Of a stretch of 64,000 nt of DNA, positions 1-64,000 are shown piece after piece. Each line of letters begins with the position of its first letter. Position 1 is the first letter of the stretch. The stretch covers positions 1-64,000 of the forward strand of contig DAIDAJ010000127.1 in NCBI GenBank assembly GCA_027310665.1. The letters are read 5' to 3'. A model generated the notes under the pieces. The model did not search any database. It was not told where the DNA came from and was given only the letters and a program-made list of their open reading frames with translations. The position numbers and the translations under genes are program-made. Origin of the DNA: Sideroxydans sp. GTDB taxonomy: Bacteria; Pseudomonadota; Gammaproteobacteria; Burkholderiales; Gallionellaceae.

Positions 1-344
1 CGCGGGCCCTCTCCATGCAGCCCAAAGTATTGCTGATGGACGAGCCGTTCGGTGCACTGGACGCATTGACGCGGGCACATCTGCAGGATGAATTGATGAA
101 GATCGTGAAAGAGACAAACAGCACCGTGGTGATGGTCACGCACGATGTGGACGAAGCAGTGTTGCTGTCCGATCGCATCGTGATGATGACCAACGGGCCG
201 GCGGCGACCATAGGCGAAATCCTGTCCGTCGATCTGCCCAAACCGCGCAATCGCCTGGCATTGGCGAACGATGCGCGCTACCACCAGTTGCGGGGTGCGG
301 TGCTGGAGTTCCTGTATCAGAAGCAAGCGAAGGAAGCGGCCTGA
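1..344 (+). CDS. Nitrate/nitrite ABC transporter ATP-binding protein, C-terminal part
   Basis: Energises uptake of nitrate or nitrite at the inner membrane. The reading frame is open from the first bases of the window, so the N-terminus, including Walker A, lies outside; the ATG at 15 is internal. The visible part has Walker B (LLMDEPFGALD) followed by the H-loop (VTHDVDEAV), as in NrtD/NasD/SsuB ATPases. The nitrate assignment rests on nirB-nirD-nasA directly downstream; by sequence alone it could serve sulfonate or taurine. The stop is followed by a structured 133-bp leader before nirB. Confidence 0.8.
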   Translation, partial: RALSMQPKVLLMDEPFGALDALTRAHLQDELMKIVKETNSTVVMVTHDVDEAVLLSDRIVMMTNGPAATIGEILSVDLPKPRNRLALANDARYHQLRGAVLEFLYQKQAKEAA

Positions 345-382
345 CTTCACCGGCCGAAAGCAGCAGCGACAGATAACGGACG

Positions 383-400
383 CGGCCCAACGGCGGGTCG
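383..400 (+). promoter_or_regulatory. ANTAR-type hexaloop hairpin 1 in nirB leader
   Basis: CGGCCC pairs with GGGTCG (one G-U) around the six-base loop AACGGC. Loop position 1 is A and position 4 is G, the two bases conserved in RNA targets of ANTAR antiterminators such as NasR and NasT. It lies 17 nt before the second hairpin. Confidence 0.6.
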
Positions 401-417
401 TGATCCCGGAAAGTATC

Positions 418-435
418 AACGACAAAGGCGTCGTT
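418..435 (+). promoter_or_regulatory. ANTAR-type hexaloop hairpin 2 (antiterminator)
   Basis: AACGAC and GTCGTT form a perfect 6-bp stem around the hexaloop AAAGGC, again with A1 and G4. The loop and 3' arm are also the 5' arm of the following terminator, so the two structures exclude each other. That is the expected design of an ANTAR antitermination switch. Confidence 0.65.
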
Positions 436-463
436 CCGGCTTGCAGCCGGACGGCGTCTTTTT
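424..463 (+). terminator. Intrinsic terminator/attenuator before nirB
   Basis: A long stem pairs AAAGGCGTCGT with ACGGCGTCTTT, with two G-U pairs. After a single-base bulge it continues as CCGGCT/AGCCGG around a TGC loop, and a run of five T follows. It ends 14 nt before the nirB start, inside the apparent operon, so it fits an attenuator better than an operon end. Confidence 0.7.
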
Positions 464-477
464 ATTGAGAGGAGTGC

Positions 478-2925
478 ATGATGAAAAGCAACAAGGTAAG
501 ACTGGTGGTGATCGGCAACGGCATGGCAGGTATCCGCACCATTGAGGAACTGCTCAAGATGTCGGCGGACGAATTCGACATCACGGTGTTCGGCGCCGAG
601 CCGCAGCCCAATTACAACCGCATCCTGCTGTCGCCGGTGCTGTCCGGCGAGATGTCGTTCCAGGACACGATCCTGAACGACTGGAGCTGGTATGAGCAGA
701 ACCATATCACCCTGCATGCGGGGAAAACGGTGACGAAGATCGACCGGATCGGCTGTGCGGTCGAAACGGCAGACGGGTTGACTGTGCCCTACGACCGCCT
801 GCTCATCGCAACGGGCTCCAACCCGATCATGCTGCCGGTTCCCGGCATCGACCTGCCCGGCGTGCTGAGCTACCGCAGCATCGTCGATGTGGAGAGCATG
901 CTGGGCACGGCCAGCGCGGGAAAGCGCGCGGTCGTGGTCGGCGGTGGCCTGCTCGGGTTGGAAGCGGCAAACGGCCTGTCGCTGCGCGGCATGGATGTGT
1001 CGGTGGTACACCTGTGCGAATGGCCGATGGAGCGCCAACTGGACAAGGCCGGCGGCGAGCTGTTGAAGGATGCACTGGAAAAACGCGGGCTGAAGTTCTA
1101 CCTGTCGCGGCAGACCGAGGCCATCCTGGGCGAGACGTCCGTCACCGGCCTGCTCTTCAAGGACGGCGAGGAGATCCCGGCCGACATGGTCGTGATGTCG
1201 GCCGGCATCCGACCCAATATCGCGCTGGCGAAGTCGGCCGGAATCCACTGCGAACGCGGCATCGTGGTCAGCGACACCATGCAGACATACGATCCGAAGA
1301 TCTATTCCGTAGGCGAATGCGTGCAGCATCGCGGGCAAACTTACGGGCTGGTCGCGCCCTTGTTCGAGCAAGCCAAGGTCGCCGCGAATCATCTCGCCCG
1401 TTATGGCGGGATGCGCTACGAAGGCTCCTCGGTATCGACCAAGCTCAAGGTGACGGGCATCGACCTGTTCTCGGCCGGCGACTTCAATCCGGGCGAAGCG
1501 GATGAAGAGATGCTGCTGCAAGATTCCGCACGCGGTGTGTACAAGAAGCTGGTGCTGCGCGACAACAAGTTGCGCGGTGCGGTGATGTACGGCGATACCG
1601 TGGACGGCCCGTGGTATTTCCAGATGATGCGCGACGGAACGGATGTGTCCGAATTGCGTGAGCATCTCCTGTTCGGGCAGGTGCATATGGGCGATTCCGG
1701 TCTCGGCGGCGTATCGAGCGTGGCGAACATGCCGGATACGGCCGAGATCTGCGGATGCAACGGCGTATGCAAGGGCGCGATCGTCAATGCCATCGTCGAC
1801 AAGAAACTGTTTACGCTGGATGAGGTGCGCGCGCACACCAAGGCATCCGCTTCGTGCGGCTCATGCACCGGACTCGTGGAAGCGCTGTTGGCAAACACGG
1901 TGGGCGGCGACTATTCCGCCAAGCCCAGCAAGAAGCCGATCTGCGGCTGCACCGAACATGCGCACCAGGATGTGCAACAGGCCATACGCGAACTCGGCGT
2001 GAAGACCATCCGCGACCTGATGCAGGCATTGAGCTGGAAGACCCCGGACGGCTGCCATGTGTGCCGCCCCGTGCTGAACTACTATCTGCTGGCCGCGTGG
2101 CCGGGCGAATACGAGGACGACAGCCATTCGCGCTTCGTCAACGAACGCGTGCATGCCAACATTCAGAAGGACGGCACGTATTCTGTGATCCCGCGTATCT
2201 GGGGCGGCGTCACTTCGCCCTCCGAGTTGCGCTCTATCGCCGAGATCGCCGAACGCTATGAAGTGCCCACCGTCCATATCACCGGCGGACAGCGCATCGG
2301 CCTGTACGGGATCACCAAGGAGAACCTGCCCAAGATGTGGGGCGAACTGGTCGAGGCCGGATTCGTTTCCGGTCACGCTTACGGCAAGGCTTTGCGCACC
2401 GTGAAGACTTGCGTGGGCTCCGACTGGTGCCGATTCGGCACGCAGGACTCGACCGGTCTGGGCATCAAGGTCGAAAAGATGACCTGGGGTTCCTGGACGC
2501 CGCACAAATTCAAGATCGCCGTTTCCGGCTGCCCGCGCAACTGTGCCGAAGCCACCATCAAGGACTTCGGCGTGGTGTGCGTGGATTCCGGCTACGAGAT
2601 ACATGTGGGCGGGAATGGCGGCGTCAAGGTGCGCGTCACCGACTTCCTGTGCAAGGTCGAGACGGAAGCGGATGTGCTGGAATACTGCGGCGCGTTCATG
2701 CAGCTCTATCGCGAACAAGCCAATTATATGGAGCGCACCGCCCCTTGGATAGAGCGCGTCGGTCTGGCCTACATCAAGCAGCATGTCGTCGAAAACAAGG
2801 CGGAGCGGGGCGAGCTTTACGCGCGCTTCCTGGAGTCGCAACGCTACTCGCAGGACGACCCGTGGAAAGAACGTGCCGAGGGGAAAGACGCGCAGGAATA
2901 TACCCCGCTTGCCACCATCGAATAA
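478..2925 (+). CDS. nirB: Nitrite reductase [NAD(P)H], large subunit
   Basis: Cytoplasmic siroheme enzyme that reduces nitrite to ammonium with NAD(P)H, the second step of nitrate assimilation. At 815 aa it has the normal family length. The N-terminal half is an FAD/NAD(P) reductase (GNGMAG near residue 12, GGGLLGLEAA near 160). Two BFD-like [2Fe-2S] segments follow (C425/C427 to C460/C463, then ICGC to CHVC near 487-529). The C-terminal domain carries the siroheme/4Fe-4S cysteines: C645 and C651 in CVGSDWC, C685 and C689 in CPRNC. ATG codons sit at 478 and 481 behind GAGAGGAG. nirD follows after 10 bp. Confidence 0.95.
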   Translation: MMKSNKVRLVVIGNGMAGIRTIEELLKMSADEFDITVFGAEPQPNYNRILLSPVLSGEMSFQDTILNDWSWYEQNHITLHAGKTVTKIDRIGCAVETADGLTVPYDRLLIATGSNPIMLPVPGIDLPGVLSYRSIVDVESMLGTASAGKRAVVVGGGLLGLEAANGLSLRGMDVSVVHLCEWPMERQLDKAGGELLKDALEKRGLKFYLSRQTEAILGETSVTGLLFKDGEEIPADMVVMSAGIRPNIALAKSAGIHCERGIVVSDTMQTYDPKIYSVGECVQHRGQTYGLVAPLFEQAKVAANHLARYGGMRYEGSSVSTKLKVTGIDLFSAGDFNPGEADEEMLLQDSARGVYKKLVLRDNKLRGAVMYGDTVDGPWYFQMMRDGTDVSELREHLLFGQVHMGDSGLGGVSSVANMPDTAEICGCNGVCKGAIVNAIVDKKLFTLDEVRAHTKASASCGSCTGLVEALLANTVGGDYSAKPSKKPICGCTEHAHQDVQQAIRELGVKTIRDLMQALSWKTPDGCHVCRPVLNYYLLAAWPGEYEDDSHSRFVNERVHANIQKDGTYSVIPRIWGGVTSPSELRSIAEIAERYEVPTVHITGGQRIGLYGITKENLPKMWGELVEAGFVSGHAYGKALRTVKTCVGSDWCRFGTQDSTGLGIKVEKMTWGSWTPHKFKIAVSGCPRNCAEATIKDFGVVCVDSGYEIHVGGNGGVKVRVTDFLCKVETEADVLEYCGAFMQLYREQANYMERTAPWIERVGLAYIKQHVVENKAERGELYARFLESQRYSQDDPWKERAEGKDAQEYTPLATIE

Positions 2926-2935
2926 GGAGAACGCA

Positions 2936-3262
2936 ATGAACTGGATACAAATCGGCAGGCTGGACGATATCCCCCGTCAGGGTTCGCGCGTGATCAATAC
3001 CGCGTCCGGCGAGATCGCCCTGTTTCGCAGCGTGGACGACCAGGTGTTCGCCCTGAGCAACCGTTGTCCGCACAAGGGCGGGCCGCTGGCGCAGGGCATC
3101 GTGCATGGCAAGCGCGTCACCTGTCCTTTGCACAGCTGGGTGATCGACCTGGAATCGGGTTCCGCCGTCGCACCCGATGTGGGCTGTGCGCAGCGTTACG
3201 AAGTGCGCGTTGCACATGACGTGCTGTTTCTCGAAGCAGAGGCAGGGGTATGCAAAGCGTGA
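2936..3262 (+). CDS. nirD: Nitrite reductase small subunit, Rieske type
   Basis: Partner of NirB in assimilatory NAD(P)H nitrite reductase, 108 aa. It keeps a complete Rieske [2Fe-2S] ligand set (C44-P-H46 and C63-P-L-H66), whereas some NirD proteins have lost these residues. The start at 2936 follows AAGGAGA and gives the family N-terminus; the longer open frame upstream only overlaps nirB. Its last 13 bases overlap the start of nasA, implying coupled translation. Confidence 0.92.
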   Translation: MNWIQIGRLDDIPRQGSRVINTASGEIALFRSVDDQVFALSNRCPHKGGPLAQGIVHGKRVTCPLHSWVIDLESGSAVAPDVGCAQRYEVRVAHDVLFLEAEAGVCKA

Positions 3263-5904
3263 ATACGCCGAACGTCACCCGCACCACCTGCCCTTATTGC
3301 GGGGTCGGCTGCGGAGTGGCAGCGAGTGTCACCGCGGCCGGCACGGTGCTTACTGGCGATAAACTCCATCCGGCCAATTTCGGGCACCTGTGCTCCAAAG
3401 GGGCCGCGCTGGCCGAGACGTTGGATCACGATGGGCGACTGCTGCATCCGCTGGCCAACGGACAGCGCGTTTCCTGGGACGAGGCGCTGGATCAGGTCGC
3501 GCACGGATTCGGGAAGGTTATCGCCGAACACGGGCCGGATGCCGTGGCGTTCTATGTTTCTGGCCAGCTCCTGACCGAGGACTATTACGTCGCCAACAAG
3601 CTGATGAAGGGATTCATTGGCAGCGCGAACATCGACACCAACTCGCGCTTGTGCATGTCGTCGGCAGTGGTGGCGCACAAGCGCGCTTTCGGCGCCGATG
3701 TGGTGCCTGTCTGCTACGAGGATATCGAGGCTGCCGATCTCGTCGTCATCACGGGCTCGAACTATGCCTGGGCACATCCCGTACTCTACCAACGGCTGGC
3801 CGCCGCGAAGAAGGCACGACCCGACATGCGGGTCGTGGTCATCGATCCGCGCCGCACGCCGACTTGCGACATTGCCGATCTGCATCTGGCGATCGCACCG
3901 GGATCGGACGCCTGTCTGTTCAACGGCCTGCTGAATTTCATCCGCCGCGAGGATGCACTCGACCTGGCTTATGTCGAGACGCATGTGGAGGGGTTTGCCG
4001 CGGCTTTCGAAGCGGCGCGTGCCGCCGGCTCGATCCCGAAAGTGGCGCAGGTTTGCGGTATTCCGGAGGCCGAGGTCAGCGAGTTCTTCCGCCTGTTTGC
4101 GCGTACCGAACGCGCCGTGACGATCTTCTCGCAGGGCATCAACCAGTCTTCCAGCGGGGTGGACAAAGGCAATGCGATCATCAACGTGCACCTCGCTACC
4201 GGGCGGATCGGACATCCCGGCATGGGGCCATTCTCGGTGACCGGACAGCCCAATGCGATGGGCGGGCGCGAGGTGGGCGGGCTGGCCAACCAACTGGCGG
4301 CTCATCTTGATTTCTCCGATGCGGCAAGTATCGAACTGGTGGCGCGGTTCTGGAATGCGCCACGCATCGCCCAAGCGCCCGGGCTGAAAGCGGTAGATCT
4401 GTTCCAGGCCATCGCATCGGGCAAGATCAAGGCGGTGTGGATCATGGGCACCAATCCGGCAGTCAGCATGCCGGATGCCGATCGCGTACGTGCGGCATTG
4501 CTGGATTGCGAACTGGTCGTGGTATCCGATTGCGTGCAGCACACCGACACGACCGCCTGCGCCGACATCCTGCTGCCGGCCGCGGGCTGGGGCGAAAAGG
4601 ACGGCACGGTGACCAACTCGGAGCGGCGGATTTCGCGGCAGCGATCCTTGCTGGCTATGGCGGGCGAAGCCAGGCCGGACTGGTGGATCATCACCCAGGT
4701 CGCACAGCGCATGGGCTTTGCCGATGCGTTCCCCTACACCCGGCCCGCGCAGATATTCCGGGAGCATGCGAGCCTGTCGAGTTTCGAGAATTCGGGCACG
4801 CGCGCTTTCGACATCAGTGCGCTGGCCGAACTGGACGATGCGGAATATGACGCCCTGCAGCCTGTGCAATGGCCGGTGAATCGCCAGGCGCCTCAGGGTA
4901 CCCCGCGTTTGTTCGATGACGGACATTTCTATACACCGAGCGGCAGGGCACGCATGGTCGCAGTTGCCCCCCGCTTGCCGGCAGTGGCGGCAGATAAGGA
5001 TTTCCCGCTGGTGTTGAACACCGGCCGGATCCGCGATCAATGGCACACCATGACGCGCACCGGAAAAGTGCCGCGCCTGAATGCGCAGGAAGCAGAGCCA
5101 TTCGTGCAAATGCATGCCTCCGATGCACACGTCTATCAACTGCAGCACGGCGGACTGGCGCGTCTGACGAGTCGCAACGGAGCCATGCTGGCACGGGTGC
5201 AAGTCAGCGAGGACCAGCGTCCGGGTTCGGTGTTCGTGCCCATGCACTGGAACGATGCCTACGCGAGATCGGCACGGGTGGATGCACTGGTTGCGCCGAT
5301 CACCGATCCGATCTCCGGGCAGCCGGAATCCAAACATACGCCGGTGCGCGTTGAACCTTATCGGCCCGCCTGGCAGGGGTTCGTGCTCAGTCGTACGCGC
5401 CTGGATTTCATGGATGCCAGTTATTGTGCTTGCACGCAGGGTGCGGGTCACTGGCGCCATGAACTGGCCGGCGATGGCATGCCGGAAGAGTGGCGCGATT
5501 GGGCGCAAGCCGCATTGGAGGATTCGGGAGAATGGCTGGAATATCGCGATGTATCGATGGGGCGTTATCGCGCTGCAAGTCTGCGGGATGGCAAGCTGGA
5601 GGCGGTATTCTTTATCGCAGCCGATCAGCGTCTGCCGGAGCGGGAATGGTTGGGCACCCTGTTCGGCAAGGAACAACTCGAATCCGGCGAGGTTGCTGGC
5701 TTGCTGGCCGCGCGACCGCCCAATGGACCGGCCGACGTCGGGCGCAACGTGTGTGCCTGTTTCAACGTGGGTGAAAAAACAATCCTTAATGCTATTCACA
5801 AAAAGGAATTGAACAGTATCGAAGCGGTTGGGGCCTGCCTGAAAGCGGGTACGGGCTGCGGCTCATGCGTACCGGAAATTCGCCGCATACTTGATCGTGC
5901 CTGA
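3250..5904 (+). CDS. nasA: Assimilatory nitrate reductase catalytic subunit
   Basis: Molybdopterin enzyme that reduces nitrate to nitrite in the cytoplasm, 884 aa. The N-terminal 4Fe-4S site is TCPYCGVGC with a further cysteine in LCSKG near residue 50. The bis-MGD domains run through the middle (for example GTNPAVSMPDADR). The last ~50 residues (CACFNVGEKTI to CGSCVPEI) form a BFD-like [2Fe-2S] domain, found in the larger NasA forms that receive electrons from NAD(P)H- or ferredoxin-linked partners. It is last in the nirB-nirD-nasA operon and probably shares the leader switch before nirB. Confidence 0.94.
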   Translation: MQSVNTPNVTRTTCPYCGVGCGVAASVTAAGTVLTGDKLHPANFGHLCSKGAALAETLDHDGRLLHPLANGQRVSWDEALDQVAHGFGKVIAEHGPDAVAFYVSGQLLTEDYYVANKLMKGFIGSANIDTNSRLCMSSAVVAHKRAFGADVVPVCYEDIEAADLVVITGSNYAWAHPVLYQRLAAAKKARPDMRVVVIDPRRTPTCDIADLHLAIAPGSDACLFNGLLNFIRREDALDLAYVETHVEGFAAAFEAARAAGSIPKVAQVCGIPEAEVSEFFRLFARTERAVTIFSQGINQSSSGVDKGNAIINVHLATGRIGHPGMGPFSVTGQPNAMGGREVGGLANQLAAHLDFSDAASIELVARFWNAPRIAQAPGLKAVDLFQAIASGKIKAVWIMGTNPAVSMPDADRVRAALLDCELVVVSDCVQHTDTTACADILLPAAGWGEKDGTVTNSERRISRQRSLLAMAGEARPDWWIITQVAQRMGFADAFPYTRPAQIFREHASLSSFENSGTRAFDISALAELDDAEYDALQPVQWPVNRQAPQGTPRLFDDGHFYTPSGRARMVAVAPRLPAVAADKDFPLVLNTGRIRDQWHTMTRTGKVPRLNAQEAEPFVQMHASDAHVYQLQHGGLARLTSRNGAMLARVQVSEDQRPGSVFVPMHWNDAYARSARVDALVAPITDPISGQPESKHTPVRVEPYRPAWQGFVLSRTRLDFMDASYCACTQGAGHWRHELAGDGMPEEWRDWAQAALEDSGEWLEYRDVSMGRYRAASLRDGKLEAVFFIAADQRLPEREWLGTLFGKEQLESGEVAGLLAARPPNGPADVGRNVCACFNVGEKTILNAIHKKELNSIEAVGACLKAGTGCGSCVPEIRRILDRA

Positions 5905-6299
5905 GCTTAACTTTCAAGTTGGGTCGAGAGTTTGCTGCGAAGGGCTGCTTTGCGGTGCTGAAAAGATATGGGTAGACTTCCGTTATCGGCCATGAACCGA
6001 CAGTCGAGGTTGAAAACTCGACGCCGGAAAGCCGACCTTCATTATGGACAACAAAGGCCGAGAAGTGTGCTGTCATTGAAATTTTCTTGACGGTCCGCAT
6101 CGGGTCGAGAAGTGAAGGTCAACCTTGAAAATAGACTGCCCGATAGCGGCCACTCGTCACAGACGGCAATGGGTTAATTTTTGCCGGTCGCGATTGTCCG
6201 CTTCCGGGCAATCCAATTTCAAATCGCATTGCGGTCAGGCCGGACAAGCGACTGTAGCAGCCTCCCAGCTTGTGCGAGATAACGTTAGACCTGATACGA
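5905..6299 (+). other. Gene-free stretch with degenerate dispersed-repeat character
   Basis: No convincing gene. The short ORFs listed here on both strands lack ribosome-binding sites and family features. The DNA contains several imperfect copies of a motif like CCGYTATCGG (TTCCGTTATCGGCC near 5980, GCCCGATAGCGGCC near 6140, GTCCGCTTCCGGGC near 6198). This resembles decayed interspersed repeats. No terminator with a T-run was found after nasA. Confidence 0.4.
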
Positions 6300-6752
6300 C
6301 TAATAGGGTGTGTGCGGCGATCCGAAACAATACATCTTGCTGGATGCATTTTTGTCGTAATACTTGATAAGAACCCCGGAAGTGGTCGCTTCCCACTTTT
6401 CAGTGCCTGTCTGCCTGTATTCCATGCCCGTGAAATCTCTTACATTTGCGATGAGCTTTTCCGGGCTGTCCTTGAATGTGGCGCCAATGAAATCCTGGCC
6501 ATATCCCACAAACACATATTCGACGGGAGAGTTGAATATGCTTTCGCTTACCTTCCACCAGTTCGCGCCCCCCGCAAAGAACGCCGGTTTGCCGAAGAAT
6601 GTCTTCATGTAATCGCTGAAATAGTCGACACTGATCTGGTCCCTGCATGTCAGCGCTGAACCTATTACAACCGGGAAGTGGCTCGGCGCGGCCAAGGCTG
6701 CGCTGCAAACGCATAGTGACGTCAACATCGCATTTCTGAAAAGTGAAATCAT
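6300..6752 (-). CDS. Secreted protein of unknown function
   Basis: 150 aa. A clear signal peptide (residues ~1-22, cleavage after SAALAA) predicts export to the periplasm. The mature part has two cysteines and many aromatic residues (GGANWW, VEYVFVGYGQDF), and no family was recognised. It starts 12 bp after the CZB gene on the same strand and probably shares its transcript. The start has only a weak Shine-Dalgarno. Function is unknown; the neighbour hints at metal or stress sensing, but only by position. Confidence 0.7.
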   Translation of the reverse strand: MISLFRNAMLTSLCVCSAALAAPSHFPVVIGSALTCRDQISVDYFSDYMKTFFGKPAFFAGGANWWKVSESIFNSPVEYVFVGYGQDFIGATFKDSPEKLIANVRDFTGMEYRQTGTEKWEATTSGVLIKYYDKNASSKMYCFGSPHTPY

Positions 6753-6764
6753 GTCATCGATCGA

Positions 6765-7118
6765 TCACAACTTTGCGTCGTCCTTCAATTTCATGATCGC
6801 GGCAGCGACTTCATCTGCGGCATTCGTATAGCGTGTTCCATTCCCAAGCATGTTTTCCGCTTCGACATAGTCTTTTGCATTGATGGTTTGGGCCACTTTC
6901 CCCGCTTCCGCATGGAATGCAGCATGGATCGAAATGCAATCGGCGTGAGTGTGCAAGTTTCCGAACTTTGCCTTTCCCTTGCCGTGCAGCCATTTCCCGA
7001 GTTCGCAGTAGTTGTCCTTGGAGATGATGACCGGGTCCAGTGCCTGGTGCTGGGCCATGGCGGAACGGAACTTCATCTTCCATTCCACATGTCTCCGAAT
7101 TGCTGCTTCCAAATCCAT
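6765..7118 (-). CDS. Stand-alone CZB (chemoreceptor zinc-binding) domain protein
   Basis: 117 aa, almost entirely a CZB domain. The expected His/Cys/His/His ligand pattern is visible as RRHVEWKMKFR, NYCELGKWLHG and HAAFHAEAG. CZB domains bind zinc and usually sit at the C-terminus of chemoreceptors or diguanylate cyclases; here no signalling domain is attached. The ORF track starts 62 codons earlier. The ATG at 7118 is preferred because AAAGG lies a few bases upstream and the domain begins at once. It may sense zinc or hypochlorite in trans for one of the cell's chemoreceptors (inference). Confidence 0.8.
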   Translation of the reverse strand: MDLEAAIRRHVEWKMKFRSAMAQHQALDPVIISKDNYCELGKWLHGKGKAKFGNLHTHADCISIHAAFHAEAGKVAQTINAKDYVEAENMLGNGTRYTNAADEVAAAIMKLKDDAKL

Positions 7119-7397
7119 ATTTGCCTTTATCCTGAAGTTGAGTGTCGCGACACGGCGGGCCGGAACCGGTTGGCCAAGTGAAGAGCCGGATTGTAAACTC
7201 ACAGGGGCAGGATAGGAACCACTGAAGTCCGGACATTCGCGATTCGCCAATATGCGGGGCATAATGCAGTCGGCAAGGGGAGATGGCTCCATTGCTGTTA
7301 CCAATGGACATTCCTGCCGCAGTTGTCATCGCCGGCATAAGACGCCTGAAAAAGGATGACCTGGAATCCGTTAATCTGACGAGAATTGGAAGATGGC

Positions 7398-8891
7398 GTG
7401 AGTGAGATGCTAAGCCTGACACGTGCCGCACGATTGATCGGTGTCGCGCGCACGGAGCTGCAAAAGAAGATTCAGCGCGGCGAGCTGGTTTCGCACGACG
7501 GGATGGTGACTGTCGAAAATTTGCTGGCCTGCTATCCGGACGCCCAGTTGGAAGATACCGCCGAGTCCAGAAGGGTTGCTCAGATCAAGGAGCGGGCCTT
7601 TGGCAAGCGTGTGTTCGAGAGAGCCTTGCCTGATGCGGAAGTGCTGGCAGCGCGCATCACCGAACTCGGCAAGACACTGGCGACCAGCCAGAGACAAGTG
7701 AAGCAGTTCAATGCGCTGCTAAATGGGCTTTGGGGCAAGCTTGCGGAGGTCGAATCCCGGCTTGAAGCGGAGGCTCGCCCGGCAATGGAAGATTTGAAGA
7801 TATGGATCAGGAAGGAGGTCGAGTTGGCTATGGAACCGGGGGCCGTCAATCCGATGGCAATCAAGGACGCTGTCCTGAGTATCATCACCGCCCAGGTGAC
7901 GGTATTGCCAAGCAAACATGATTTCCTGGTGGAAGGGCACGACTCCCTCCTGGAAGCCGCCATGCGCGCAGGCATACCGCTCAATTACGGCTGCAGTGGC
8001 GGCAATTGCGGTCTGTGCAAGGCCAGGGTGCTGTCGGGGGAGGTCAAGAAGACGCGCCACCATGATTTCGTGATTTCCGAGTCGGAAAAGAATCAGGGCT
8101 ATATTCTCCTGTGCAGCAATACGGCCGTCAGCGATGTGGTGATCGAAGCTGAAGTGGCGGGCAGCGTGCAGGACATTCCTTTCCAGCAGATCGACGCCCG
8201 GGTCAAGACGATGGGGTATATCAACGAAGATATGCTCTTGCTGCATCTCCAGACCCCGCGCACCCAGCGGCTGCGTTTTCTGGCCGGGCAGTCGGTGACT
8301 CTGCGCGTCGGGCAGTCCTTCAGCGCGGAGCTGCCTGTCGCCAGCTGCCCCTGCGACGACCGCAATGTGCTGTTTCACATCAGCAGGCAAAGCGGGAACC
8401 TGTTCTCCGATTACGTTTTTGATCATCTCGACCAGAATGACTTGGTGGAAATGGAGGGGCCGCAGGGGGAATTCATATTGCATGAAAAATCTACCCGGCC
8501 TTTGTACTTTTTTGCGTTCGATACCGGTTTTGCGCCGATCAAGAGCCTGATCGAACACGCGCTATCGCTCGAAGCGGAAACCATCTGTTTGCACTGGTTC
8601 GGATCGGGTCAAAAGAATATCTACCTTCCGAATATCGCCCATGCATGGCGGGACGCATTGGATAATTTCCACTATGAAGAACATGTCGCGGGTTTCGATC
8701 TGCGTTCTGTCAACGACAAGCGCGCAAAGACTCTGTTTGTGCAGCTTGGAAATATCAACTTGAGTGACGCGAACCTGCTTCAGGGCGACATCTATATCGC
8801 CGGTCCGGAAGCTGCAGCGGGGGTGGCTGAACAGTATTTTCTGGACAAAGGTTTGCCCAAGACGCGCATTTCCGTTGCATGCGTTAAATGA
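7398..8891 (+). CDS. HTH-[2Fe-2S] ferredoxin-flavin reductase fusion protein
   Basis: About 497 aa in four parts. An N-terminal excisionase/MerR-like helix-turn-helix (LSLTRAARLIGVARTELQKK) is followed by a charged, probably coiled-coil linker. Next comes a plant-type [2Fe-2S] domain with C-x4-C-x2-C (GCSGGNCGLC) and a distal C (ILLCSN). The C-terminus is an FNR-like FAD/NAD(P) reductase. The C-terminal half resembles phenol hydroxylase or CDP-6-deoxyglucoseen reductase electron-transfer components. The first codon is uncertain: TTG 7386, GTG 7398 or ATG 7407; GTG 7398 has GGAAG five bases upstream. No oxygenase partner is encoded nearby, and substrate and partner are unknown. Confidence 0.75.
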   Translation: MSEMLSLTRAARLIGVARTELQKKIQRGELVSHDGMVTVENLLACYPDAQLEDTAESRRVAQIKERAFGKRVFERALPDAEVLAARITELGKTLATSQRQVKQFNALLNGLWGKLAEVESRLEAEARPAMEDLKIWIRKEVELAMEPGAVNPMAIKDAVLSIITAQVTVLPSKHDFLVEGHDSLLEAAMRAGIPLNYGCSGGNCGLCKARVLSGEVKKTRHHDFVISESEKNQGYILLCSNTAVSDVVIEAEVAGSVQDIPFQQIDARVKTMGYINEDMLLLHLQTPRTQRLRFLAGQSVTLRVGQSFSAELPVASCPCDDRNVLFHISRQSGNLFSDYVFDHLDQNDLVEMEGPQGEFILHEKSTRPLYFFAFDTGFAPIKSLIEHALSLEAETICLHWFGSGQKNIYLPNIAHAWRDALDNFHYEEHVAGFDLRSVNDKRAKTLFVQLGNINLSDANLLQGDIYIAGPEAAAGVAEQYFLDKGLPKTRISVACVK

Positions 8892-8901
8892 GTCTCTTGA
8901 A

Positions 8902-9840
8902 ATGTTCGGATGGCTGAGTTCGATGGCTGCACCCAAACGAGTATTCGCAGCTATCCTGTTGATTCTTGCCTGCTGCCTTGCTCCGGGTGTCTTGATGGCC
9001 CAGGAAGCCGGCAGTCAAGTCCATGGACTTTCGGATGGTGGGCGGGAGCGAACCTATCGCCTTTACCGTCCGGCATCCTTGGGCCGCCAGATGCCGGCGC
9101 CTTTGGTGATCGTCATTCACGGCGGATTCGGCTCGGGCAGCCAGGCTGAAGGTTCATATAACTGGGATGCGCAGGCTGACCTGCATGGCTTTGTCGTTGC
9201 TTATCCGGACGGCATCAGGCACAGCTGGAACGCCGGAGGGATATGCTGCGGCCCGGCGTTACGCGAGAATGTCGATGACGTCGGATTCCTCACGAGCCTG
9301 ATCAATGCCGTGTTCCGGTCAGACAATATCGATCCCCGGCGGGTTTACCTGACGGGCATTTCAAACGGCGCCGCGATGGCCTATCGATATGCTTGCGAAG
9401 GAAGCTATCCCGTTGCGGCTATCGGTCCTGTCGCCGGCAGCTTTTCATTCTCTTGTGCCAGCGTCCATCCCATGTCTGTCATGGCGATCCACGGCCTGGA
9501 CGACCGTCATGTGCCATTTGCGGGAGGGCAGGGAACGAAAGGCGTAACAAAAGGATCGTGGAATCCGGTACCGGCCTCGCTTGAACTGTTTCGGACCGGC
9601 GATTCCTGCGAGCCACCGGCAATCAGCAAAGCAGGGCCTGTGAAGACTGAAGTGTCGAAGTGCGCACGCGGCAGGGAAGTCGTCTTGATCACGGTTGAGG
9701 GAGCAGGGCATCAATGGCCGGGCGGGAAAGCGCGCGGAGTCGTGCAAAGAATATTGGGTGCGGATACCCCAAGCACGGCGCTGGATGCCACATCGGCATT
9801 ATGGAGTTTCTTTCAGCAGCATCCGGCTCAACCCCGCTAG
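8902..9840 (+). CDS. Secreted PHB depolymerase/feruloyl esterase family hydrolase
   Basis: An alpha/beta hydrolase of the LpqC/PHB depolymerase family, predicted to be exported (hydrophobic signal ending VLMAQEA). The oxyanion region IHGGFGSG, nucleophile motif GISNG, an aspartate in HGLDDRHVPF and the histidine in GAGHQWPGG complete the triad. Such enzymes hydrolyse polyhydroxyalkanoate oligomers or feruloyl and acetyl esters; the substrate cannot be told here. ATG 8902 lies 10 bp after the preceding gene. ATG 8923 would give an even more typical signal peptide (MAAPKR n-region). Confidence 0.8.
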   Translation: MFGWLSSMAAPKRVFAAILLILACCLAPGVLMAQEAGSQVHGLSDGGRERTYRLYRPASLGRQMPAPLVIVIHGGFGSGSQAEGSYNWDAQADLHGFVVAYPDGIRHSWNAGGICCGPALRENVDDVGFLTSLINAVFRSDNIDPRRVYLTGISNGAAMAYRYACEGSYPVAAIGPVAGSFSFSCASVHPMSVMAIHGLDDRHVPFAGGQGTKGVTKGSWNPVPASLELFRTGDSCEPPAISKAGPVKTEVSKCARGREVVLITVEGAGHQWPGGKARGVVQRILGADTPSTALDATSALWSFFQQHPAQPR

Positions 9841-9852
9841 GGCCATGCACAG

Positions 9853-10938
9853 CTATTGCCGGGACACCAGCTTGTAATCCTCGGGTACAGTGAAGATGCT
9901 GTCGTGCAGCTGATCGAGTTTCAGCGACTTCACTTCGACGGTGAACGATAGTATCGGTTCGCCTTCGGCCTCTTTCATGGCCTCGTCGGTTTTCTTCTTT
10001 GCGAACATCCCGGTGAGGCTGGAGACCAGCCCGCTTGCGCTGGAAGGGATCGATTCCCGGCTGGAAGATTCGTTTTTCGCTTCCTTGGGGGCGCAGGCGT
10101 TGCCGTCCATATTCCACGCGAGGTGGGTCGAGATCGGGTATCCCTTGATCTTTTCCATTTGCCTGCCGGCATCCAGGAACGCCTTGAGGTCGGCCTGCTT
10201 CAGGGAGCTGGCCATGTAGGCCGAGATCAGTTTGGCGGCATCGGACGGGAGGATCTGCTGCTTGACGGTATTGGCAACAGCTCCTGCATAGGCACGCGCA
10301 TAGCTCTCTTCCATATTCAGCGCATCGCGTATGGATCGCGTCATCGGCGTGGTCCAGATATCCATGTTCATGATGCTGGTTGTGGTTCTTGCGGCATTGT
10401 CGCGCAGCTTGACCACCCACGCGACCTGGTACTCGTCGGTATCAAAGCCGTTGATGGTCTTTTTCTGGCCGGTCGATTTCACGGTGAAGCTGGTGTTCGC
10501 AACCGTCATGGTGCAACCGGACTCATGCCGGGGCTTGGGCTGCTCTGCCGTATCGTTCTGTTTGGGAGGTGCACGCTTCGATGTTTCCGTGCAGCCCTTC
10601 AGGGGGCATTCGGTGTATTCGTGCTTTTCGGTATCGAGCGTCCATTGCAGGTTGCGGTCGATGCGAGAGATTGTCGTTCCGGATTTTTTCCCGATCAGGT
10701 AGCCCGAGAATGTGCCGGTCCCCTTGAACATCGATTCGTCCCGGCGCATGTTGCTGCGGACATAATTCTGCTCAGTGCTTTCGGTCGGGAAGAAGCCCTT
10801 GATCCCGTTGTTGACGACCTGCCGTTCTATGACGGCGGTGGCGTGGAGCGGGGTGTTGTCGACGACCTCGACCGGTTTCGTGGCGCATCCTGCAAGCGCG
10901 GCCGCAACGGCAATGGTGCAAAGGGAATAGCGCAACAT
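9853..10938 (-). CDS. Putative lipoprotein of unknown function
   Basis: 361 aa. The start at 10938 is chosen because a perfect AGGAGGTGAT precedes it and it opens directly into a lipoprotein signal (MLRYSLCT, lipobox LAGC). The track's longer version adds 23 unlikely residues. The rest has no recognised domain. It includes a Cys-containing central part (ECPLKGCTE, SGCTM) and a C-terminal segment with TVEVKSLKLDQL. It converges on the esterase gene with a 12-bp gap, and no functional link is evident. Confidence 0.75.
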   Translation of the reverse strand: MLRYSLCTIAVAAALAGCATKPVEVVDNTPLHATAVIERQVVNNGIKGFFPTESTEQNYVRSNMRRDESMFKGTGTFSGYLIGKKSGTTISRIDRNLQWTLDTEKHEYTECPLKGCTETSKRAPPKQNDTAEQPKPRHESGCTMTVANTSFTVKSTGQKKTINGFDTDEYQVAWVVKLRDNAARTTTSIMNMDIWTTPMTRSIRDALNMEESYARAYAGAVANTVKQQILPSDAAKLISAYMASSLKQADLKAFLDAGRQMEKIKGYPISTHLAWNMDGNACAPKEAKNESSSRESIPSSASGLVSSLTGMFAKKKTDEAMKEAEGEPILSFTVEVKSLKLDQLHDSIFTVPEDYKLVSRQ

Positions 10939-11085
10939 ATCACCTCCTGCTTTGATTTCCGGTATTTGCCAAGGATCCATTGCGACCGGATGGCCAAAGT
11001 TTAACAAACTTGGGCCGGTTCGTGGTCGAAGCGGGTGGTTGTGCGGGATCGATGCGCAGGGCAGTGCTGGTCGCGTGTGATCACC

Positions 11086-11769
11086 CTAACTTCGACCGGC
11101 GCTGCCGAGCAAGGGCAAGGTGGCGACCAAGTCCGCGAAGCGCTGTCCTTGTACAACGACATGGGCGGTGATTCGTGTCGCCGCAAGGTCGCCATCTTGC
11201 GCGAGGATCGCCTCGACGATGCCGGCATGTTCCGCGAATGAGGAATTCATCCGGTCCCGGACGCGCAGCTGAAGGCGCCGGTACGGCCTCAATCGCTTGC
11301 CCAGGGCGTTCGCCTGTTCTTCCAGAAATCCGTTATGGCTCGCCGCGTACAGCAACTGGTGGAACTGTTCGTTCAAGTGGTAGTAGGAGTCCGGGTCGTT
11401 CGCCTTCTGGGCTGCTTCACAGGCCTGGTGGGCTGCCATCAGTGCCTGTTGTTCGGGGTGCGTGATACGGCGTGCGGCGAGACGTCCGCACATGGCTTCC
11501 AGTTCGGCCATCACTTCGAACATCTCATAGAGCCGGTTCTGCGCGATCTCGGCGACGATCGCGCCGCGCCGCGGCCGTATCTCTACCAGACCCGCGGATG
11601 CCAGCTGGATGAGTGCTTCGCGGATCGGCGTGCGTGACACACCAAAGCTGTTTGCCAATTCGGTCTCGTCAAGACGCATTCCGGGCGGATAGACACCCGT
11701 GACGATGCGTTCCTCGATTTGATCGCCCATTTGCTCCGAGCGCCGTGACGTGCGTTGCTTGCTTTCCAT
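11086..11769 (-). CDS. GntR/FadR-family regulator of malonate genes
   Basis: 227 aa. The N-terminal winged helix is typical of GntR (ETELANSFGVSRTPIREAL, then GLVEIRPRRGAIV). The C-terminal ~140 residues are an FCD ligand-binding domain (HLNEQFHQLLY, HAGIVEAI). It is divergent from the TRAP/malonate decarboxylase operon. Malonate loci in Acinetobacter (MdcY) and Rhizobium/Sinorhizobium (MatR) have GntR regulators, so local control of matPQM-mdc is likely, probably as a repressor relieved by malonate or malonyl-CoA (inference). Confidence 0.88.
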   Translation of the reverse strand: MESKQRTSRRSEQMGDQIEERIVTGVYPPGMRLDETELANSFGVSRTPIREALIQLASAGLVEIRPRRGAIVAEIAQNRLYEMFEVMAELEAMCGRLAARRITHPEQQALMAAHQACEAAQKANDPDSYYHLNEQFHQLLYAASHNGFLEEQANALGKRLRPYRRLQLRVRDRMNSSFAEHAGIVEAILAQDGDLAATRITAHVVVQGQRFADLVATLPLLGSAGRS

Positions 11770-11835
11770 GCGGCTCCTGATGCGGCTGCTAAAAAATTAT
11801 GGCATTGACAACAATTACCCAGGCAGTCAATATTG

Positions 11836-11864
11836 CATACATTGTATGATATTTTGTATACAAA
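11836..11864. promoter_or_regulatory. Two palindromic operators for the GntR regulator
   Basis: CATAC-ATT-GTATG (11836-11848) and the perfect 12-bp palindrome TTTGTATACAAA (11853-11864) lie side by side in the 195-bp divergent region. Both fit the TTGTATACAA-type sites bound by FadR-subfamily regulators. A TTGACA at 11805-11810 is a possible -35 element reading toward the transporter. Confidence 0.6.
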
Positions 11865-11964
11865 GTAATAAATGATTGATTTTGGGTATTTTAGATAGGG
11901 GCTGTTGCTTCAGTAGATTAACTGCCTGCCTGTGTTTCGTTCATACATCAAAGGGAGATTTCCA

Positions 11965-12990
11965 ATGACCATTACTCGTCGCAGCATCCTTATGTGTTTT
12001 GCAGCAGCCTCACTTTGTGCGTTGTTTACCCGCCCAGCCCTGGCTGCGGACCCGGTGACCCTGAAGATATCCCACCAGTTTCCCGGCGGCACCATCGATG
12101 CAGGCGACTTCCGCGACCGGCTGTGCCGCCGTTTCGCTGCGGAGATCGAGAAGCGCAGTGGTGGCGCACTGAAAGGGACTGTCTATGCCGGTTCTTCGTT
12201 GATGAAGACCAACGCCCAGTTCAGCGCCCTTAGGAAAGGCGCGCTGGACATGTCGCTGGTGCCCCTCAACTACGCGGGAGGCGAAGTGCCGGAAACGAAC
12301 ATCGGACTGATGCCCGGCATGGTCACGTCCTACGAGCAGGCCGCGAAATGGAAGAATGCCGAAGTCGGCAAGGCGTTGTCCGAAGTGCTCGCCAACAAGG
12401 GTGTGATCATCGTCAGCTGGATCTGGCAGGCGGGTGGTGTGGCAAGCCGCACCACGCCCATCGTCGATCCGTCGGATGCCAAGGGACTGAAGATCCGCGG
12501 CGGCAGCAAGGAAATGGATATGGTGCTCAAGGAAGCCGGGGCCGCCGTGCTGGATATGCCCTCGAACGAGATCTATGCCGCGATGCAGACGGGCGCACTG
12601 GACGCCGCGATGACTTCGTCCACCAGCCTGATCTCCTTCCGTCTGGAAGAAGTTGCCAAGCACCTGACCACCGGCCGCGGCAAGACCTACTGGTTCATGC
12701 TGGAGCCGCTGATGATCTCCAAGTCGGTCTTCGACCAGCTTCCCAAAGCCCAGCAGGACCTGATCATGACGGTCGGCGCGGAGATGGAGAAATTCGCGAT
12801 GGAGCAGGCCAAGGCGGACGACCAGGCAGTTGCGGCGGTGTATCAGAAAGCCGGCGGAAAAGCCTATGACCTGTCGGATGCTTCGGTCAAGAAATGGCAG
12901 GCGATCGCACGTGACACGGCATGGAAGAACTATGGCGAGAAGAGCGAGAGCTGTGCACGTATCCTCAAGCTGGCCGAGAAGTTGTTGTGA
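11965..12990 (+). CDS. matP: TRAP transporter substrate-binding protein (malonate)
   Basis: Periplasmic DctP-family receptor, 341 aa. The start at 11965 follows AGGGAGA and gives a twin-arginine-like signal (TRRSILM, cleavage near RPALA). Downstream are DctP features including TLKISHQFPGG and LKIRGGSKEMDMVLKEAG. It is the first gene of a run with both TRAP permease subunits and seven mdc genes, so malonate is the likely ligand, as for the MatPQM system of Sinorhizobium. The symbol is by context; the binding site cannot be read from sequence. Confidence 0.85.
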   Translation: MTITRRSILMCFAAASLCALFTRPALAADPVTLKISHQFPGGTIDAGDFRDRLCRRFAAEIEKRSGGALKGTVYAGSSLMKTNAQFSALRKGALDMSLVPLNYAGGEVPETNIGLMPGMVTSYEQAAKWKNAEVGKALSEVLANKGVIIVSWIWQAGGVASRTTPIVDPSDAKGLKIRGGSKEMDMVLKEAGAAVLDMPSNEIYAAMQTGALDAAMTSSTSLISFRLEEVAKHLTTGRGKTYWFMLEPLMISKSVFDQLPKAQQDLIMTVGAEMEKFAMEQAKADDQAVAAVYQKAGGKAYDLSDASVKKWQAIARDTAWKNYGEKSESCARILKLAEKLL

Positions 12991-13544
12991 GTCACGGGGT
13001 TGAACTGGAGGGCACAAAGCCCTCCCTGACCCCGCAAGTCGGCGGTGTGCTGGGGGCGCTGGCCAAGTGGCAGGCGAAGATCAACAGTTACGTGCTGTTC
13101 GTTTCAATGATCGCACTTCTGGCGGCCTGCCTGGTTCTTACGCTGAGTGTGGTGATGCGCTATTTCCTGAAATTGCCCACCGATTGGCAGGATGAGGTTT
13201 CCGTCTTCCTGCTGGTCGGCGCGGTGTTCATGTGCGGTGCATATGTGCAAGCTGAGCGCGGCCATATTGGCATCGGCGCGCTGGAAGGTTTCTTCTCGCC
13301 GGCGGCCAACCGCATACGCCTGCTGTTCTGCGATATCGCTTCCCTGGCATTCTGCTCGTTCTTTACCTACAAGACCTGGAGCATGCTGCATGAGGCGGTC
13401 GTCGAAGGCCAGACGACTTCTTCGACATGGAGCCCGCCCCTGTGGATACCTTACGGCCTGATGGCGGCAGGGATGAGCCTGCTGTGCCTGCAGATGCTGC
13501 TGCAGATATTGATTGCGTTGAAGACCAAAGGAGCGGCAAATTGA
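12987..13544 (+). CDS. matQ: TRAP transporter small permease (DctQ family)
   Basis: Small inner-membrane subunit with four predicted helices, 185 aa. The family signature is visible as RYFLKLPTDWQDEVSVFLLV. The start is a GTG that overlaps the previous stop (GTGA), so translation is coupled. The track's ATG at 12921 would add residues encoded inside matP. It works with the large permease and the DctP receptor to import malonate driven by the Na+ or H+ gradient (family knowledge). Confidence 0.85.
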   Translation: MSHGVELEGTKPSLTPQVGGVLGALAKWQAKINSYVLFVSMIALLAACLVLTLSVVMRYFLKLPTDWQDEVSVFLLVGAVFMCGAYVQAERGHIGIGALEGFFSPAANRIRLLFCDIASLAFCSFFTYKTWSMLHEAVVEGQTTSSTWSPPLWIPYGLMAAGMSLLCLQMLLQILIALKTKGAAN

Positions 13545-14896
13545 GTGTCGGCATCATTGGAGTACTGTACGGACTTGGCACCCTGCTGTTCATGTTTTCG
13601 GGCATGCCGATCGCATTTGCCCTCGGCAGCATCGCTGTGCTGTTCATGTTCATCTTCATGCCGGGGTCGTCGCTGGATACGGTCACGCTGAACGTCTACG
13701 AAGAGATGGCCAACATCACGCTGCTGTCGGTCCCGCTCTTCATCCTCAAGGGAGCGGCCATCGGCAAGTCGCGCGCAGGCGCCGATCTCTACCTGGCCAT
13801 CCATGCCTGGATGCACAAGATCCCGGGCGGACTGGGTATTGCGAACGTGTTCGCCAGCGCCCTGTTCGCCGCCATGTCGGGTTCGAGCCCGGCCACCTGT
13901 TCCGCGATCGGTAGCGCGGGCATTCCGGAGATGCGCGCACGCGGCTATTCGCCGCGCTTCGCGGCCGGCATCATCGCGGCAGGCGGCACGCTCGGCATCC
14001 TGCTGCCGCCGTCCATCGTGATGATCCTGTTCTCTGTCGCGGCCGAGCAATCGCTGGGCAGGCTGTTCCTGGCAGGGATCGGCCCTGGCGTCCTGATGGT
14101 GGCCCTGTTCTCCGGCTATGCCGCATTCCGCTACAAGAAAGAATATAGGGAAGCGCTCGACATCTACAATCAGGGCGGAAAGAAATCGGCGTATCTCGAC
14201 GCGATGACGTTGACGCTCTACGACAAGTTCAGGCTGCTGCCCCGTGTCGTTCCCTTCGTCACTTTGCTGGTCGGTGTCATGGTCGCGCTCTATGGCGGGT
14301 TCGCCACACCGTCCGAAACTGCCGGCCTGGGCGGGCTCCTGGCGCTGTGCCTGATCGCGGTCATCTACAGGATGTGGCGGCCGTCGCAGCTCAAGCCCGT
14401 CCTGTCCAGTACGCTGAAGGAATCAACCATGCTGATGTTCATCATCGGCATGTCGCTGCTCTATTCCTACGTCATGAGCTACCTGCATATCAGCCAGTCC
14501 GCGGCGGAAGCCATCGTTGCGCTGAGCCTGTCCAAGTGGGCGCTGTTGAGCGTGATCCTGCTGATGGTCGTGGTGCTGGGTTTCTTCCTGCCGCCGGTAT
14601 CGATCATCCTGATGACGGCACCGATCATATTGCCGCCGCTCAAGGCCGCCGGCTTCGACCTGATCTGGTTCGGCGTGGTCATGACCATCGTCATGGAGAT
14701 GGGACTGATCCACCCGCCGGTGGGACTCAACATCTTCGTCATCAAGAACATCGCGCCGGACATCCCGCTGAAAGACATCATCTGGGGAGTGATCCCCTTC
14801 GTCGGGCTCATGATGTTTGCGGTGCTGCTGATCTGCATCTTCCCGGGGATCGCCACCTGGTTCCCCGACATGGTCTACGGCATGAGCAATAAATGA
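13541..14896 (+). CDS. matM: TRAP transporter large permease (DctM family)
   Basis: Translocation subunit of the TRAP malonate transporter, 451 aa with about 12 membrane segments. DctM landmarks include FSGMPIAFALG, SGSSPATCSAIGSAGIPEM and GGTLGILLPPSIVM. A TTG start at 13541 overlaps the matQ stop (TTGA) with AAAGGAG a few bases upstream. The ATG at 13427 in the track lies deep inside matQ and is rejected. mdcA follows after 28 bp. Confidence 0.88.
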   Translation: MSVGIIGVLYGLGTLLFMFSGMPIAFALGSIAVLFMFIFMPGSSLDTVTLNVYEEMANITLLSVPLFILKGAAIGKSRAGADLYLAIHAWMHKIPGGLGIANVFASALFAAMSGSSPATCSAIGSAGIPEMRARGYSPRFAAGIIAAGGTLGILLPPSIVMILFSVAAEQSLGRLFLAGIGPGVLMVALFSGYAAFRYKKEYREALDIYNQGGKKSAYLDAMTLTLYDKFRLLPRVVPFVTLLVGVMVALYGGFATPSETAGLGGLLALCLIAVIYRMWRPSQLKPVLSSTLKESTMLMFIIGMSLLYSYVMSYLHISQSAAEAIVALSLSKWALLSVILLMVVVLGFFLPPVSIILMTAPIILPPLKAAGFDLIWFGVVMTIVMEMGLIHPPVGLNIFVIKNIAPDIPLKDIIWGVIPFVGLMMFAVLLICIFPGIATWFPDMVYGMSNK

Positions 14897-14924
14897 TCGC
14901 CATGAACTACAGCAGGCAAACAAC

Positions 14925-16586
14925 ATGAACGCTCCGGACATTTCTGAAAAGCGCTGGGACACACTGGCACGCAGCCGGGCCGCACGGCTGGCGCGGGCGG
15001 GCCATCTGGCCACTGGCTGCATCGTGTCCGCAGACGATATCGTGCAATTGCTCGAGGCCGTGATTGAGCCCGGCGACCGCGTCTGCATCGAGGGCAACAA
15101 CCAGAAACAGGCGGACTTCCTGGCACGCAGCCTGGTCAAGACCGATCCCTCGCGCCTGCGCGACCTGCACCTGGTGCAATCGGTGCTGGCCCTGCCCGAG
15201 CACATCGACCTGATCGAGCGCGGTCAGGTGAGCCGCATCGACTTCTCCTTCTCCGGCCCGCAGGCGGCACGTCTGGCGCGCCTGGTGGAGAGCAGGAAGA
15301 TCGCCATCGGCGCGATCCATACCTACCTCGAATTGTTCGCACGCTATTTCGTCGACCTGACACCGCGTGTCGCACTGATCGCAGCGCAGGCAGCCGACCG
15401 CGAAGGCAACCTGTATACCGGCCCCAACACCGAGGATACGCCGGCCATCGTCGAGGCCACGACCTTCAAGGGCGGCATTGTCATCGCGCAGGTCAACGAG
15501 ATCGTGGACAAGCTGCCGCGCGTGGACATCCCGGCGGACTGGGTGGACTTCGTCGTGAAGGCGCCGACGCCGCATTACATCGAGCCGCTGTTCACCCGCG
15601 ATCCCGCCCAGATCACCGAGATCCAGGTGCTGATGGGGATGATCGCGATCAAGGGGCTGTATGCGGAATACGGCATCAAGCGCCTCAATCACGGCATCGG
15701 CTTCGACACTGCGGCGATCGAATTGCTGCTCCCGACCTACGCCGCAGACCTGGGGCTGAAAGGGAAGATATGCACGCATTGGGCGCTGAACCCGCATCCG
15801 ACGCTGATCCCCGCGATCGAGGCCGGCTTCGTCGAGTCGGTGCATTCCTTCGGATCCGAGGTCGGCATGGAACGCTACACCGCCGCGCGGCCTGACGTCT
15901 TCTTCACCGGGGCGGACGGTTCGATGCGCTCCAACCGCGCCTTCTGCCAGGCCGCCGGCCATTACGCCTGCGACCTGTTCATCGGCTCTACCTTGCAGAT
16001 CGACCTGCACGGCAACAGCTCGACCGCGACCAAGGGGCGCATCGCCGGATTCGGCGGTGCGCCTAACATGGGCGCCGATGCGCGCGGCCGCCGCCACGCA
16101 TCGCCGGCCTGGTTGCGTGCCGGCCGCGAAGGACGCGGGGACATCGCGATGCCGCGCGGACAGAAACTGGTCGTGCAGATCGTGGAGACCTTTCGCGAGC
16201 ATATGGAACCCGCGTTCGTCGAACGCCTCGACGCTTGGGAACTGGCGGCCACCGCGAACATGGAACTGCCGCCGGTGATGATCTACGGCGAGGACCTGAC
16301 GCACATCATTACAGAGGAGGGCATCGCCAACCTGCTGCTGTGCCGGACGCCGCAGGAACGCGAACAGGCCATTCGCGGCGTGGCGGGTTACACGCCGGTC
16401 GGCATGGCGCGCGACCTGCGCATGGTGGAGAACCTGCGCGATCGCGGCATCATCCGCCGCCCGGAAGATATGGGCATCCGCAAGAGCGACGCGACGCGCG
16501 ACCTGCTTGCCGCGCGCAGCGTCAAGGACCTGGTGTATGCCTCTGGCGGTCTGTATGACCCGCCCAGGCAATTCCGCAACTGGTGA
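14925..16586 (+). CDS. mdcA: Malonate decarboxylase alpha subunit (ACP transferase)
   Basis: 553 aa. In biotin-independent malonate decarboxylase it swaps acetyl for malonyl on the acyl carrier protein MdcC, loading the substrate as malonyl-S-ACP. Length and sequence match MdcA throughout, including the CoA-transferase-like parts (CIEGNNQKQADF, TGPNTEDTP). It opens the mdc block, directly after its transporter. The order here is A-C-D-E-G-B-H; in classical Pseudomonas operons mdcB lies second. Confidence 0.95.
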   Translation: MNAPDISEKRWDTLARSRAARLARAGHLATGCIVSADDIVQLLEAVIEPGDRVCIEGNNQKQADFLARSLVKTDPSRLRDLHLVQSVLALPEHIDLIERGQVSRIDFSFSGPQAARLARLVESRKIAIGAIHTYLELFARYFVDLTPRVALIAAQAADREGNLYTGPNTEDTPAIVEATTFKGGIVIAQVNEIVDKLPRVDIPADWVDFVVKAPTPHYIEPLFTRDPAQITEIQVLMGMIAIKGLYAEYGIKRLNHGIGFDTAAIELLLPTYAADLGLKGKICTHWALNPHPTLIPAIEAGFVESVHSFGSEVGMERYTAARPDVFFTGADGSMRSNRAFCQAAGHYACDLFIGSTLQIDLHGNSSTATKGRIAGFGGAPNMGADARGRRHASPAWLRAGREGRGDIAMPRGQKLVVQIVETFREHMEPAFVERLDAWELAATANMELPPVMIYGEDLTHIITEEGIANLLLCRTPQEREQAIRGVAGYTPVGMARDLRMVENLRDRGIIRRPEDMGIRKSDATRDLLAARSVKDLVYASGGLYDPPRQFRNW

Positions 16587-16600
16587 CAGGACAACAGACA

Positions 16601-16918
16601 ATGGAACAATTCTCGCTCACGCTGCCGTCAGACGCTTTACCGCAAAACATCGCAAGTGCCACGCTATGCGGTGTCGTCTCGTCCGGCAATCTGGAGATCC
16701 TGGTTGAGCCGGCTGCGGCTTCCGATGCCTGCCGGATCGTGGTCAATACCTCTGCGCACGGCTTCCGCGACATCTGGGAGGCCGTGCTGAAGGACTTCGC
16801 CCGCCGCCATAGTGTCGGCGGTCTCAGCCTCTCCATCAACGATGCGGGCGCCACACCGGCGGTGGTCAGCCTGCGTCTCGACCAGGCTTTCGAAACGTGC
16901 CGCGGAGAGCTCGCATGA
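16601..16918 (+). CDS. mdcC: Malonate decarboxylase acyl carrier protein (delta subunit)
   Basis: 105 aa carrier that holds acetyl or malonyl on a 2'-(5''-phosphoribosyl)-3'-dephospho-CoA arm. The attachment serine is expected in VVSSGNLEIL (about Ser28), matching the GSGDLE motif of the family. ATG 16601 gives the usual N-terminus (MEQFSLTL); the track's GTG at 16583 overlaps mdcA and is less likely. It ends in ATGA shared with mdcD. Confidence 0.92.
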   Translation: MEQFSLTLPSDALPQNIASATLCGVVSSGNLEILVEPAAASDACRIVVNTSAHGFRDIWEAVLKDFARRHSVGGLSLSINDAGATPAVVSLRLDQAFETCRGELA

Positions 16919-17811
16919 ACGGCCTTCAGATCAGCTACTTTGAAGCTTCCGCGCGAAAACGCCTGAGCGAGCTGGTCGATGCCGGCTCCCTGGTTGAGTT
17001 TTGCCCCCCGGAGATGAGGCAGACCAGTCCGCATCTGGCAATGCTGGATGCACCGCTGGCATTCGACGACGGCGTGGTGACCGGTCGTGCCTCGCTTTCG
17101 GGGCACAAGGTGCTGATTGCCGCACAGGAAGGTCGCTTCAACGGCGGCGCCGTAGGCGAAGTGCACGGCGCGAAGATACGCGGCCTGCTCGACCGTGCGC
17201 TGAGCGAACGTCCGGCTGCGGTGCTGCTGTTGATCGATTCGGGCGGTGTGCGCCTGCACGAAGCCAACGCAGGGCTGATCGCCATCTCCGAGATCATGCG
17301 CGCCGTGTTGCGCGTCCAGGCTGCGGGCATTCCGGTGTTCGCGCTCGTCGGTGGCTCCTGCGGCGCATTCGGCGGCATGGGGATCGTCACCCGTTTGTGC
17401 ACGGAAGTGGTCATGTCGGAACAGGGCAGGCTCGGCCTGTCCGGACCCGAAGTGATCGAAACGGTCAAAGGCGTGGAAGAGTTCGATTCGCGCGACCGTG
17501 CATTGGTGTGGCGCATCACCGGAGGCAAGCTGCGCCGCGCACTGGGCGAGGCGACGCTGCTGGTCGACGACCTGATCCCGGCATTCCGCACTGCTGCTGC
17601 CAAGCTGATCGAACGCTATCGGGCGCATCCGCCTGTGCCTGCCGATCTCGATGAGCTGCTTGGGGCACAGGCTGAATTGACTGAACGCAGCGTACGATTT
17701 GCCGCTGCGCGTGACGGACGGGAGATATGGCAGGCTGATTTTGCCGAGGCATCCCGTGTCCCTGAAATGACCGTCGCCGAATTCAATGCGCTGCTAGGGG
17801 AGGCCGCATGA
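16915..17811 (+). CDS. mdcD: Malonate decarboxylase beta subunit
   Basis: 298 aa. With MdcE it forms the carboxyl-transferase-like core that decarboxylates malonyl-S-ACP to acetyl-S-ACP. The crotonase-type glycine-rich regions are present (LLLIDSGGVRLHEANAG, VGGSCGAFGGMGI). The start at 16915 overlaps the mdcC stop by ATGA; the track's extension upstream reads through mdcC in another frame. It overlaps mdcE by four bases. Confidence 0.94.
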   Translation: MNGLQISYFEASARKRLSELVDAGSLVEFCPPEMRQTSPHLAMLDAPLAFDDGVVTGRASLSGHKVLIAAQEGRFNGGAVGEVHGAKIRGLLDRALSERPAAVLLLIDSGGVRLHEANAGLIAISEIMRAVLRVQAAGIPVFALVGGSCGAFGGMGIVTRLCTEVVMSEQGRLGLSGPEVIETVKGVEEFDSRDRALVWRITGGKLRRALGEATLLVDDLIPAFRTAAAKLIERYRAHPPVPADLDELLGAQAELTERSVRFAAARDGREIWQADFAEASRVPEMTVAEFNALLGEAA

Positions 17812-18530
17812 ACGGGCAGACGATGTACGACCGCCTGTTCGGGGCGGATGCCCACACGCTGGTCGCCGACGGCCTCTTCCTGCACGGAACGGCCAGGATC
17901 GGCACGCAGGAAGTTGCAGTGATCGGGACGCTGGACCATGCCGCGATCGACGTATCCATCGCACTCCGGATCGCGGAGGCGGTACTGCATGTGGTGCGCG
18001 ACGATGCCGCCGACGGCAAGCCGCCGCGTCCTATCGTATTTATGGCGGACACGCAGGGTCAGGCGCTATCGAGACACGAGGAGTTGCTCGGGCTCAACGG
18101 CTATTTCGCCCATATCGTGCGCTGTGTCGATCTGGCGCGCAGGCAGGGGCACCGCTTGCTGACCGTCATCAGCGGCGAGGCCGTCAGCGGAGGCTTCCTT
18201 GCCTATGGACTGATGGCCGACCGCATCTGCGCGCTGCCGAAATCACAGGTACGCGTGATGGACCTGCGCGCGATGTCGCGCGTCACCAAGATCAGCCTCG
18301 AACGGCTTGAGGAACTCGCGAAACAGTCTCCGGTCTTCGCCCCCGGCGCCGAGAATTACTGGCGCATGGGCGGCATCCACGAGCTATGGTCGGAAGACGA
18401 TGACTGGTCTGCATGTCTGGCCGCTGCACTTGGCAAGGTTGCAAGCTCGGATGACCGTGCCGCGATCGGGCTTGAGCGCGGGGGGCGCTTGTTGGCCGCG
18501 CCGACGGCACAGCTCGTGGCGAACCCGTGA
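17808..18530 (+). CDS. mdcE: Malonate decarboxylase gamma subunit
   Basis: 240 aa, second half of the decarboxylase core and partner of MdcD. Recognisable segments are FMADTQGQALSRHEELLGLNGY and SGEAVSGGFLAYG, where the oxyanion-type glycines sit. The start ATG overlaps the mdcD stop and the end overlaps the mdcG GTG start, so the whole block is translationally coupled. The role as the malonyl-ACP decarboxylating subunit is family knowledge. Confidence 0.94.
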   Translation: MNGQTMYDRLFGADAHTLVADGLFLHGTARIGTQEVAVIGTLDHAAIDVSIALRIAEAVLHVVRDDAADGKPPRPIVFMADTQGQALSRHEELLGLNGYFAHIVRCVDLARRQGHRLLTVISGEAVSGGFLAYGLMADRICALPKSQVRVMDLRAMSRVTKISLERLEELAKQSPVFAPGAENYWRMGGIHELWSEDDDWSACLAAALGKVASSDDRAAIGLERGGRLLAAPTAQLVANP

Positions 18531-19204
18531 ACCCTTCCAGGCTACGCCGTCACGATCTGGTCTGGCTCGATCCGGCGATCGACGCCGGCCTGTTTGCGGC
18601 TGCCGGGCAGCGCGATCTGGCGCGCGACTGGGTGAGCCGGGCTTTTCCGCTGGTCGTAGCCCGCCAATCCGGTAACCTCATCCAGGAAGCAGAGCAGATC
18701 ATGCTGGGGTTCACGCTGCCGTCTGCGCCGATGCGCACGCGTGTCCTGCTCCGCGCCGACCGTGCGGCGATCATTCGTCACTCGCGTCCATTGCCGTTGT
18801 CGGAAGCGATGCAGCACGCACCGGTCGGATGGCGAGCCGGACTGGAAAACCTGTGCACTCTGCTTGAGAGAACCGGGACGGAAGCCCGTGTATACGGTTC
18901 GCTGTCGTCCGAGATATTCACCCGCATGCGGTATCTCGACGAGGCCAGCGATCTCGACCTGCTGCTGGAATGCGGCGCATCCACAAGACTGCGCGAACTG
19001 CTTGCCGGACTGGAGGATTTTCCGCCGCAGGTTCCGCGCATTGACGGAGAGGTACTGTCGGCATCGGGATGGGCGGTCGCCTGGCGCGAACTGGCGTCGG
19101 CTGTGCGTACTGGCACTCAGCGGCAAGTGCTCGCCAAGTCAGATCGTGAAGCCCGTCTGATCGCTGTCGATGAGTTCACCCAACCGATTCTGCAGCCCGC
19201 CTGA
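18527..19204 (+). CDS. mdcG: Phosphoribosyl-dephospho-CoA transferase (holo-MdcC synthase)
   Basis: 225 aa. It transfers the prosthetic group made by MdcB onto the serine of MdcC. The N-terminus (LRRHDLVWLDP) is typical of MdcG. A nucleotidyltransferase-like pattern follows (YGSLSSE, then SDLDLLLE with paired aspartates). It starts with GTG at 18527, overlapping the mdcE stop as GTGA. mdcB begins one base after its stop. Confidence 0.92.
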   Translation: MNPSRLRRHDLVWLDPAIDAGLFAAAGQRDLARDWVSRAFPLVVARQSGNLIQEAEQIMLGFTLPSAPMRTRVLLRADRAAIIRHSRPLPLSEAMQHAPVGWRAGLENLCTLLERTGTEARVYGSLSSEIFTRMRYLDEASDLDLLLECGASTRLRELLAGLEDFPPQVPRIDGEVLSASGWAVAWRELASAVRTGTQRQVLAKSDREARLIAVDEFTQPILQPA

Positions 19205-19205
19205 G

Positions 19206-20093
19206 ATGGGAGCCGCAGTCATTCACCTGGCCGGAAACGCGGAAGATTCCGGCAGCCTGGAAGAAGAGCATTCTCGTCTCGACCGTCTGTGCCTGGAGGC
19301 GCTCAGGCACGAGGTGATGGCGTGGCCCAAGCCCGGCTTGGTCTCGCCGGTCGATTCGGGCAGCCATCGCGACATGCATCTGGGCACGTTCTTCGCCAGC
19401 ATCGCCGCGCTGCAGGGCAGCTTTGCCGAACTTGCGCGTGCGGGCGAGGCCGGATCATCCTTCTCCGCGCTGCAGGCGATCGGACTGGAAGCGGAACGAA
19501 AGATGCTGATCGCCACCGGCGGCATCAACACGCATCGCGGTGCGATCTTCAACCTCGGTCTGCTCGCAGCGGCGGCCGCGCGGCGCAAGTCGGACAAGGC
19601 ATCGGCAGGGCTCGCGTGCGGCGATGTCGTCGCGAGGATATGGGGTGCGGAGATTCTCGCGGGCCGCAAGGAATCGCCTGCTTCGCATGGCAACCATGTG
19701 TTCCGGAGATTCGCGGCCGGCGGCGCGCGCGTGGAAGCGGCCGCGGGTTTCCCGACCGTCTACAGCATCGGCCTGCCGGCGTTGCGCCGCCTTCTGCAGG
19801 CCGGGCATGACCGAGAGACGGCACTGATCGGCGCCTTGATGACCTTGATGGAACACCTGCCCGACACCAATGTGCTTTGGCGGGATGGGGAAGGCGGCCT
19901 CGATTTCGTGCGCCGTTCCGCTGCCGGCTTCAATCGTTCGGGCGGAGTGGATGCGCCGGGCTGGCGGGCACGATTGCTGGACCTGCATCGCGCTTTCATT
20001 GCACGCAACCTCAGCCCGGGCGGAAGCGCCGATCTGGTGGCCGCGACCTGGGCGGTGCATCAGATCGAAGCCCTGCGCGCGCAAGTCCATTGA
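19206..20093 (+). CDS. mdcB: Triphosphoribosyl-dephospho-CoA synthase
   Basis: 295 aa. It makes 2'-(5''-triphosphoribosyl)-3'-dephospho-CoA from dephospho-CoA and ATP, the precursor of the MdcC prosthetic group. CitG/MdcB-family motifs include KPGLVSPVDSGSHRDMHLGTF, GGINTHRGAIFNLG and LPDTNVLWRDG. ATG 19206 is chosen because it follows the mdcG stop directly; the track start at 19170 overlaps mdcG by 35 bases. Its place after mdcG puts the two prosthetic-group enzymes side by side. Confidence 0.93.
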   Translation: MGAAVIHLAGNAEDSGSLEEEHSRLDRLCLEALRHEVMAWPKPGLVSPVDSGSHRDMHLGTFFASIAALQGSFAELARAGEAGSSFSALQAIGLEAERKMLIATGGINTHRGAIFNLGLLAAAAARRKSDKASAGLACGDVVARIWGAEILAGRKESPASHGNHVFRRFAAGGARVEAAAGFPTVYSIGLPALRRLLQAGHDRETALIGALMTLMEHLPDTNVLWRDGEGGLDFVRRSAAGFNRSGGVDAPGWRARLLDLHRAFIARNLSPGGSADLVAATWAVHQIEALRAQVH

Positions 20094-20096
20094 TAT

Positions 20097-21029
20097 ATGC
20101 GGCTCGCCATACTGTGCTCGGGACAGGCAGGCCAGCATCGCAGCATGCTGGACGAGCTGCTTGTCGCACCCGAATGCGAACCGGTCCGCAAGGCGGCAAG
20201 CGCGGCTCTCGGGCAGGATATCGCGCAATGGTGGGGCGCGCTCGATGACAGGCAGATATTCCTCAATTCGAATGCGCAATTCGCCATCGCCTATTACCAG
20301 GTCGCGACCTGGGCGCGGATCGCTCCGCTATTGCCGGAGATCGGTATGGTCGCCGGATATTCGCTGGGCGAGTTGATCGCTTACCACGTTGCCGGTGCGC
20401 TTTCCGCGAGCGAGACTTTCAGGCTGGTGAGGGAGCGGGCACGCCTGATGGATGAGGCGGCGGCCGGCATCAATGCCGGGGATGGATGCATGGTGTTGTG
20501 GCGCGGAAGGGTCTCTCCCGCCGCATTGGCTGCGCGCGATCGCGCGATCGCCGAACATGGCCTGGATGTCGCCATCGAACGCCGGAATGGCGAAGAGGTC
20601 TACGCCGGGCCCGGCGCAGCGATCGCGCGTTTTGTCGCCGACCTGAATGCATTGAATCCGGGGCTGGTGCGGTTGCCCGTCACCGTTCCCGCTCACAGTC
20701 ACTACCTTGCGCAGGCTGCCGCTTCGTTCCGCGACATCCTGGCGGCAAGTTCCATCACCGTGCCGGGAATAGCCGTGCTGGGTGCGGTCGACGCGATGCC
20801 GGTCCGCTCGCGCGAAGCGGCGATCGATGCGCTGTCGCGCCAGATCGTCACGACGATCCGATGGGGCGGATGCATGGAGGCGCTGGCGGAATCCGGTATC
20901 GACAGAGTGATCGAGCTCGGACCGGGGAACGACTTGGCCAAACTGGTCGGGGTCGAGCATCCGCAGATCGCGGCACACGCGGTCGGGGATTTTCGCGATT
21001 ACAGGGCGCTGGCGGATTGGTTGCAGTAG
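20097..21029 (+). CDS. mdcH: Malonyl-CoA:ACP transacylase of malonate decarboxylase
   Basis: 310 aa FabD-like enzyme that first charges MdcC with malonyl from malonyl-CoA and so starts the cycle. The nucleophile elbow GYSLGE and the second catalytic region PAHSHYL are present, with a C-terminal GPGNDLAKLV segment. It is the last gene of the mdc block, three bases after mdcB. With it the locus holds a complete set for malonate uptake and conversion to acetate and CO2. Confidence 0.92.
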   Translation: MRLAILCSGQAGQHRSMLDELLVAPECEPVRKAASAALGQDIAQWWGALDDRQIFLNSNAQFAIAYYQVATWARIAPLLPEIGMVAGYSLGELIAYHVAGALSASETFRLVRERARLMDEAAAGINAGDGCMVLWRGRVSPAALAARDRAIAEHGLDVAIERRNGEEVYAGPGAAIARFVADLNALNPGLVRLPVTVPAHSHYLAQAAASFRDILAASSITVPGIAVLGAVDAMPVRSREAAIDALSRQIVTTIRWGGCMEALAESGIDRVIELGPGNDLAKLVGVEHPQIAAHAVGDFRDYRALADWLQ

Positions 21030-21061
21030 GGGCCGGGAGATAATTTTGAGTTGCAGATGAA

Positions 21062-21083
21062 CTGTGCAAGTTCCTCTGCACAG
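21062..21083 (+). promoter_or_regulatory. Stem-loop between mdcH and the TauE/SafE gene
   Basis: CTGTGCA and TGCACAG pair perfectly over 7 bp with an 8-nt loop, and the 3' arm runs into the AGGGAG ribosome-binding site of the next gene. There is no T-run, so it could modulate translation or be a weak pause rather than a terminator. Confidence 0.3.
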
Positions 21084-21094
21084 GGAGTCAGTCG

Positions 21095-21901
21095 ATGATC
21101 AGTTGGGAATTCATTCTGCTTTATATTGCTGCCGGCAGCGTTGCCGGGTTTCTGGCCGGGCTGTTGGGCGTCGGGGGCGGGGTCGTGATCATACCTATCC
21201 TGATGTTCATCTTTGCAGCACAGCATTTCCCGGCCGACCATATGATCCATATCGCGGTCGGCACCTCGCTTGCCAGCATCATGTTCACGTCGGTGTCCAG
21301 CCTGCGCGTTCACCACGAACACGGGGCGGTCAACTGGCGTATCGTCAAGCGCATCACGCCGGGCATACTGCTGGGCACGCTGATCGGCACCTTTATCGCC
21401 GCGAAACTTCCTGCGGGTCTGCTCAAGGGCTTCTTTATCGTGTTCCTGTTCTACGTGGCAACGCAGTTGCTGCTCAACATCAGGCCCAAGCCCGCGCGCC
21501 AGCTTCCCGGTACCGGCGGCATGGTCGCCGCGGGCGGTGTCATCGGTTTCGTCTCGAGCTTTGTGGGCATCGGCGGCGGCGCCATGTCCGTACCGTTCAT
21601 GACCTGGAGCAACGTCAAGATGCACAATGCCATCGGCACTTCGGCCGCGATAGGTTTTCCCATCGCAGCTGCGGGAACCATGGGCTATGTGCTGAACGGG
21701 TGGTCCACCCGTAATCTGCCGGACTGGTGCTTCGGTTTTGTCCATCTTCCTTCCCTGGCCGGTCTTGTGGTGGCCAGCGTGCTGTTCGCCCCGTTGGGGG
21801 CCAGGGCTGCGCACAAGCTGCCGGTGGCAACGCTCAAGAAGATCTTCGCGGCCTTGCTTTACGTCATCGGCACCAAGATGCTGCTCGGCGCGATGCAGTA
21901 A
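21095..21901 (+). CDS. TauE/SafE-family sulfite/organic-anion permease
   Basis: 268 aa inner-membrane protein with about eight helices and the two repeated signature regions of the family (GLLGVGGGVVIIPI near residue 24; SFVGIGGGAMSVPFM near 153). Members export sulfite, sulfoacetate or related anions. The substrate is not determined. It follows the malonate operon after 65 bp on the same strand, so co-transcription and a role in anion balance are possible but unproven. Confidence 0.85.
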   Translation: MISWEFILLYIAAGSVAGFLAGLLGVGGGVVIIPILMFIFAAQHFPADHMIHIAVGTSLASIMFTSVSSLRVHHEHGAVNWRIVKRITPGILLGTLIGTFIAAKLPAGLLKGFFIVFLFYVATQLLLNIRPKPARQLPGTGGMVAAGGVIGFVSSFVGIGGGAMSVPFMTWSNVKMHNAIGTSAAIGFPIAAAGTMGYVLNGWSTRNLPDWCFGFVHLPSLAGLVVASVLFAPLGARAAHKLPVATLKKIFAALLYVIGTKMLLGAMQ

Positions 21902-21920
21902 ATAGTCATCGGGAGGAGCG

Positions 21921-22181
21921 ATGGGCAGGAAAACCGACTATATAGACCTGGCCGCCACGGAATATTGGCAGGAGACAGGAAGGCCTGAACTGGATTCACT
22001 GTGGATCGCGGAATTCTTTCAGGATTATGGCGAGCTGAACGATTTTCCCCGGCATAACCTGGTCGATTTCTATGCATTGGTGCAGAAAGCGCTGACCATC
22101 AAGATCGAGAAGGCCGAAAAACTGGCCCGGTTGCAGCGTGAAAAAAGCGAGCGTTCCGCGAAGACTCCGCGGAAACCCTGA
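21921..22181 (+). CDS. Small hypothetical protein
   Basis: 86 aa, soluble. It begins MGRKTDYIDLAATEYW behind GGGAGGAG, a strong ribosome-binding site. The second half is a basic, probably helical tail rich in Lys, Arg and Glu (IEKAEKLARLQREKSERS). No family was recognised. It lies 19 bp after the permease gene and may be in the same transcript. Confidence 0.65.
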   Translation: MGRKTDYIDLAATEYWQETGRPELDSLWIAEFFQDYGELNDFPRHNLVDFYALVQKALTIKIEKAEKLARLQREKSERSAKTPRKP

Positions 22182-22329
22182 CCGGCAATCCATGTTCGCA
22201 TCCGGGCAGGGATTCGATCGCGTCGACCATGCAGTATTTTCTTCGTATCAGGCTTCAATCATTGTAAAGTATGAGTCGCATCGGCGCGTTTCAGGTGTCG
22301 AATAGCCTTACTACACAGATGGCCCACGT

Positions 22330-23217
22330 ATGACGTCTCCTATCATCACTGCCGCAGATCTGGTCAAGCAATACCCCGGCGTCCGGGCCGTGGACGGGAT
22401 CAACCTGTCCATCCCGAAGGGGATCTGCTTTGGTTTGCTCGGCCCCAACGGGGCAGGCAAGACTACGACCATCGAGATACTGGAAGGCATCCATCTCCCG
22501 ACCAGCGGCTCAGTGCTGTACAAAGGCGAGCCGCTGGGCACGCGTTATCGCGAAGAGGTGGGCATCCAGTTCCAGCACACCGCGCTGCAGGAGTTCCTGA
22601 CCGTGCGCGAGACGCTGGAATTGTTCGAGCAGCTCTATCAGCAAACCATGCCCATACCGGAGTTGATCGAACTGTGTTCGCTGGCGGATATCCTGGAGCG
22701 CGACACGCGCAAGATCTCCGGCGGCCAGCGCCAGCGCCTTTTGCTTGCGTTGGCGCTGATCAACGATCCGGACCTGATCTTCCTGGACGAGCCCACGACC
22801 GGGCTGGATCCGCAGGCCAGGCGCAATTTCTGGGAACTGGTCAAACTGGTTAAGTCCCGTGCAAAGACCATCGTGCTGACCACGCACTATATGGAAGAGG
22901 CGTATGCACTGTGCGACGAGATCGCCATCATGGACAAGGGGCGGATCGTCTCCCAAGGCACTCCGGCACAGTTGCTGTCCGAGCATTTTGGCGATGTGGT
23001 GCTGCAGATACCGAATGCCGATTCGGCAGACAGGCTCGGCGAACTGGGGCTGAATGCGGTGCAGGCGGGGGATATGCTGGAGATCAGGACCAATCGCCTG
23101 CACCATACCCTGCAGCAGTTGATGGAGAATGGCATCAATCTGGATCGCTTGCGCATTCGCGCCTGGACCCTGGAAGACCTGTTCATCAATGTGACCGGAA
23201 AGAAGCTCAGTACATGA
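22330..23217 (+). CDS. ABC-2 exporter ATP-binding protein
   Basis: 295 aa ATPase of the CcmA/DrrA type. Walker A is GPNGAGKTT, the signature is ISGGQRQRL, Walker B is LIFLDEPTTGLDP and the H-loop is LTTHYMEEA. It overlaps the following permease gene by ATGA, so they form one two-component exporter. The substrate is unknown; relatives export drugs, polysaccharide precursors or lipids. Confidence 0.88.
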   Translation: MTSPIITAADLVKQYPGVRAVDGINLSIPKGICFGLLGPNGAGKTTTIEILEGIHLPTSGSVLYKGEPLGTRYREEVGIQFQHTALQEFLTVRETLELFEQLYQQTMPIPELIELCSLADILERDTRKISGGQRQRLLLALALINDPDLIFLDEPTTGLDPQARRNFWELVKLVKSRAKTIVLTTHYMEEAYALCDEIAIMDKGRIVSQGTPAQLLSEHFGDVVLQIPNADSADRLGELGLNAVQAGDMLEIRTNRLHHTLQQLMENGINLDRLRIRAWTLEDLFINVTGKKLST

Positions 23218-24221
23218 AGAAATTCTTGGCCGTATTGCACGCCCGCAACATGGAGTTCCTGCGCGATCGCTCTGCATTGGCGTGGAACCTCGCGATGCCG
23301 TTCATGCTGGTGATCGGGTTGGCGTTCACTTTTTCCGGCAGCAACAAGGAAATCTACAAGATCGGTGTCGTGGGCGGCAGCGAAAAGTTGCACAGCGCCG
23401 CGCCCGCGCTGCAATCGACAAAATACATTCAGTTCATCCAGTACGATGACCTCGACACGGCCATCGGCAAGGTGAAGCATCATCAGATGGACATGCTGAT
23501 CGATGTCAGCAACGCGCCGAAATACTGGATCAATTCAAGTTCGCCCAATGGCTATCTGCTGGAACGCATCATCTGGGGCGCCGAAGGAAAGCGATTCGAA
23601 AGGCAGACTGTCGAAGGTGCAGAGATACGCTATGTCGACTGGTTCCTGCCCGGAATTCTCGGCATGAACATGATGTTCGCCTGCCTTTTCGGCGTGGGCT
23701 TCGTGATCGTACGCTACCGGAAAAATGGCTTTCTCAAGCGCCTGAAGGCGACGCCGCTGGGGGCGTTCCAGTTCCTGTTTGCCCAACTGGTCTCGCGTTT
23801 GCTGTTGATCATGGTCATCACCGCGATCGTCTATACCGGATGCAATCTCTTCATCGGATTCAACATGCAGGGATCCTATTGGACGCTCCTGTTCGTAACA
23901 ACCCTGGGCGCAATGAGCTTGATCTCCATCGGATTGCTGATCGCGGCACATACTGCCAGCGAGGAACTGGCCGGCGGCATGCTCAATATCGTGACCTGGC
24001 CGATGATGTTGCTGTCTGGTGCGTGGTTTTCACTGGAAGGCGCACAGGTCTGGGTGCAAAAGCTGGCGCTGATCTTTCCGCTGACCCACCTGATTTCGGC
24101 TGCACGGGCGATCATGAATGAAGGCGCTACGCTATCCCAAGTGATGCCTCATGTCTGGGTGCTCGCGCTGACGAGCGCGATCTTCATCGCGATCGGTGCG
24201 TATGTATTCAAATGGGAATGA
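23214..24221 (+). CDS. ABC-2 exporter permease
   Basis: 335 aa. One N-terminal membrane segment is followed by a ~150-residue periplasmic region and then about five more helices, the usual ABC-2 (DrrB/YhhJ-like) layout. The C-terminal signature region reads MLLSGAWFSLEGAQVWVQKL, then FPLTHLISAARAIM. The start at 23214 overlaps the ATPase stop; the track start at 22911 lies inside the ATPase gene. The substrate cannot be inferred. Confidence 0.86.
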   Translation: MKKFLAVLHARNMEFLRDRSALAWNLAMPFMLVIGLAFTFSGSNKEIYKIGVVGGSEKLHSAAPALQSTKYIQFIQYDDLDTAIGKVKHHQMDMLIDVSNAPKYWINSSSPNGYLLERIIWGAEGKRFERQTVEGAEIRYVDWFLPGILGMNMMFACLFGVGFVIVRYRKNGFLKRLKATPLGAFQFLFAQLVSRLLLIMVITAIVYTGCNLFIGFNMQGSYWTLLFVTTLGAMSLISIGLLIAAHTASEELAGGMLNIVTWPMMLLSGAWFSLEGAQVWVQKLALIFPLTHLISAARAIMNEGATLSQVMPHVWVLALTSAIFIAIGAYVFKWE

Positions 24222-24266
24222 CTTTACGGCAACGATCGGATAGCGCCAACTGATTGACGGCCGATC

Positions 24267-24617
24267 CTACTTGGCCAGGCTCAATACGAACTGGACCAGT
24301 TCCCTGATGTCGGCGTCTTTCACCGCTGGAGCGTTTCCGGGCATGGGCACGGAGCCCCAATTGCCCGAGCCGCCCCGGGAGACTTTCATGAACAGTCCTT
24401 CCTGCAATGGATATTCAGTTCCCTTGTAGGTATAAGTGGTCGCGTTCCTGTATTTCTTTGAAACATCCATCCAGGCTGGCCCGACGATCTTTTTGTCGAC
24501 CGAGTGACAGGCGACGCAGTTGTTCTTCCTGGCCAGGGGGGGCATCTCGGTCGCTATTGCATTGGCTGCAATCACCATTCCTGCCGCGGCCATGCCTGCG
24601 ATCGTCATCGATTTCAT
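24267..24617 (-). CDS. Small class I cytochrome c
   Basis: 116 aa periplasmic monohaem cytochrome similar to c551/c552. A signal peptide ends near ANAIATE. The haem motif is CVACH and the distal methionine is probably that in VPMPGN. The start is supported by AGGGGA just upstream. It is alone on this strand and converges with the ABC permease gene. It could carry electrons to an oxidase or a denitrification enzyme; no partner lies beside it. Confidence 0.88.
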   Translation of the reverse strand: MKSMTIAGMAAAGMVIAANAIATEMPPLARKNNCVACHSVDKKIVGPAWMDVSKKYRNATTYTYKGTEYPLQEGLFMKVSRGGSGNWGSVPMPGNAPAVKDADIRELVQFVLSLAK

Positions 24618-24941
24618 ACTTTCCCCTTTTTTGAATATTAACGTTATTTTTATGTTCTCCGGGCGGCCAAGCGTTCCCGTTGGCCGGCGAAGTTCCCATA
24701 GGTCAACAGGGAAGTCAAGCAGGATGCAACGCCATATCCGGTGCAGGATTTCATTTGGATTACAGTCCTGTCATTCGAGGAGGAATATCGGGATATTTCG
24801 TCAAGCCGGCAAGACAATTGGGCGCATTCACGCAACTTGTGTTGGCGTACAATTGTGGCAACAACACTGCCGGAATCATGTATGGTCTGCAGATGAATAT
24901 GACAGAAACCAGGATCTAATCCGCATAGGGATGAACCGCTT
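24618..24941. other. Intergenic region between cytochrome c and a small ORF
   Basis: 324 bp between divergent genes; it must hold both promoters. No confident promoter, palindrome or RNA gene was identified. A TACAAT at about 24850 could be a -10 element for the rightward gene, but no good -35 lies at the right distance. Confidence 0.4.
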
Positions 24942-25187
24942 ATGACAGCAAGCAATCAAGATATGCAAATCGAACCGCCGCTGATCGGGCAGACATACGT
25001 CTCGCGCGCCACACCGGATCTGGTGGTGTACGTCGTGGATGTGGTTGACTCGGATCCGGATGAAGATTTCGCCTTCATCGTCGAAGGTTGCGATCCCGTC
25101 TACAAAGACGACACCACAAACGCCGACGGATATGAGATTACCTCTGACGTGTGGGCGAAGCACGATTTCGCGCTTGTAACCGAATAG
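24942..25187 (+). CDS. Small acidic hypothetical protein
   Basis: 81 aa, soluble and strongly acidic (VVDVVDSDPDEDFAF). No domain was recognised. It has one cysteine (VEGCDP) and no signal peptide. The start is preceded by ATAGGG at a slightly long distance. Base composition is like that of its neighbours. It is kept because it is compact, well placed and free of conflict with other genes, but it could be a chance ORF. Confidence 0.5.
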   Translation: MTASNQDMQIEPPLIGQTYVSRATPDLVVYVVDVVDSDPDEDFAFIVEGCDPVYKDDTTNADGYEITSDVWAKHDFALVTE

Positions 25188-25225
25188 CAATTACCAAGGG
25201 CGGGTGAACCAAAAATGCCCCTGAT

Positions 25226-25789
25226 TCAGTCCTTGTCGGCTTCGATCGGGGAATAGAGCCTGATTTCGTCACCGACCATGGGCACGAATTTCGCCATGCC
25301 GAACTGGGTGCGCGAGATGGTGGCGGTGATGTCCGCGCCGCAGTGCATCTTCCTGGTGAGTGGGAACGGCGCGCAGTGGAAATTATCCACGCGCAGGGTC
25401 AGGGGACGGGTTGTGGCGAGCAGGTTGAATTTTCCTTCGGCCCCGACGACCTTGTCGCCGTCGAAGATCAGCTTGTCGGAAGTGAACCGGATGGTCGGGT
25501 ATTGTGCGACGTTAAAGAACTCCTCCCCCTTCATGTGCTCGTCCCACTTGGCGAAACCCATGTCGAGCGAATTCGCGTCGATGACGATGTCCACGCTGCC
25601 TTGCCTGGCGGCGACATCTAGAGTGATCTTTCCACTGGATTTGTTGAACCGCCCGCGCTGGGTGGAGTAGCCGAGATGGTTCACTTCGAACATCGGCCAG
25701 GTATGTGTCGGATCGATGGTGTAATTGTCCACGGCATAAGCCGGAATGGCGAACAACGTGCCGATAAGGACGAGCAGCGATCTGGTCAT
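25226..25789 (-). CDS. YceI-family periplasmic lipocalin-like protein
   Basis: 187 aa. A signal peptide (MTRSLLVLIGTLFAIPAYA) leads into the YceI fold (YTIDPTHTWPMFEVNHLGYSTQRGRF), a beta-barrel that binds isoprenoid or amphiphilic ligands. ATG 25789 is preferred to the track start because it begins directly with the signal and has AAGGGA upstream. It follows the cytochrome b561 gene by 52 bp; YceI-cytochrome b561 pairs are common and may form a periplasmic redox or quinone-linked system. Confidence 0.88.
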   Translation of the reverse strand: MTRSLLVLIGTLFAIPAYAVDNYTIDPTHTWPMFEVNHLGYSTQRGRFNKSSGKITLDVAARQGSVDIVIDANSLDMGFAKWDEHMKGEEFFNVAQYPTIRFTSDKLIFDGDKVVGAEGKFNLLATTRPLTLRVDNFHCAPFPLTRKMHCGADITATISRTQFGMAKFVPMVGDEIRLYSPIEADKD

Positions 25790-25841
25790 GGCAGTTTTCC
25801 CTTGCATGTAGTCAATTCGCGGATGAAGGGTGAATTCACCC

Positions 25842-26384
25842 TCACGATTTCCTAGCCAGGAATGGAACCATGCGCGTCAGGATGTCATCGCGTTCGATGA
25901 AATGGTGCTTGACGGCGGCACCGACATGGGCGACCACCAGGCCGAGCATGATGTAGTTGAGCATCTCGTGCACCTCGTGCAGCAAGTCGCCGAGTTCCTT
26001 GTTCTTGCCAACCAGGTCGGGCAGCGGCAGTACGCCAAACCAAACGGTCTGGAATCCTTTCGCGGAACTCATCAGCCAGCCTGTGACGGGAACGACGAAG
26101 ATCAATGCATAAAGCAGGTAATGTACGCTTTCGGCGGCGATCTTTTCCCAGTGCCGCATCGTATCCGGCAGGAGCGGCGGGCGGTGCGTTGATCGCCAGA
26201 ATACGCGTATCAGCGCAAACAGGAACACGGTGACGCCTATCCACTTGTGGTAACTGTATAAGCGTAATTTGGTGGGCGAGAGCGGCAGATCGTGCATGTA
26301 CAGCCCCAGCGGGAACGCGGCGAATATCAGCAGGGCGATAAGCCAATGCAGGACCACAGCGGTTTTTGTGTAGCGATCAGCCAT
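25842..26384 (-). CDS. Cytochrome b561
   Basis: 180 aa inner-membrane dihaem cytochrome with four helices. Candidate haem histidines are in VVLHWLIALLIF, YSYHKWIGV, HYLLYALIF and VAHVGAAVKHHF. It moves electrons between the quinone pool and periplasmic acceptors in this family. It is first of a two-gene operon with yceI. The physiological partner is unknown. Confidence 0.9.
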   Translation of the reverse strand: MADRYTKTAVVLHWLIALLIFAAFPLGLYMHDLPLSPTKLRLYSYHKWIGVTVFLFALIRVFWRSTHRPPLLPDTMRHWEKIAAESVHYLLYALIFVVPVTGWLMSSAKGFQTVWFGVLPLPDLVGKNKELGDLLHEVHEMLNYIMLGLVVAHVGAAVKHHFIERDDILTRMVPFLARKS

Positions 26385-26651
26385 TTCTGCCTCTTCAATA
26401 TCTGTTCTTCTTATCCCAATCCTAGTGAAGAGGCCTGCTGCGTGTCAATCAAAGTTTTCCGCTTGTACGGACAGGTCCTGTTGAGGACAGGGAGATGCAA
26501 CTTTTTTTGACGGCCACATTCTAAAGGCACGCCCGGCCGGCGTGGCCGGACTTGAAAATTCCGGATTCGCCCGCATCTGGCAGGGAGTGGCCGGGTGTCA
26601 CAATGTCACACTTCGCGCCGCCTTACTTCGTACTTTTGGAGAGTTTACGCA

Positions 26652-27533
26652 ATGAAACGTATATTTCTGTTCATCCTGACCAATCTCGCGGTCCTGGTGG
26701 TTATCAATTTCACGTTGCGCCTGCTCGGCGTAGATCGTGTCCTGGATCAAAGCGGCGGGATCAATTTCAGCTCGCTGATGGTGATGTCTGCAGTGATCGG
26801 CTTTTCCGGTTCCATCATTTCCCTGTTGATGTCGAAGTGGATGGCCAAGATGTCGGTCGGGGCCCAGGTCATCGAGAACCCGCAAGACCCGACCGAGCGC
26901 TGGCTGGTGGAGACCGTGCGCCGTCACGCGCAAGCCGCCGGTATCGGTATGCCGGAGGTGGCGATCTACGACGCGCCCGATGTGAATGCGTTTGCCACCG
27001 GTTGGAACCGGAATGATGCGTTGGTCGCTGTGAGTACCGGCTTGCTGCACAGCATGAGTCGCGATGAAGCGGAGGCCGTGCTCGGTCACGAGATCAGCCA
27101 CGTTGCCAATGGCGACATGGTCACGCTCGCGCTGATCCAGGGCGTGGTCAATACCTTCGTGGTGTTCTTTGCGAAGATCATCGGTATTCTGGTTGACCGC
27201 GTGCTCCTGAAGAACGATCCGCGCAACGGTCCCGGTATAGGTGCATTCGTCGCGGAGATCGCGGCGCAGATCGTGCTGGGCATCCTGGCCAGTATCATCG
27301 TCATGTGGTTCTCGCGCCAGCGCGAGTTCCGTGCCGATGCGGGCGGAGCGAACCTGGCAGGACGGCAGAAGATGATCGCGGCGCTGGAACGCTTGAAGAT
27401 GAACCATGAGCAAGCCGCGATGCCGCAGAATATGGCGGCGATGGCGATCTCAAGCCAGGGCGGATTTTCCAGATTGTTCATGACGCACCCGCCGCTGGAT
27501 GAACGCATCGAAGCCTTGCGCGCAGCGAAATGA
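26652..27533 (+). CDS. htpX: Membrane protease HtpX
   Basis: 293 aa zinc metalloprotease of the inner membrane that removes misfolded membrane proteins with FtsH. It has two N-terminal helices, the zinc motif HEISH followed by VANGD, two further helices, and a downstream glutamate region ([10 protein letters not shown]). ATG 26652 ([11 protein letters not shown]) is the conserved start; the track's upstream extension is not conserved. The 267-bp upstream gap contains short GC-rich inverted repeats but no heat-shock promoter I could defend. Confidence 0.94.
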
Positions 27534-27554
27534 TCAAGAACGACGTGTCGTAAG

Positions 27555-27583
27555 AAAAACGGCGGGATTTATCCGCCGTTTTT
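27555..27583. terminator. Bidirectional intrinsic terminator between htpX and mlaA
   Basis: AAAAACGGCGG and CCGCCGTTTTT form a perfect 11-bp stem around a 7-nt loop. The A-run on one side and the T-run on the other make it work for both convergent genes. It ends four bases before the mlaA stop codon. Confidence 0.85.
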
Positions 27584-27586
27584 CAT

Positions 27587-28297
27587 TCAGTCATCGTCAT
27601 CGAATTTCTCGCGCGGCGGGTTGCCGTCATACACCAGGCTTTGTCTGCGCTGCAGATAGGCATCCCGAATGAAGCTGTAACGGTCGATGATCGCATCATC
27701 CAGCACTTTCTCCTGTTCCAGCAGGCCGACGCGCGTGTCCAGCCCCTCGAGAGCCCAGGCGCTGTTGCGCACCGGAACATCCCTGGTATTGCTGATCACG
27801 CTGAAGTAACTATCCGTGTAGAGTCCCGTTCCGTCGCGTATCGTGCTTGGCCCAAGGACCGGCAGCACCAGATACGGGCCGCTGGGAACACCCCAGTAGC
27901 CGAGCGTCTGGCCGAAATCCTCGTTGTGCTTTTCCAGCCGATCGGTGACGTTGATCAGGCCGAAGATGCCGAACGTGGTGTTGAAAGCCACGCGTGCCGC
28001 ATCGCTGGCGGCCTGCCTGAATTTCAACTGCAATATGTCGTTCGCGGTAACCACCACATCGTCCAGATTGGAAAAGAAGTTGCTGACCATGGTCTTTACG
28101 GGGCCGGGCACGACCTTGTTATAGCCCTGGGCAACCGGTTTGACCACGGCCCGGTCCAGCGTGTCGTTGAATTTATAGACGCCGCGGTTGAAGGATTCGA
28201 AGGGATCTTTTTGCTGTACGTATGAACTCAGATTGATCGAGCTGCAACCTGCCAACAGCAGGCTTGCAAGCAACATGGATATTCGCATCAAAAGCAT
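27587..28297 (-). CDS. mlaA: Outer-membrane lipid asymmetry lipoprotein MlaA (VacJ)
   Basis: 236 aa. The lipoprotein signal ends in LLLAGCSS, so the mature protein starts at the lipidated cysteine. The conserved family core is DPFESFNRGVYKFNDTLD, later GYWGVPSGPYLVLPVLGPS. MlaA sits in the outer membrane and removes mislocalised phospholipids from the outer leaflet, passing them to MlaC. No other mla genes are in the window. The acidic C-terminal tail (KFDDDD) is a small peculiarity. Confidence 0.93.
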   Translation of the reverse strand: MLLMRISMLLASLLLAGCSSINLSSYVQQKDPFESFNRGVYKFNDTLDRAVVKPVAQGYNKVVPGPVKTMVSNFFSNLDDVVVTANDILQLKFRQAASDAARVAFNTTFGIFGLINVTDRLEKHNEDFGQTLGYWGVPSGPYLVLPVLGPSTIRDGTGLYTDSYFSVISNTRDVPVRNSAWALEGLDTRVGLLEQEKVLDDAIIDRYSFIRDAYLQRRQSLVYDGNPPREKFDDDD

Positions 28298-28402
28298 GAA
28301 CGTGTGGGAGAGCCAAAAGAATAGTCTTGATTATAGGGGGAAACCAGTGCCCGGTGCATCCGTCTTGTTGCAATCGGGGCAAAGCGTTTAGTATGCGCGG
28401 CT

Positions 28403-30250
28403 ATGGATACATCCTCCCCTGTGAGCAGCCGCCAGACTTCGTTGCGCATCGGCGCCATCTTTCTGATGCTGGCGTTTCTTGAGTTGGCTTGGCTGCATGC
28501 GTTATCCCCGCTGGAAAATCGCCTGTCCGACTGGTTCGTGCGTCAACAGGCGCAGGGACTGGTGCCGGATAAGGACATCGTTATCGTCGATATCGACGAT
28601 GCCAGTCTTGCACGGATGCAGGATACGGCTGGAAGCTGGCCATGGCCGCGCTCGGTGCATGGCGAACTGGTTCAAGGGATCGCCAGACAACAGCCCAAGG
28701 CTATCGTGTTCGATATCCTGTTCAGTGAACGCGACGAATTCAGGCCGGATAGCGACCGCGAGTTCAATCGCTCGCTGCAAGGACTGAACAATGTGTATTT
28801 CCCGATGGTGAGGCGCGATGCGGAGCTGGACAAACAGGGCGCTCCCGCTGTCCAAGTGGCGGCCATGCTCGGCTTGCAGCGCACGGAACATGCGGACGAC
28901 GGTGCTCGCATCGCCGTGTTGCCGCCCCTGGCCGTGGATCCGGCGCACTGGCGCACGGGCACCATCAATTTTGAGGAGGATTCCGACGGCGTCGGACGGC
29001 GCTACCAGCTTTATACCGACGCGTACGGTTGGCTCATTCCGTCATTGCCGGCGAGAGTGGCGCAGGATCTGGGCTATGCGGTGCCAAAACAGCCGGACAT
29101 GGTGCTGGCCTGGCGCGGGGAGCCGGGAGCGTACAAGCACATTTCCTATGTGGATCTGTACGAGGATTTCAATCGCGAGCATGCGCAGCGCCCCGCCGAC
29201 GAATTGAAGGGCAAGATCGTCATCATCGGTACGGCAGCGACGGGTCTGCACGACGTGCGTGTGACGCCGATGGCCAGTCTCTATCCCGGCATGGAGATAT
29301 TGGCGACTGCCATCGACGACCTGAAGAACCAGCGCATGATGCACCGTACTCTCGGCGACTTCGCCCTGTACCTGACGTTCCTGTTGCTGGCCTTGCTGAA
29401 CATCGCCTTCCTGCGCGGCATGAATGCGATCAAGGTGGGTGTCGCTCTGCTCTCGACCAGCCTGCTGGCGCTGCTCGTCAGTTACCTTGCGGTGGCCCGG
29501 CTTTATTTGCTGCCGGTGCTGTCGCCGCTGATGCTGGCGTGGGCATGCTACTTTGTTTTTGCCCTGCGCGAATATCTGCTGGAACGCAAATCACGGGAGC
29601 AGGCGGTGCGGATGTTCAGCCGCTTCGTCAACCCGCACGTGGTCAAAGAACTGGTCGCACATGGCGGCCTGAGTCGCGCGGGCGAGAGCCGCCAGATCAC
29701 CATCCTGTTCTCCGACATACGCGGCTTCACCACCTTGTCGGAAAAACGCACGCCGCAACAGGTAGTCGATCTGCTCAACCGCTATTTCACGCTGCAGGTC
29801 GAGGTGGTGTTCCGTCACGGCGGTTCGCTGGACAAGTTCATCGGCGATGCCATCATGGCGTTCTGGGGCGCTCCGCTGGATGACCCGCACCATGCACGCC
29901 ATGCGGTGGAAGCAGCGATCGAGATGGGCCGGGTGTTGCAGCGGTTCAAGAAGGAATTGGGCGAGGAGGATGCGAACTTCGATGTGGGCATCGGCATCCA
30001 TACCGGCCCGGCCGTGGTCGGGCTGATCGGCTCCGAACAGCGTCGCGAATATACCGCGATCGGCGACACGGTGAATCTCGGCAGCCGCATCGAGGGGCTG
30101 ACCAAGGGAGTGTCGCGCATCCTGGTCTCGCGCGAGACGATGGAAGCCTGTGGCGACGCGTTCGAATTCAAGTCATTCGGGTCGTTTAAAGTCAAGGGGC
30201 GCGAGCAGGAAGTGGAATTGTTTGCGCCAGTCGAAAAGGAAGGAGCTTGA
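28403..30250 (+). CDS. CHASE2-domain adenylate cyclase
   Basis: 615 aa integral membrane sensor. Helix 1 is followed by a periplasmic CHASE2 domain (residues ~40-320, with FDILFSERDEF), three transmembrane helices (~330-400), and a class III cyclase domain. Metal aspartates are in LFSDIRGFTTL and FIGDAIMAFWG. The lysine in LDKFIGD and the TAIGDTVNLGSRIEG region favour ATP over GTP. It is transcribed with an SH3-domain protein and an M48 protease, so the signal may concern the envelope (inference). Confidence 0.9.
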   Translation: MDTSSPVSSRQTSLRIGAIFLMLAFLELAWLHALSPLENRLSDWFVRQQAQGLVPDKDIVIVDIDDASLARMQDTAGSWPWPRSVHGELVQGIARQQPKAIVFDILFSERDEFRPDSDREFNRSLQGLNNVYFPMVRRDAELDKQGAPAVQVAAMLGLQRTEHADDGARIAVLPPLAVDPAHWRTGTINFEEDSDGVGRRYQLYTDAYGWLIPSLPARVAQDLGYAVPKQPDMVLAWRGEPGAYKHISYVDLYEDFNREHAQRPADELKGKIVIIGTAATGLHDVRVTPMASLYPGMEILATAIDDLKNQRMMHRTLGDFALYLTFLLLALLNIAFLRGMNAIKVGVALLSTSLLALLVSYLAVARLYLLPVLSPLMLAWACYFVFALREYLLERKSREQAVRMFSRFVNPHVVKELVAHGGLSRAGESRQITILFSDIRGFTTLSEKRTPQQVVDLLNRYFTLQVEVVFRHGGSLDKFIGDAIMAFWGAPLDDPHHARHAVEAAIEMGRVLQRFKKELGEEDANFDVGIGIHTGPAVVGLIGSEQRREYTAIGDTVNLGSRIEGLTKGVSRILVSRETMEACGDAFEFKSFGSFKVKGREQEVELFAPVEKEGA

Positions 30251-30252
30251 TA

Positions 30253-30747
30253 ATGAAGAACGTCTTTGCATTATGTTTGCTGCTCGGCTTTGTGCCGGCA
30301 GCGTGGGCCGGGGGATACGCCTACACAATACGCGCCAGCGAACTGAAAGCAAAACCCTACACCGACGCGCAGACGTTGACTTCGCTACCCCCCCGCAGCA
30401 AGGTCGAGGTGCTGGGGAGGCAGGCGGGCTGGACCCACGTCAGATCGATCTCTTTCAGCGGCTGGGTGAAGATGCTGAACCTGCAACTGGAAGCGAATGA
30501 CCAGAGCAAGCGCGGAGACAACGGCTTAAGTGCCTTGTTCAATGTTGCCTCCACCGGCAGGAGCAGCAGCACGGTGACTACGGGGATACGGGGTCTTTCG
30601 GAAGAACAGTTGAAGAACACGAAACCCGACCCGCAGGAGCTGCAGGCTGCGAAGCGTTATGCCGTGAGCCGCCAGGAGGCGCAGCGTTTCGCTGCCGCAG
30701 GCAAGCTGCACGCGCAGAGCATGGATTATCTGAGTGGAGGCCAATGA
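30253..30747 (+). CDS. Secreted SH3-domain protein
   Basis: 164 aa. A signal peptide (cleavage after PAAWAG) precedes one bacterial SH3 domain (residues ~20-85; AYTIRASELKAKPYTDAQTLTSLP). The tail is Ser/Gln-rich and contains GIRGLSEEQLKNT. ATG 30253 is used; the track's TTG two codons earlier is unlikely. It lies 2 bp after the cyclase gene and overlaps the M48 gene by ATGA. SH3 domains in the periplasm commonly bind peptidoglycan. Confidence 0.82.
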   Translation: MKNVFALCLLLGFVPAAWAGGYAYTIRASELKAKPYTDAQTLTSLPPRSKVEVLGRQAGWTHVRSISFSGWVKMLNLQLEANDQSKRGDNGLSALFNVASTGRSSSTVTTGIRGLSEEQLKNTKPDPQELQAAKRYAVSRQEAQRFAAAGKLHAQSMDYLSGGQ

Positions 30748-31598
30748 TGGGAACGAATCGGGCGATGGTCTTGTTGTGCCTGCTGGCTGCGGCGCTGCCC
30801 GCTGCGGCATTCGACTTGGGCAGCATCGACTGGCAAAAAGCGGTCGATACCGTGCAGAAAGTTCAGAAAGCCAATACCGACATCGATGAACCGCAGGAGA
30901 TCGCGCTGGGCGAGGGGATCGCCAGCAACCTGCTGGGCGCGGCCCCTCTGCTGGACAATCCGGCAGCTCAGCAATATGTGAACCGCGTAGGACGCTGGCT
31001 CGCCCTGCAAACGGAACGTCCCGATCTGCCCTGGCAATTCGGGGTGCTGGACGACAACGATGTGAATGCCTTCGCCGCCCCGGGCGGCTATGTGTTCATC
31101 ACCAAGGGACTGTTGGCGCAAATGAACAGTGAAGCGGAACTCGCCGGCGTGCTGGCGCACGAGATATCGCATGTGTTGCGCAAGCATCATCTGCAGGCGA
31201 TCAAAAAGGGAGCACGAACCGAGTTGCTGTCCGACCTTGCGAACGAGGCGCTGAAGGGCAAAGGCGCCAATCCCGCGCTGAACAAGCTGGTCAGCGCGGG
31301 AACGGAGGTATATGCGCGCGGTTTGGACAAGAGCGACGAGTTCGAGGCTGACCGCATGGGGGTGGTGATCGCCGCACGGGGCGGCTACGATCCCTACGGA
31401 TTGCCCGCAGTGCTACAGACGCTGCAATCGATCAATCCCAGTGATTCCAGCGTGGCGTTGATGTTCAAGACTCATCCCGCGCTGGCGGATCGCCTGAGTC
31501 TGCTGGACAAGGAGATGACGGGCCAATTCGGCAAGTTTGACAATCAGCCCGACCTCGCCCCGCGCTTCTTCCAGGCATTGGGTGCGGGAAAGAAATAA
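30744..31598 (+). CDS. Periplasmic M48-family metalloprotease
   Basis: 284 aa, signal peptide ending near LPAAAF. The zinc motif is HEISHVLRKH and the third ligand region is SDEFEADRMGVVIA. It resembles the protease domain of BepA/LoiP without the TPR part. As third gene of the cyclase-SH3-protease operon it may degrade or mature outer-membrane proteins. The start overlaps the SH3 gene stop; two consecutive ATG codons are possible. Confidence 0.87.
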   Translation: MMGTNRAMVLLCLLAAALPAAAFDLGSIDWQKAVDTVQKVQKANTDIDEPQEIALGEGIASNLLGAAPLLDNPAAQQYVNRVGRWLALQTERPDLPWQFGVLDDNDVNAFAAPGGYVFITKGLLAQMNSEAELAGVLAHEISHVLRKHHLQAIKKGARTELLSDLANEALKGKGANPALNKLVSAGTEVYARGLDKSDEFEADRMGVVIAARGGYDPYGLPAVLQTLQSINPSDSSVALMFKTHPALADRLSLLDKEMTGQFGKFDNQPDLAPRFFQALGAGKK

Positions 31599-31674
31599 GG
31601 CGTGCAGGACGAGCGGTCGCCGGCCCCCCGTTTGGCTGGCCGGGGTCGACGCGAGAATGGTTGAGTCCGCCGTA

Positions 31675-32217
31675 TCACAGATCAGACAGGGGTTTGTCGG
31701 CAAGCTTGTCATCCTTGACGCTCAATTGCCCGATGACCTCGACCAGGGACCTGTCCAAAGCAAGCAAAGCCGACTCGGATAACCCCTGCAGCGCTTCCGG
31801 CAGTATTCCTTCCGCGGGCCCCGGTGCATTTTTCAGTATCTTTGAGGCAGCTTCAGTCAGCCGCAAACCAACCCGCCTCTGGTCCTCCTTGCTTCGCTCC
31901 TTGATTACCAGTCCGTGCGCGACAAGCTTCTCGACAAGCTGACTGCAGGTCGATTGGTGTATGGACAGGCGCTCGGCCAGTTCAGAAACGCCGATATCTG
32001 GAGTCTTTGCCACTTCCTGCAGTATCCACAATTGCGAACCGGTGACTCCGCAGCTTTCCTCCACCTCGCGAAAATGCTGGCGAACAGAGCCGAAGATGAT
32101 GCGGAATTTCTTAAGCACCTGAACCGAAAGCTGACTTTTGTTGCGCTTGGCCAATTCAGTGCCTCTTTCCGGGGATCGTGCAGCCCGGTTCGGGATCGTA
32201 TCTCCCCGAAAAAACAT
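31675..32217 (-). CDS. MarR-family transcriptional regulator
   Basis: 180 aa. The winged helix is clear: SELAERLSIHQSTCSQLVEKLVAHGLVIKERSKEDQRRVGLRLTE with the expected DxRR wing. The N-terminal ~25 residues before KRNKSQL are extra and may not be translated. It diverges from the Pal-like lipoprotein gene at 32319, and the AT-rich gap (TATCATATGTATTCATG near 32222) could hold its operator. The ligand is unknown. Confidence 0.86.
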   Translation of the reverse strand: MFFRGDTIPNRAARSPERGTELAKRNKSQLSVQVLKKFRIIFGSVRQHFREVEESCGVTGSQLWILQEVAKTPDIGVSELAERLSIHQSTCSQLVEKLVAHGLVIKERSKEDQRRVGLRLTEAASKILKNAPGPAEGILPEALQGLSESALLALDRSLVEVIGQLSVKDDKLADKPLSDL

Positions 32218-32318
32218 TTATATCATATGTATTCATGTCAACTTAATTCACTCCGATGCGTTTAAGGCAGTGCTTTGACTGGTTTCTGTTTGTTAAATCT
32301 TTGGTAAGGAAATATATC

Positions 32319-32831
32319 ATGAAAAAAATCGCATTCGTTCTGGCGTCATTACTGGTAGCCGCATGCTCGTCCACCCACAAGGCTGATACGGCGGCCGCAC
32401 CGCAAGCTGCGCCGCAAACGACCGCCAGCCCTGCGACGGCTTCGGCAACGCCAGCCGAACTGGCTGCGAGCAAGCTTGCGTCCGAACTGCAGGGGCTTCA
32501 AAAGGAAAGCGTTTATTTTGATTTCGACAAGTATGCCGTAAAACCGGAATATCAGGATGCGATTCAGAAGCAGGCCAGTTTCATCAAGGAGCACAAGAAT
32601 GACGTGGTCACGCTGGAAGGCAATGCGGACGAGCGCGGGAGCGAGAAATACAATCTGGCTTTGGGAAACAGGCGCGCAATTGCTGTCCTGAAAAGCCTGG
32701 AGCGCCTGGGGGTGCCGGCCTCCCAGATCAGGACTGTAAGCCTCGGGAAAGATCATCCGCGCCTCGCGTGCCACGAAGAGAAATGCTGGAAAGAGAATCG
32801 CCGGGTCGATTTCGCGCACAAGCTTAACTAG
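32319..32831 (+). CDS. OmpA/Pal-like lipoprotein, copy 1
   Basis: 170 aa. The lipoprotein signal (MKKIAFVLASLLVAACSS) is followed by an Ala/Thr/Pro-rich linker and a C-terminal OmpA-like peptidoglycan-binding domain (FDFDKYAVKPEYQD, LEGNADERGSEKYN, RRVDF). AAGGA lies upstream of ATG 32319; the longer ORF is rejected. It is close to a second copy at 35692, sharing the CHEEKCWKENRRVDF ending with its two cysteines. No tol genes are nearby, so it may be an accessory Pal rather than the Tol-Pal member. Confidence 0.88.
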   Translation: MKKIAFVLASLLVAACSSTHKADTAAAPQAAPQTTASPATASATPAELAASKLASELQGLQKESVYFDFDKYAVKPEYQDAIQKQASFIKEHKNDVVTLEGNADERGSEKYNLALGNRRAIAVLKSLERLGVPASQIRTVSLGKDHPRLACHEEKCWKENRRVDFAHKLN

Positions 32832-32982
32832 CAATAGTGGCTGCATTGCCGGCCGGAGATAAGGGAAGCCCGGCTTTGGCCGGGGCAAATGCGGACTCGC
32901 GGTTCGGCCGGGTTTTCCTCATGCCGCGATCCCAGTTTCATTCTTTTATCAAAGTGCGGCAATTCGCGACGGTGGCCCGGTG

Positions 32983-33342
32983 ATGGATGAAGGGAAACGC
33001 AAGGTGCTTGTGTTGACCGTCCTTTACGTCGCTTTCCTGTGCGGGTCGTGGCTCTGGTTTCATCCGCACTTCGTAACCCAGCGGATTCGCGGACAGATAT
33101 CCATCGGTGCAAGTGCCCGGGAGGTCGAAAAAGCATTCCACGTACGGACGTACGACTTTCCAGGCTCGGCTTATTGTGAAGCGGACGGTCCGCCTGTCGT
33201 CACCCGGATCGCAATAGACGAAAGCGCAAGGATCCCGATCCTGCCGGTCCCGATGGTCATGGTCACGACGACCGTTTTTTGCTTCGATCACAACGATAAA
33301 TTGGTCGGCATGAAATCCGAGCGGTGGTTCGATGAGTTATAG
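32983..33342 (+). CDS. Membrane-anchored hypothetical protein
   Basis: 119 aa. One N-terminal helix (VLVLTVLYVAFLCGSWLWF) anchors a short periplasmic part with three cysteines in all and a repeated aliphatic-proline segment (ILPVPMVMVTT). No family was recognised. GTG 32980 and ATG 32983 are both possible and neither has a good ribosome-binding site. Confidence 0.55.
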   Translation: MDEGKRKVLVLTVLYVAFLCGSWLWFHPHFVTQRIRGQISIGASAREVEKAFHVRTYDFPGSAYCEADGPPVVTRIAIDESARIPILPVPMVMVTTTVFCFDHNDKLVGMKSERWFDEL

Positions 33343-33578
33343 GATTGCCAATTGCGTATCGAATTGTTTGCAAACACTCCTGTCGGCGCTGGAGGCCTTG
33401 ACTGATCCGGTGAATATCCGCTTAGGGTTCGCTCCAGCTTTCGAGCGCTCATACTGCAATGTCGATGAAGTCGGATTGGCACGAATTCCTGATTTCCAGA
33501 AACTCTTGATTGGCGATGCTGCGCAGAGCTTCGGTCAAGCGGATAAAATATCGAATCATCCCGATTGGTGCACTTGAA

Positions 33579-34091
33579 ATGATAGAAACCCTTACGCTAA
33601 TTACGCTTTGCGTCCTGTTCCTGATCTTCTTCCGTCCCGGCAAAACCCCCCCTCTGGAGAGTCAGCTCGTGATCGAACGGCCGGGGCAGTACAGAATCAT
33701 GCTCGCGCCAAAATTGAATCTGGCTCAACCCTTTATTGAAGCGATCATCGATCGGCTGGCGAAGTCGAACGTTTCGACACAGCGTGGCAGCGCCAGGCAA
33801 TTCTTTGCGGTCAGCGACAGGCAAGTGGCGACTGCCCACGGTGATATCTACCTGCTGGCGATCATCGTTCGTGAAGGAATGATCCATTTTGTCGGGGTGC
33901 AGCCAGTGTCAGGCGATCCCGCAAAGCACCTTGAAACCATCAAAGCCAACGCTAAGGATCTGCTTGAGGACTTCCCGATCAGCGACGAGCGCAGCAGGGC
34001 ACTTGAAGACAGCCTGTTTGGCGCAATTCAGGAAGCATCCAGGGAGAGAGGGATAGTCGTTGATCAATTGAAGGACCAGGCTGATATATAA
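33579..34091 (+). CDS. Membrane-anchored hypothetical protein
   Basis: 170 aa. ATG 33579 starts just before an N-terminal helix (MIETLTLITLCVLFLIFF); the track's extra 23 residues are poorly supported. The rest is soluble, with a regular alternation of strands and helices (QLVIERPGQYRIMLAP, then HGDIYLLAIIVREGMIHFVGVQPV). No family was recognised. It converges on the ClC gene. Confidence 0.55.
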   Translation: MIETLTLITLCVLFLIFFRPGKTPPLESQLVIERPGQYRIMLAPKLNLAQPFIEAIIDRLAKSNVSTQRGSARQFFAVSDRQVATAHGDIYLLAIIVREGMIHFVGVQPVSGDPAKHLETIKANAKDLLEDFPISDERSRALEDSLFGAIQEASRERGIVVDQLKDQADI

Positions 34092-34115
34092 GTGCCAGCG
34101 GTCGAAACAGTGCCT

Positions 34116-35375
34116 TTAGCGCTTGCCAATGAGATTTCGGGCAAGCGTGTGAAATAGCGGCGCGGGGCACACCAGCTGCGAGCTGAGCTTTGCAATGAAC
34201 GCTGCAGCCATCAAGGGCAATATCATTTCGTGGCTGTCTATCATTTCCATGACGATGACGAACGCAGTGATGGGCGCCTGGGTGACTCCGGAAAAGTAGG
34301 CAACCATCCCTATTATGATCACCGCACTGGCCGGCACGGAAGTGAACAAGTGGGCGATATTGGCGCCGAATCCGGCACCTGCGGAAAGTGTGGGCGCCAT
34401 GAGTCCGCCGGGTATTCCGCTGACGTATGAAACGGCGGTCGCCGCCATCTTCAGCAGCCCATAGCTCTCTGGCAGTACGGTGCTGCCGTCAATGAGCGAT
34501 TTCGCCTCGCTGTAACCGCCGCCGTAAGTCGTATTGCCGGACGCCATTCCCACCAGCGCGAGAAGCAGCCCGCATAATGCAGCAAAGGCAATCGGCTGTG
34601 CCTGCATCCATGCCCCCATCCTTCCTGCCAATCCTTTGTTGATTTCGATCAGCGTGCGGCTAAACACGCCGCCGAGCAGGCCTCCCGCCAGACCGCAGAC
34701 GACAACCATTCCCCACTCGCTGCCGAAGGCGAGCGATTGCGAGGTGTGGCCGAAATAGGAGTAATTTCCGAGCAGCGCAAGCGAGGTTATACCGGCGATG
34801 ATTACGGTCATGAGTATGGTCGAACTGTTATGTTCCTCGAAGGATCGGCTCATTTCCTCAATGGCGAACACGATTCCGGCCAGCGGGGTATTGAACGCCG
34901 CTGCGACTCCGGCTGCGGCGCCTGCAAGGATCAGGCCTTTGTCGAGATCGTGCTTCGGGAAGCGCGCAAACTTGCCCAGGCTGTGCATGATGGACGCACC
35001 GATCTGGACGGATGGCCCCTCGCGTCCTATCGACGCGCCAACCATCAATCCCGCGATGGTGAGAACGATCTTTCCGCTCGTCACCCGCAGGCTGAGCACC
35101 TGCTCGCGGATTCTGCTGGTTTCTTCAGGGTCAAGTGCTGCGATGGTCTGCGGAATGCCGCTGCCCTGTGCACCGGAAAAGAATTTCCTGGTCAAGAAAA
35201 CGATGACCACAAGCCCAAGCGGCGTAAGGAGCAGGGGAAGATACGGTGAAATGGCGAGCAGCCTGTGGAAAACTCCGTTCGCCCACTCGCAGACCACTGC
35301 AAACACAATCGCAACCAATCCGACGCTGATCGCTCCGCACCAGAATACGAGCCTGCGTTTCCACTCCAGTATCAG
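34116..35375 (-). CDS. ClC-family chloride channel/transporter
   Basis: About 419 aa inner-membrane ClC protein. Selectivity-filter motifs are GSGIPQ, GREGPSVQ (with the gating glutamate) and GIPGGLMAPTLSAG. The track starts at TTG 35318, but family-like sequence (ILEWKRRLVFWCGAISVG) continues upstream in frame to a TAG at 35391. That stretch has no ATG, GTG or TTG. A CTG at 35375 lies five bases after GGAGG and is taken as the start, so initiation is unusual or the start codon has mutated. No C-terminal CBS domains are present. Confidence 0.85.
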   Translation of the reverse strand: MILEWKRRLVFWCGAISVGLVAIVFAVVCEWANGVFHRLLAISPYLPLLLTPLGLVVIVFLTRKFFSGAQGSGIPQTIAALDPEETSRIREQVLSLRVTSGKIVLTIAGLMVGASIGREGPSVQIGASIMHSLGKFARFPKHDLDKGLILAGAAAGVAAAFNTPLAGIVFAIEEMSRSFEEHNSSTILMTVIIAGITSLALLGNYSYFGHTSQSLAFGSEWGMVVVCGLAGGLLGGVFSRTLIEINKGLAGRMGAWMQAQPIAFAALCGLLLALVGMASGNTTYGGGYSEAKSLIDGSTVLPESYGLLKMAATAVSYVSGIPGGLMAPTLSAGAGFGANIAHLFTSVPASAVIIIGMVAYFSGVTQAPITAFVIVMEMIDSHEMILPLMAAAFIAKLSSQLVCPAPLFHTLARNLIGKR

Positions 35376-35691
35376 AATATCCTCCGACAGCTATTTTCAA
35401 TGTTTAAGGCCTGCACTGCCTGCAATCCATCCAGAAGCCGCGACGAAATCATGGACATCGGCGTTCCTTTCATCATGTCCGCTGGCCATGTCGGGCCATT
35501 GTAAAACGCATGGCGATAAGCCGCCGTCTCTTTTTTTGCGTCTTCGCGGGACAGGTTCATTCAGGGCCGCTGGATGTATTATGCATCGTTATTTAATATT
35601 TATATAAATATTATTTATGTAAACCGATCCAGCTGCCATTCGTTAATGGGAAAGCCTCATCCGGTTTCAATCAATTAACAGGAGTTCAGTC
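35376..35691. other. Divergent intergenic region between ClC and the second Pal gene
   Basis: 316 bp, A+T-rich toward the right end. The ribosome-binding site of the ClC gene (GGAGG on the minus strand) is at 35381-35385. A 20-bp perfect AT palindrome is listed separately. No gene is supported; the ORFs listed here are shadows. Confidence 0.5.
35594..35613. promoter_or_regulatory. 20-bp perfect AT palindrome upstream of the second Pal gene
   Basis: TAATATTTATATAAATATTA reads the same on both strands. It lies about 80 bp before the lipoprotein gene, where an operator or UP-like element would sit. In an otherwise ~57% G+C region it stands out. Confidence 0.4.
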
Positions 35692-36207
35692 ATGAAAAGA
35701 ATGACCGTTGTTTTAGCTTCACTGATGGTAGCCGCTTGCGCTTCCTCGCAGAAAACCAATACTGCGCAAACACCGCAACCGGGCGAGAAGAGCGCCACCG
35801 TTGCTGCGAATACGACCGTCAATTCGGCAGCACAAATGGAATTGGACAGATTGAATGCCGAAATTTCGCAACTGCAGAAGCAGAGCGACTATTTTGACTA
35901 TAAGAAATATGCCATCAAGCCCCAGTATCAGAGCGTGATCAAGAAAGAAGCCGAATTCATCAAGGCCCACAAGAATGACTTCATTACGCTGGAAGGAAAT
36001 GCCGACGAGCGCGGAAGCGACGGTTACAACCTGGTTCTGGGTGAAAAGCGCGCAGAGGCTGTTCAAAAGAGCCTGCTAAAGTACGGCGTATCGGCAGCGC
36101 AGATCAAGCTGGTCAGCTTGGGCAAGGGAAAGCCGCGTCTGACCTGCCACGAGGAAAAGTGCTGGAAGGAGAATCGCAGGGTCGATTTTGTGCATAAGCT
36201 TGGGTAG
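35692..36207 (+). CDS. OmpA/Pal-like lipoprotein, copy 2
   Basis: 171 aa paralogue of the gene at 32319. The lipobox is VAACAS, followed by a Thr/Ala linker, a short coiled segment (LDRLNAEISQLQKQ), and the OmpA-like domain (LEGNADERGSDGYN, LGKGKPRLTCHEEKCWKENRRVDF). AACAGGAG precedes the start. The acidic DFDKY of copy 1 is DYKKY here, so peptidoglycan or partner contacts may differ. It diverges from the ClC gene. Confidence 0.88.
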   Translation: MKRMTVVLASLMVAACASSQKTNTAQTPQPGEKSATVAANTTVNSAAQMELDRLNAEISQLQKQSDYFDYKKYAIKPQYQSVIKKEAEFIKAHKNDFITLEGNADERGSDGYNLVLGEKRAEAVQKSLLKYGVSAAQIKLVSLGKGKPRLTCHEEKCWKENRRVDFVHKLG

Positions 36208-36295
36208 CAACTTTCCACAGGGGAGGCTGGCCAATAAGTCGGTCTTCCCTTATTCTTGATTCAGAAGCTGGCCTGAGGACAGTTGGAGGTTTGCT

Positions 36296-36430
36296 GTGGA
36301 CGATTGGCTGATCATCGGTGCCCTGGGGCTTCTGTTTCTGATCCTTATCCAGCTAGGACAGCAATCGCTGGATATACCGCCCGGATCGGATGAGTTGATG
36401 ATCTTCAGTTTGCATTCGCTGCAGAACTAA
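36296..36430 (+). CDS. 44-residue single-span membrane protein (not in ORF track)
   Basis: GTG at 36296 follows GGAGGT with five bases between, an ideal ribosome-binding site. The frame encodes VDDWLIIGALGLLFLILIQL, one hydrophobic helix of about 18 residues. A short polar tail (DIPPGSDEL) follows, ending at TAA 36430. It lies 88 bp after the second Pal gene on the same strand. No family was recognised. Strong initiation context plus a clean transmembrane helix make it likely to be translated. Confidence 0.6.
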   Translation: MDDWLIIGALGLLFLILIQLGQQSLDIPPGSDELMIFSLHSLQN

Positions 36431-36477
36431 ATTTGCCATGAGCCCGGGTTTAGGGGATTTCAGACTGCATCTCGCCA

Positions 36478-37020
36478 CTAGCGTGTGGGCGGTTCGAGGT
36501 CGGAGTTGCGGAATGTGAACTGGCCGCGTTTACGGTCGGCAAAGTAGTTTTCCAGCGTGTAGCGTATCGGGCGGAAAGCCAGCGTATCCCAGGGAATCTC
36601 TTCTTCGGCGAAAAGCGCCACTTCCAGACTCTCCACGCCAGGAGAAAAGTCCGGATCGAGCAGCGTGGCACGGTACAGCAGCTGTACCTGGTTGATGTAG
36701 GGAAGGTTGTACATCGCATAAAGATCAAGTATGTCGATGCGCGCATTGGCTTCTTCCAGCGTCTCGCGCGCGGCGGCCTGGCTGGTGGTCTCGCCGTTTT
36801 CCATGAATCCTGCCGGCAATGTCCACAGGCCGTGGCGCGGCTCGATGGCGCGGCGGCAGAGCAGGATGCGTCCATCCCGCCACTCGGGTATGGCACCGAC
36901 GATCAGCTTGGGGTTCTGGTAGTGGATGGTATTGCAGACGGTGCAGACATGTCGCTCGCGGTGATCATCCTGAGGCAAGGAAAGTTCGACCGGTGCACCG
37001 CATTCTGAGCAGAATTTCAC
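36478..37020 (-). CDS. Nudix hydrolase with zinc ribbon
   Basis: 180 aa. The N-terminal zinc ribbon (CSECGAPV and CTVCNTIHY) resembles that of NudC-type NADH pyrophosphatases. The Nudix box is GFMENGETTSQAAARETLEEANA, with Asn in place of the usual final Gly. It probably cleaves a nucleoside-diphosphate-linked substrate such as NADH or ADP-ribose. It starts 4 bp after the bamD stop on the same strand. Confidence 0.88.
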   Translation of the reverse strand: MKFCSECGAPVELSLPQDDHRERHVCTVCNTIHYQNPKLIVGAIPEWRDGRILLCRRAIEPRHGLWTLPAGFMENGETTSQAAARETLEEANARIDILDLYAMYNLPYINQVQLLYRATLLDPDFSPGVESLEVALFAEEEIPWDTLAFRPIRYTLENYFADRKRGQFTFRNSDLEPPTR

Positions 37021-37024
37021 GGTA

Positions 37025-37822
37025 TCAGTCCCAGAACTTCCACCACGGTGCCGGATTCAGCGGGGATTCCTTGACCTCGGGTCGCGCACCGTCCTTGGCG
37101 ACGTTCAGGGCAAGTACGCGTTTTGTGTCATCGCGCAGGTCTGTCATCCCCATGGCGTCATAGGCTTGCACCAGGATTTGCAGGGCATCCCGCGTTTGCG
37201 GTGTCTGCGGAAAATCGATCAGTACCCCTTTGGCACGGTTCGCCGCCGCAACGTAGGCACCGCGACGCAGGTAATAGTCCGCTACATGGATTTCCGCACG
37301 TGCCAGCGTGATCAGCAGGAATTGCATGCGTATCCGGGCATCCGGCGTGTATTTGCTGTCCGGGAAGCGTGTGACCAGCTCCTTGAACGAGTTGAATGAG
37401 TCGCGCAAAGCCGCGGGATCGCGTTCGGCCGGATCCTGCTTGAACAGGGTGCCGAAAAGGCTGTTGATATTCTCGTTGAAGTTGATGAGCCCTTTGAGGT
37501 AATACACGTAATCAAGATGGGCGCTCGTGGGGTACATCTTCACGAACTGGTCCAGGGCGCCGAGCGCGGGGGCCGGTTCGCTGTGCTTGTAATAGGCGTA
37601 GGCGATCTCCATTTGCGCCTGCTGAGCGTAACGGCCGTAGGGATAGCGCGATTGCAGCGTCTCGAACTGTTTTACGGCCTTTTCGTAGTTTTCATCCTTC
37701 ATCTGCTCCTGTGCTTTGGCATAAATCTCGTCGGCGGACAGGTTCTTCATTTCGTCCTTGACAGGATCGGAACTGCAAGCAACTAACGTGAGCAAGAGGA
37801 AAACGGCTAAACTATGGCGCAT
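37025..37822 (-). CDS. bamD: Outer-membrane assembly lipoprotein BamD
   Basis: 265 aa TPR lipoprotein of the BAM complex, essential for beta-barrel insertion. The signal ends LTLVACSS. TPR-like repeats fill the protein (YAKAQEQMKDENYEKAVKQFETLQSRYPYG). Its start codon overlaps that of rluD on the other strand by two bases, so each promoter must lie inside the other gene. The Shine-Dalgarno is weak. Confidence 0.94.
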   Translation of the reverse strand: MRHSLAVFLLLTLVACSSDPVKDEMKNLSADEIYAKAQEQMKDENYEKAVKQFETLQSRYPYGRYAQQAQMEIAYAYYKHSEPAPALGALDQFVKMYPTSAHLDYVYYLKGLINFNENINSLFGTLFKQDPAERDPAALRDSFNSFKELVTRFPDSKYTPDARIRMQFLLITLARAEIHVADYYLRRGAYVAAANRAKGVLIDFPQTPQTRDALQILVQAYDAMGMTDLRDDTKRVLALNVAKDGARPEVKESPLNPAPWWKFWD

Positions 37823-38831
37823 GATAAAACCCGAAATGATTAAACCCGAAGAAGATTTACCCGATTATAGCAAAGACGACGACTCCGCCGACCTGCTTGA
37901 GATGCGGGTCCCGATGGAACACGGCGGGCTGCGACTCGACCAGGCGCTTGTCAAATTGTTTCCGGAATACTCGCGCAGCCGATTGCAGGACTGGATAGAA
38001 CAGGGCTTGGTTACGGTCAACGGCACGGCAGGAAGCGTCAAGCAAAAGGTCTGGGGCGGGGAAATGGTCTGCGTGTCGCCGCAGATACATCCTTCCGAAC
38101 AACCTTGCGTCGCCGAGGACATTCCTCTTGACGTCGTCTATGAAGACGATGACATCCTCGTTATCAACAAGCCCGTCGGACTGGTGGTGCATCCCGGCAG
38201 CGGCAACTGGAAGGGCACGCTGCTCAATGCATTGCTGCACCATGCACCGCAGCTTGCCGAGGTACCGCGCGCGGGCATCGTGCACAGGCTGGACAAGGAC
38301 ACCAGTGGCCTGATGGTGGTTGCCAAGACGCTCATTGCGCAGACCGCGCTGGTGCGGCAGATGCAGGCGCGCAGCGTGAAACGCGAATATCTCGCGCTGG
38401 TGTGGGGCGAGCTGGATTACGGCGGCGTCATCGATCTGCCCATCGGACGTCATCCATCGCAGCGCGTCAAGATGGCGGTGATCGAGGGAGGCAAGGAAGC
38501 GGTTACTCATTACAGCGTGGAAGCGAATTTCCCCAGCTGCACTCTATTGCGTTGCAGACTTGAGACCGGGCGCACGCACCAGATCCGCGTGCACCTGACG
38601 CATCTCGGCCATCCCCTGATCGGCGACAGCGTGTACCAGAAGGGCGTGCAGAAATGCGCACTGCCTTTGCGCGAACTGTTGAACAAGTTTCCGCGGCAGG
38701 CACTGCACGCGACGAAACTGGCGCTGAAACACCCGGTTACCGGCGAATCGATGGAATGGGAAGTGCCGTTGCCGGAAGATATGGAACAGCTGCTGGACCA
38801 GATCGACGAGGCGAGCGATGGCATTGCTTGA
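37821..38831 (+). CDS. rluD: 23S rRNA pseudouridine synthase RluD
   Basis: 336 aa from ATG 37821. An N-terminal S4 domain (RLDQALVKLFPEYSRSRLQDWI) precedes the catalytic domain with HRLDKDTSGLMVV, where the aspartate is catalytic. It modifies helix 69 of 23S rRNA. A 15-bp near-duplication at the start (ATGATAAAACCCGAA / ATGATTAAACCCGAA) creates a second in-frame ATG at 37836 and the peptide MIKPEMIKPE. Either may initiate. It overlaps pgeF by 14 bases. Confidence 0.93.
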   Translation: MIKPEMIKPEEDLPDYSKDDDSADLLEMRVPMEHGGLRLDQALVKLFPEYSRSRLQDWIEQGLVTVNGTAGSVKQKVWGGEMVCVSPQIHPSEQPCVAEDIPLDVVYEDDDILVINKPVGLVVHPGSGNWKGTLLNALLHHAPQLAEVPRAGIVHRLDKDTSGLMVVAKTLIAQTALVRQMQARSVKREYLALVWGELDYGGVIDLPIGRHPSQRVKMAVIEGGKEAVTHYSVEANFPSCTLLRCRLETGRTHQIRVHLTHLGHPLIGDSVYQKGVQKCALPLRELLNKFPRQALHATKLALKHPVTGESMEWEVPLPEDMEQLLDQIDEASDGIA

Positions 38832-39558
38832 GCATTGCATCGTCCCGGACTGGCCGGCGCCCGCGAACGTGAAAGCGCTGCAAACGACGCGCCACGGTGG
38901 CATCAGTGCCGCCCCGTATGACACATTTAACCTCGGTTCGCATGTCGGCGATAACCCGCAAGCCGTTGCGCGCAACCGCCAACTGCTGGAGCCCCTTGTG
39001 CCGAGTGAGCCCGTGTGGCTGGAGCAAGTGCATGGTACCGTTGTCGCCAATGCAGAGGCCGCATCCTGCCGTGTTCAGGCCGATGCCTGCATCGCGCGCC
39101 ATCGCGGTGCGGTGTGCGTGGTGATGACGGCAGATTGCCTGCCCGTGTTGCTGTGCGACGAGGCGGGTACGGTGGTCGGTGCGGTGCATGCGGGCTGGAA
39201 GGGATTGGCCGCCGGTGTCATCGAAGCCACCGTAAACGCGATGGAAGTCGCACCGCACCAGTTGATGGCATGGTTCGGTCCCGCCATCGGACAGGAAGCG
39301 TTCGAGGTCGGTGCAGAGGTGAGAGCCGCTTTCATTGCGCATCAGGCGCGGGCTGCCGAGGCATTCGTGGCGCATGGCGGGCAGGGTAAATACCTTGCCG
39401 ACATCTACCTGCTGGCCCGCCAGCGGCTTGAAGCGCTGGGCATCAGGAAGGTCAGTGGGGGAAATTACTGCACCTATCACCAGAAGGACAGGTTCTTTTC
39501 CTACCGCCGCGACGGGGTGACCGGACGCATGGGGACGTTTATCTGGCTGGGCGAGTGA
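38818..39558 (+). CDS. pgeF: Purine nucleoside phosphorylase PgeF (YfiH, DUF152)
   Basis: 246 aa, formerly called polyphenol oxidase or laccase-domain protein. Metal-binding motifs TADCLPVLLCDEAG and VHAGWKGLAAG are intact, with a further catalytic region GPAIGQEAFEVG. Members cleave purine nucleosides and help proofread peptidoglycan precursors. The start lies inside the end of rluD, a common gene order, so expression is coupled. Confidence 0.9.
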   Translation: MALLEHCIVPDWPAPANVKALQTTRHGGISAAPYDTFNLGSHVGDNPQAVARNRQLLEPLVPSEPVWLEQVHGTVVANAEAASCRVQADACIARHRGAVCVVMTADCLPVLLCDEAGTVVGAVHAGWKGLAAGVIEATVNAMEVAPHQLMAWFGPAIGQEAFEVGAEVRAAFIAHQARAAEAFVAHGGQGKYLADIYLLARQRLEALGIRKVSGGNYCTYHQKDRFFSYRRDGVTGRMGTFIWLGE

Positions 39559-39579
39559 GTTCTTGCCTCAAGCGACAGA

Positions 39580-39777
39580 ATGGAGAAGGAATTGAACAGG
39601 ATCGTCTTGCTTGCCATCGCACTCTCGCTGCCGCTGTCCGCCGGCGCCTACGATTGCACTGGCATCGCAACTGTGTCCGGGAATAGGCAGGGGAAAACGG
39701 CCTTTCACAAGTTCTACTATGAGCCCGAGTTCAAGGGCGGAAACAATGGCGTGGAAGATTGCGTGAAACGGCAGTGA
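39580..39777 (+). CDS. Small secreted hypothetical protein
   Basis: 65 aa at most. A signal peptide (LNRIVLLAIALSLPLSAGA) is followed by a mature peptide of about 42 residues with two cysteines (YDCTG, VEDCVK) that could form a disulfide. ATG 39580 begins the ORF. TTG 39592 is an alternative with GGAG six bases upstream, and it would place the n-region better. No family was recognised. Confidence 0.55.
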   Translation: MEKELNRIVLLAIALSLPLSAGAYDCTGIATVSGNRQGKTAFHKFYYEPEFKGGNNGVEDCVKRQ

Positions 39778-39810
39778 TCGAGATTCCAAAATCAATCGGA
39801 GGCGTGCAGC

Positions 39811-40932
39811 ATGAATAAGGTCTACATCACGGGCAGCGGACTCTGGGTGCCCCCCAACCTCATCACCAACGCGGAACTCGTGGCTTCCTACAACGAGTAT
39901 GTTCGACGCACCAACGAGCGCAATGCTGCCGCCATCGCCAGCGGCGAAGTTGCCGCACTGCCGGAATCGAGCAGCGAGTTCATCGAGAAGGCTTCGGGCA
40001 TCAAGCAGCGCTACGTGGTCGAAAAGACCGGCGTGCTCGATCCCGACCGCATGTGTCCGGTGATCCCGCCGCGCCCGAACGAACAGATCTCGTTGATGGC
40101 GGAGATGGCCGCCGGTGCCGCGCACCAGGCGCTGGCCAATGCGGGACGCCGGGCGGACGAGGTCGACTTGGTCATCGTCGCCTGCTCCAGTTTTCAGCGG
40201 CCCTATCCGGCCATCGCCGTCGAGGTGCAGGGTGCGCTCGGCTGCGGCGGTTACGGCTACGACATGAACGTCGCCTGTTCGTCCGCCACCTTCGGCATCG
40301 AGCAGGCCGCCAACGCCGTGCGATCCGGCAGCGCTCGCTGTGCGCTGGTGATCAGCCCGGAACTGCCCTCGGGCCATCTCGAATGGCGGGACCGCGATTG
40401 CCACTTCATCTTCGGCGATATCGCCACCGCCGTCGTCGTTGAAGCATCTCCCTCGGGCCGGCAGAAGTCTGCATGGGAGATACTCGGCTCCAAAGCCGCA
40501 ACCGTCTTTTCCAACAACATCCGCAACAACAGCGGTTTTCTCGACCGCTGCGACCCGGATTCGCGCGACAACCGCGACAAGCTCTTCATGCAGGAAGGCC
40601 GCAAGGTGTTCAAGGAAGTGTGCCCGATGGCTGCCGACCACATCACCAGCCACCTTGCCGCCAACGGTCTTGCAGCGGGCGATGTCAAACGGTTCTGGTT
40701 GCACCAGGCCAACCTGACCATGAACCACTTGATCGCGAAGCGCATCCTCGGGCGCGATGCCACACTGGATGAAGCGCCCGTCATCCTCGACAAGTTTGCC
40801 AACACGGCCTCGGCCGGTTCCATCATCGCGTTCCATCAGCACAACATCGATCTCGCGGCAGGGAGCGTCGGCGTTATCTGCTCGTTCGGGGCGGGGTATT
40901 CGATCGGGAGTCATATCCTCAAGCGAATTTGA
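39811..40932 (+). CDS. Beta-ketoacyl-ACP synthase III family protein
   Basis: 373 aa, longer than housekeeping FabH (~320). The Cys-His-Asn triad is visible in NVACSSATFG, WLHQANLTMNHLI and NTASAGSIIAF. GGAGG precedes the start. No acyl carrier protein, reductase or other fatty-acid gene is adjacent, so it is probably a specialised condensing enzyme. Only an MHS transporter follows, 31 bp later. The product is unknown. Confidence 0.88.
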   Translation: MNKVYITGSGLWVPPNLITNAELVASYNEYVRRTNERNAAAIASGEVAALPESSSEFIEKASGIKQRYVVEKTGVLDPDRMCPVIPPRPNEQISLMAEMAAGAAHQALANAGRRADEVDLVIVACSSFQRPYPAIAVEVQGALGCGGYGYDMNVACSSATFGIEQAANAVRSGSARCALVISPELPSGHLEWRDRDCHFIFGDIATAVVVEASPSGRQKSAWEILGSKAATVFSNNIRNNSGFLDRCDPDSRDNRDKLFMQEGRKVFKEVCPMAADHITSHLAANGLAAGDVKRFWLHQANLTMNHLIAKRILGRDATLDEAPVILDKFANTASAGSIIAFHQHNIDLAAGSVGVICSFGAGYSIGSHILKRI

Positions 40933-40963
40933 CGGTATCGATGGCTAACATTCCTGACCTTTC

Positions 40964-42535
40964 ATGCAAGAAATAACCGTCACCCAACGCAAAGTTGTCA
41001 TCGCCGCCTGTTTCGGTACATTCCTCGAGTGGTACGACTTCCTTACCTTTGCGTCCCTGGCGACCTATTTCAGCGTGCTGTTCTTTCCGCCCGAGAATCC
41101 TACCGCGGCGTTGCTGATGAGCCTTGCTACCTTCGGTGTCGGCATGGTGGTGCGGCCATTGGGTTCGGCATTGTTCGGATCGCTGGCGGACAAATACGGC
41201 CGCCGTCCTGTCTTCATCGCCACCATCTCGCTGATGGGCGCGACGACGTTCCTGGTGGGCCTGCTGCCGACCTATGCGCAGATCGGCATATTTGCCCCGT
41301 TATTGCTGCTGCTGTTGCGCCTGCTGCAAGGTTTGGCGGTCGGCGGCGAGATCGGCGGCGTGGCGGTCTATCTGACCGAACACTCGCCGAAAGGCAAGCG
41401 CGGTGTCTATACCAGTGTGCTGCAACTGATGGGTCCGTTGGGCATCCTGGTTTCGACGTTCCAGATCGTGCTGCTGCATCTGTTTCTTGCCGATCCCGCA
41501 TTCAATGCCTGGGGCTGGCGCATCCCGTTCCTGTTTTCCGCCTTGTTGCTGTTCATCTCGATCAAGAGCCGCATGAGCCTGGAGGAATCGCCGGTATTTC
41601 GCCAGTTGCAGGCGGAGGGCACGGTCTCCAAGGCCCCCCTGCGGGAATGCCTGAGCGATCGCCGCACCTTGGGACGCATGGCGCTGCTGTTCTTCTGCAT
41701 TTCTTCAGGCGGTTCGCTGCTGTTCTTCTCTTCGCAGGTGTATGCCAACGTGTTCCTGAAAAGCGTGGTGCGGCTGGATGCAGAGCTCGCCAGCACGCTG
41801 GTCATGACGAGTACCCTGCTGCTGTTTCCGCTCACCATCTTTTGCGGCTGGCTTTCGGACAAGATCGGGCGCAGGCCGGTCTTGCTGGCAGGCCTGATTC
41901 TGGGCGCGATCACGATCCTGCCGGTGTTCAAAGGCTTGCAACATTACGGCAATCCGGCGCTGGAACGTTTCAATCGCGAAGTCGCGGTCGCGCTGTACGG
42001 CAGGGATTGCGACTACAGTCCATTCCGCAAGGCGGCGAACGATTGCGAGCGCAATCAGGAATTTCTCACCAGGAACGGCGTTTCGTATTCCCTGCAGCCG
42101 CAGCGAACCGGGCGGGATGCGATGGTGAGCATAGGTGGCGATGCCGGAATCGACGGTTTCAGTCCGGAAAAACTGACAGAGATGTTAAAAGCCAAAGGCT
42201 GGTCGGAAAGTGCGGACATAAACCAAGTGAACCGCTTCATGCTGTTCCTGTTGCTCATCGTGCCGGTGATCGCCGTCGCACTGATCACCGGCCCGCAGAC
42301 CGCGGTTCTTGCGGAACTGTTCACGGCGCGCACACGTTATACAGCAGCTGCCGTGCCGCATAACCTGAGCGCGGGCTGGATCGGCGGCCTGTCGCCGTTC
42401 ATGGTCACATTGCTCTCGGTCCAGGCAGGCGATGCGCTGGCGGGACTGTGGTATCCGGTGGGCATGCTGATCTTTGCTTCCGTGCTCGGACTGCTGTTCA
42501 TGCCCGAGACGCTCGACGTCCCCTTGGGCGATTAG
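40964..42535 (+). CDS. MFS transporter, metabolite:H+ symporter type
   Basis: 523 aa, 12 predicted helices. The MHS signature appears early (GTFLEWYDFLTFASLATYF) and in loop 2-3 (GSLADKYGRRPVF). A ~90-residue soluble insertion lies between helices in the C-terminal half (residues ~325-415, with CDYSPFRKAANDCERN and two cysteines), seen in some alpha-ketoglutarate/sugar-acid transporter relatives. The substrate is unknown. It may share a transcript with the KAS III gene. Confidence 0.87.
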   Translation: MQEITVTQRKVVIAACFGTFLEWYDFLTFASLATYFSVLFFPPENPTAALLMSLATFGVGMVVRPLGSALFGSLADKYGRRPVFIATISLMGATTFLVGLLPTYAQIGIFAPLLLLLLRLLQGLAVGGEIGGVAVYLTEHSPKGKRGVYTSVLQLMGPLGILVSTFQIVLLHLFLADPAFNAWGWRIPFLFSALLLFISIKSRMSLEESPVFRQLQAEGTVSKAPLRECLSDRRTLGRMALLFFCISSGGSLLFFSSQVYANVFLKSVVRLDAELASTLVMTSTLLLFPLTIFCGWLSDKIGRRPVLLAGLILGAITILPVFKGLQHYGNPALERFNREVAVALYGRDCDYSPFRKAANDCERNQEFLTRNGVSYSLQPQRTGRDAMVSIGGDAGIDGFSPEKLTEMLKAKGWSESADINQVNRFMLFLLLIVPVIAVALITGPQTAVLAELFTARTRYTAAAVPHNLSAGWIGGLSPFMVTLLSVQAGDALAGLWYPVGMLIFASVLGLLFMPETLDVPLGD

Positions 42536-42647
42536 CGGTAAGGCATAGAATCGCCCATGCGCATTCGGGCCTCAAGTTTTCCCGCCGGATGTCGTCATAG
42601 ACGTGCGCACTACATTTTATAAATGTAGCCCCATTTTGGAGAAATCG

Positions 42648-44291
42648 ATGAACAACTGGTACAACTCGCTCAGCATACGCTGGAAGCTTCAATTCGGCTT
42701 CTTCCTGGTGACGATGGTCACCACTGTCTATAACCGCATGCTTGCCTCGCACGAACTGGCGCAGATGGTCGATATCGCGCGCGAAGGCGGGGTCAGCCAG
42801 CAGGTCATCAGCCAACTCGTGGCAAACCATAATGCCTATATTTTCAACTCGTTCTGGGAGTCCGGGCTGGAATTCATGCTCCAGTTTTTCATTATCGGCT
42901 TTGTTGCCAGCCTGTTCGTCAAGCCGATCAAGGCCCTGTGCAATGCGTTGAAGACGGTGGAGAAGGGCGACCTGACCAAGGGCGTGGAGCATCGTTCGCG
43001 CGACGAGATCGGCGAGCTGGAAAAAAGTTTCAACGATATGCTGTCCAAGCTCAACCACATCATGTGCGAGGTGGATGAGAGCGGAAAGGAAATGGAGCAG
43101 TCTGCATTCCAGATCGCCAAGATATCGCACGAAATTGCGGAGGTGGGGCGCAAGGAGCAAAGCCGCTCGGATGAAGTGAACGGCGCCACGCAGCAGTTGC
43201 ACCAGATTTCGGAAAGCGTGCAGGCACAGGCGACCGAAGCAACCGTAAGGGCGCAAAGGACCGAGTCCCAGGCGCGCGAAGGAATCAGTTTTGTGCAGAA
43301 GAACATCTCCGAGATGGAAAACACGGTGCAGGAAGTGAACCAGGCAGCCACGAAGATCAATGAACTGGAGAGATCGGCGGCGCAGATCCACGACATCATC
43401 TCTACCATTCAGGATATCGCCGGACAGACCAATCTGCTGGCGCTCAATGCCGCTATCGAAGCCGCGCGCGCCGGAGAACAGGGGCGCGGATTCGCCGTGG
43501 TGGCCGATGAAGTGCGCAAATTGGCCGAACGCACGACGCAATCGGCCGGTGAGGTTTCGCGCATCATTTCCCAACTGGGCGGCAAGGTGGAAGAAGTGAC
43601 GACGTCGATGAATGTGGTGGTGGGCAAGGTGCACGAGAACCAGAAGCTGGCTGGCGAGACGGCTGCAGTGATCGAACGCATCTCGGTGGATGTCGCGGAA
43701 ACGGCCAGCGCGAACAACGGCATATCCGAAGCGAGCGTCGCGCAGATACGCAATGTGGACACTCTCCAGAAGACACTCAGGGAACTCTTCGCGACGCTGC
43801 AGGAAAGCTCCGTCAAGGTGGAAACGACGGCAGGCATCGGCGACGGGTTGCATACAGTCACCGGGAAGCTGAACAATCTGATGGCTGAATTCACTTTTAA
43901 CCACATTTCTGCTGTCCAGACGATCCAGCACGAGAAGCGCACTTTTCCGCGTGCCGCCAACCGTCTGCTGGTCCATGTGGCGCAGGGTGGTACCTCCGTC
44001 GAATGCCCTAGCCTGGATTTCAGCATGACCGGCATTCGGCTGCTGATGAGCAAAGAACTGGATCGGGACAAGCCGATCGAAATGGAGATATATCTGCCGC
44101 AGGAAGATATCAGTCATTACGAGGGGCAGAAGCCGGTCAGGTTGCCCGGCAGGATCACCTGGCAACGCAAGGAGCAGGGGAAGTTTGTCTGCGGCGTCGC
44201 CTTCGAGAAGATGTCCGATGAAGCGGCCAAACGTTTGCGCGAAGGTTTCAAGTACTACAACAAGGAACCCGAATTCGGTATCGCCCGTTGA
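42648..44291 (+). CDS. Methyl-accepting chemotaxis protein with C-terminal PilZ domain
   Basis: 547 aa. Two N-terminal helices enclose a short ~60-residue periplasmic segment, then HAMP ([19 protein letters not shown]). The methyl-accepting signalling domain has its hairpin tip at [20 protein letters not shown]. The last ~110 residues are a PilZ domain with both c-di-GMP-binding motifs (RTFPR and DFSMTG). The start at 42648 follows TTGGAG. It can thus link chemotaxis output to c-di-GMP level. Confidence 0.88.
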
Positions 44292-44298
44292 TACTGGG

Positions 44299-44304
44299 TA
44301 TAAT
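44299..44304 (+). promoter_or_regulatory. Candidate -10 element for the ZIP transporter gene
   Basis: A perfect TATAAT just after the MCP stop and 29 bp before the ATG of the next gene. No good -35 hexamer lies 16-18 bp upstream, so this is a weak call. Confidence 0.35.
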
Positions 44305-44333
44305 CCGCGCCCTTCTTTTATTTCGGTCATCGC

Positions 44334-45107
44334 ATGAGCATCCTGGCCTGGATCATCATCACCAGCCTTCTGGGCGGCATCCTGAGCGTGATAGCGGCTG
44401 CGCTGTTTGCGCTCAATGCACGGGGCGAATACCTTGGCGGACTGGTGAGCTATGCAATCGGAGCGCTACTGGGCGCCGTATTCCTCGACATCCTGCCCGA
44501 GGCGTTCCAGCAAGGACCCAATCTGCCCGCGGTGAGCGCGACGGTGCTGCTCGGTATCCTGCTGTTCTTCACGCTGGAGAAGGTGTTGATCTGGCGCCAC
44601 TGCCATCACGAACACTGCGAAGCGCATGAGCCTCACGAACAGGCGGGGCACGATCACGGGCGCAGCGGCACGATGGTGATCGTCGGCGATACGTTCCACA
44701 ACTTCATCGATGGCATCATCATCGCAGCGGCCTTCCTGGTCGACGTACATCTGGGGGTCGTGACTTCGCTGGCCATCATTGCCCACGAGATCCCGCAGGA
44801 AGTCGGTGATTTTGCGGTCCTGCTGCATTCCGGCTACAGCAAATTACGCGCCTTTCAACTCAATCTCATTTCCAGTTTCGCGACGCTGGTCGGCGGAGTG
44901 CTGGGGTACGTCGCGCTGAAGGACATGCAATCGCTGGTGCCGTATCTGCTGGCCCTTGCGGCGTCCAGCCTGATCTACATCGCGGTGGCAGACCTGATAC
45001 CCGGTTTGCACAAACGAACGCGCATGCGCGATACCGTGCAGCAGGTCGTGTTGATCCTGTTGGGAGTGGGAACAGTCGCGCTGTTCGGTTCCGTCGTCCC
45101 CGCTTGA
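44334..45107 (+). CDS. ZIP-family divalent metal transporter
   Basis: 257 aa, eight predicted helices. A His-rich cytoplasmic loop (RHCHHEHCEAHEPHEQAGHDHGR) and the metal-path motifs DTFHNFIDGIIIAAAF and AHEIPQEVGDFAVLL are typical of ZIP importers for zinc, iron or manganese. It stands alone between the MCP gene and a strong bidirectional hairpin. The metal specificity cannot be decided from sequence. Confidence 0.88.
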   Translation: MSILAWIIITSLLGGILSVIAAALFALNARGEYLGGLVSYAIGALLGAVFLDILPEAFQQGPNLPAVSATVLLGILLFFTLEKVLIWRHCHHEHCEAHEPHEQAGHDHGRSGTMVIVGDTFHNFIDGIIIAAAFLVDVHLGVVTSLAIIAHEIPQEVGDFAVLLHSGYSKLRAFQLNLISSFATLVGGVLGYVALKDMQSLVPYLLALAASSLIYIAVADLIPGLHKRTRMRDTVQQVVLILLGVGTVALFGSVVPA

Positions 45108-45151
45108 GTTCGTGCGATGACTGGCGCCGGCAGGCTTGAAATGCCACCACC

Positions 45152-45188
45152 GTGCCGGTCAGAAGGTTCTTGCGTATCTGACCGGCAC
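45152..45188. terminator. Long hairpin between convergent zip and hsp20 genes
   Basis: GTGCCGGTCAGA and TCTGACCGGCAC form a perfect 12-bp stem with a 13-nt loop, midway between the two stop codons. It lacks a clear T-run on either side, so it may act as an RNA-stabilising or Rho-assisted terminator. Confidence 0.55.
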
Positions 45189-45198
45189 TACTTTGCTG

Positions 45199-45648
45199 TC
45201 ATGACACGGAGACATTGACCGACTTTGGCTTGGCTTTCTCCGACTTTGGAAGAGTCACATTGAGCATGCCGTCCTTGAATTCGGCTTTTACGGCCGATTC
45301 GTCGGCATCGTCTGGCACCCGGAAACTGCGCACGAAGCTGCCATAAGAACACTCGACGCGGTGGAATTTCTTGTTTTTCTCCTCTTTTTCCTGCTTGCGC
45401 TCGCCCTGGATGGTGAGCATGCCGTCCTGGATGGTGACTTTCACGTCATCTTTGCTTACCCCGGGAATTTCCCCCTTGATGAGGTAGGCGGCGTCCGTTT
45501 CGCTGATGTCGACGGAAGGCATCCAGTCTGCAACAGCCAGCATCTCGTTATCCGATGTGGAACGGCTGGGCATTCGCCCGAATATGCGATTCAAGCGACT
45601 TGAGACGTCATCCAGTTCCCGGAAGGGATCCCATTTGATCAAGTTCAT
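45199..45648 (-). CDS. Small heat-shock protein, Hsp20 family
   Basis: 149 aa alpha-crystallin-type chaperone that holds unfolding proteins. The crystallin domain spans residues ~45-135 (MPSVDISETDAAYLIKGEIPGV, later DGMLNVTLPKSEKAK). AAAGGAG precedes the start. Usual IbpA/Hsp20 length. I could not identify a convincing sigma-32 promoter upstream. Confidence 0.93.
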   Translation of the reverse strand: MNLIKWDPFRELDDVSSRLNRIFGRMPSRSTSDNEMLAVADWMPSVDISETDAAYLIKGEIPGVSKDDVKVTIQDGMLTIQGERKQEKEEKNKKFHRVECSYGSFVRSFRVPDDADESAVKAEFKDGMLNVTLPKSEKAKPKSVNVSVS

Positions 45649-45784
45649 GATAGTGCTCCTTTTTAAGTTGCGTCAAAGACAAATACCGCTCCGACCCCGC
45701 ATGAAAATAATCAGCCATGGTCAAGCAAAGCTCCAGTTTTAATGCATCCGGTATGAACTACTCCAGCCTGCCAATGTGAGCGGT

Positions 45785-46207
45785 TCATGGCTCCAGCTCC
45801 GGCAGTAACGGATTGATGATCAGCCGCAAAGAGCGCTTGCCGTCAAATTCGACACGGACAAGACTCAGAATGCAGGAAACAATCCTGCCTTGCCGATCTT
45901 GTGCGTCGTAGCGGTGACCGCAATGGCACAGATAATTGAGGAGCGGATTCAAGCGTCCGGCCTGAATCAGGTCGACTCCAGTGAGCTGGGGCAGCAGGCG
46001 CGACACGTGTTGCCAAACCAGATCGCGGCGCTGGAAACCAAACAGGTTTTCAAACGACTTGCTGCAGTCCTGAATCATTCCGCGCTCGTTCAGTGCCAGT
46101 GACGGCGGGTCTTGTGGTTCGATCCAGTACTCATCGCGCCCGTCTCTTGTCCGGCTATTGGAAAAGGGCTGGGCATCACTGGATGAGACACGTCTCTGCA
46201 AGTCCAT
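45785..46207 (-). CDS. PAS-domain protein of unknown role
   Basis: 140 aa from ATG 46207, which is preceded by AAGGAG; the track's N-terminal extension of 66 residues runs through the A+T-rich intergenic region. Residues ~30-140 resemble a PAS domain (ALNERGMIQDCSKSFENLFGFQRRDLVWQHVSRLLPQL). No output domain is attached. It is divergent from the histidine kinase at 46587, which also has a PAS domain, and might modulate it. Confidence 0.65.
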   Translation of the reverse strand: MDLQRRVSSSDAQPFSNSRTRDGRDEYWIEPQDPPSLALNERGMIQDCSKSFENLFGFQRRDLVWQHVSRLLPQLTGVDLIQAGRLNPLLNYLCHCGHRYDAQDRQGRIVSCILSLVRVEFDGKRSLRLIINPLLPELEP

Positions 46208-46586
46208 TTCTTTTCTCCTTGAGGCTATCTTGAGAAGATGGGGCAATGGGGGATAATTGAATCTACTGCGATGCCGGGATGGAGGAAATACGGGCGAATA
46301 CATATGTATAAATACATATCTGTTTGAGAATATAAGGATTTTCTGTGTACAAGGCTGATTAAAAACGGTATATATCCGGACCATCAAAGGCTGTGTGCTT
46401 TGCAATCAGCAATGGACAAAACGATGCATCCATACACCGGAGGCGGTGCAAAGTGGCATCAGTGAGGAGGCCATGTTACTTTTTTCCGGAATCCGGTTTC
46501 GTGCGGATGCTACTTAGCTATCTGTTTCTGTGATATTTTCGTTACTATTCTGATTAACATCATTGGACGAACCAAGTGAAATCCTG
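46208..46586. other. Intergenic region upstream of the PAS kinase
   Basis: 379 bp between divergent genes. The only marked structure is the 18-bp inverted repeat listed separately. The right part (46330-46560) contains no defensible promoter or gene. Confidence 0.45.
46302..46319. promoter_or_regulatory. 18-bp inverted repeat, candidate operator
   Basis: ATATGTATAAATACATAT is an exact inverted repeat with a 2-bp centre. It lies about 95 bp upstream of the PAS protein start, in the divergent control region. Confidence 0.4.
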
Positions 46587-47870
46587 ATGCCACCAGCAGA
46601 TGAACCCGTCAGAAAGAAAGCCCAATACGCTCTTCGCGTGGAAGTCGAAGAGCAGCTTTCGCCCGAATCTCCCGTGGAGGAAAATTCTCGTGCCACTTGG
46701 GAGAAGCTGTATGAACTCCAGGCGCACCTGCTCGCACCAAAGTTGCAGGACGATGAGCGGCGGAATACGCAGATTGGGGGGGAGGTGTTCCGTGACCGGT
46801 ACATGGATCTTTATGACTTTTTCCCCATCGGTTATCTCACGCTCGGCAGCGATGGCATCATCAACGAGGTCAATCTTGCCGGAGCTGCGCTGCTGGGCGT
46901 GGAGCGCAGCAAACTGATCCGTCGCCGCTTCGCCCCTTTCGTGGCACCTGATGACAGCGAATCGTGGCACCGGCATTTTTTGCACACGCAAAACAGCAGC
47001 GACAGGCAAAGTTGCGAACTGGCGATCAGACGCCTTGACGGCTCGTCCTTTCAAGCCAAATTGGACAGCATGCGGATGGAAGCAGGGAATGACGCTCCGC
47101 TACGCATCGTCATCTCCGACATCACCGAACGAAAAAGCATGGAAAAGGAAATACAGTATCGGCGAAAGGAAATGGACGATCTGCATATGCTGCATGCAAC
47201 CTCGCAAACGGTTGCCGCCATCGCACACGAGTTGAATCAGCCGCTGCTTGCAATCGCCTCCTATAGCAGCGCTGCGCTCATGCTGCTGGAATCCGGAGAG
47301 CCCAATCTGGACAAGGTCAGGAAAGCGATCGATGGCTGCGAGCGTCAGGCACACCGTGCCGGAAAATCGATCCGGGATCTGCTCGAATTCCTGAACATTC
47401 AGGAGTTCACGACCGAAATATTCGATCTTCATAAAGAAATAGCCGATATTCTCGATGCCGCAAGGTCGGAGCAGGAATTGGCGTTTGAATGTGTTTTCCA
47501 CAAGAGCGAAGAACTCCCCTTGGTTCGGGCCAGTCGTACCCACGTGCAAAAGGTGTTGCTCAATCTGTTACACAACGGTGTGGAGGCCATGCGGGAAGCC
47601 GGCGTCCCGCTGCCGGTCATTTCCGTAACGGTGAAACGAATACCGGACGAAAGCGCTGTTCAAGTGACGATACAGGATAACGGGCCTGGAATCAGGGAAG
47701 AGGACGTATATCGCCTGTTCAAGCCGTTCTTTACCACCAAGGCCAAGGGCATCGGCATGGGGCTCGCAGTCAGCCGCTCCCTGATCGAGACAAACGGGGG
47801 CAAACTGTGGTTTGAGTTACAAGCCGGTGCCGGTGCCATTTTTCACCTGACTTTGCCGCTTGCATCATGA
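46587..47870 (+). CDS. Cytoplasmic PAS sensor histidine kinase (FixL-like)
   Basis: 427 aa without membrane helices. A PAS domain (residues ~65-185; FFPIGYLTLGSDGIINEVNLAGAALLG) precedes a HisKA region with the phospho-acceptor in IAHELNQPL and a HATPase (NLLHNGVEAM, DNGPGI, GIGMGLAVSRS). The start is uncertain: the track uses TTG 46563; ATG 46587 is adopted here. The PAS domain lacks the haem-binding histidine context of true FixL as far as I can see. It overlaps its response regulator by ATGA. Confidence 0.87.
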   Translation: MPPADEPVRKKAQYALRVEVEEQLSPESPVEENSRATWEKLYELQAHLLAPKLQDDERRNTQIGGEVFRDRYMDLYDFFPIGYLTLGSDGIINEVNLAGAALLGVERSKLIRRRFAPFVAPDDSESWHRHFLHTQNSSDRQSCELAIRRLDGSSFQAKLDSMRMEAGNDAPLRIVISDITERKSMEKEIQYRRKEMDDLHMLHATSQTVAAIAHELNQPLLAIASYSSAALMLLESGEPNLDKVRKAIDGCERQAHRAGKSIRDLLEFLNIQEFTTEIFDLHKEIADILDAARSEQELAFECVFHKSEELPLVRASRTHVQKVLLNLLHNGVEAMREAGVPLPVISVTVKRIPDESAVQVTIQDNGPGIREEDVYRLFKPFFTTKAKGIGMGLAVSRSLIETNGGKLWFELQAGAGAIFHLTLPLAS

Positions 47871-48469
47871 GTTACTACGGCTACGTATTTATTGTCGATG
47901 ATGATGCGGTCGTGCTGGACTCGCTGCGAATGCAACTGGAAGCTGCCGGTTATGCCGTTGCCACGTTTCATGGTGCCGAAGATTTCCTTGAAATATGCAC
48001 CCCCGATACCGATGGCTGCATCATTCTGGATGTGAGCATGCCTGACATGGACGGCCCCGCTTTGCAGGAGGAATTGAAGCGGCGGGGCCTGAATCTGCCG
48101 ATCATCTTTCTTTCCGGGCATGGCACCATACCTTTGACGGTACGCGCCCTCAAGGCGGGTGCGATGGACTTTCTGACCAAGCCGGTGAAAGGGGCGGTAT
48201 TGCTGGCCCGTGTCCAGGAGGCGATGGAGCAATGTTCCATTTTGCGGAAGCAGGCCGAGGCTTCCCGATCCGTCGCCTCAAGACTGGCCATGCTGACCGA
48301 TCGCGAGCATGAAATACTCAAACTGGCCGTCGCCGGGCACACCAGCAAGGAAATCGCACAGCGCCTGGGCATCAGCTACAGAACGGTGGAGATACATCGC
48401 GCTCACGTCATGCAGAAGACCGGCGCAACCAATATGCTCGAACTCGCACGCATCACCTCGAACCAGTAA
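47867..48469 (+). CDS. FixJ/TtrR-family response regulator
   Basis: 200 aa. A receiver domain (FIVDDDAVVLDSL; phosphorylation site in IILDVSMPDMDG; conserved lysine in LTKPVKG) is joined to a LuxR-type helix-turn-helix (LTDREHEILKLAVAGHTSKEIAQRLGISYRTVEIHRAHVM). Partner of the preceding kinase, with overlapping start and stop. Targets are unknown; the nitroreductase gene 94 bp downstream could be one. Confidence 0.92.
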   Translation: MSYYGYVFIVDDDAVVLDSLRMQLEAAGYAVATFHGAEDFLEICTPDTDGCIILDVSMPDMDGPALQEELKRRGLNLPIIFLSGHGTIPLTVRALKAGAMDFLTKPVKGAVLLARVQEAMEQCSILRKQAEASRSVASRLAMLTDREHEILKLAVAGHTSKEIAQRLGISYRTVEIHRAHVMQKTGATNMLELARITSNQ

Positions 48470-48563
48470 GCCGGATAGGTTCTGCGGGCCCATACGTATT
48501 CATACTGATTTTGCCGGTGGTCGTTCGATGTTAGCGTGAGCAACATACGAGGAGGTGCCCATC

Positions 48564-49166
48564 ATGTTGCTGCCAACGATCGAAAAGCCGCGAGGCAAGA
48601 ATATATTCGAGGCCATTCTTGCGCGGCGCACTGTCCGGGCGTATTTGCCGGACAAGATCAGCAAGAACGCCATCCAGACACTGCTGGAAGCCGCTGTGCG
48701 CGCTCCCACTGCCATGCATGAGGAACCTTGGGCGTTTGTTGTGGTACAGAACCAGCAGATACTGAAGCAGCTGTCGGATCGGGCCAAGCCGATATTCATC
48801 GAGGAGATGCGTCACCGCAACGCACAGGGTGTCCGGCATTCGTTCGATCATTTTTCCAGGCCCGATTTCGACATGTTTCATGGAGCCGGCACCATGATCA
48901 TCATCTGTGCAAAACCGACGAGCCCCTTTGTCGTTGCCGATTGCTGGCTGGCAGCCGAAAATCTGATGCTGGCAGCCTGCGATCTTGGTCTCGGCACTTG
49001 CGTCATCGGTTCTTCCGTTTCCGTCCTGAATATACACATGGTGAAAACCGAGCTCGGCATACCCGCTGCCTACACCGTCATTGCGCCCATCATCGTGGGG
49101 GTGCCGATGGGGGAAACTGCAGCGGCTTCAAGAAAGGAACCTTTGGTTCTGTCCTGGAAACAATGA
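48564..49166 (+). CDS. Nitroreductase-family flavoprotein
   Basis: 200 aa FMN-dependent oxidoreductase. The family N-terminus is FEAILARRTVRAYLPDKISKNAIQTLLEAAVRAPTAMHEEPWAFVVV. ATG 48564 lies eight bases after GAGGAGG; the track's GTG at 48555 overlaps the Shine-Dalgarno and is rejected. The natural substrate (quinone, flavin or nitro compound) is unknown. It follows the two-component genes on the same strand. Confidence 0.88.
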   Translation: MLLPTIEKPRGKNIFEAILARRTVRAYLPDKISKNAIQTLLEAAVRAPTAMHEEPWAFVVVQNQQILKQLSDRAKPIFIEEMRHRNAQGVRHSFDHFSRPDFDMFHGAGTMIIICAKPTSPFVVADCWLAAENLMLAACDLGLGTCVIGSSVSVLNIHMVKTELGIPAAYTVIAPIIVGVPMGETAAASRKEPLVLSWKQ

Positions 49167-49409
49167 CCCATTGAGTGGCCAAGTGGCTCAAGTTCGATTT
49201 GACCGCACCGGCTTCATTGCCTGTAACGCCCGATGTCGAAATTCTGTTTCCGGCAGCCTGACAGGCCGGCCCGGACCGCATTTCCAGACATTCATCATGC
49301 CCAGCTTGTGAAACAGTTAGAATAGCGTCCCCTCCGGGAAGGGGCGAAACAGCCTTGCATGTCCCTCCTGGGCATCAACTCATACGACTAAGTGCAGCAC
49401 CGAAACAGC

Positions 49410-50729
49410 ATGAACATTAAAGATAAAACACCCAGGATCGGTTTCGTATCGCTAGGCTGTCCCAAGGCGACGGTGGATTCGGAGCATATCCTCACACGCA
49501 TGCGCGCCGAAGGTTACATCATCACGCCGAGCTACCAGGAAGCCGACCTGGTGGTGGTCAATACTTGCGGCTTCATCGACAGCGCCGTCGCGGAATCGCT
49601 GGAAGCCATCGGCGAAGCGCTGCAGGAGAACGGCAAGGTCATCGTTACCGGATGCCTGGGGGCGAAGGGTGACATCGTGCAAAAGACGCACCCCAAAGTG
49701 CTTTCCGTTACCGGACCGCACGAGACCGACGCGGTGATGAACGCAGTGCATCAGTACCTGCCCAGATTGCACGACCCCTATGTCGACCTGGTACCGCCGC
49801 AAGGCGTGCGCCTTACGCCGCAGCACTTTGCCTACCTGAAGATATCCGAAGGCTGCAATCATCGTTGCACCTTCTGCATCATACCCAGCCTGCGCGGCAA
49901 CCTGGTGAGCCGTCCGGTGGGCGACGTGATGCTGGAGGCCGAGAAGCTGGTCGAGTCCGGCGTGAAAGAGCTGCTGGTGATCTCGCAGGACACCTCGGCC
50001 TACGGCGTGGATGTGAAATACCGCACCGGCTTCTGGGGCGGCAAACCGCTCCGGACGCGCATGACCGATCTGGCGGATGCGCTCGGCAGCCTCGGCGTAT
50101 GGACGCGCCTGCATTACGTCTACCCCTATCCGAGCGTGGACGAGGTCATCCCGTTGATGGCCGAGGGCAAGATCCTGCCGTATCTCGATATTCCGTTCCA
50201 GCATGCCAACGAACGCATCCTGAAGCTGATGAAGCGCCCGGCCAGCAGCGAGAACGTGCTGAATCGGATCCGGCAGTGGCGCAACGTGTGCCCGGACATC
50301 ACCCTGCGCAGCACCTTCATCGTCGGTTTCCCCGGCGAGACGGAAGAGGAGTTCGAAGAGCTGCTCGACTTCATCGAGGAAGCGCAGCTGGACCGCGTCG
50401 GCGCCTTCAAGTATTCGCCGGTGGAAGGCGCGGCAGCGAATGCCCTGCCCGACCACGTCGATCCCGATGTCCAGGAAGACCGCTTGGCACGCCTGATGTA
50501 CCTGCAGGAAGAGATCAGCGCCGGGAAGCTGGCGAGGAAGGTCGGCCAGACCATGACTGTGCTGGTGGACGATGTGGATGAAGGCGGATCGGTCGCGCGC
50601 AGCGCCGCCGATGCGCCGGAAATAGACGGCCTGGTGTACATCGACGGTGAAGAGCTGGAAGTCGGCGAGTTCGTCACGGTAAGAATCACGGATTCCGACG
50701 AACATGACCTGTGGGGTGAAGTGGTCTGA
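49410..50729 (+). CDS. rimO: Ribosomal protein S12 methylthiotransferase RimO
   Basis: 439 aa radical-SAM enzyme that adds a methylthio group to Asp88 of ribosomal protein S12. The N-terminal UPF0004 domain has [14 protein letters not shown] and NTCGFIDSA. The radical-SAM cluster is CNHRCTFC and a C-terminal TRAM domain ends the protein. ATG 49410 gives the conserved start [12 protein letters not shown]; the track's GTG six codons earlier is less likely. Confidence 0.94.
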
Positions 50730-50731
50730 GC

Positions 50732-51070
50732 ATGAGTGAGGAAAACCCCTGCCTGACTTGCGGCGCGTGTTGCGCTTATTTCCGGGTCTCGTTCTACTGG
50801 GGTGAGTCGAACGAAGCCCCCGGCGGCATCGTTCCCGCCGAGCTGACCGAGCAGGTGCACCAGCACCTGCTTTGCATGAAAGGGACCAACAACCATCCTC
50901 CGCGTTGCGTCGCCCTGCAGGGCGAGGTCGGCAAAAAGGTCTCCTGTTCCATCTACGAACATCGTCCAACGCCTTGCCGCGAGTTCAACGTGTACGAACT
51001 GGACGGCTCGCCAAACATGCGCTGCTTCAAGCTGCGAGGACTGACGCCTCCTGCTACAATCGATTTATGA
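50732..51070 (+). CDS. YkgJ-family cysteine-cluster protein
   Basis: 112 aa. The conserved cysteines ([12 protein letters not shown], then [18 protein letters not shown] and CFKL) form the putative zinc- or iron-binding cluster of the YkgJ/UPF0153 family. It begins 2 bp after rimO and overlaps the fluoride channel gene by ATGA, so the three are one transcript. The function of the family is not established. Confidence 0.87.
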
Positions 51071-51450
51071 CGCTTTTCGCCTTTTTCGCTGTCGGTCTGG
51101 GTGCTGCCATCGGTGCGTGGCTGCGCTGGGGTCTGGGTATATGGCTGAACCCGGCAGTATCCGAACTGCCATTGGGTACTCTGTCCGCCAATCTTATAGG
51201 CGGTTATCTCGTGGGGCTTGCAGTCGCATTCTTCATGCACTACCCCAGTCTGTCGCCGGAATGGCGCTTGTTCGCCATCACCGGTTTCCTGGGAGGACTC
51301 ACGACATTTTCCACTTTCTCGGCGGAGACTGTTACGCTGCTGATGCGCGGACAATATGCCTGGGGCACGGCGATCGTCGCGGCACACCTCGGAGGTTCGC
51401 TGCTGATGACGGTGCTGGGGATGCAAACGTTCAAATGGGTACAGCAATAG
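51067..51450 (+). CDS. crcB: Fluoride channel FluC (CrcB)
   Basis: 127 aa, four helices. Dual-topology fluoride exporter of the inner membrane. Family motifs are [27 protein letters not shown] and [13 protein letters not shown]. The start at 51067 overlaps the YkgJ gene stop. No fluoride riboswitch is possible at this internal position. A DUF190 gene follows, as often in these loci. Confidence 0.92.
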
Positions 51451-51460
51451 GGGAGAGAAT

Positions 51461-51778
51461 ATGCAATCCGTCGTGCTTAAGTTCTACGTCAGCGAAAAAC
51501 AACATCACCATAACGAACTGATGCACGAGTGGCTGCTGCGCCTGGCGCAACGCCTGGAAATACCCGGTGGCTCGGCCTTCCGCGCCATCGCCGGCTATGG
51601 CAAGCATGGGCGCATGCACGAAGAGACCTTCTTCGAACTGGCGGGGAATCTCGCCGTCGCTGTCGAATTCATCCTCGACATGAACGATGCAGACAGACTG
51701 CTAGCCGCCGTGGTTGCAGAGAAACTGCAACTGCACTACGTGCGTTACGCGGTGGAGTCCGGCACGACCGGAGCCTGA
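51461..51778 (+). CDS. DUF190 family protein
   Basis: 105 aa, PII-like ferredoxin-fold protein. The family pattern is LKFYVSEKQHHHNELMHEWLLRLAQRLEIPGGSAFRAIAGYGKHG. It starts 10 bp after crcB behind AGGGGAGAG. DUF190 genes are frequent next to crcB, so it may modulate the channel, but no mechanism is known. It abuts the convergent DUF2934 gene. Confidence 0.87.
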   Translation: MQSVVLKFYVSEKQHHHNELMHEWLLRLAQRLEIPGGSAFRAIAGYGKHGRMHEETFFELAGNLAVAVEFILDMNDADRLLAAVVAEKLQLHYVRYAVESGTTGA

Positions 51779-52183
51779 TTACTTCTTTTCCTTGCCGGAC
51801 AACAAAATCGCGATCTCGGCTTCAGCCGCGATCCAGTAGTCCATCGAGCCGGCCTTGAAGCCGTTCTTTTCAGCGATGAAATAGGCTGCGTCCTGAACCA
51901 TCCTGTAGCGTTGTTCCGGCGTGGGTGCAGCGGGCACTTTGGCCGGTGCGGTCTTGGCCGGCGCGGCGGCCTTTTTCTCCGGCATGGCCGGTTTGCTGAT
52001 CGTCCCTGCGGGTTTCTTGACCGTTGTTGCCGGTTTCCCGGCGGCCGCAGTCTTGGTTGTCGTCGCCTTGGCTGTTACCTTTTTAGCGGTCGCTTTCGGT
52101 GTGGCTGTTGCTGCGGTTGTCTTTTTTGCTGCGGGTTTGGTGACGGGGGGCTTTTTTGCGGCGGTGGATTTTGCTGTGGCCAT
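51779..52183 (-). CDS. DUF2934 protein with histone-H1-like Ala/Lys/Thr tail
   Basis: 134 aa. The first ~85 residues are low-complexity Ala, Lys, Thr and Pro (AAKKTTAATATPKATAKK), like eukaryotic H1 tails and bacterial PhaF/AlgP proteins. The C-terminal ~45 residues form a DUF2934 module (YRMVQDAAYFIAEKNGF, then DYWIAAEAEI). The tail suggests DNA or polyanion binding. The stop abuts the end of the DUF190 gene. Confidence 0.8.
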   Translation of the reverse strand: MATAKSTAAKKPPVTKPAAKKTTAATATPKATAKKVTAKATTTKTAAAGKPATTVKKPAGTISKPAMPEKKAAAPAKTAPAKVPAAPTPEQRYRMVQDAAYFIAEKNGFKAGSMDYWIAAEAEIAILLSGKEKK

Positions 52184-52301
52184 GGTAGCTACCTTTCAAA
52201 AATTAAGTTCATCGATCTGCGAAATGAAACTTGTAATTTTATGCATCTTCCTCGCTGCCAATTCTAAACACAAATGACTGGCGGCCCGTGATTTATTTGT
52301 G

Positions 52302-53057
52302 TCAGAGACAGAACACGCCGCCCGGACAAGTCTGCGCTTGCTCGATGCGCGTCAGGGTAGGAAGCAGATTCAACCCGGTATTTTCCTTCAATGTCATCGC
52401 TTGTTCCTTGAGGTCCTCCAGCTCGATGTGGATGGGGGCTCCCGTCGCGGCCAGGGCGATCACGTTGCCGCTTTCGCAGGAAGGAAAGGCCAGCGCGCGC
52501 GTATCGAATGCTTCGCGCAACTTTTCCAGACTGGCGGCATAGCCGCGACTGCGTCCCAGCAGATTGACCACGAGGATGCCGTTGTCGGTAAGGCGCGACC
52601 GGCACATCCGATAGAACGGCAGCGTATCCAGTTCGCCGGGCCGTGCGTTCTCGTCGAAACCGTCGACCAGGATCAGATCGTAAGTCTTGTCGTTCTCGGC
52701 GATGAACTTCGCGCCGTCGCCGATCACAACGTTCAGGCGCAAGGGATCGTCCGGCAGCTTGAAGAATTGCCTGGCCGCGGCCACCACGCGCGGCTCGATC
52801 TCCACCACGGTCAGTTTCGCCAGCGGGCAATTGCGGTAGATGAACTTGGTGAGAGATGCCGCGCCCAGCCCGATCAGCAGCACCTTGCGCGGAAAGCGCG
52901 TGTCGTCGCGCATGAGCAGGCTCGCCATCATCTCCTTGGTGTAGTCGAGCTCCAGATGCCAGGGTCTTGCGATGCGCATCGCGCCCTGTACCCAGGTGGA
53001 ACCGAAGTGCAAATAGCGGATGCCGGATTCTTCGCTGATATCGATGGGAAAACTCAT
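52302..53057 (-). CDS. Spermidine synthase-like methyltransferase-fold protein
   Basis: 251 aa. A Rossmann-fold SpeE-like domain shows LLIGLGAASLTKFIY, VVEIEPRVVAAA and DLILVDGFDEN. Polyamine-site residues are not clearly conserved, so catalysis of spermidine formation is doubtful. The start at 53057 (MSFPIDIS) overlaps the DUF2937 stop; the track's longer ORF runs into that gene. The product might use decarboxylated or normal SAM. Confidence 0.8.
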   Translation of the reverse strand: MSFPIDISEESGIRYLHFGSTWVQGAMRIARPWHLELDYTKEMMASLLMRDDTRFPRKVLLIGLGAASLTKFIYRNCPLAKLTVVEIEPRVVAAARQFFKLPDDPLRLNVVIGDGAKFIAENDKTYDLILVDGFDENARPGELDTLPFYRMCRSRLTDNGILVVNLLGRSRGYAASLEKLREAFDTRALAFPSCESGNVIALAATGAPIHIELEDLKEQAMTLKENTGLNLLPTLTRIEQAQTCPGGVFCL

Positions 53058-53584
53058 TGTGTCTGGACGGGGGAAGCTGAACGGAATAATTGTCTGAAGG
53101 CGGGGCGGGCCAGCGCAAGCAGCAACTCTACCCCCAGCAGGACCGAAAGCGCCGCACATGCGCCGAAGACCAGTGCATCCTGGTTCAATGGAACGGCATA
53201 ACTGTACTGCCCCATCGCTTCATCCAGTATTTCCCTGTCGCCGTGCAGCAGGACATGCAACGCCTTCAGCGGCAGGCTGGACTGCAATGCGGCCAGGTCG
53301 GCCTCGAAGCGCAGCTTGCGCGCGACCATCTTCGCGATGGCCAGGCCTTCCTCCTGGAAAGGCTTGAGCTCGCTGTTGCGGTGCAGTTCGATCAGCTTGT
53401 TCAGGTCGCCGTTGAAATACTTGTTGGCGATCTCCTGGTAGGGCTGCAGGTTGATGCTCACCTCGCGCAGATGCGCATCCACGCGTTTCTGGTACTGGTC
53501 GACGAAATTGGGGACCTGCAGACCGATCAGCAACGCGATGCAGGCCAAGATGATCATCAGGTAGCGGTAGAGCACTGCGGTCAT
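53054..53584 (-). CDS. DUF2937 membrane protein
   Basis: 176 aa with an N-terminal helix (YLMIILACIALLIGL) and a C-terminal helix (VFGACAALSVLLGVELLLAL) enclosing a periplasmic helical region. GLQVPNFVDQYQKRVDAHL is the recognisable DUF2937 start. Function unknown. It overlaps the spermidine-synthase-like gene by four bases and follows nnrD by 4 bp, so the three are one operon. Confidence 0.82.
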   Translation of the reverse strand: MTAVLYRYLMIILACIALLIGLQVPNFVDQYQKRVDAHLREVSINLQPYQEIANKYFNGDLNKLIELHRNSELKPFQEEGLAIAKMVARKLRFEADLAALQSSLPLKALHVLLHGDREILDEAMGQYSYAVPLNQDALVFGACAALSVLLGVELLLALARPAFRQLFRSASPVQTQ

Positions 53585-53588
53585 GGTG

Positions 53589-54521
53589 TCACTTTGGCAA
53601 CATGCGGTTCAGCAGCCAGCGCGCCCACTCGGTCACTTCCGTCGCACTCATGCCCAGAGTGGCCTGTTGCCCGGCCAATTCGTCGCCCGCGGTACCGTGC
53701 AAGTGCACGGCCAGCAGTAGCGCCTCGTCCGTGTTCAATCCTTGCGCGATGAAGGCGGCGATCATGCCGCTCAGCACGTCGCCCATGCCGGCACTGCTCA
53801 TGCCGGGATTGCCGGTCTGGTTGATGTGCAGCCTGCCGTCCTGCGTGGCGCACAGGCTGCCCGCGCCTTTCAGCACCACGCTGCCGTTCAGGCGCCTGGC
53901 GAGTTCGCGCACCGCCGCGGCACGGTCCTTCTGGATGTCTTCCGTGCTGCAACCCAGCAGGTGAGCGGCCTCGCCAGGATGCGGCGTGAATACGGCCGGT
54001 GCCTTGCGGCCGTGCAGCATGCTGCGCAGGTCGGGGCGCTGGGCGATGAGGTTGAGCGCGTCGGCATCCGCTACCAGCGCCACATCCAGCAGCAGCGCGT
54101 CATACAGCAGCTTTTGCGCGGACAGGCTGCGCCCCAGGCCGCAGCCGATCACCAGCACAGAAGGATTGAAACTGCCCTTCACGTTTTCTCCCTCTCCCTT
54201 TGGGGGAAGTTTGGGGTGAGGGATTCCCTTCAGGGCGTCTCCGGCCGGATGCAGCATCAGTTCCGGTACCCGCATGTCCACCAGAGGCATCTTGTCCGCC
54301 AGCAGGCCGACGTGCACGCATCCCGCGCCCATCTTGAGCGCCGCCCGCCCCGCCAGCAATGCCGCGCCGATCATGCCGTCGGCTCCGCCGATCACCGTGA
54401 CGGTACCGAACATGCCTTTGTGGCTGTCCTTGGGACGGGGCTTGAGGAAGGCGGCGACTTGTTTCCGGGTGATGGTGGCGGGGCGGGCTGTGGGCATAAG
54501 TAGACTTTCAGGTTTCGTCAT
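53589..54521 (-). CDS. nnrD: ADP-dependent NAD(P)H-hydrate dehydratase
   Basis: 310 aa ribokinase-fold repair enzyme that restores NADH and NADPH from their hydrates using ADP. Family motifs are GTVTVIGGADGMIGAALLAGRAAL, FTPHPGEAAHLLG, VVLKGAGSL and NPGMSSAGMGDVLSG. The epimerase domain of bifunctional NnrD is absent. About 20 residues near 98-118 (containing IPHPKLPPKGEG) have no counterpart in the family and come from a palindromic DNA insertion that keeps the frame. Confidence 0.92.
   Translation of the reverse strand: MTKPESLLMPTARPATITRKQVAAFLKPRPKDSHKGMFGTVTVIGGADGMIGAALLAGRAALKMGAGCVHVGLLADKMPLVDMRVPELMLHPAGDALKGIPHPKLPPKGEGENVKGSFNPSVLVIGCGLGRSLSAQKLLYDALLLDVALVADADALNLIAQRPDLRSMLHGRKAPAVFTPHPGEAAHLLGCSTEDIQKDRAAAVRELARRLNGSVVLKGAGSLCATQDGRLHINQTGNPGMSSAGMGDVLSGMIAAFIAQGLNTDEALLLAVHLHGTAGDELAGQQATLGMSATEVTEWARWLLNRMLPK
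54189..54223. repeat. In-frame palindromic insertion inside nnrD
   Basis: The core starts TCCCTCTCCCTTTGGGGGAA and ends GGGGTGAGGGA, with complementary ends TCCCTC/GAGGGA. This is the composition of a widespread interspersed intergenic element whose translation reads PHPKLPPKGEG. Here it sits inside a coding sequence without breaking the frame. Confidence 0.6.
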
Positions 54522-54566
54522 GCGGGTTTGGCGTCACTGACGACTTAGGTTAAGCGGATGCGCATA

Positions 54567-54572
54567 GTATAA
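54567..54572 (+). promoter_or_regulatory. Candidate -10 element of purL
   Basis: A perfect TATAAT 33 bp before the purL ATG in the 84-bp divergent gap with nnrD. The -35 region (TTAGGT at 17-bp spacing) is poor. Confidence 0.4.
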
Positions 54573-54605
54573 TCCGGCCTCGTTATTTCATCGCGCTATC
54601 TCGCT

Positions 54606-57600
54606 ATGTTCCGCACCTCGATAGGTAAAGCTGCCCTCTCTTCCTTCCGTCTCGACAAACTGCGCGCCGCGCTGGATGCCACGAAATCCGGCGTCACCCT
54701 CGAGGACACCCGCCACTGCTATTTCGCCGAACTGTCCGCCGAGCTGTCGCCGGCCGAAGCAGGCCTGCTGGACCGACTGCTCGGGCTAGACAAGGGCGCA
54801 GGCGCGCCGCAGACCGAAGGCAAGGTGCAGACCCTGCTGGTCATTCCGCGCCTCGGCACCATCTCGCCCTGGTCGTCCAAGGCTACCGACATCGCGCGTC
54901 ACTGTGCGCTGCCGCAGGTGACGCGCATCGAGCGTGGCGTGTTGTATTACCTCAAGACCAGGAGCGGCAAGCCTCTGAGCGAGTCGGAAAAGCAGGTCGT
55001 TCTGCCGCTGCTGCACGATCGCATGACCGAATCGGTGGTCAGCGACATCGCGGGCCCGTTGACTGAGCTCAAGACAGGCATCGAAGAGAGGATATTCAAG
55101 CACGGTACGCCGCAGCCGCTGTCCACGGTGGACATCCGCGAAGGCGGCAAGGCCGCACTGGAAGCCGCCAACCGCACGCTGGGCCTGGCGCTCTCCGCGG
55201 ACGAGATCGACTATCTGGTGGAGAACTTCACGAGGCTGGAGCGTAACCCCACCGACGTCGAGCTGATGATGTTCGCGCAGGCCAACTCCGAGCATTGCCG
55301 CCACAAGATATTCAACGCCGACTGGATCATCGACGACCAACAGCAGACCATTTCCCTGTTCGGCATGATCCGCAACACGCACAAGTTGCATCCCGAAGGC
55401 ACCGTGGTCGCCTATTCCGACAATTCCTCCGTCATCGAAGGCGCGGAGATCGAGCGTTTCTATCCGCGCAGGGACGGCAGCTACGCGTTCAGCCGCGAAC
55501 TCACGCACACCCTGATGAAGGTCGAGACGCACAACCACCCGACGGCCATCGCACCGTTCGCGGGAGCGGCGACCGGCTCCGGCGGCGAGATCCGCGACGA
55601 AGGCGCGACCGGTACCGGTTCCAAGCCCAAGGCCGGTCTGACCGGGTTCTCGGTTTCCAACCTCAATATTCCGGGGTTCATACAGCCGTGGGAAATATTT
55701 GAGAAGGGGGAAGAGGGAAGGGATAAGGGTAAAACCGCCGCTTCGCTGCTGAATTCACCCTTGAGCGCCGAAGGCGCGCTCCCTTCTCCCTTAAACCCTG
55801 CCCAGACGTACGGCAAGCCGGGACGCATCGCATCACCGCTTCAGATCATGATTGACGGCCCCCTCGGCGGCGCCGCGTTTAACAACGAAGTCGGCCGCCC
55901 CAACCTGGCGGGCTACTTCCGCACCTTCGAAGAGGAGGTCAACGGAGAAGTGCGCGGCTACCACAAGCCCATCATGCTGGCGGGCGGGGTCGGCAACATC
56001 AAGGCCGAGCACACCCACAAGCACGAATTGCCGAATGGCGCGGTACTGATCCAGCTCGGCGGTCCCGGCATGCTGATCGGCCTCGGAGGCGGCGCGGCAT
56101 CCAGCATGGATACCGGCGCCAATGCCGAGAACCTCGATTTCGATTCGGTTCAGCGCGGCAACCCAGAGATGCAGCGCCGTGCGCAGGAAGTCATCGACCG
56201 CTGTTGGCAGATGGGCGACGACAACCCCATTCTCTCCATCCATGACGTCGGTGCTGGCGGTATCTCCAATGCTCTGCCGGAACTGGTGCATGGCGGCGGC
56301 AAAGGCGCGAAGTTCGAATTGCGCTCGGTGCCTTCTGAGGAGCGCGGCATGTCGCCGATGCAGATATGGAGCAACGAGGCGCAGGAGCGCTACGTGCTGG
56401 CGATCCCGGTGGAGCGCGTGCTGGAATTCCAGGCATTGTGCGAACGCGAGCGGTGTCCTTTCGCGGTGCTGGGCACGGCCATCCGCGAAGACCAGCTCGT
56501 GGTGCATGACGAAGAGTTCGGCAACAACGCGGTGGATATGCCGCTCTCCGTGCTGCTTGGCAAGCCGCCGAAGATGACGCGCAAAGTACAGCGCGAACAG
56601 GTGAAACTGCCAAAATTCGATACCGGCAACATCGTGCTGAAAGATGCCATCGAGCGCGTGCTGCGCCTGCCCAGCGTGGCCGACAAGACTTTCCTCATCA
56701 GCATCGGTGACCGCACCGTGGGCGGCATGACCGCGCGCGACCAGATGGTCGGCCCGTGGCAAGTGCCGGTGGCGGATGTCGCCGTCACACTGATGGGCTT
56801 CAATACCTGCCTGGCCGAAGCCTTCGCGCTCGGCGAACGCACCCCCATCGCCGTACTCAACGCCCCGGCCTCGGGCCGCATGGCCATCGGCGAGGCGATC
56901 ACCAACATCGCCGCCGCACAGATCGACAAGATCGGCGACATCAAACTCTCCGCGAACTGGATGGCCGCCGCCGGACATCACGGCGAAGACGCCGCGCTGT
57001 TCGACACCGTCAAGGCTGTGGGCATGGAGTTGTGCCCGCACCTGGGCATCAGCATCCCGGTGGGCAAAGACTCCATGTCGATGAAGACTGCCTGGAAAGA
57101 GGGCGAGCAGAGCAAGGCTGTCACCGCGCCGCTGTCGCTCATCGTTACTGCGTTTGCGCCATGCAGCGATGCGCGCAAGACGCTCACCCCGCAACTCGTG
57201 GCCGACACCGACACCGTCGTGCTGCTGTTCGATCTGGGCGGCGGCAAGAACCGCCTCGGCGGCTCCGCGCTGGCGCAGGTGTACAAGCAAGTCGGCGATG
57301 TGGCGCCGGACGTGGATAGCGCCAAAAAGCTCAAGGCTTTTTTCAACCTCATTCAGCGCTTCAACCGCGAAGGCAGGCTGCTGGCCTACCATGATCGTTC
57401 CGACGGCGGCATGCTGGCAGCCCTGTGCGAGATGAGCTTTGCTTCGCACATCGGCCTGGATATCCGCCTGGACGAATGCAAGGGCGACGACCTCGGCATC
57501 CTGTTCAATGAAGAGCTCGGCGCGCTGGTGCAGGTGCGCCGCGCCGACCTGGCCGACATTTTCGTGCAGTGCGACGACGCGGGCCTTTCCAGCGTGCACG

Positions 57601-58649
57601 AAGTGGCGCGCCTCAACACCAGCGGCACGATCAATATCACGCGCGGCAAGACGCAGTTGTACGGCGAGAACGCGATCACGCTGCGCCGCATCTGGTCCGA
57701 GACAACGTACCAGCTTCAGAAACTGCGCGACAACCCGGCCTGCGCGCAACAGGAATACGACCGCACGCTGGATGCGAAAGACCCGGGCCTGAATGTGAAG
57801 CTGACCTACGATCCGAATGAGGACCCCGCTGCCGCACTCGGCACTCGGCACTCGGCTCTCGGTACCGTTCTTTCCCGTCCCAAAATGGCCATCCTGCGCG
57901 AGCAGGGCGTGAACGGCCACGTCGAGATGGCCGCCGCATTCGACCGCGCCGGTTTCACCGCCGTGGATGTGCATATGAGCGACATCATCAGCGGCCGCGT
58001 GACGCTGGCCGATTTCAAGGGCGTGGTGGCCTGCGGCGGTTTCTCCTACGGCGACGTGCTGGGCGCCGGTGAGGGCTGGGCGAAATCCATCCTGTTCAAC
58101 CCGAGGGCGCGCGACGAGTTCGAGGGATTCTTCAAAAGAAACGATACGTTCGCCGTGGGCGTGTGCAACGGCTGCCAGATGATGAGCAACCTGCACGAGA
58201 TCATCCCCGGCGCCGAGAACTGGGCGCACTTCGCGCGCAACCAGTCGGAACAGTTCGAGGCGCGCTTCGTGATGGTGGAAGTGCAGCAGACGCCGTCCAT
58301 CCTGTTCGACGGCATGGCCGGCAGCCGCATGCCCATCGTCGTGGCACACGGCGAGGGCTATGCAGACTTCGGCAACACCAAGCGCCTGCATGACGCACAA
58401 CCGCTGGTCACGCTGCGCTATGTCGATCACTACGGCAAACCGACGACGACCTATCCGCTCAACCCCAACGGCTCGCCGCAAGGCATCACCGGACTTACCA
58501 CGCCGGACGGGCGCTTCAGCATCATGATGCCGCACCCGGAGCGCGTGTTCCGTGCCGTGCAGAATTCCTGGTATCCGAAGGAGTGGCAGGAGAATGGGGC
58601 ATGGCTGCGCATGTTCCAGAATGCGAGGAAGTGGGTGGCGCAGAGTTGA
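54606..58649 (+). CDS. purL: Phosphoribosylformylglycinamidine synthase
   Basis: 1,347 aa single-chain FGAM synthase of purine synthesis, using ATP and glutamine. Substrate-channel and AIRS-like domains ([44 protein letters not shown]) precede a C-terminal glutaminase with the nucleophile in CNGCQMM and a histidine in [10 protein letters not shown]. It is about 50 residues longer than E. coli PurL because of two in-frame insertions: residues ~364-401 and the heptamer region near 1077. The extreme C-terminus is duplicated in the next gene. Confidence 0.95.
55700..55795. repeat. In-frame structured insertion in purL (first)
   Basis: The inserted DNA has complementary purine- and pyrimidine-rich ends (GAGAAGGGGGAAGAGGGA and CTCCCTTCTCCCTT), an inner pair AAGGGT/ACCCTT and a small hairpin GCGCC-GAA-GGCGC. 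It encodes about 38 residues between PWE and YGKPGR, which are nearly adjacent in other PurL proteins. Confidence 0.65.
57834..57861. repeat. Heptanucleotide tandem repeat in purL (second insertion)
   Basis: GCACTCG occurs three times, followed by a one-mismatch fourth copy GCTCTCG. It encodes part of [11 protein letters not shown], a short stretch without counterpart in typical PurL. Because the unit is 7 bp, loss or gain of one copy would shift the frame ahead of the glutaminase domain. Confidence 0.65.
58590..58640 (+). repeat. purL 3'-end direct repeat, copy 1
   Basis: The last codons of purL ([17 protein letters not shown]). Matches copy 2 at 59035-59085 at 41 of 51 positions, including 19 identical bases (GCATGGCTGCGCATGTTCC). 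Confidence 0.8.
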
Positions 58650-58673
58650 CATACCCATATTGGGTAGTAAGAT
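58646..58673 (+). promoter_or_regulatory. Promoter of the winged-helix gene overlapping the purL stop
   Basis: TTGACA (58646-58651) includes the purL TGA. TAAGAT (58668-58673) follows at 16-bp spacing. Transcription would begin at about 58680-58681, at the ATG of the next gene, predicting a leaderless or near-leaderless mRNA. Confidence 0.6.
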
Positions 58674-58688
58674 GCCCGCTATGGGCAT
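58652..58688. promoter_or_regulatory. Tandem palindromic operators in the winged-helix promoter
   Basis: TACCCATATTGGGTA (58652-58666) lies between the -35 and -10 elements. ATGCCCGCTATGGGCAT (58672-58688) covers the start. Their centres are 21 bp apart, two helical turns, so two dimers could bind the same face and repress transcription. Confidence 0.6.
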
Positions 58689-59088
58689 GAAAGCCAAAAC
58701 CTCCGCTGTGGTTCGGCACGTCAGTTTATCCGCTGCGTTGTTTTCCACTACGCAGCAACGCGTGCTGGGATTATTGTTTGGGCAACCGGAGCGCAGTTTT
58801 TTTGCCACCGAACTGATAGGGTTGTCCGGCGGTGGTTCCGGTGCGGTGCAGCGCGAGTTGAAGCGCCTGGACGAAAGCGGCCTGGTGACAGTCAGGCGCG
58901 TGGGAAACCAGAAGCACTACCAAGCGAACCCTCAATCGCCGATTTTTGCCGAACTTTGCGGCATCGTGCATAAGACACTGGGACTGGCCGAGCCGCTGCC
59001 TGCCCACATCCCCCCCACCGAAAAGGTCCGACACGAGAACAGCGCATGGCTGCGCATGTTCCGGAATGCAAAGAAATTGGTGGGATGA
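58681..59088 (+). CDS. Winged-helix regulator with PurL-derived C-terminal tail
   Basis: 135 aa. Residues ~8-105 are an ArsR/MarR-like winged helix (TTQQRVLGLLFGQPERSFFATEL, GSGAVQRELKRLDESGLVTVRRVGNQKHYQAN). It is the type normally fused to a nucleotidyltransferase domain. Here that domain is missing, and after HIPPTEKVRH the protein ends ENSAWLRMFRNAKKLVG, which is the C-terminus of PurL. ATG 58681 is chosen because the predicted transcript starts there; ATG 58672 and 58687 are alternatives. Probably autoregulated through the two palindromes. Confidence 0.75.
   Translation: MGMKAKTSAVVRHVSLSAALFSTTQQRVLGLLFGQPERSFFATELIGLSGGGSGAVQRELKRLDESGLVTVRRVGNQKHYQANPQSPIFAELCGIVHKTLGLAEPLPAHIPPTEKVRHENSAWLRMFRNAKKLVG
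59035..59085 (+). repeat. purL 3'-end direct repeat, copy 2
   Basis: Forms the last 17 codons of the winged-helix gene, in the same reading frame as in purL. It is arguably closer to the general PurL consensus ending (RNARK-type) than copy 1, so it may be the older native end. Confidence 0.8.
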
Positions 59089-59106
59089 ACGTTTCCCGAA
59101 CCCGAA

Positions 59107-59515
59107 TCATGCAGAGGGCTGCATGATCTCGACGAGCGCTGTGCGCAGGACTTCTGCCTTTACCGGTTTGTAAAGCAAGGGCAAGTTGGCCTCCTGAGCT
59201 GCCACATAGGTTTCCCTGGTCGTGTCGCCGGTGATCAGGAGAGCGGGGAGGTTGGCGCTATAGCGTTGCCGCAATGCGGCAATCGCATCAATGCCGTTGC
59301 TCGAATCGCTCAATCCAAAATCCGAAATGATCGCCGTCACGGGCTCCCGGTCGTGCTCCAGCATGCCCATGATCGCGTCTGTTGAATTGGCTGCGATGAC
59401 ATCGCAGCCCCAGCTTTGCAGAATGCTCTGCATGCCGACGCGGATGTCTTCTTCATTCTCTATGATGGCGATGCGTTGGCCGCGAGTATTGAATTCGGCC
59501 TGACCGCTTTCGGCC
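59107..59515 (-). pseudogene. Receiver-domain remnant of a split hybrid histidine kinase
   Basis: Encodes a receiver domain (IAIIENEEDIRVGM, phosphorylation Asp in AIISDFGLSD, lysine in LYKPVKAE). The track ORF (to 59553, TTG start) takes its first 13 residues from the IS end. Without the IS the frame joins the kinase at 61216-62570 exactly (PFRA then ESGQAEF). It has no visible start of its own outside the IS, so it is called the detached 3' part of the kinase gene, though it may still be expressed from the IS. Confidence 0.8.
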
Positions 59516-61211
59516 GAGGTTGTGTGAAAACCCAATTTCACCGCTTCCGCCAAACCATCTTTTCTTTGCCGAGCAGTTTATTCATATGACCCCGCTTTGC
59601 GCTGTAAAACTCGAACTGAGCATTCTGGGCGCCGCCTAGGGGACCCATGGGCCGTTAATAAAGCGCACAACCGCTCACGCGGCAATGACCCGCATCATTT
59701 TCAGCATTTCTGAAATGCCCAAAATATTCATGACACGCCTCAGGTTGTATGCAAGGACGTGCAAGCTCATTTCCGTGCTGACGTGCTCAAGCGTTTTCAT
59801 CAAGAAGTGCGCGGAACCCATCCGGAATTTTAGTGTTCCGAAGACATGCTCCACGGTGCACCGCCGTTGCTTCATTTTTTCCGGATTGTTGTCCAGGCGA
59901 TTTTGCATGGCATCCAGTACATCCTCATGCTCCCAGCGCCTTACACGCCGCTCTTTGCCGGTCGTACACAGCTCTTTGCGCGTGCATCTTTGGCAGCCTG
60001 CGGTGGTCCAGTAAGCGTTGAGTTTCATGCCATCTTCTATCGAGAAACCGTGATAGGTCAGTCGTTCTCCTGCCGGGCATTGATACTCGTTATCTTGCGC
60101 GATATAGATGAAATCACGTTTGTCATATCGCCCCAGAGCCCTGTTGTTGGATGTCATGGTTCTCGGCACAAAAGCAGTAATACCAGCCTGCTCGCACGCC
60201 AATATTTCCGGGCCCTTGTAGTACCCTCTGTCCGCAATGACTTCCAACGCCTCGCAGCCGAGTGCTTCCCGTGATTTCAATGCCATGTTGGAAAGCTGCG
60301 TACGGTCATGTCCAACATTGGTAACTTCATGCGCAACGATCAAGTGGTTCTGAGTATCAACTGCCGCTTGTACATTGTAGCCAACCATGCCAGTACCACG
60401 TCCGCTGGTTGCCATTGAGCGTGCGTCTGGATCGGTCAGGGATAATTGCTTATCCGGTTGCTGCTGCAAGAGAACCTCGGTTTCTTTGAGGCATTGCATG
60501 TGATCTTTGAGTTTTGCCAGCTTCTCCTTCAGTCGCTCCGCTGTCGCTTCGGTCTCGGTTGCCTGCGCTCTGTCTGCACTGTCCAGCGCATTCATGTAGC
60601 GCTCGATACTTTCATCGATCTGCTTCATCCGTTGTTCAAGTTTGTGCGGTGTAAAATTCTTGTCACGGTTGTTGACCGCTTTGAACTTGCTGCCATCAAC
60701 GGCAACGATGGCTTGGGTGAATAGGTTGAGTTGACGACACATTGAAACAAAGCGCCGACAAACATTACGAATGCCTTTGCCGTTGTCGCGGCGAAAGTCG
60801 GCGATAGTCTTGAAATCCGGCTTAAGACGTTCAGTGAGCCACATCAGTTCGACGTTTCGTTCCGCTTCACGTTCCAAGCGTCGGCTCGATTGAATGCGAT
60901 TCAGGTAGCCGTATATGTATATCTTCAAGAGCGTGGATGGATGATAGCCAGGCCGTCCGGTTACCGCTGGTGACATGCCCGAAAAACCAAGCTCGATCAG
61001 GTTCAGTTCATCGACAAATGCATCAACCACTCTGACCGGGTTGTCTTCGCCGATGTAATCATCGAGGCACTCCGGTAGCAAAGTAACTTGATTCCGCCCC
61101 TCGCCCTGAATGTATCGCTTCATCTGCTCGCCTCCGCCAATGTTCGTACATCAGCATTAACGCGCGATAGGAATTTTTCGTGCACAGGATGAGGTGTTTT
61201 CACACAACCTC
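59516..61211. mobile_element. IS1182-family insertion sequence, complete
   Basis: 1,696 bp. The ends are perfect 16-bp terminal inverted repeats, GAGGTTGTGTGAAAAC at 59516-59531 and its complement at 61196-61211. A 4-bp palindromic target duplication GGCC flanks it (59512-59515 and 61212-61215). It holds one intact transposase gene on the minus strand. Identical ends and an intact gene suggest a recent insertion. Confidence 0.88.
59675..61123 (-). CDS. IS1182-family transposase
   Basis: 482 aa, full length. The N-terminal DUF772-type region (LNLIELGFSGMSPAVTGRPGYHPSTLLKIYIYGYLNRIQSSRRLE) is typical of the family. Candidate DDE residues lie in VAVDGSKFKAVN, VIADRGYYKG and EHVFGTLKFRMG. No frameshift or stop is present, so it is potentially active. 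It is the only transposase in the window. Confidence 0.93.
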   Translation of the reverse strand: MKRYIQGEGRNQVTLLPECLDDYIGEDNPVRVVDAFVDELNLIELGFSGMSPAVTGRPGYHPSTLLKIYIYGYLNRIQSSRRLEREAERNVELMWLTERLKPDFKTIADFRRDNGKGIRNVCRRFVSMCRQLNLFTQAIVAVDGSKFKAVNNRDKNFTPHKLEQRMKQIDESIERYMNALDSADRAQATETEATAERLKEKLAKLKDHMQCLKETEVLLQQQPDKQLSLTDPDARSMATSGRGTGMVGYNVQAAVDTQNHLIVAHEVTNVGHDRTQLSNMALKSREALGCEALEVIADRGYYKGPEILACEQAGITAFVPRTMTSNNRALGRYDKRDFIYIAQDNEYQCPAGERLTYHGFSIEDGMKLNAYWTTAGCQRCTRKELCTTGKERRVRRWEHEDVLDAMQNRLDNNPEKMKQRRCTVEHVFGTLKFRMGSAHFLMKTLEHVSTEMSLHVLAYNLRRVMNILGISEMLKMMRVIAA

Positions 61212-62570
61212 GGCCCTGAACGGCAGTGTGCCTTCATTCATGAAATCCTGCGCCATCGGTACGGTGACGGCAAAACAGGAGCCGTTGCCGGGCCAGGACC
61301 GCAAGCTGATTCCATGTCCGAGCAGTTGTACGGTACGTTTGACGATCGCCAGCCCCAGCCCCAGTCCCTTTTGCCGGTCGCGTTCCTTGTTTCCGATCTG
61401 GTAGAACTCCCTGAAGATGGCCTCGTGCTGATGGGACGGGATGCCGATACCGGTATCGTGCACTTCAATCGACAGGATGTCGCGCTTGTGGCGGCACCCC
61501 ACCACGATTCGTCCGGAATCGGTATAGCGCAGTGCATTCGAAATCAGGTTGCGCAGGATCTGTCCCAGCAACACGGGATCGCTGTCGATCAGCGCCGAAC
61601 TGAACACGAAGGACAATTGAATGCCCTTGTTCTGTGCGACCGGCAAAAACTCGTTCTCCAGTTCCTTGAACAGTAGCTGCACGGCAAAAGTACAACGATT
61701 CGGCTTGACGATGCTGGCATCCAGCTTCGAGATATCCAGCAAGGTCATCAGCAGTCCGCTCAGGGAGTTTGCCGCCTGGTGCGCGCGCAGCACCATGCTC
61801 TGGCTCTGGCTGGACAACTGTCTGTCTGCGCCCAGCAAGTCGAGGAACAGTACCAGCGCGGACAGGGGCTGGCGCAGGTCATGGCTGGCGGAAGCCAGGA
61901 AGCGCGTCTTGTCCCTGCTGGCCTGTTCCACGAGGTCGCGCTGCTGTATCAACTCCTTGACCAGCAACTCATTCTGCAGACGCAGTTCCACCGCATGGGC
62001 AAAGATATGGTTTCTTTTGAAGCTCAGCCACAGCGTCATCGGGAGAAAGATCAGCAACAGGACAAAAAGGATCGTGTGCAGCCGGTCCCCCACCGTTGCC
62101 AGCCAGATGATCTGCGGAACGAGCGTGGCAATTGTAAACATGCGCGATGGCCAGACGTAGGAGAAGCCTTCCGAGACTGAAGACGCCGAAGAGACCGCGC
62201 TGACGGCCACGATGAGCAACTGATATTCGGGAGGCAGGGATGGCAACATCAAGGTAAAGCCTATCCCCCAGCCCAGTCCTGCCAGGGCTGAATACCAGGT
62301 TTGAAGTTTCCCCCATTGATCGGCGCTCCTGAGTTCGGGTGCGCGGTGATAGCGGCGGATGTAATAGCTGCGCATGATGGTCGCCAGATAGACCATCGCC
62401 AGCGGTGGCGCATATTTCCAGGGAGACACGAATTGGTAGACCGCGATCACGACCAGTGAGAAGACCACTGCACCAGCCAGATTCTGGATATCGGATTCAG
62501 CGTAAAAGGCCATGACCTGCTCGGCCCTGATCGCATCGATTTTTGATTCCTGCAGAAAATGTTCACTCAT
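61200..62570 (-). CDS. Membrane sensor histidine kinase, truncated at its receiver by the IS
   Basis: 456 aa. About six N-terminal helices precede a HisKA domain with the phospho-acceptor in SASHDLRQPL. A HATPase follows (NLISNALRYT, HDTGIGIP, GLGLGLAIVKR). The natural gene continued into the receiver now at 59107-59515; the last codons (EVV and the TGA) belong to the IS end. The kinase core is intact and may still work, but phosphotransfer to its own receiver is lost unless the two parts interact as separate proteins. Confidence 0.88.
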   Translation of the reverse strand: MSEHFLQESKIDAIRAEQVMAFYAESDIQNLAGAVVFSLVVIAVYQFVSPWKYAPPLAMVYLATIMRSYYIRRYHRAPELRSADQWGKLQTWYSALAGLGWGIGFTLMLPSLPPEYQLLIVAVSAVSSASSVSEGFSYVWPSRMFTIATLVPQIIWLATVGDRLHTILFVLLLIFLPMTLWLSFKRNHIFAHAVELRLQNELLVKELIQQRDLVEQASRDKTRFLASASHDLRQPLSALVLFLDLLGADRQLSSQSQSMVLRAHQAANSLSGLLMTLLDISKLDASIVKPNRCTFAVQLLFKELENEFLPVAQNKGIQLSFVFSSALIDSDPVLLGQILRNLISNALRYTDSGRIVVGCRHKRDILSIEVHDTGIGIPSHQHEAIFREFYQIGNKERDRQKGLGLGLAIVKRTVQLLGHGISLRSWPGNGSCFAVTVPMAQDFMNEGTLPFRAEVV

Positions 62571-62771
62571 GAAGTCTATGCCCCGCCAGGGTAGGGATCG
62601 TTATCGAACAGCTTCTGCCCACAGTCCCCTGATATTGGGGGCTGGGATGCAGGCCTGTCAAACAGATGCCGCAGGAAATGTCCGTTCAATCCCGCTGAGG
62701 ATATGTCGCGCGGGCAGATGATCGGGCGACCCTCCGCTCGCCTGATTATCTTGAAGCCTTCTGTTGCCGGC

Positions 62772-64000
62772 CTACCTGATCCACACTGTCTTCGCGTTCA
62801 CGAATTCATGGATTCCCAGTCTGGACAGTTCGCGCCCGTAGCCCGAAGACTTGATGCCGCCAAACGGTAAACGCGGATCAGATTTGACCATGCCGTTGAT
62901 GAAGCTGCATCCGGCCTGGATGTGCGTCGCCAGTTGCTCGGCCCGTGCAACGTCCTTGCTCCAGATCGATGAACCAAGCCCGAATCTGGTCTCGTTTGCG
63001 ATGTGCAGCGCATCCTCTTCGTTCGCGGCGCGGATCACGATGGCGACCGGACCGAACAGCTCTTCGTGGTAAGCGCAGGCCCCGGAGGTGACGCGATCCA
63101 GAATGGATGGCTGGTAGAAGAACCCTTCGCGCTCGACCGGCTTGCACCCGGTCACTGCGATCGCCCCGTGGGCAATCGATTCGGTGATCTGGCGGTGCAG
63201 GTTGTCGCGCAGGTCGAGGCGGGCCATGGGGCCGATCTGCGTGGTCTCGTCCATCGGGTCGCCGAGCTTGAGCGCTTCCACTTTCGTTTTGAGGCGGCGC
63301 AAAAATTCCTCCGCGATCTGCGGTACGAGGATGAACCGCTTCGCCGCGATGCACGATTGCCCGCCATTGAGGTAGCGCGAGGCAACGGCCATATTGACTG
63401 CCAATTCGAGATCGGCATCGTGCAGCACGATGAACGGGTCGGAGCCGCCCAATTCCAGTACGCATTTCTTCAGGTGCTGGCCGGCACACGCCGCCACTTT
63501 GCGTCCTGCAGCCTCCGATCCGGTGAGCGTCACGGCGTGGATATGCGGGCTGGCGATCACCCCGGCGACGTGCTCGACCTCGATCATCAGGTTCGTGAAC
63601 ACCCCCTCCGGCAAACCGCTGTCGCGAAAGATCGCCGCAATCGCAAGCGCGCACTGCGGAACGTTGGGTGCATGCTTCAACGCTACTGCGTTCCCTGCCA
63701 TCAAGGCTGGCGCGGCTGCGCGGAACACTTGCCAGAAAGGAAAGTTCCACGGCATGACGGCCAGCACCACGCCGAGCGGGTAATGCGCGACATAACTTTT
63801 GCCGGCATCCGATGCAATCGCTTCGTCACGCAGAAAACCCTCGGCCTGTTCGGCGTAAAAGTCGCAAGCACCCGCGCATTTTTCGACTTCAGCGCGCGCC
63901 TCGCGCAGCGGCTTGCCCATCTCCAGCGTGATGAGCGCCGCATATTGCCCAAGCTGCGCACGCAACAGGGCCGCTGCATTGCGCAGTATTCCGGCGCGCC
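62772..64000 (-). CDS. Aldehyde dehydrogenase (succinate-semialdehyde type), 5' end missing
   Basis: NAD(P)-dependent aldehyde dehydrogenase. The frame runs open to the end of the window, so the N-terminus lies beyond. The track's start at 63965 is an internal TTG. Visible are the cofactor region (MPWNFPFWQ), the general-base glutamate in LELGGSDPF, and the catalytic cysteine in GQSCIAAKRF. It resembles the GabD/Sad group of ~455 residues. The substrate is inferred only from similarity. The 200-bp gap to the kinase gene shows nothing. Confidence 0.87.
   Translation of the reverse strand, partial: RAGILRNAAALLRAQLGQYAALITLEMGKPLREARAEVEKCAGACDFYAEQAEGFLRDEAIASDAGKSYVAHYPLGVVLAVMPWNFPFWQVFRAAAPALMAGNAVALKHAPNVPQCALAIAAIFRDSGLPEGVFTNLMIEVEHVAGVIASPHIHAVTLTGSEAAGRKVAACAGQHLKKCVLELGGSDPFIVLHDADLELAVNMAVASRYLNGGQSCIAAKRFILVPQIAEEFLRRLKTKVEALKLGDPMDETTQIGPMARLDLRDNLHRQITESIAHGAIAVTGCKPVEREGFFYQPSILDRVTSGACAYHEELFGPVAIVIRAANEEDALHIANETRFGLGSSIWSKDVARAEQLATHIQAGCSFINGMVKSDPRLPFGGIKSSGYGRELSRLGIHEFVNAKTVWIR

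Follow-up and report, generated by a model that had tools for sequence, protein, structure and literature searches.

An ANTAR-type antitermination leader before nirB in a Sideroxydans genome: a very probable second NasT gate within a nitrate assimilation operon

Two hairpins and a terminator precede nirB in a draft genome of Sideroxydans sp., and this locus raises the question of whether the reductase genes behind a nitrate transporter are under an antitermination control of their own. The window, i.e. the whole stretch of DNA analysed, comprises the initial 64 kb of contig C45. It belongs to a 3.19-Mb MAG (92.6% complete) with closest named relatives among Sideroxydans and other Gallionellaceae (NirB identity 97-83%). 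Features of the locus are listed in Table 1.

The window opens at a contig edge inside nrtC. The minus strand of contig C83 shares 18 identical bases with the window start, and the reading frame continues across them to give a NrtC of 263 aa. The end of C83 holds nasT, nrtA, nrtB and the 5' part of nrtC, and the joined order is nasT-nrtA-nrtB-nrtC-nirB-nirD-nasA. Relatives carry the genes in identical order, both within single contigs (L003, L006-L011) and in the closed genome G057. Based on the 18-base overlap and on synteny in relatives, C83 and C45 are taken to adjoin.

Table 1. Features of the nirB leader and neighbouring genes (window coordinates unless a contig is named)
Feature	Position	Strand	Details	Basis
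Tat-signal nitrate-binding protein (nrtA)	L002 (contig C83) 1248-2555	minus		
nrtC 3' part (nitrate ABC transporter ATPase)	3..344	+	partial; 5' part at end of contig C83	NCBIfam ntrCD
P1 hairpin	381..402	+	stem 381-388/395-402, loop 389-394 AACGGC	sequence; covariation in 52 leaders
P1-P2 linker	403..417	+	sequence and length not conserved	alignment
P2 hairpin	418..435	+	stem 418-423/430-435, loop 424-429 AAAGGC	sequence
Intrinsic terminator	424..463	+	hairpin 424-461 into T-run TTTTT 459-463	fold
Putative Shine-Dalgarno-like GAGAGGAG of nirB	467..474	+		sequence
nirB, assimilatory nitrite reductase large subunit	478..2925	+	941.7 bits	NCBIfam TIGR02374
nirD, nitrite reductase small subunit	2936..3262	+	93.9 bits over cut-off	NCBIfam TIGR02378
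nasA-type assimilatory nitrate reductase	3250..5904	+	C-terminal BFD-like [2Fe-2S]	Pfam Molybdopterin, Molydop_binding, Fer2_BFD

Inspection by eye and by script revealed both hairpins noticed in the first-pass annotation of this DNA, each with a hexaloop having A at position 1 and G at position 4. P1 reads CGCGGCCC-AACGGC-GGGTCGTG and P2 reads AACGAC-AAAGGC-GTCGTT, the outer pair of the latter varying between C-G, G-C and A-U in aligned leaders. Folding agrees with the annotation in a further point, that the second hairpin shares bases with a T-tailed terminator ending 14 nt before the nirB ATG. The terminator takes up all six bases of the P2 loop together with the P2 3' arm, and the two structures are therefore mutually exclusive (folding energies -26.2 kcal/mol for the terminator vs -4.8 kcal/mol for P2). 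A generic terminator scan of the window did not call this terminator, probably because of a bulge in its hairpin. Across its 64 kb, the window contains a single instance of two A1/G4 hexaloops combined with an overlapping terminator, compared with a mean of 0.1 in 20 dinucleotide shuffles. The sequence pattern CAANGGC...CAAWGGC was tried and rejected, as its 24 matches in the genome (11 for the reversed pattern) are nearly all due to chance.

The strength of the terminator hairpin would also suit a plain intrinsic terminator which lowers nirB expression relative to nrtC and carries the hexaloops by chance. Conservation argues against this. We aligned 52 leaders from relatives in the family and from some Gammaproteobacteria, chosen by the P2 core and the P1 loop and not by the P1 stem. 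A1 and G4 are present in both loops of all 52. Two-sided stem changes number 82 vs 35.5 ± 4.0 in shuffled alignments, and the covariation score is 0.439 vs 0.171 ± 0.015 when shuffled and at most 0.095 for slid partners. RNAalifold, run with no structure supplied, predicts the same two hairpins. In addition, a hold-out model (R2), built from leaders that precede nrtA and comparable genes and from which nirB leaders were withheld, detects the window leader (38.3 bits, E 7e-10) and all other nirB leaders of relatives.

Overlap of the terminator with P2 was observed by scripted folding in 49 of 54 leaders. Inspection of the remaining five disclosed longer terminator loops in L021, L028, L031 and L040, and a T-run inside the loop in L042. 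Three Gallionella-type genomes (L021 4018-4200, L028 2840-3020, L031 1323-1500) keep both arms of the nirB terminator but have a GC-rich inverted repeat inserted into its loop, very roughly 75-100 nt long.

A covariance model run over the 3.19-Mb genome scored only two sites, the nirB leader and one at the operon head described below (54.5 and 51.6 bits; the next best reached 14.9). Conserved and covarying loops and stems, the restriction of such sites to these two, and the association of the motif with an ANTAR gene make a plain terminator with accidental hexaloops scarcely credible. The nirB leader is a real, conserved ANTAR-type leader.

The annotation had read the leader as a target of ANTAR antitermination, and this reading is borne out by the A1/G4 loops, covariation and terminator overlap kept in related leaders and by the presence of a suitable gene. 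The genome has a single ANTAR gene, nasT, which encodes receiver and ANTAR domains and adjoins the nitrate genes. Among 100 family genomes, 34 encode a strong ANTAR protein (at least 60 bits). The motif was found in 32 of these, the exceptions being G061 and G070, and in none of the other 66. Model R1 used for these counts was trained partly on nasT-adjacent leaders of the counted genomes, so that the positive side is not independent, while the zero on the negative side is. When only the 53 nirB-bearing family genomes are taken, the motif is present in 31/32 with and 0/21 without a strong ANTAR gene, with a Fisher p of 7e-14 that overstates independence because the genomes are related. Plasmid records carry NasT-like proteins, all below 60% identity, and order-level genomes were preferred to them as outgroup. 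In the congeneric genome G050, NasT is replaced by a NasR-type NIT+ANTAR protein (L085 412-1677), and leaders of the same kind are present (L194 2064-2111 and 6642-6693), which fits a swap of regulator, NasR for NasT. The nirB leader is almost certainly read by NasT, whose binding we infer from sequence.

A different kind of reader would be a ligand, nitrate or another compound, recognized by the leader as a riboswitch instead of a protein target. Rfam lists a related RNA, narK (RF03032), as an uncharacterised cis-regulatory RNA, and this could speak for such a role. At the gathering score, the Rfam search returned no match in the nirB leader; in a permissive search RF03032 matches window positions 352-434 with 25.5 bits vs a gathering score of 43.2, the main reason for the low score being that the promoter part is missing. 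The RF03032 consensus begins with GGCaCAgcucUUGCU, a sigma54 -24/-12 element (sigma54-like GGCAC-N5-UUGCU). This is followed by a P1 hairpin whose loop reads AACGGC, and the final element, CGACAAAGACGUCG, is P2 with loop AAAGAC, annotated as unpaired in Rfam. R1 matches 25 of 26 RF03032 loci tested in the order, nearly all at the same place, and two of these are also in the family of R1. The loci concerned are L161-L190. Outside the family, a strong ANTAR gene is present in 25/25 RF03032-positive genomes vs 7/19 of those without RF03032. RF03032 thus appears, from consensus and co-occurrence, to be the NasT/NasR leader together with its sigma54 promoter. In the literature searched we found no statement equating the two, which is weak evidence of novelty. 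The nirB leader itself consists of just two short hairpins and a variable linker with no large conserved core, it matches the published ANTAR target (PMC3369931), and its presence is tied to ANTAR genes in both family and order; a ligand-binding riboswitch is accordingly very improbable. Another Rfam candidate, the Brucella sRNA BSnc120, was rejected, with 18.5 bits vs a gathering score of 114 and an alignment mostly to the terminator.

The placement of the leader turned out to differ from the initial description, in which it lay between transporter and reductases rather than at the operon head. The nasT-nrtA gap on the adjoining contig holds another ANTAR leader, composed of P1 (CGAATC-AACGGT-GGTTCG), P2 (GGAC-AAGGGC-GTCC) and a terminator, with 32 nt from P1 loop to P2 loop. 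A perfect sigma54 match, TGGCACGACTGTTGC, lies 16 nt upstream of this head leader. The sole ANTAR protein would read both leaders, and there would therefore be no separate nitrate signal for the reductases, contrary to the proposal that nitrate controls their synthesis apart from uptake. A graded, serial effect of two leaders is the sole remaining possibility for differential control. The nirB leader very probably acts, in series with the head leader, as a further gate under NasT.

The inner leader is not found in three relatives with nasT-nrtABC-nirB (L019, L023 and L027). Inspected by eye, the head leader of L023 (2160-2310) shows the loop variants AACGGA and AAAGGT, with A1/G4 kept; a small gene of winged-helix look lies between it and nrtA, and where the inner leader would be expected (5660-6000) there is a small MoaD-like gene.

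The two leaders differ in their promoters. A sigma54 site lies 13-25 nt upstream of P1 in nearly all nrtA leaders of the family and in all ten nirB leaders whose position is not immediately after nrtC (L015, L017, L018, L020, L021, L026, L028, L029, L031, L040). Within 60 nt of P1, none of the ten leaders directly behind nrtC (window, L003, L004, L006-L012) has such a site. In the window, a search for TGGCAC-N5-TTGC-like sites gave none within 60 nt of P1 and none near P1 with one mismatch allowed; the inner leader of the closed genome G057 is likewise without a sigma54 site. A sigma70 promoter scan upstream of the nirB leader also returned none. The interval from the nrtC stop to P1 is just 38 nt in the window, so any promoter would have to lie within nrtC, and such an internal promoter driving nirB is possible. 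The corresponding gap in L006-L012 is 286-406 nt and could hold another promoter. In L042, nrtC lies upstream and the sigma54 promoter persists 155 nt past it, so that this locus looks like an intermediate in promoter loss. Along its nitrate region, the genome G069 carries three consecutive sigma54 and ANTAR leaders, every one preceded by a promoter of its own (at about 1077, 2694 and 6005 on the reverse strand of L191).

The simplest reading is that nirB was once a sigma54-ANTAR unit of its own which was joined behind nrtABC, whereupon the promoter was lost and the gate was kept. From this it could be argued that the inner leader is a relic of the joining, a functional gate with no benefit beyond that of the head leader. 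The sigma54 promoters of nirB leaders elsewhere, the intermediate look of L042 and the missing inner leader in some relatives are in accord with a relic. On the other hand, P1, P2 and the terminator are kept in all promoterless internal copies: between divergent internal leaders, mean identity is 93% for P1 and 100% for P2, and only ~34% for the 40 nt before P1 and ~35% for the P1-P2 linker. Hairpins kept despite drifted flanks point to continued selection, and a mid-operon terminator that is never relieved would shut off nirB. We therefore regard a relic as unlikely. The window segment 381-463 is very probably a NasT-responsive antitermination leader, the second of two serial gates in nasT-[head leader]-nrtABC-[inner leader]-nirB-nirD-nasA.

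Free NasT is known to bind P1-P2 and to block the terminator (PMC3369931, PMC3795266, PMC5424462). Applied to this operon, RNA polymerase starting from the sigma54 promoter before nrtA would encounter a NasT-dependent terminator at the operon head and another ahead of nirB. When free NasT is lacking, the terminator hairpin would capture the P2 loop and 3' arm, and transcription would stop. Nitrate would free NasT, and the ANTAR dimer would then hold P1 and P2 through their A1/G4 loops, so that no terminator could form and transcription would proceed into nirB. With NasT plentiful, both gates would be open. Since the gates are in series, the leak in nitrate-free conditions would be the product of both, leaving the reductases lower than the transporter; most likely, the second gate multiplies the leak of the first and reductases are held tighter than the transporter.

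How nitrate is sensed upstream of NasT is a related question. A cytoplasmic NasS (NrtA-like, with no signal peptide) was not found in the genome, a 92.6% complete MAG. The single strong NMT1_2 protein is the nrtA product, which has a twin-arginine signal and is followed by nrtB, and in the closed relative G057 the one strong NMT1_2 protein likewise carries a twin-arginine signal and precedes nrtB. The nrtA product shares 67-76% identity with the NasS proteins of sister genomes (L017, L020, L034, L035), where NasS adjoins nasT and has no signal, and only 31-38% with NrtA of other transporters; the two genes, nasS and nrtA, are easily confused (PMC3795266). The nitrate sensor would be either another protein or the nrtA binding protein in a double role. 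According to a tentative reading that we hold to be doubtful, NasT operates without NasS: the Tat-exported binding protein, folded in the cytoplasm and nitrate-free, would hold NasT, and the two gates would set the reductases tighter. The half concerning NasT and the binding protein is drawn from gene content and the Tat signal. If true, a binding protein holding NasT would couple nitrate sensing to uptake.

Comparison with known systems shows what is shared and what differs. For Pseudomonas aeruginosa and P. putida, PMC12830290 describes NalA, a NasT-controlled nirBD leader with a sigma54 promoter (citing Romeo 2012 and Nie 2024). Compared by description, NalA resembles the window leader in preceding nirB and in having a terminator relieved by NasT (predicted here), and its promoter corresponds to nirB leaders of several of our relatives; unlike NalA, the window leader lies behind nrtC, lacks a sigma54 promoter and comes second in a pair of leaders. 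The Klebsiella nasF leader is an A1/G4 hexaloop target of NasR, according to Chai and Stewart as cited in PMC3369931. It shares the hexaloops, the terminator and the operon order transporter-reductases with our case, but it is described at the operon head and is read by the one-component NasR, whereas the window system has NasT and an additional internal leader. The EutV system of Enterococcus faecalis also combines dual hexaloop targets with more than one leader per locus (eutP, eutG, eutS, eutA; PMC3369931), although it concerns ethanolamine genes and phosphorylated EutV. Of the two NasT hairpins predicted in the narK and bjgb leaders of a Bradyrhizobium diazoefficiens nitrate assimilation operon, one is internal (PMC6759348); these hairpins are only predicted, and expression in a nasT mutant was opposite under denitrifying conditions (PMC6759348). 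NasT-controlled nirB leaders and multi-leader loci are thus already known, and it is the placement of the window leader that is unusual.

The locus is a clear example of serial NasT/ANTAR gates, two within a single nitrate assimilation operon of iron-oxidising Gallionellaceae. The analysis also provides a likely identity for the uncharacterised Rfam narK RNA, and it points to NasT-bearing genomes without detectable NasS. In the family, relatives form a natural series, with the promoter of the inner gate retained in some and lost in others, and this makes the purpose of the second gate testable.
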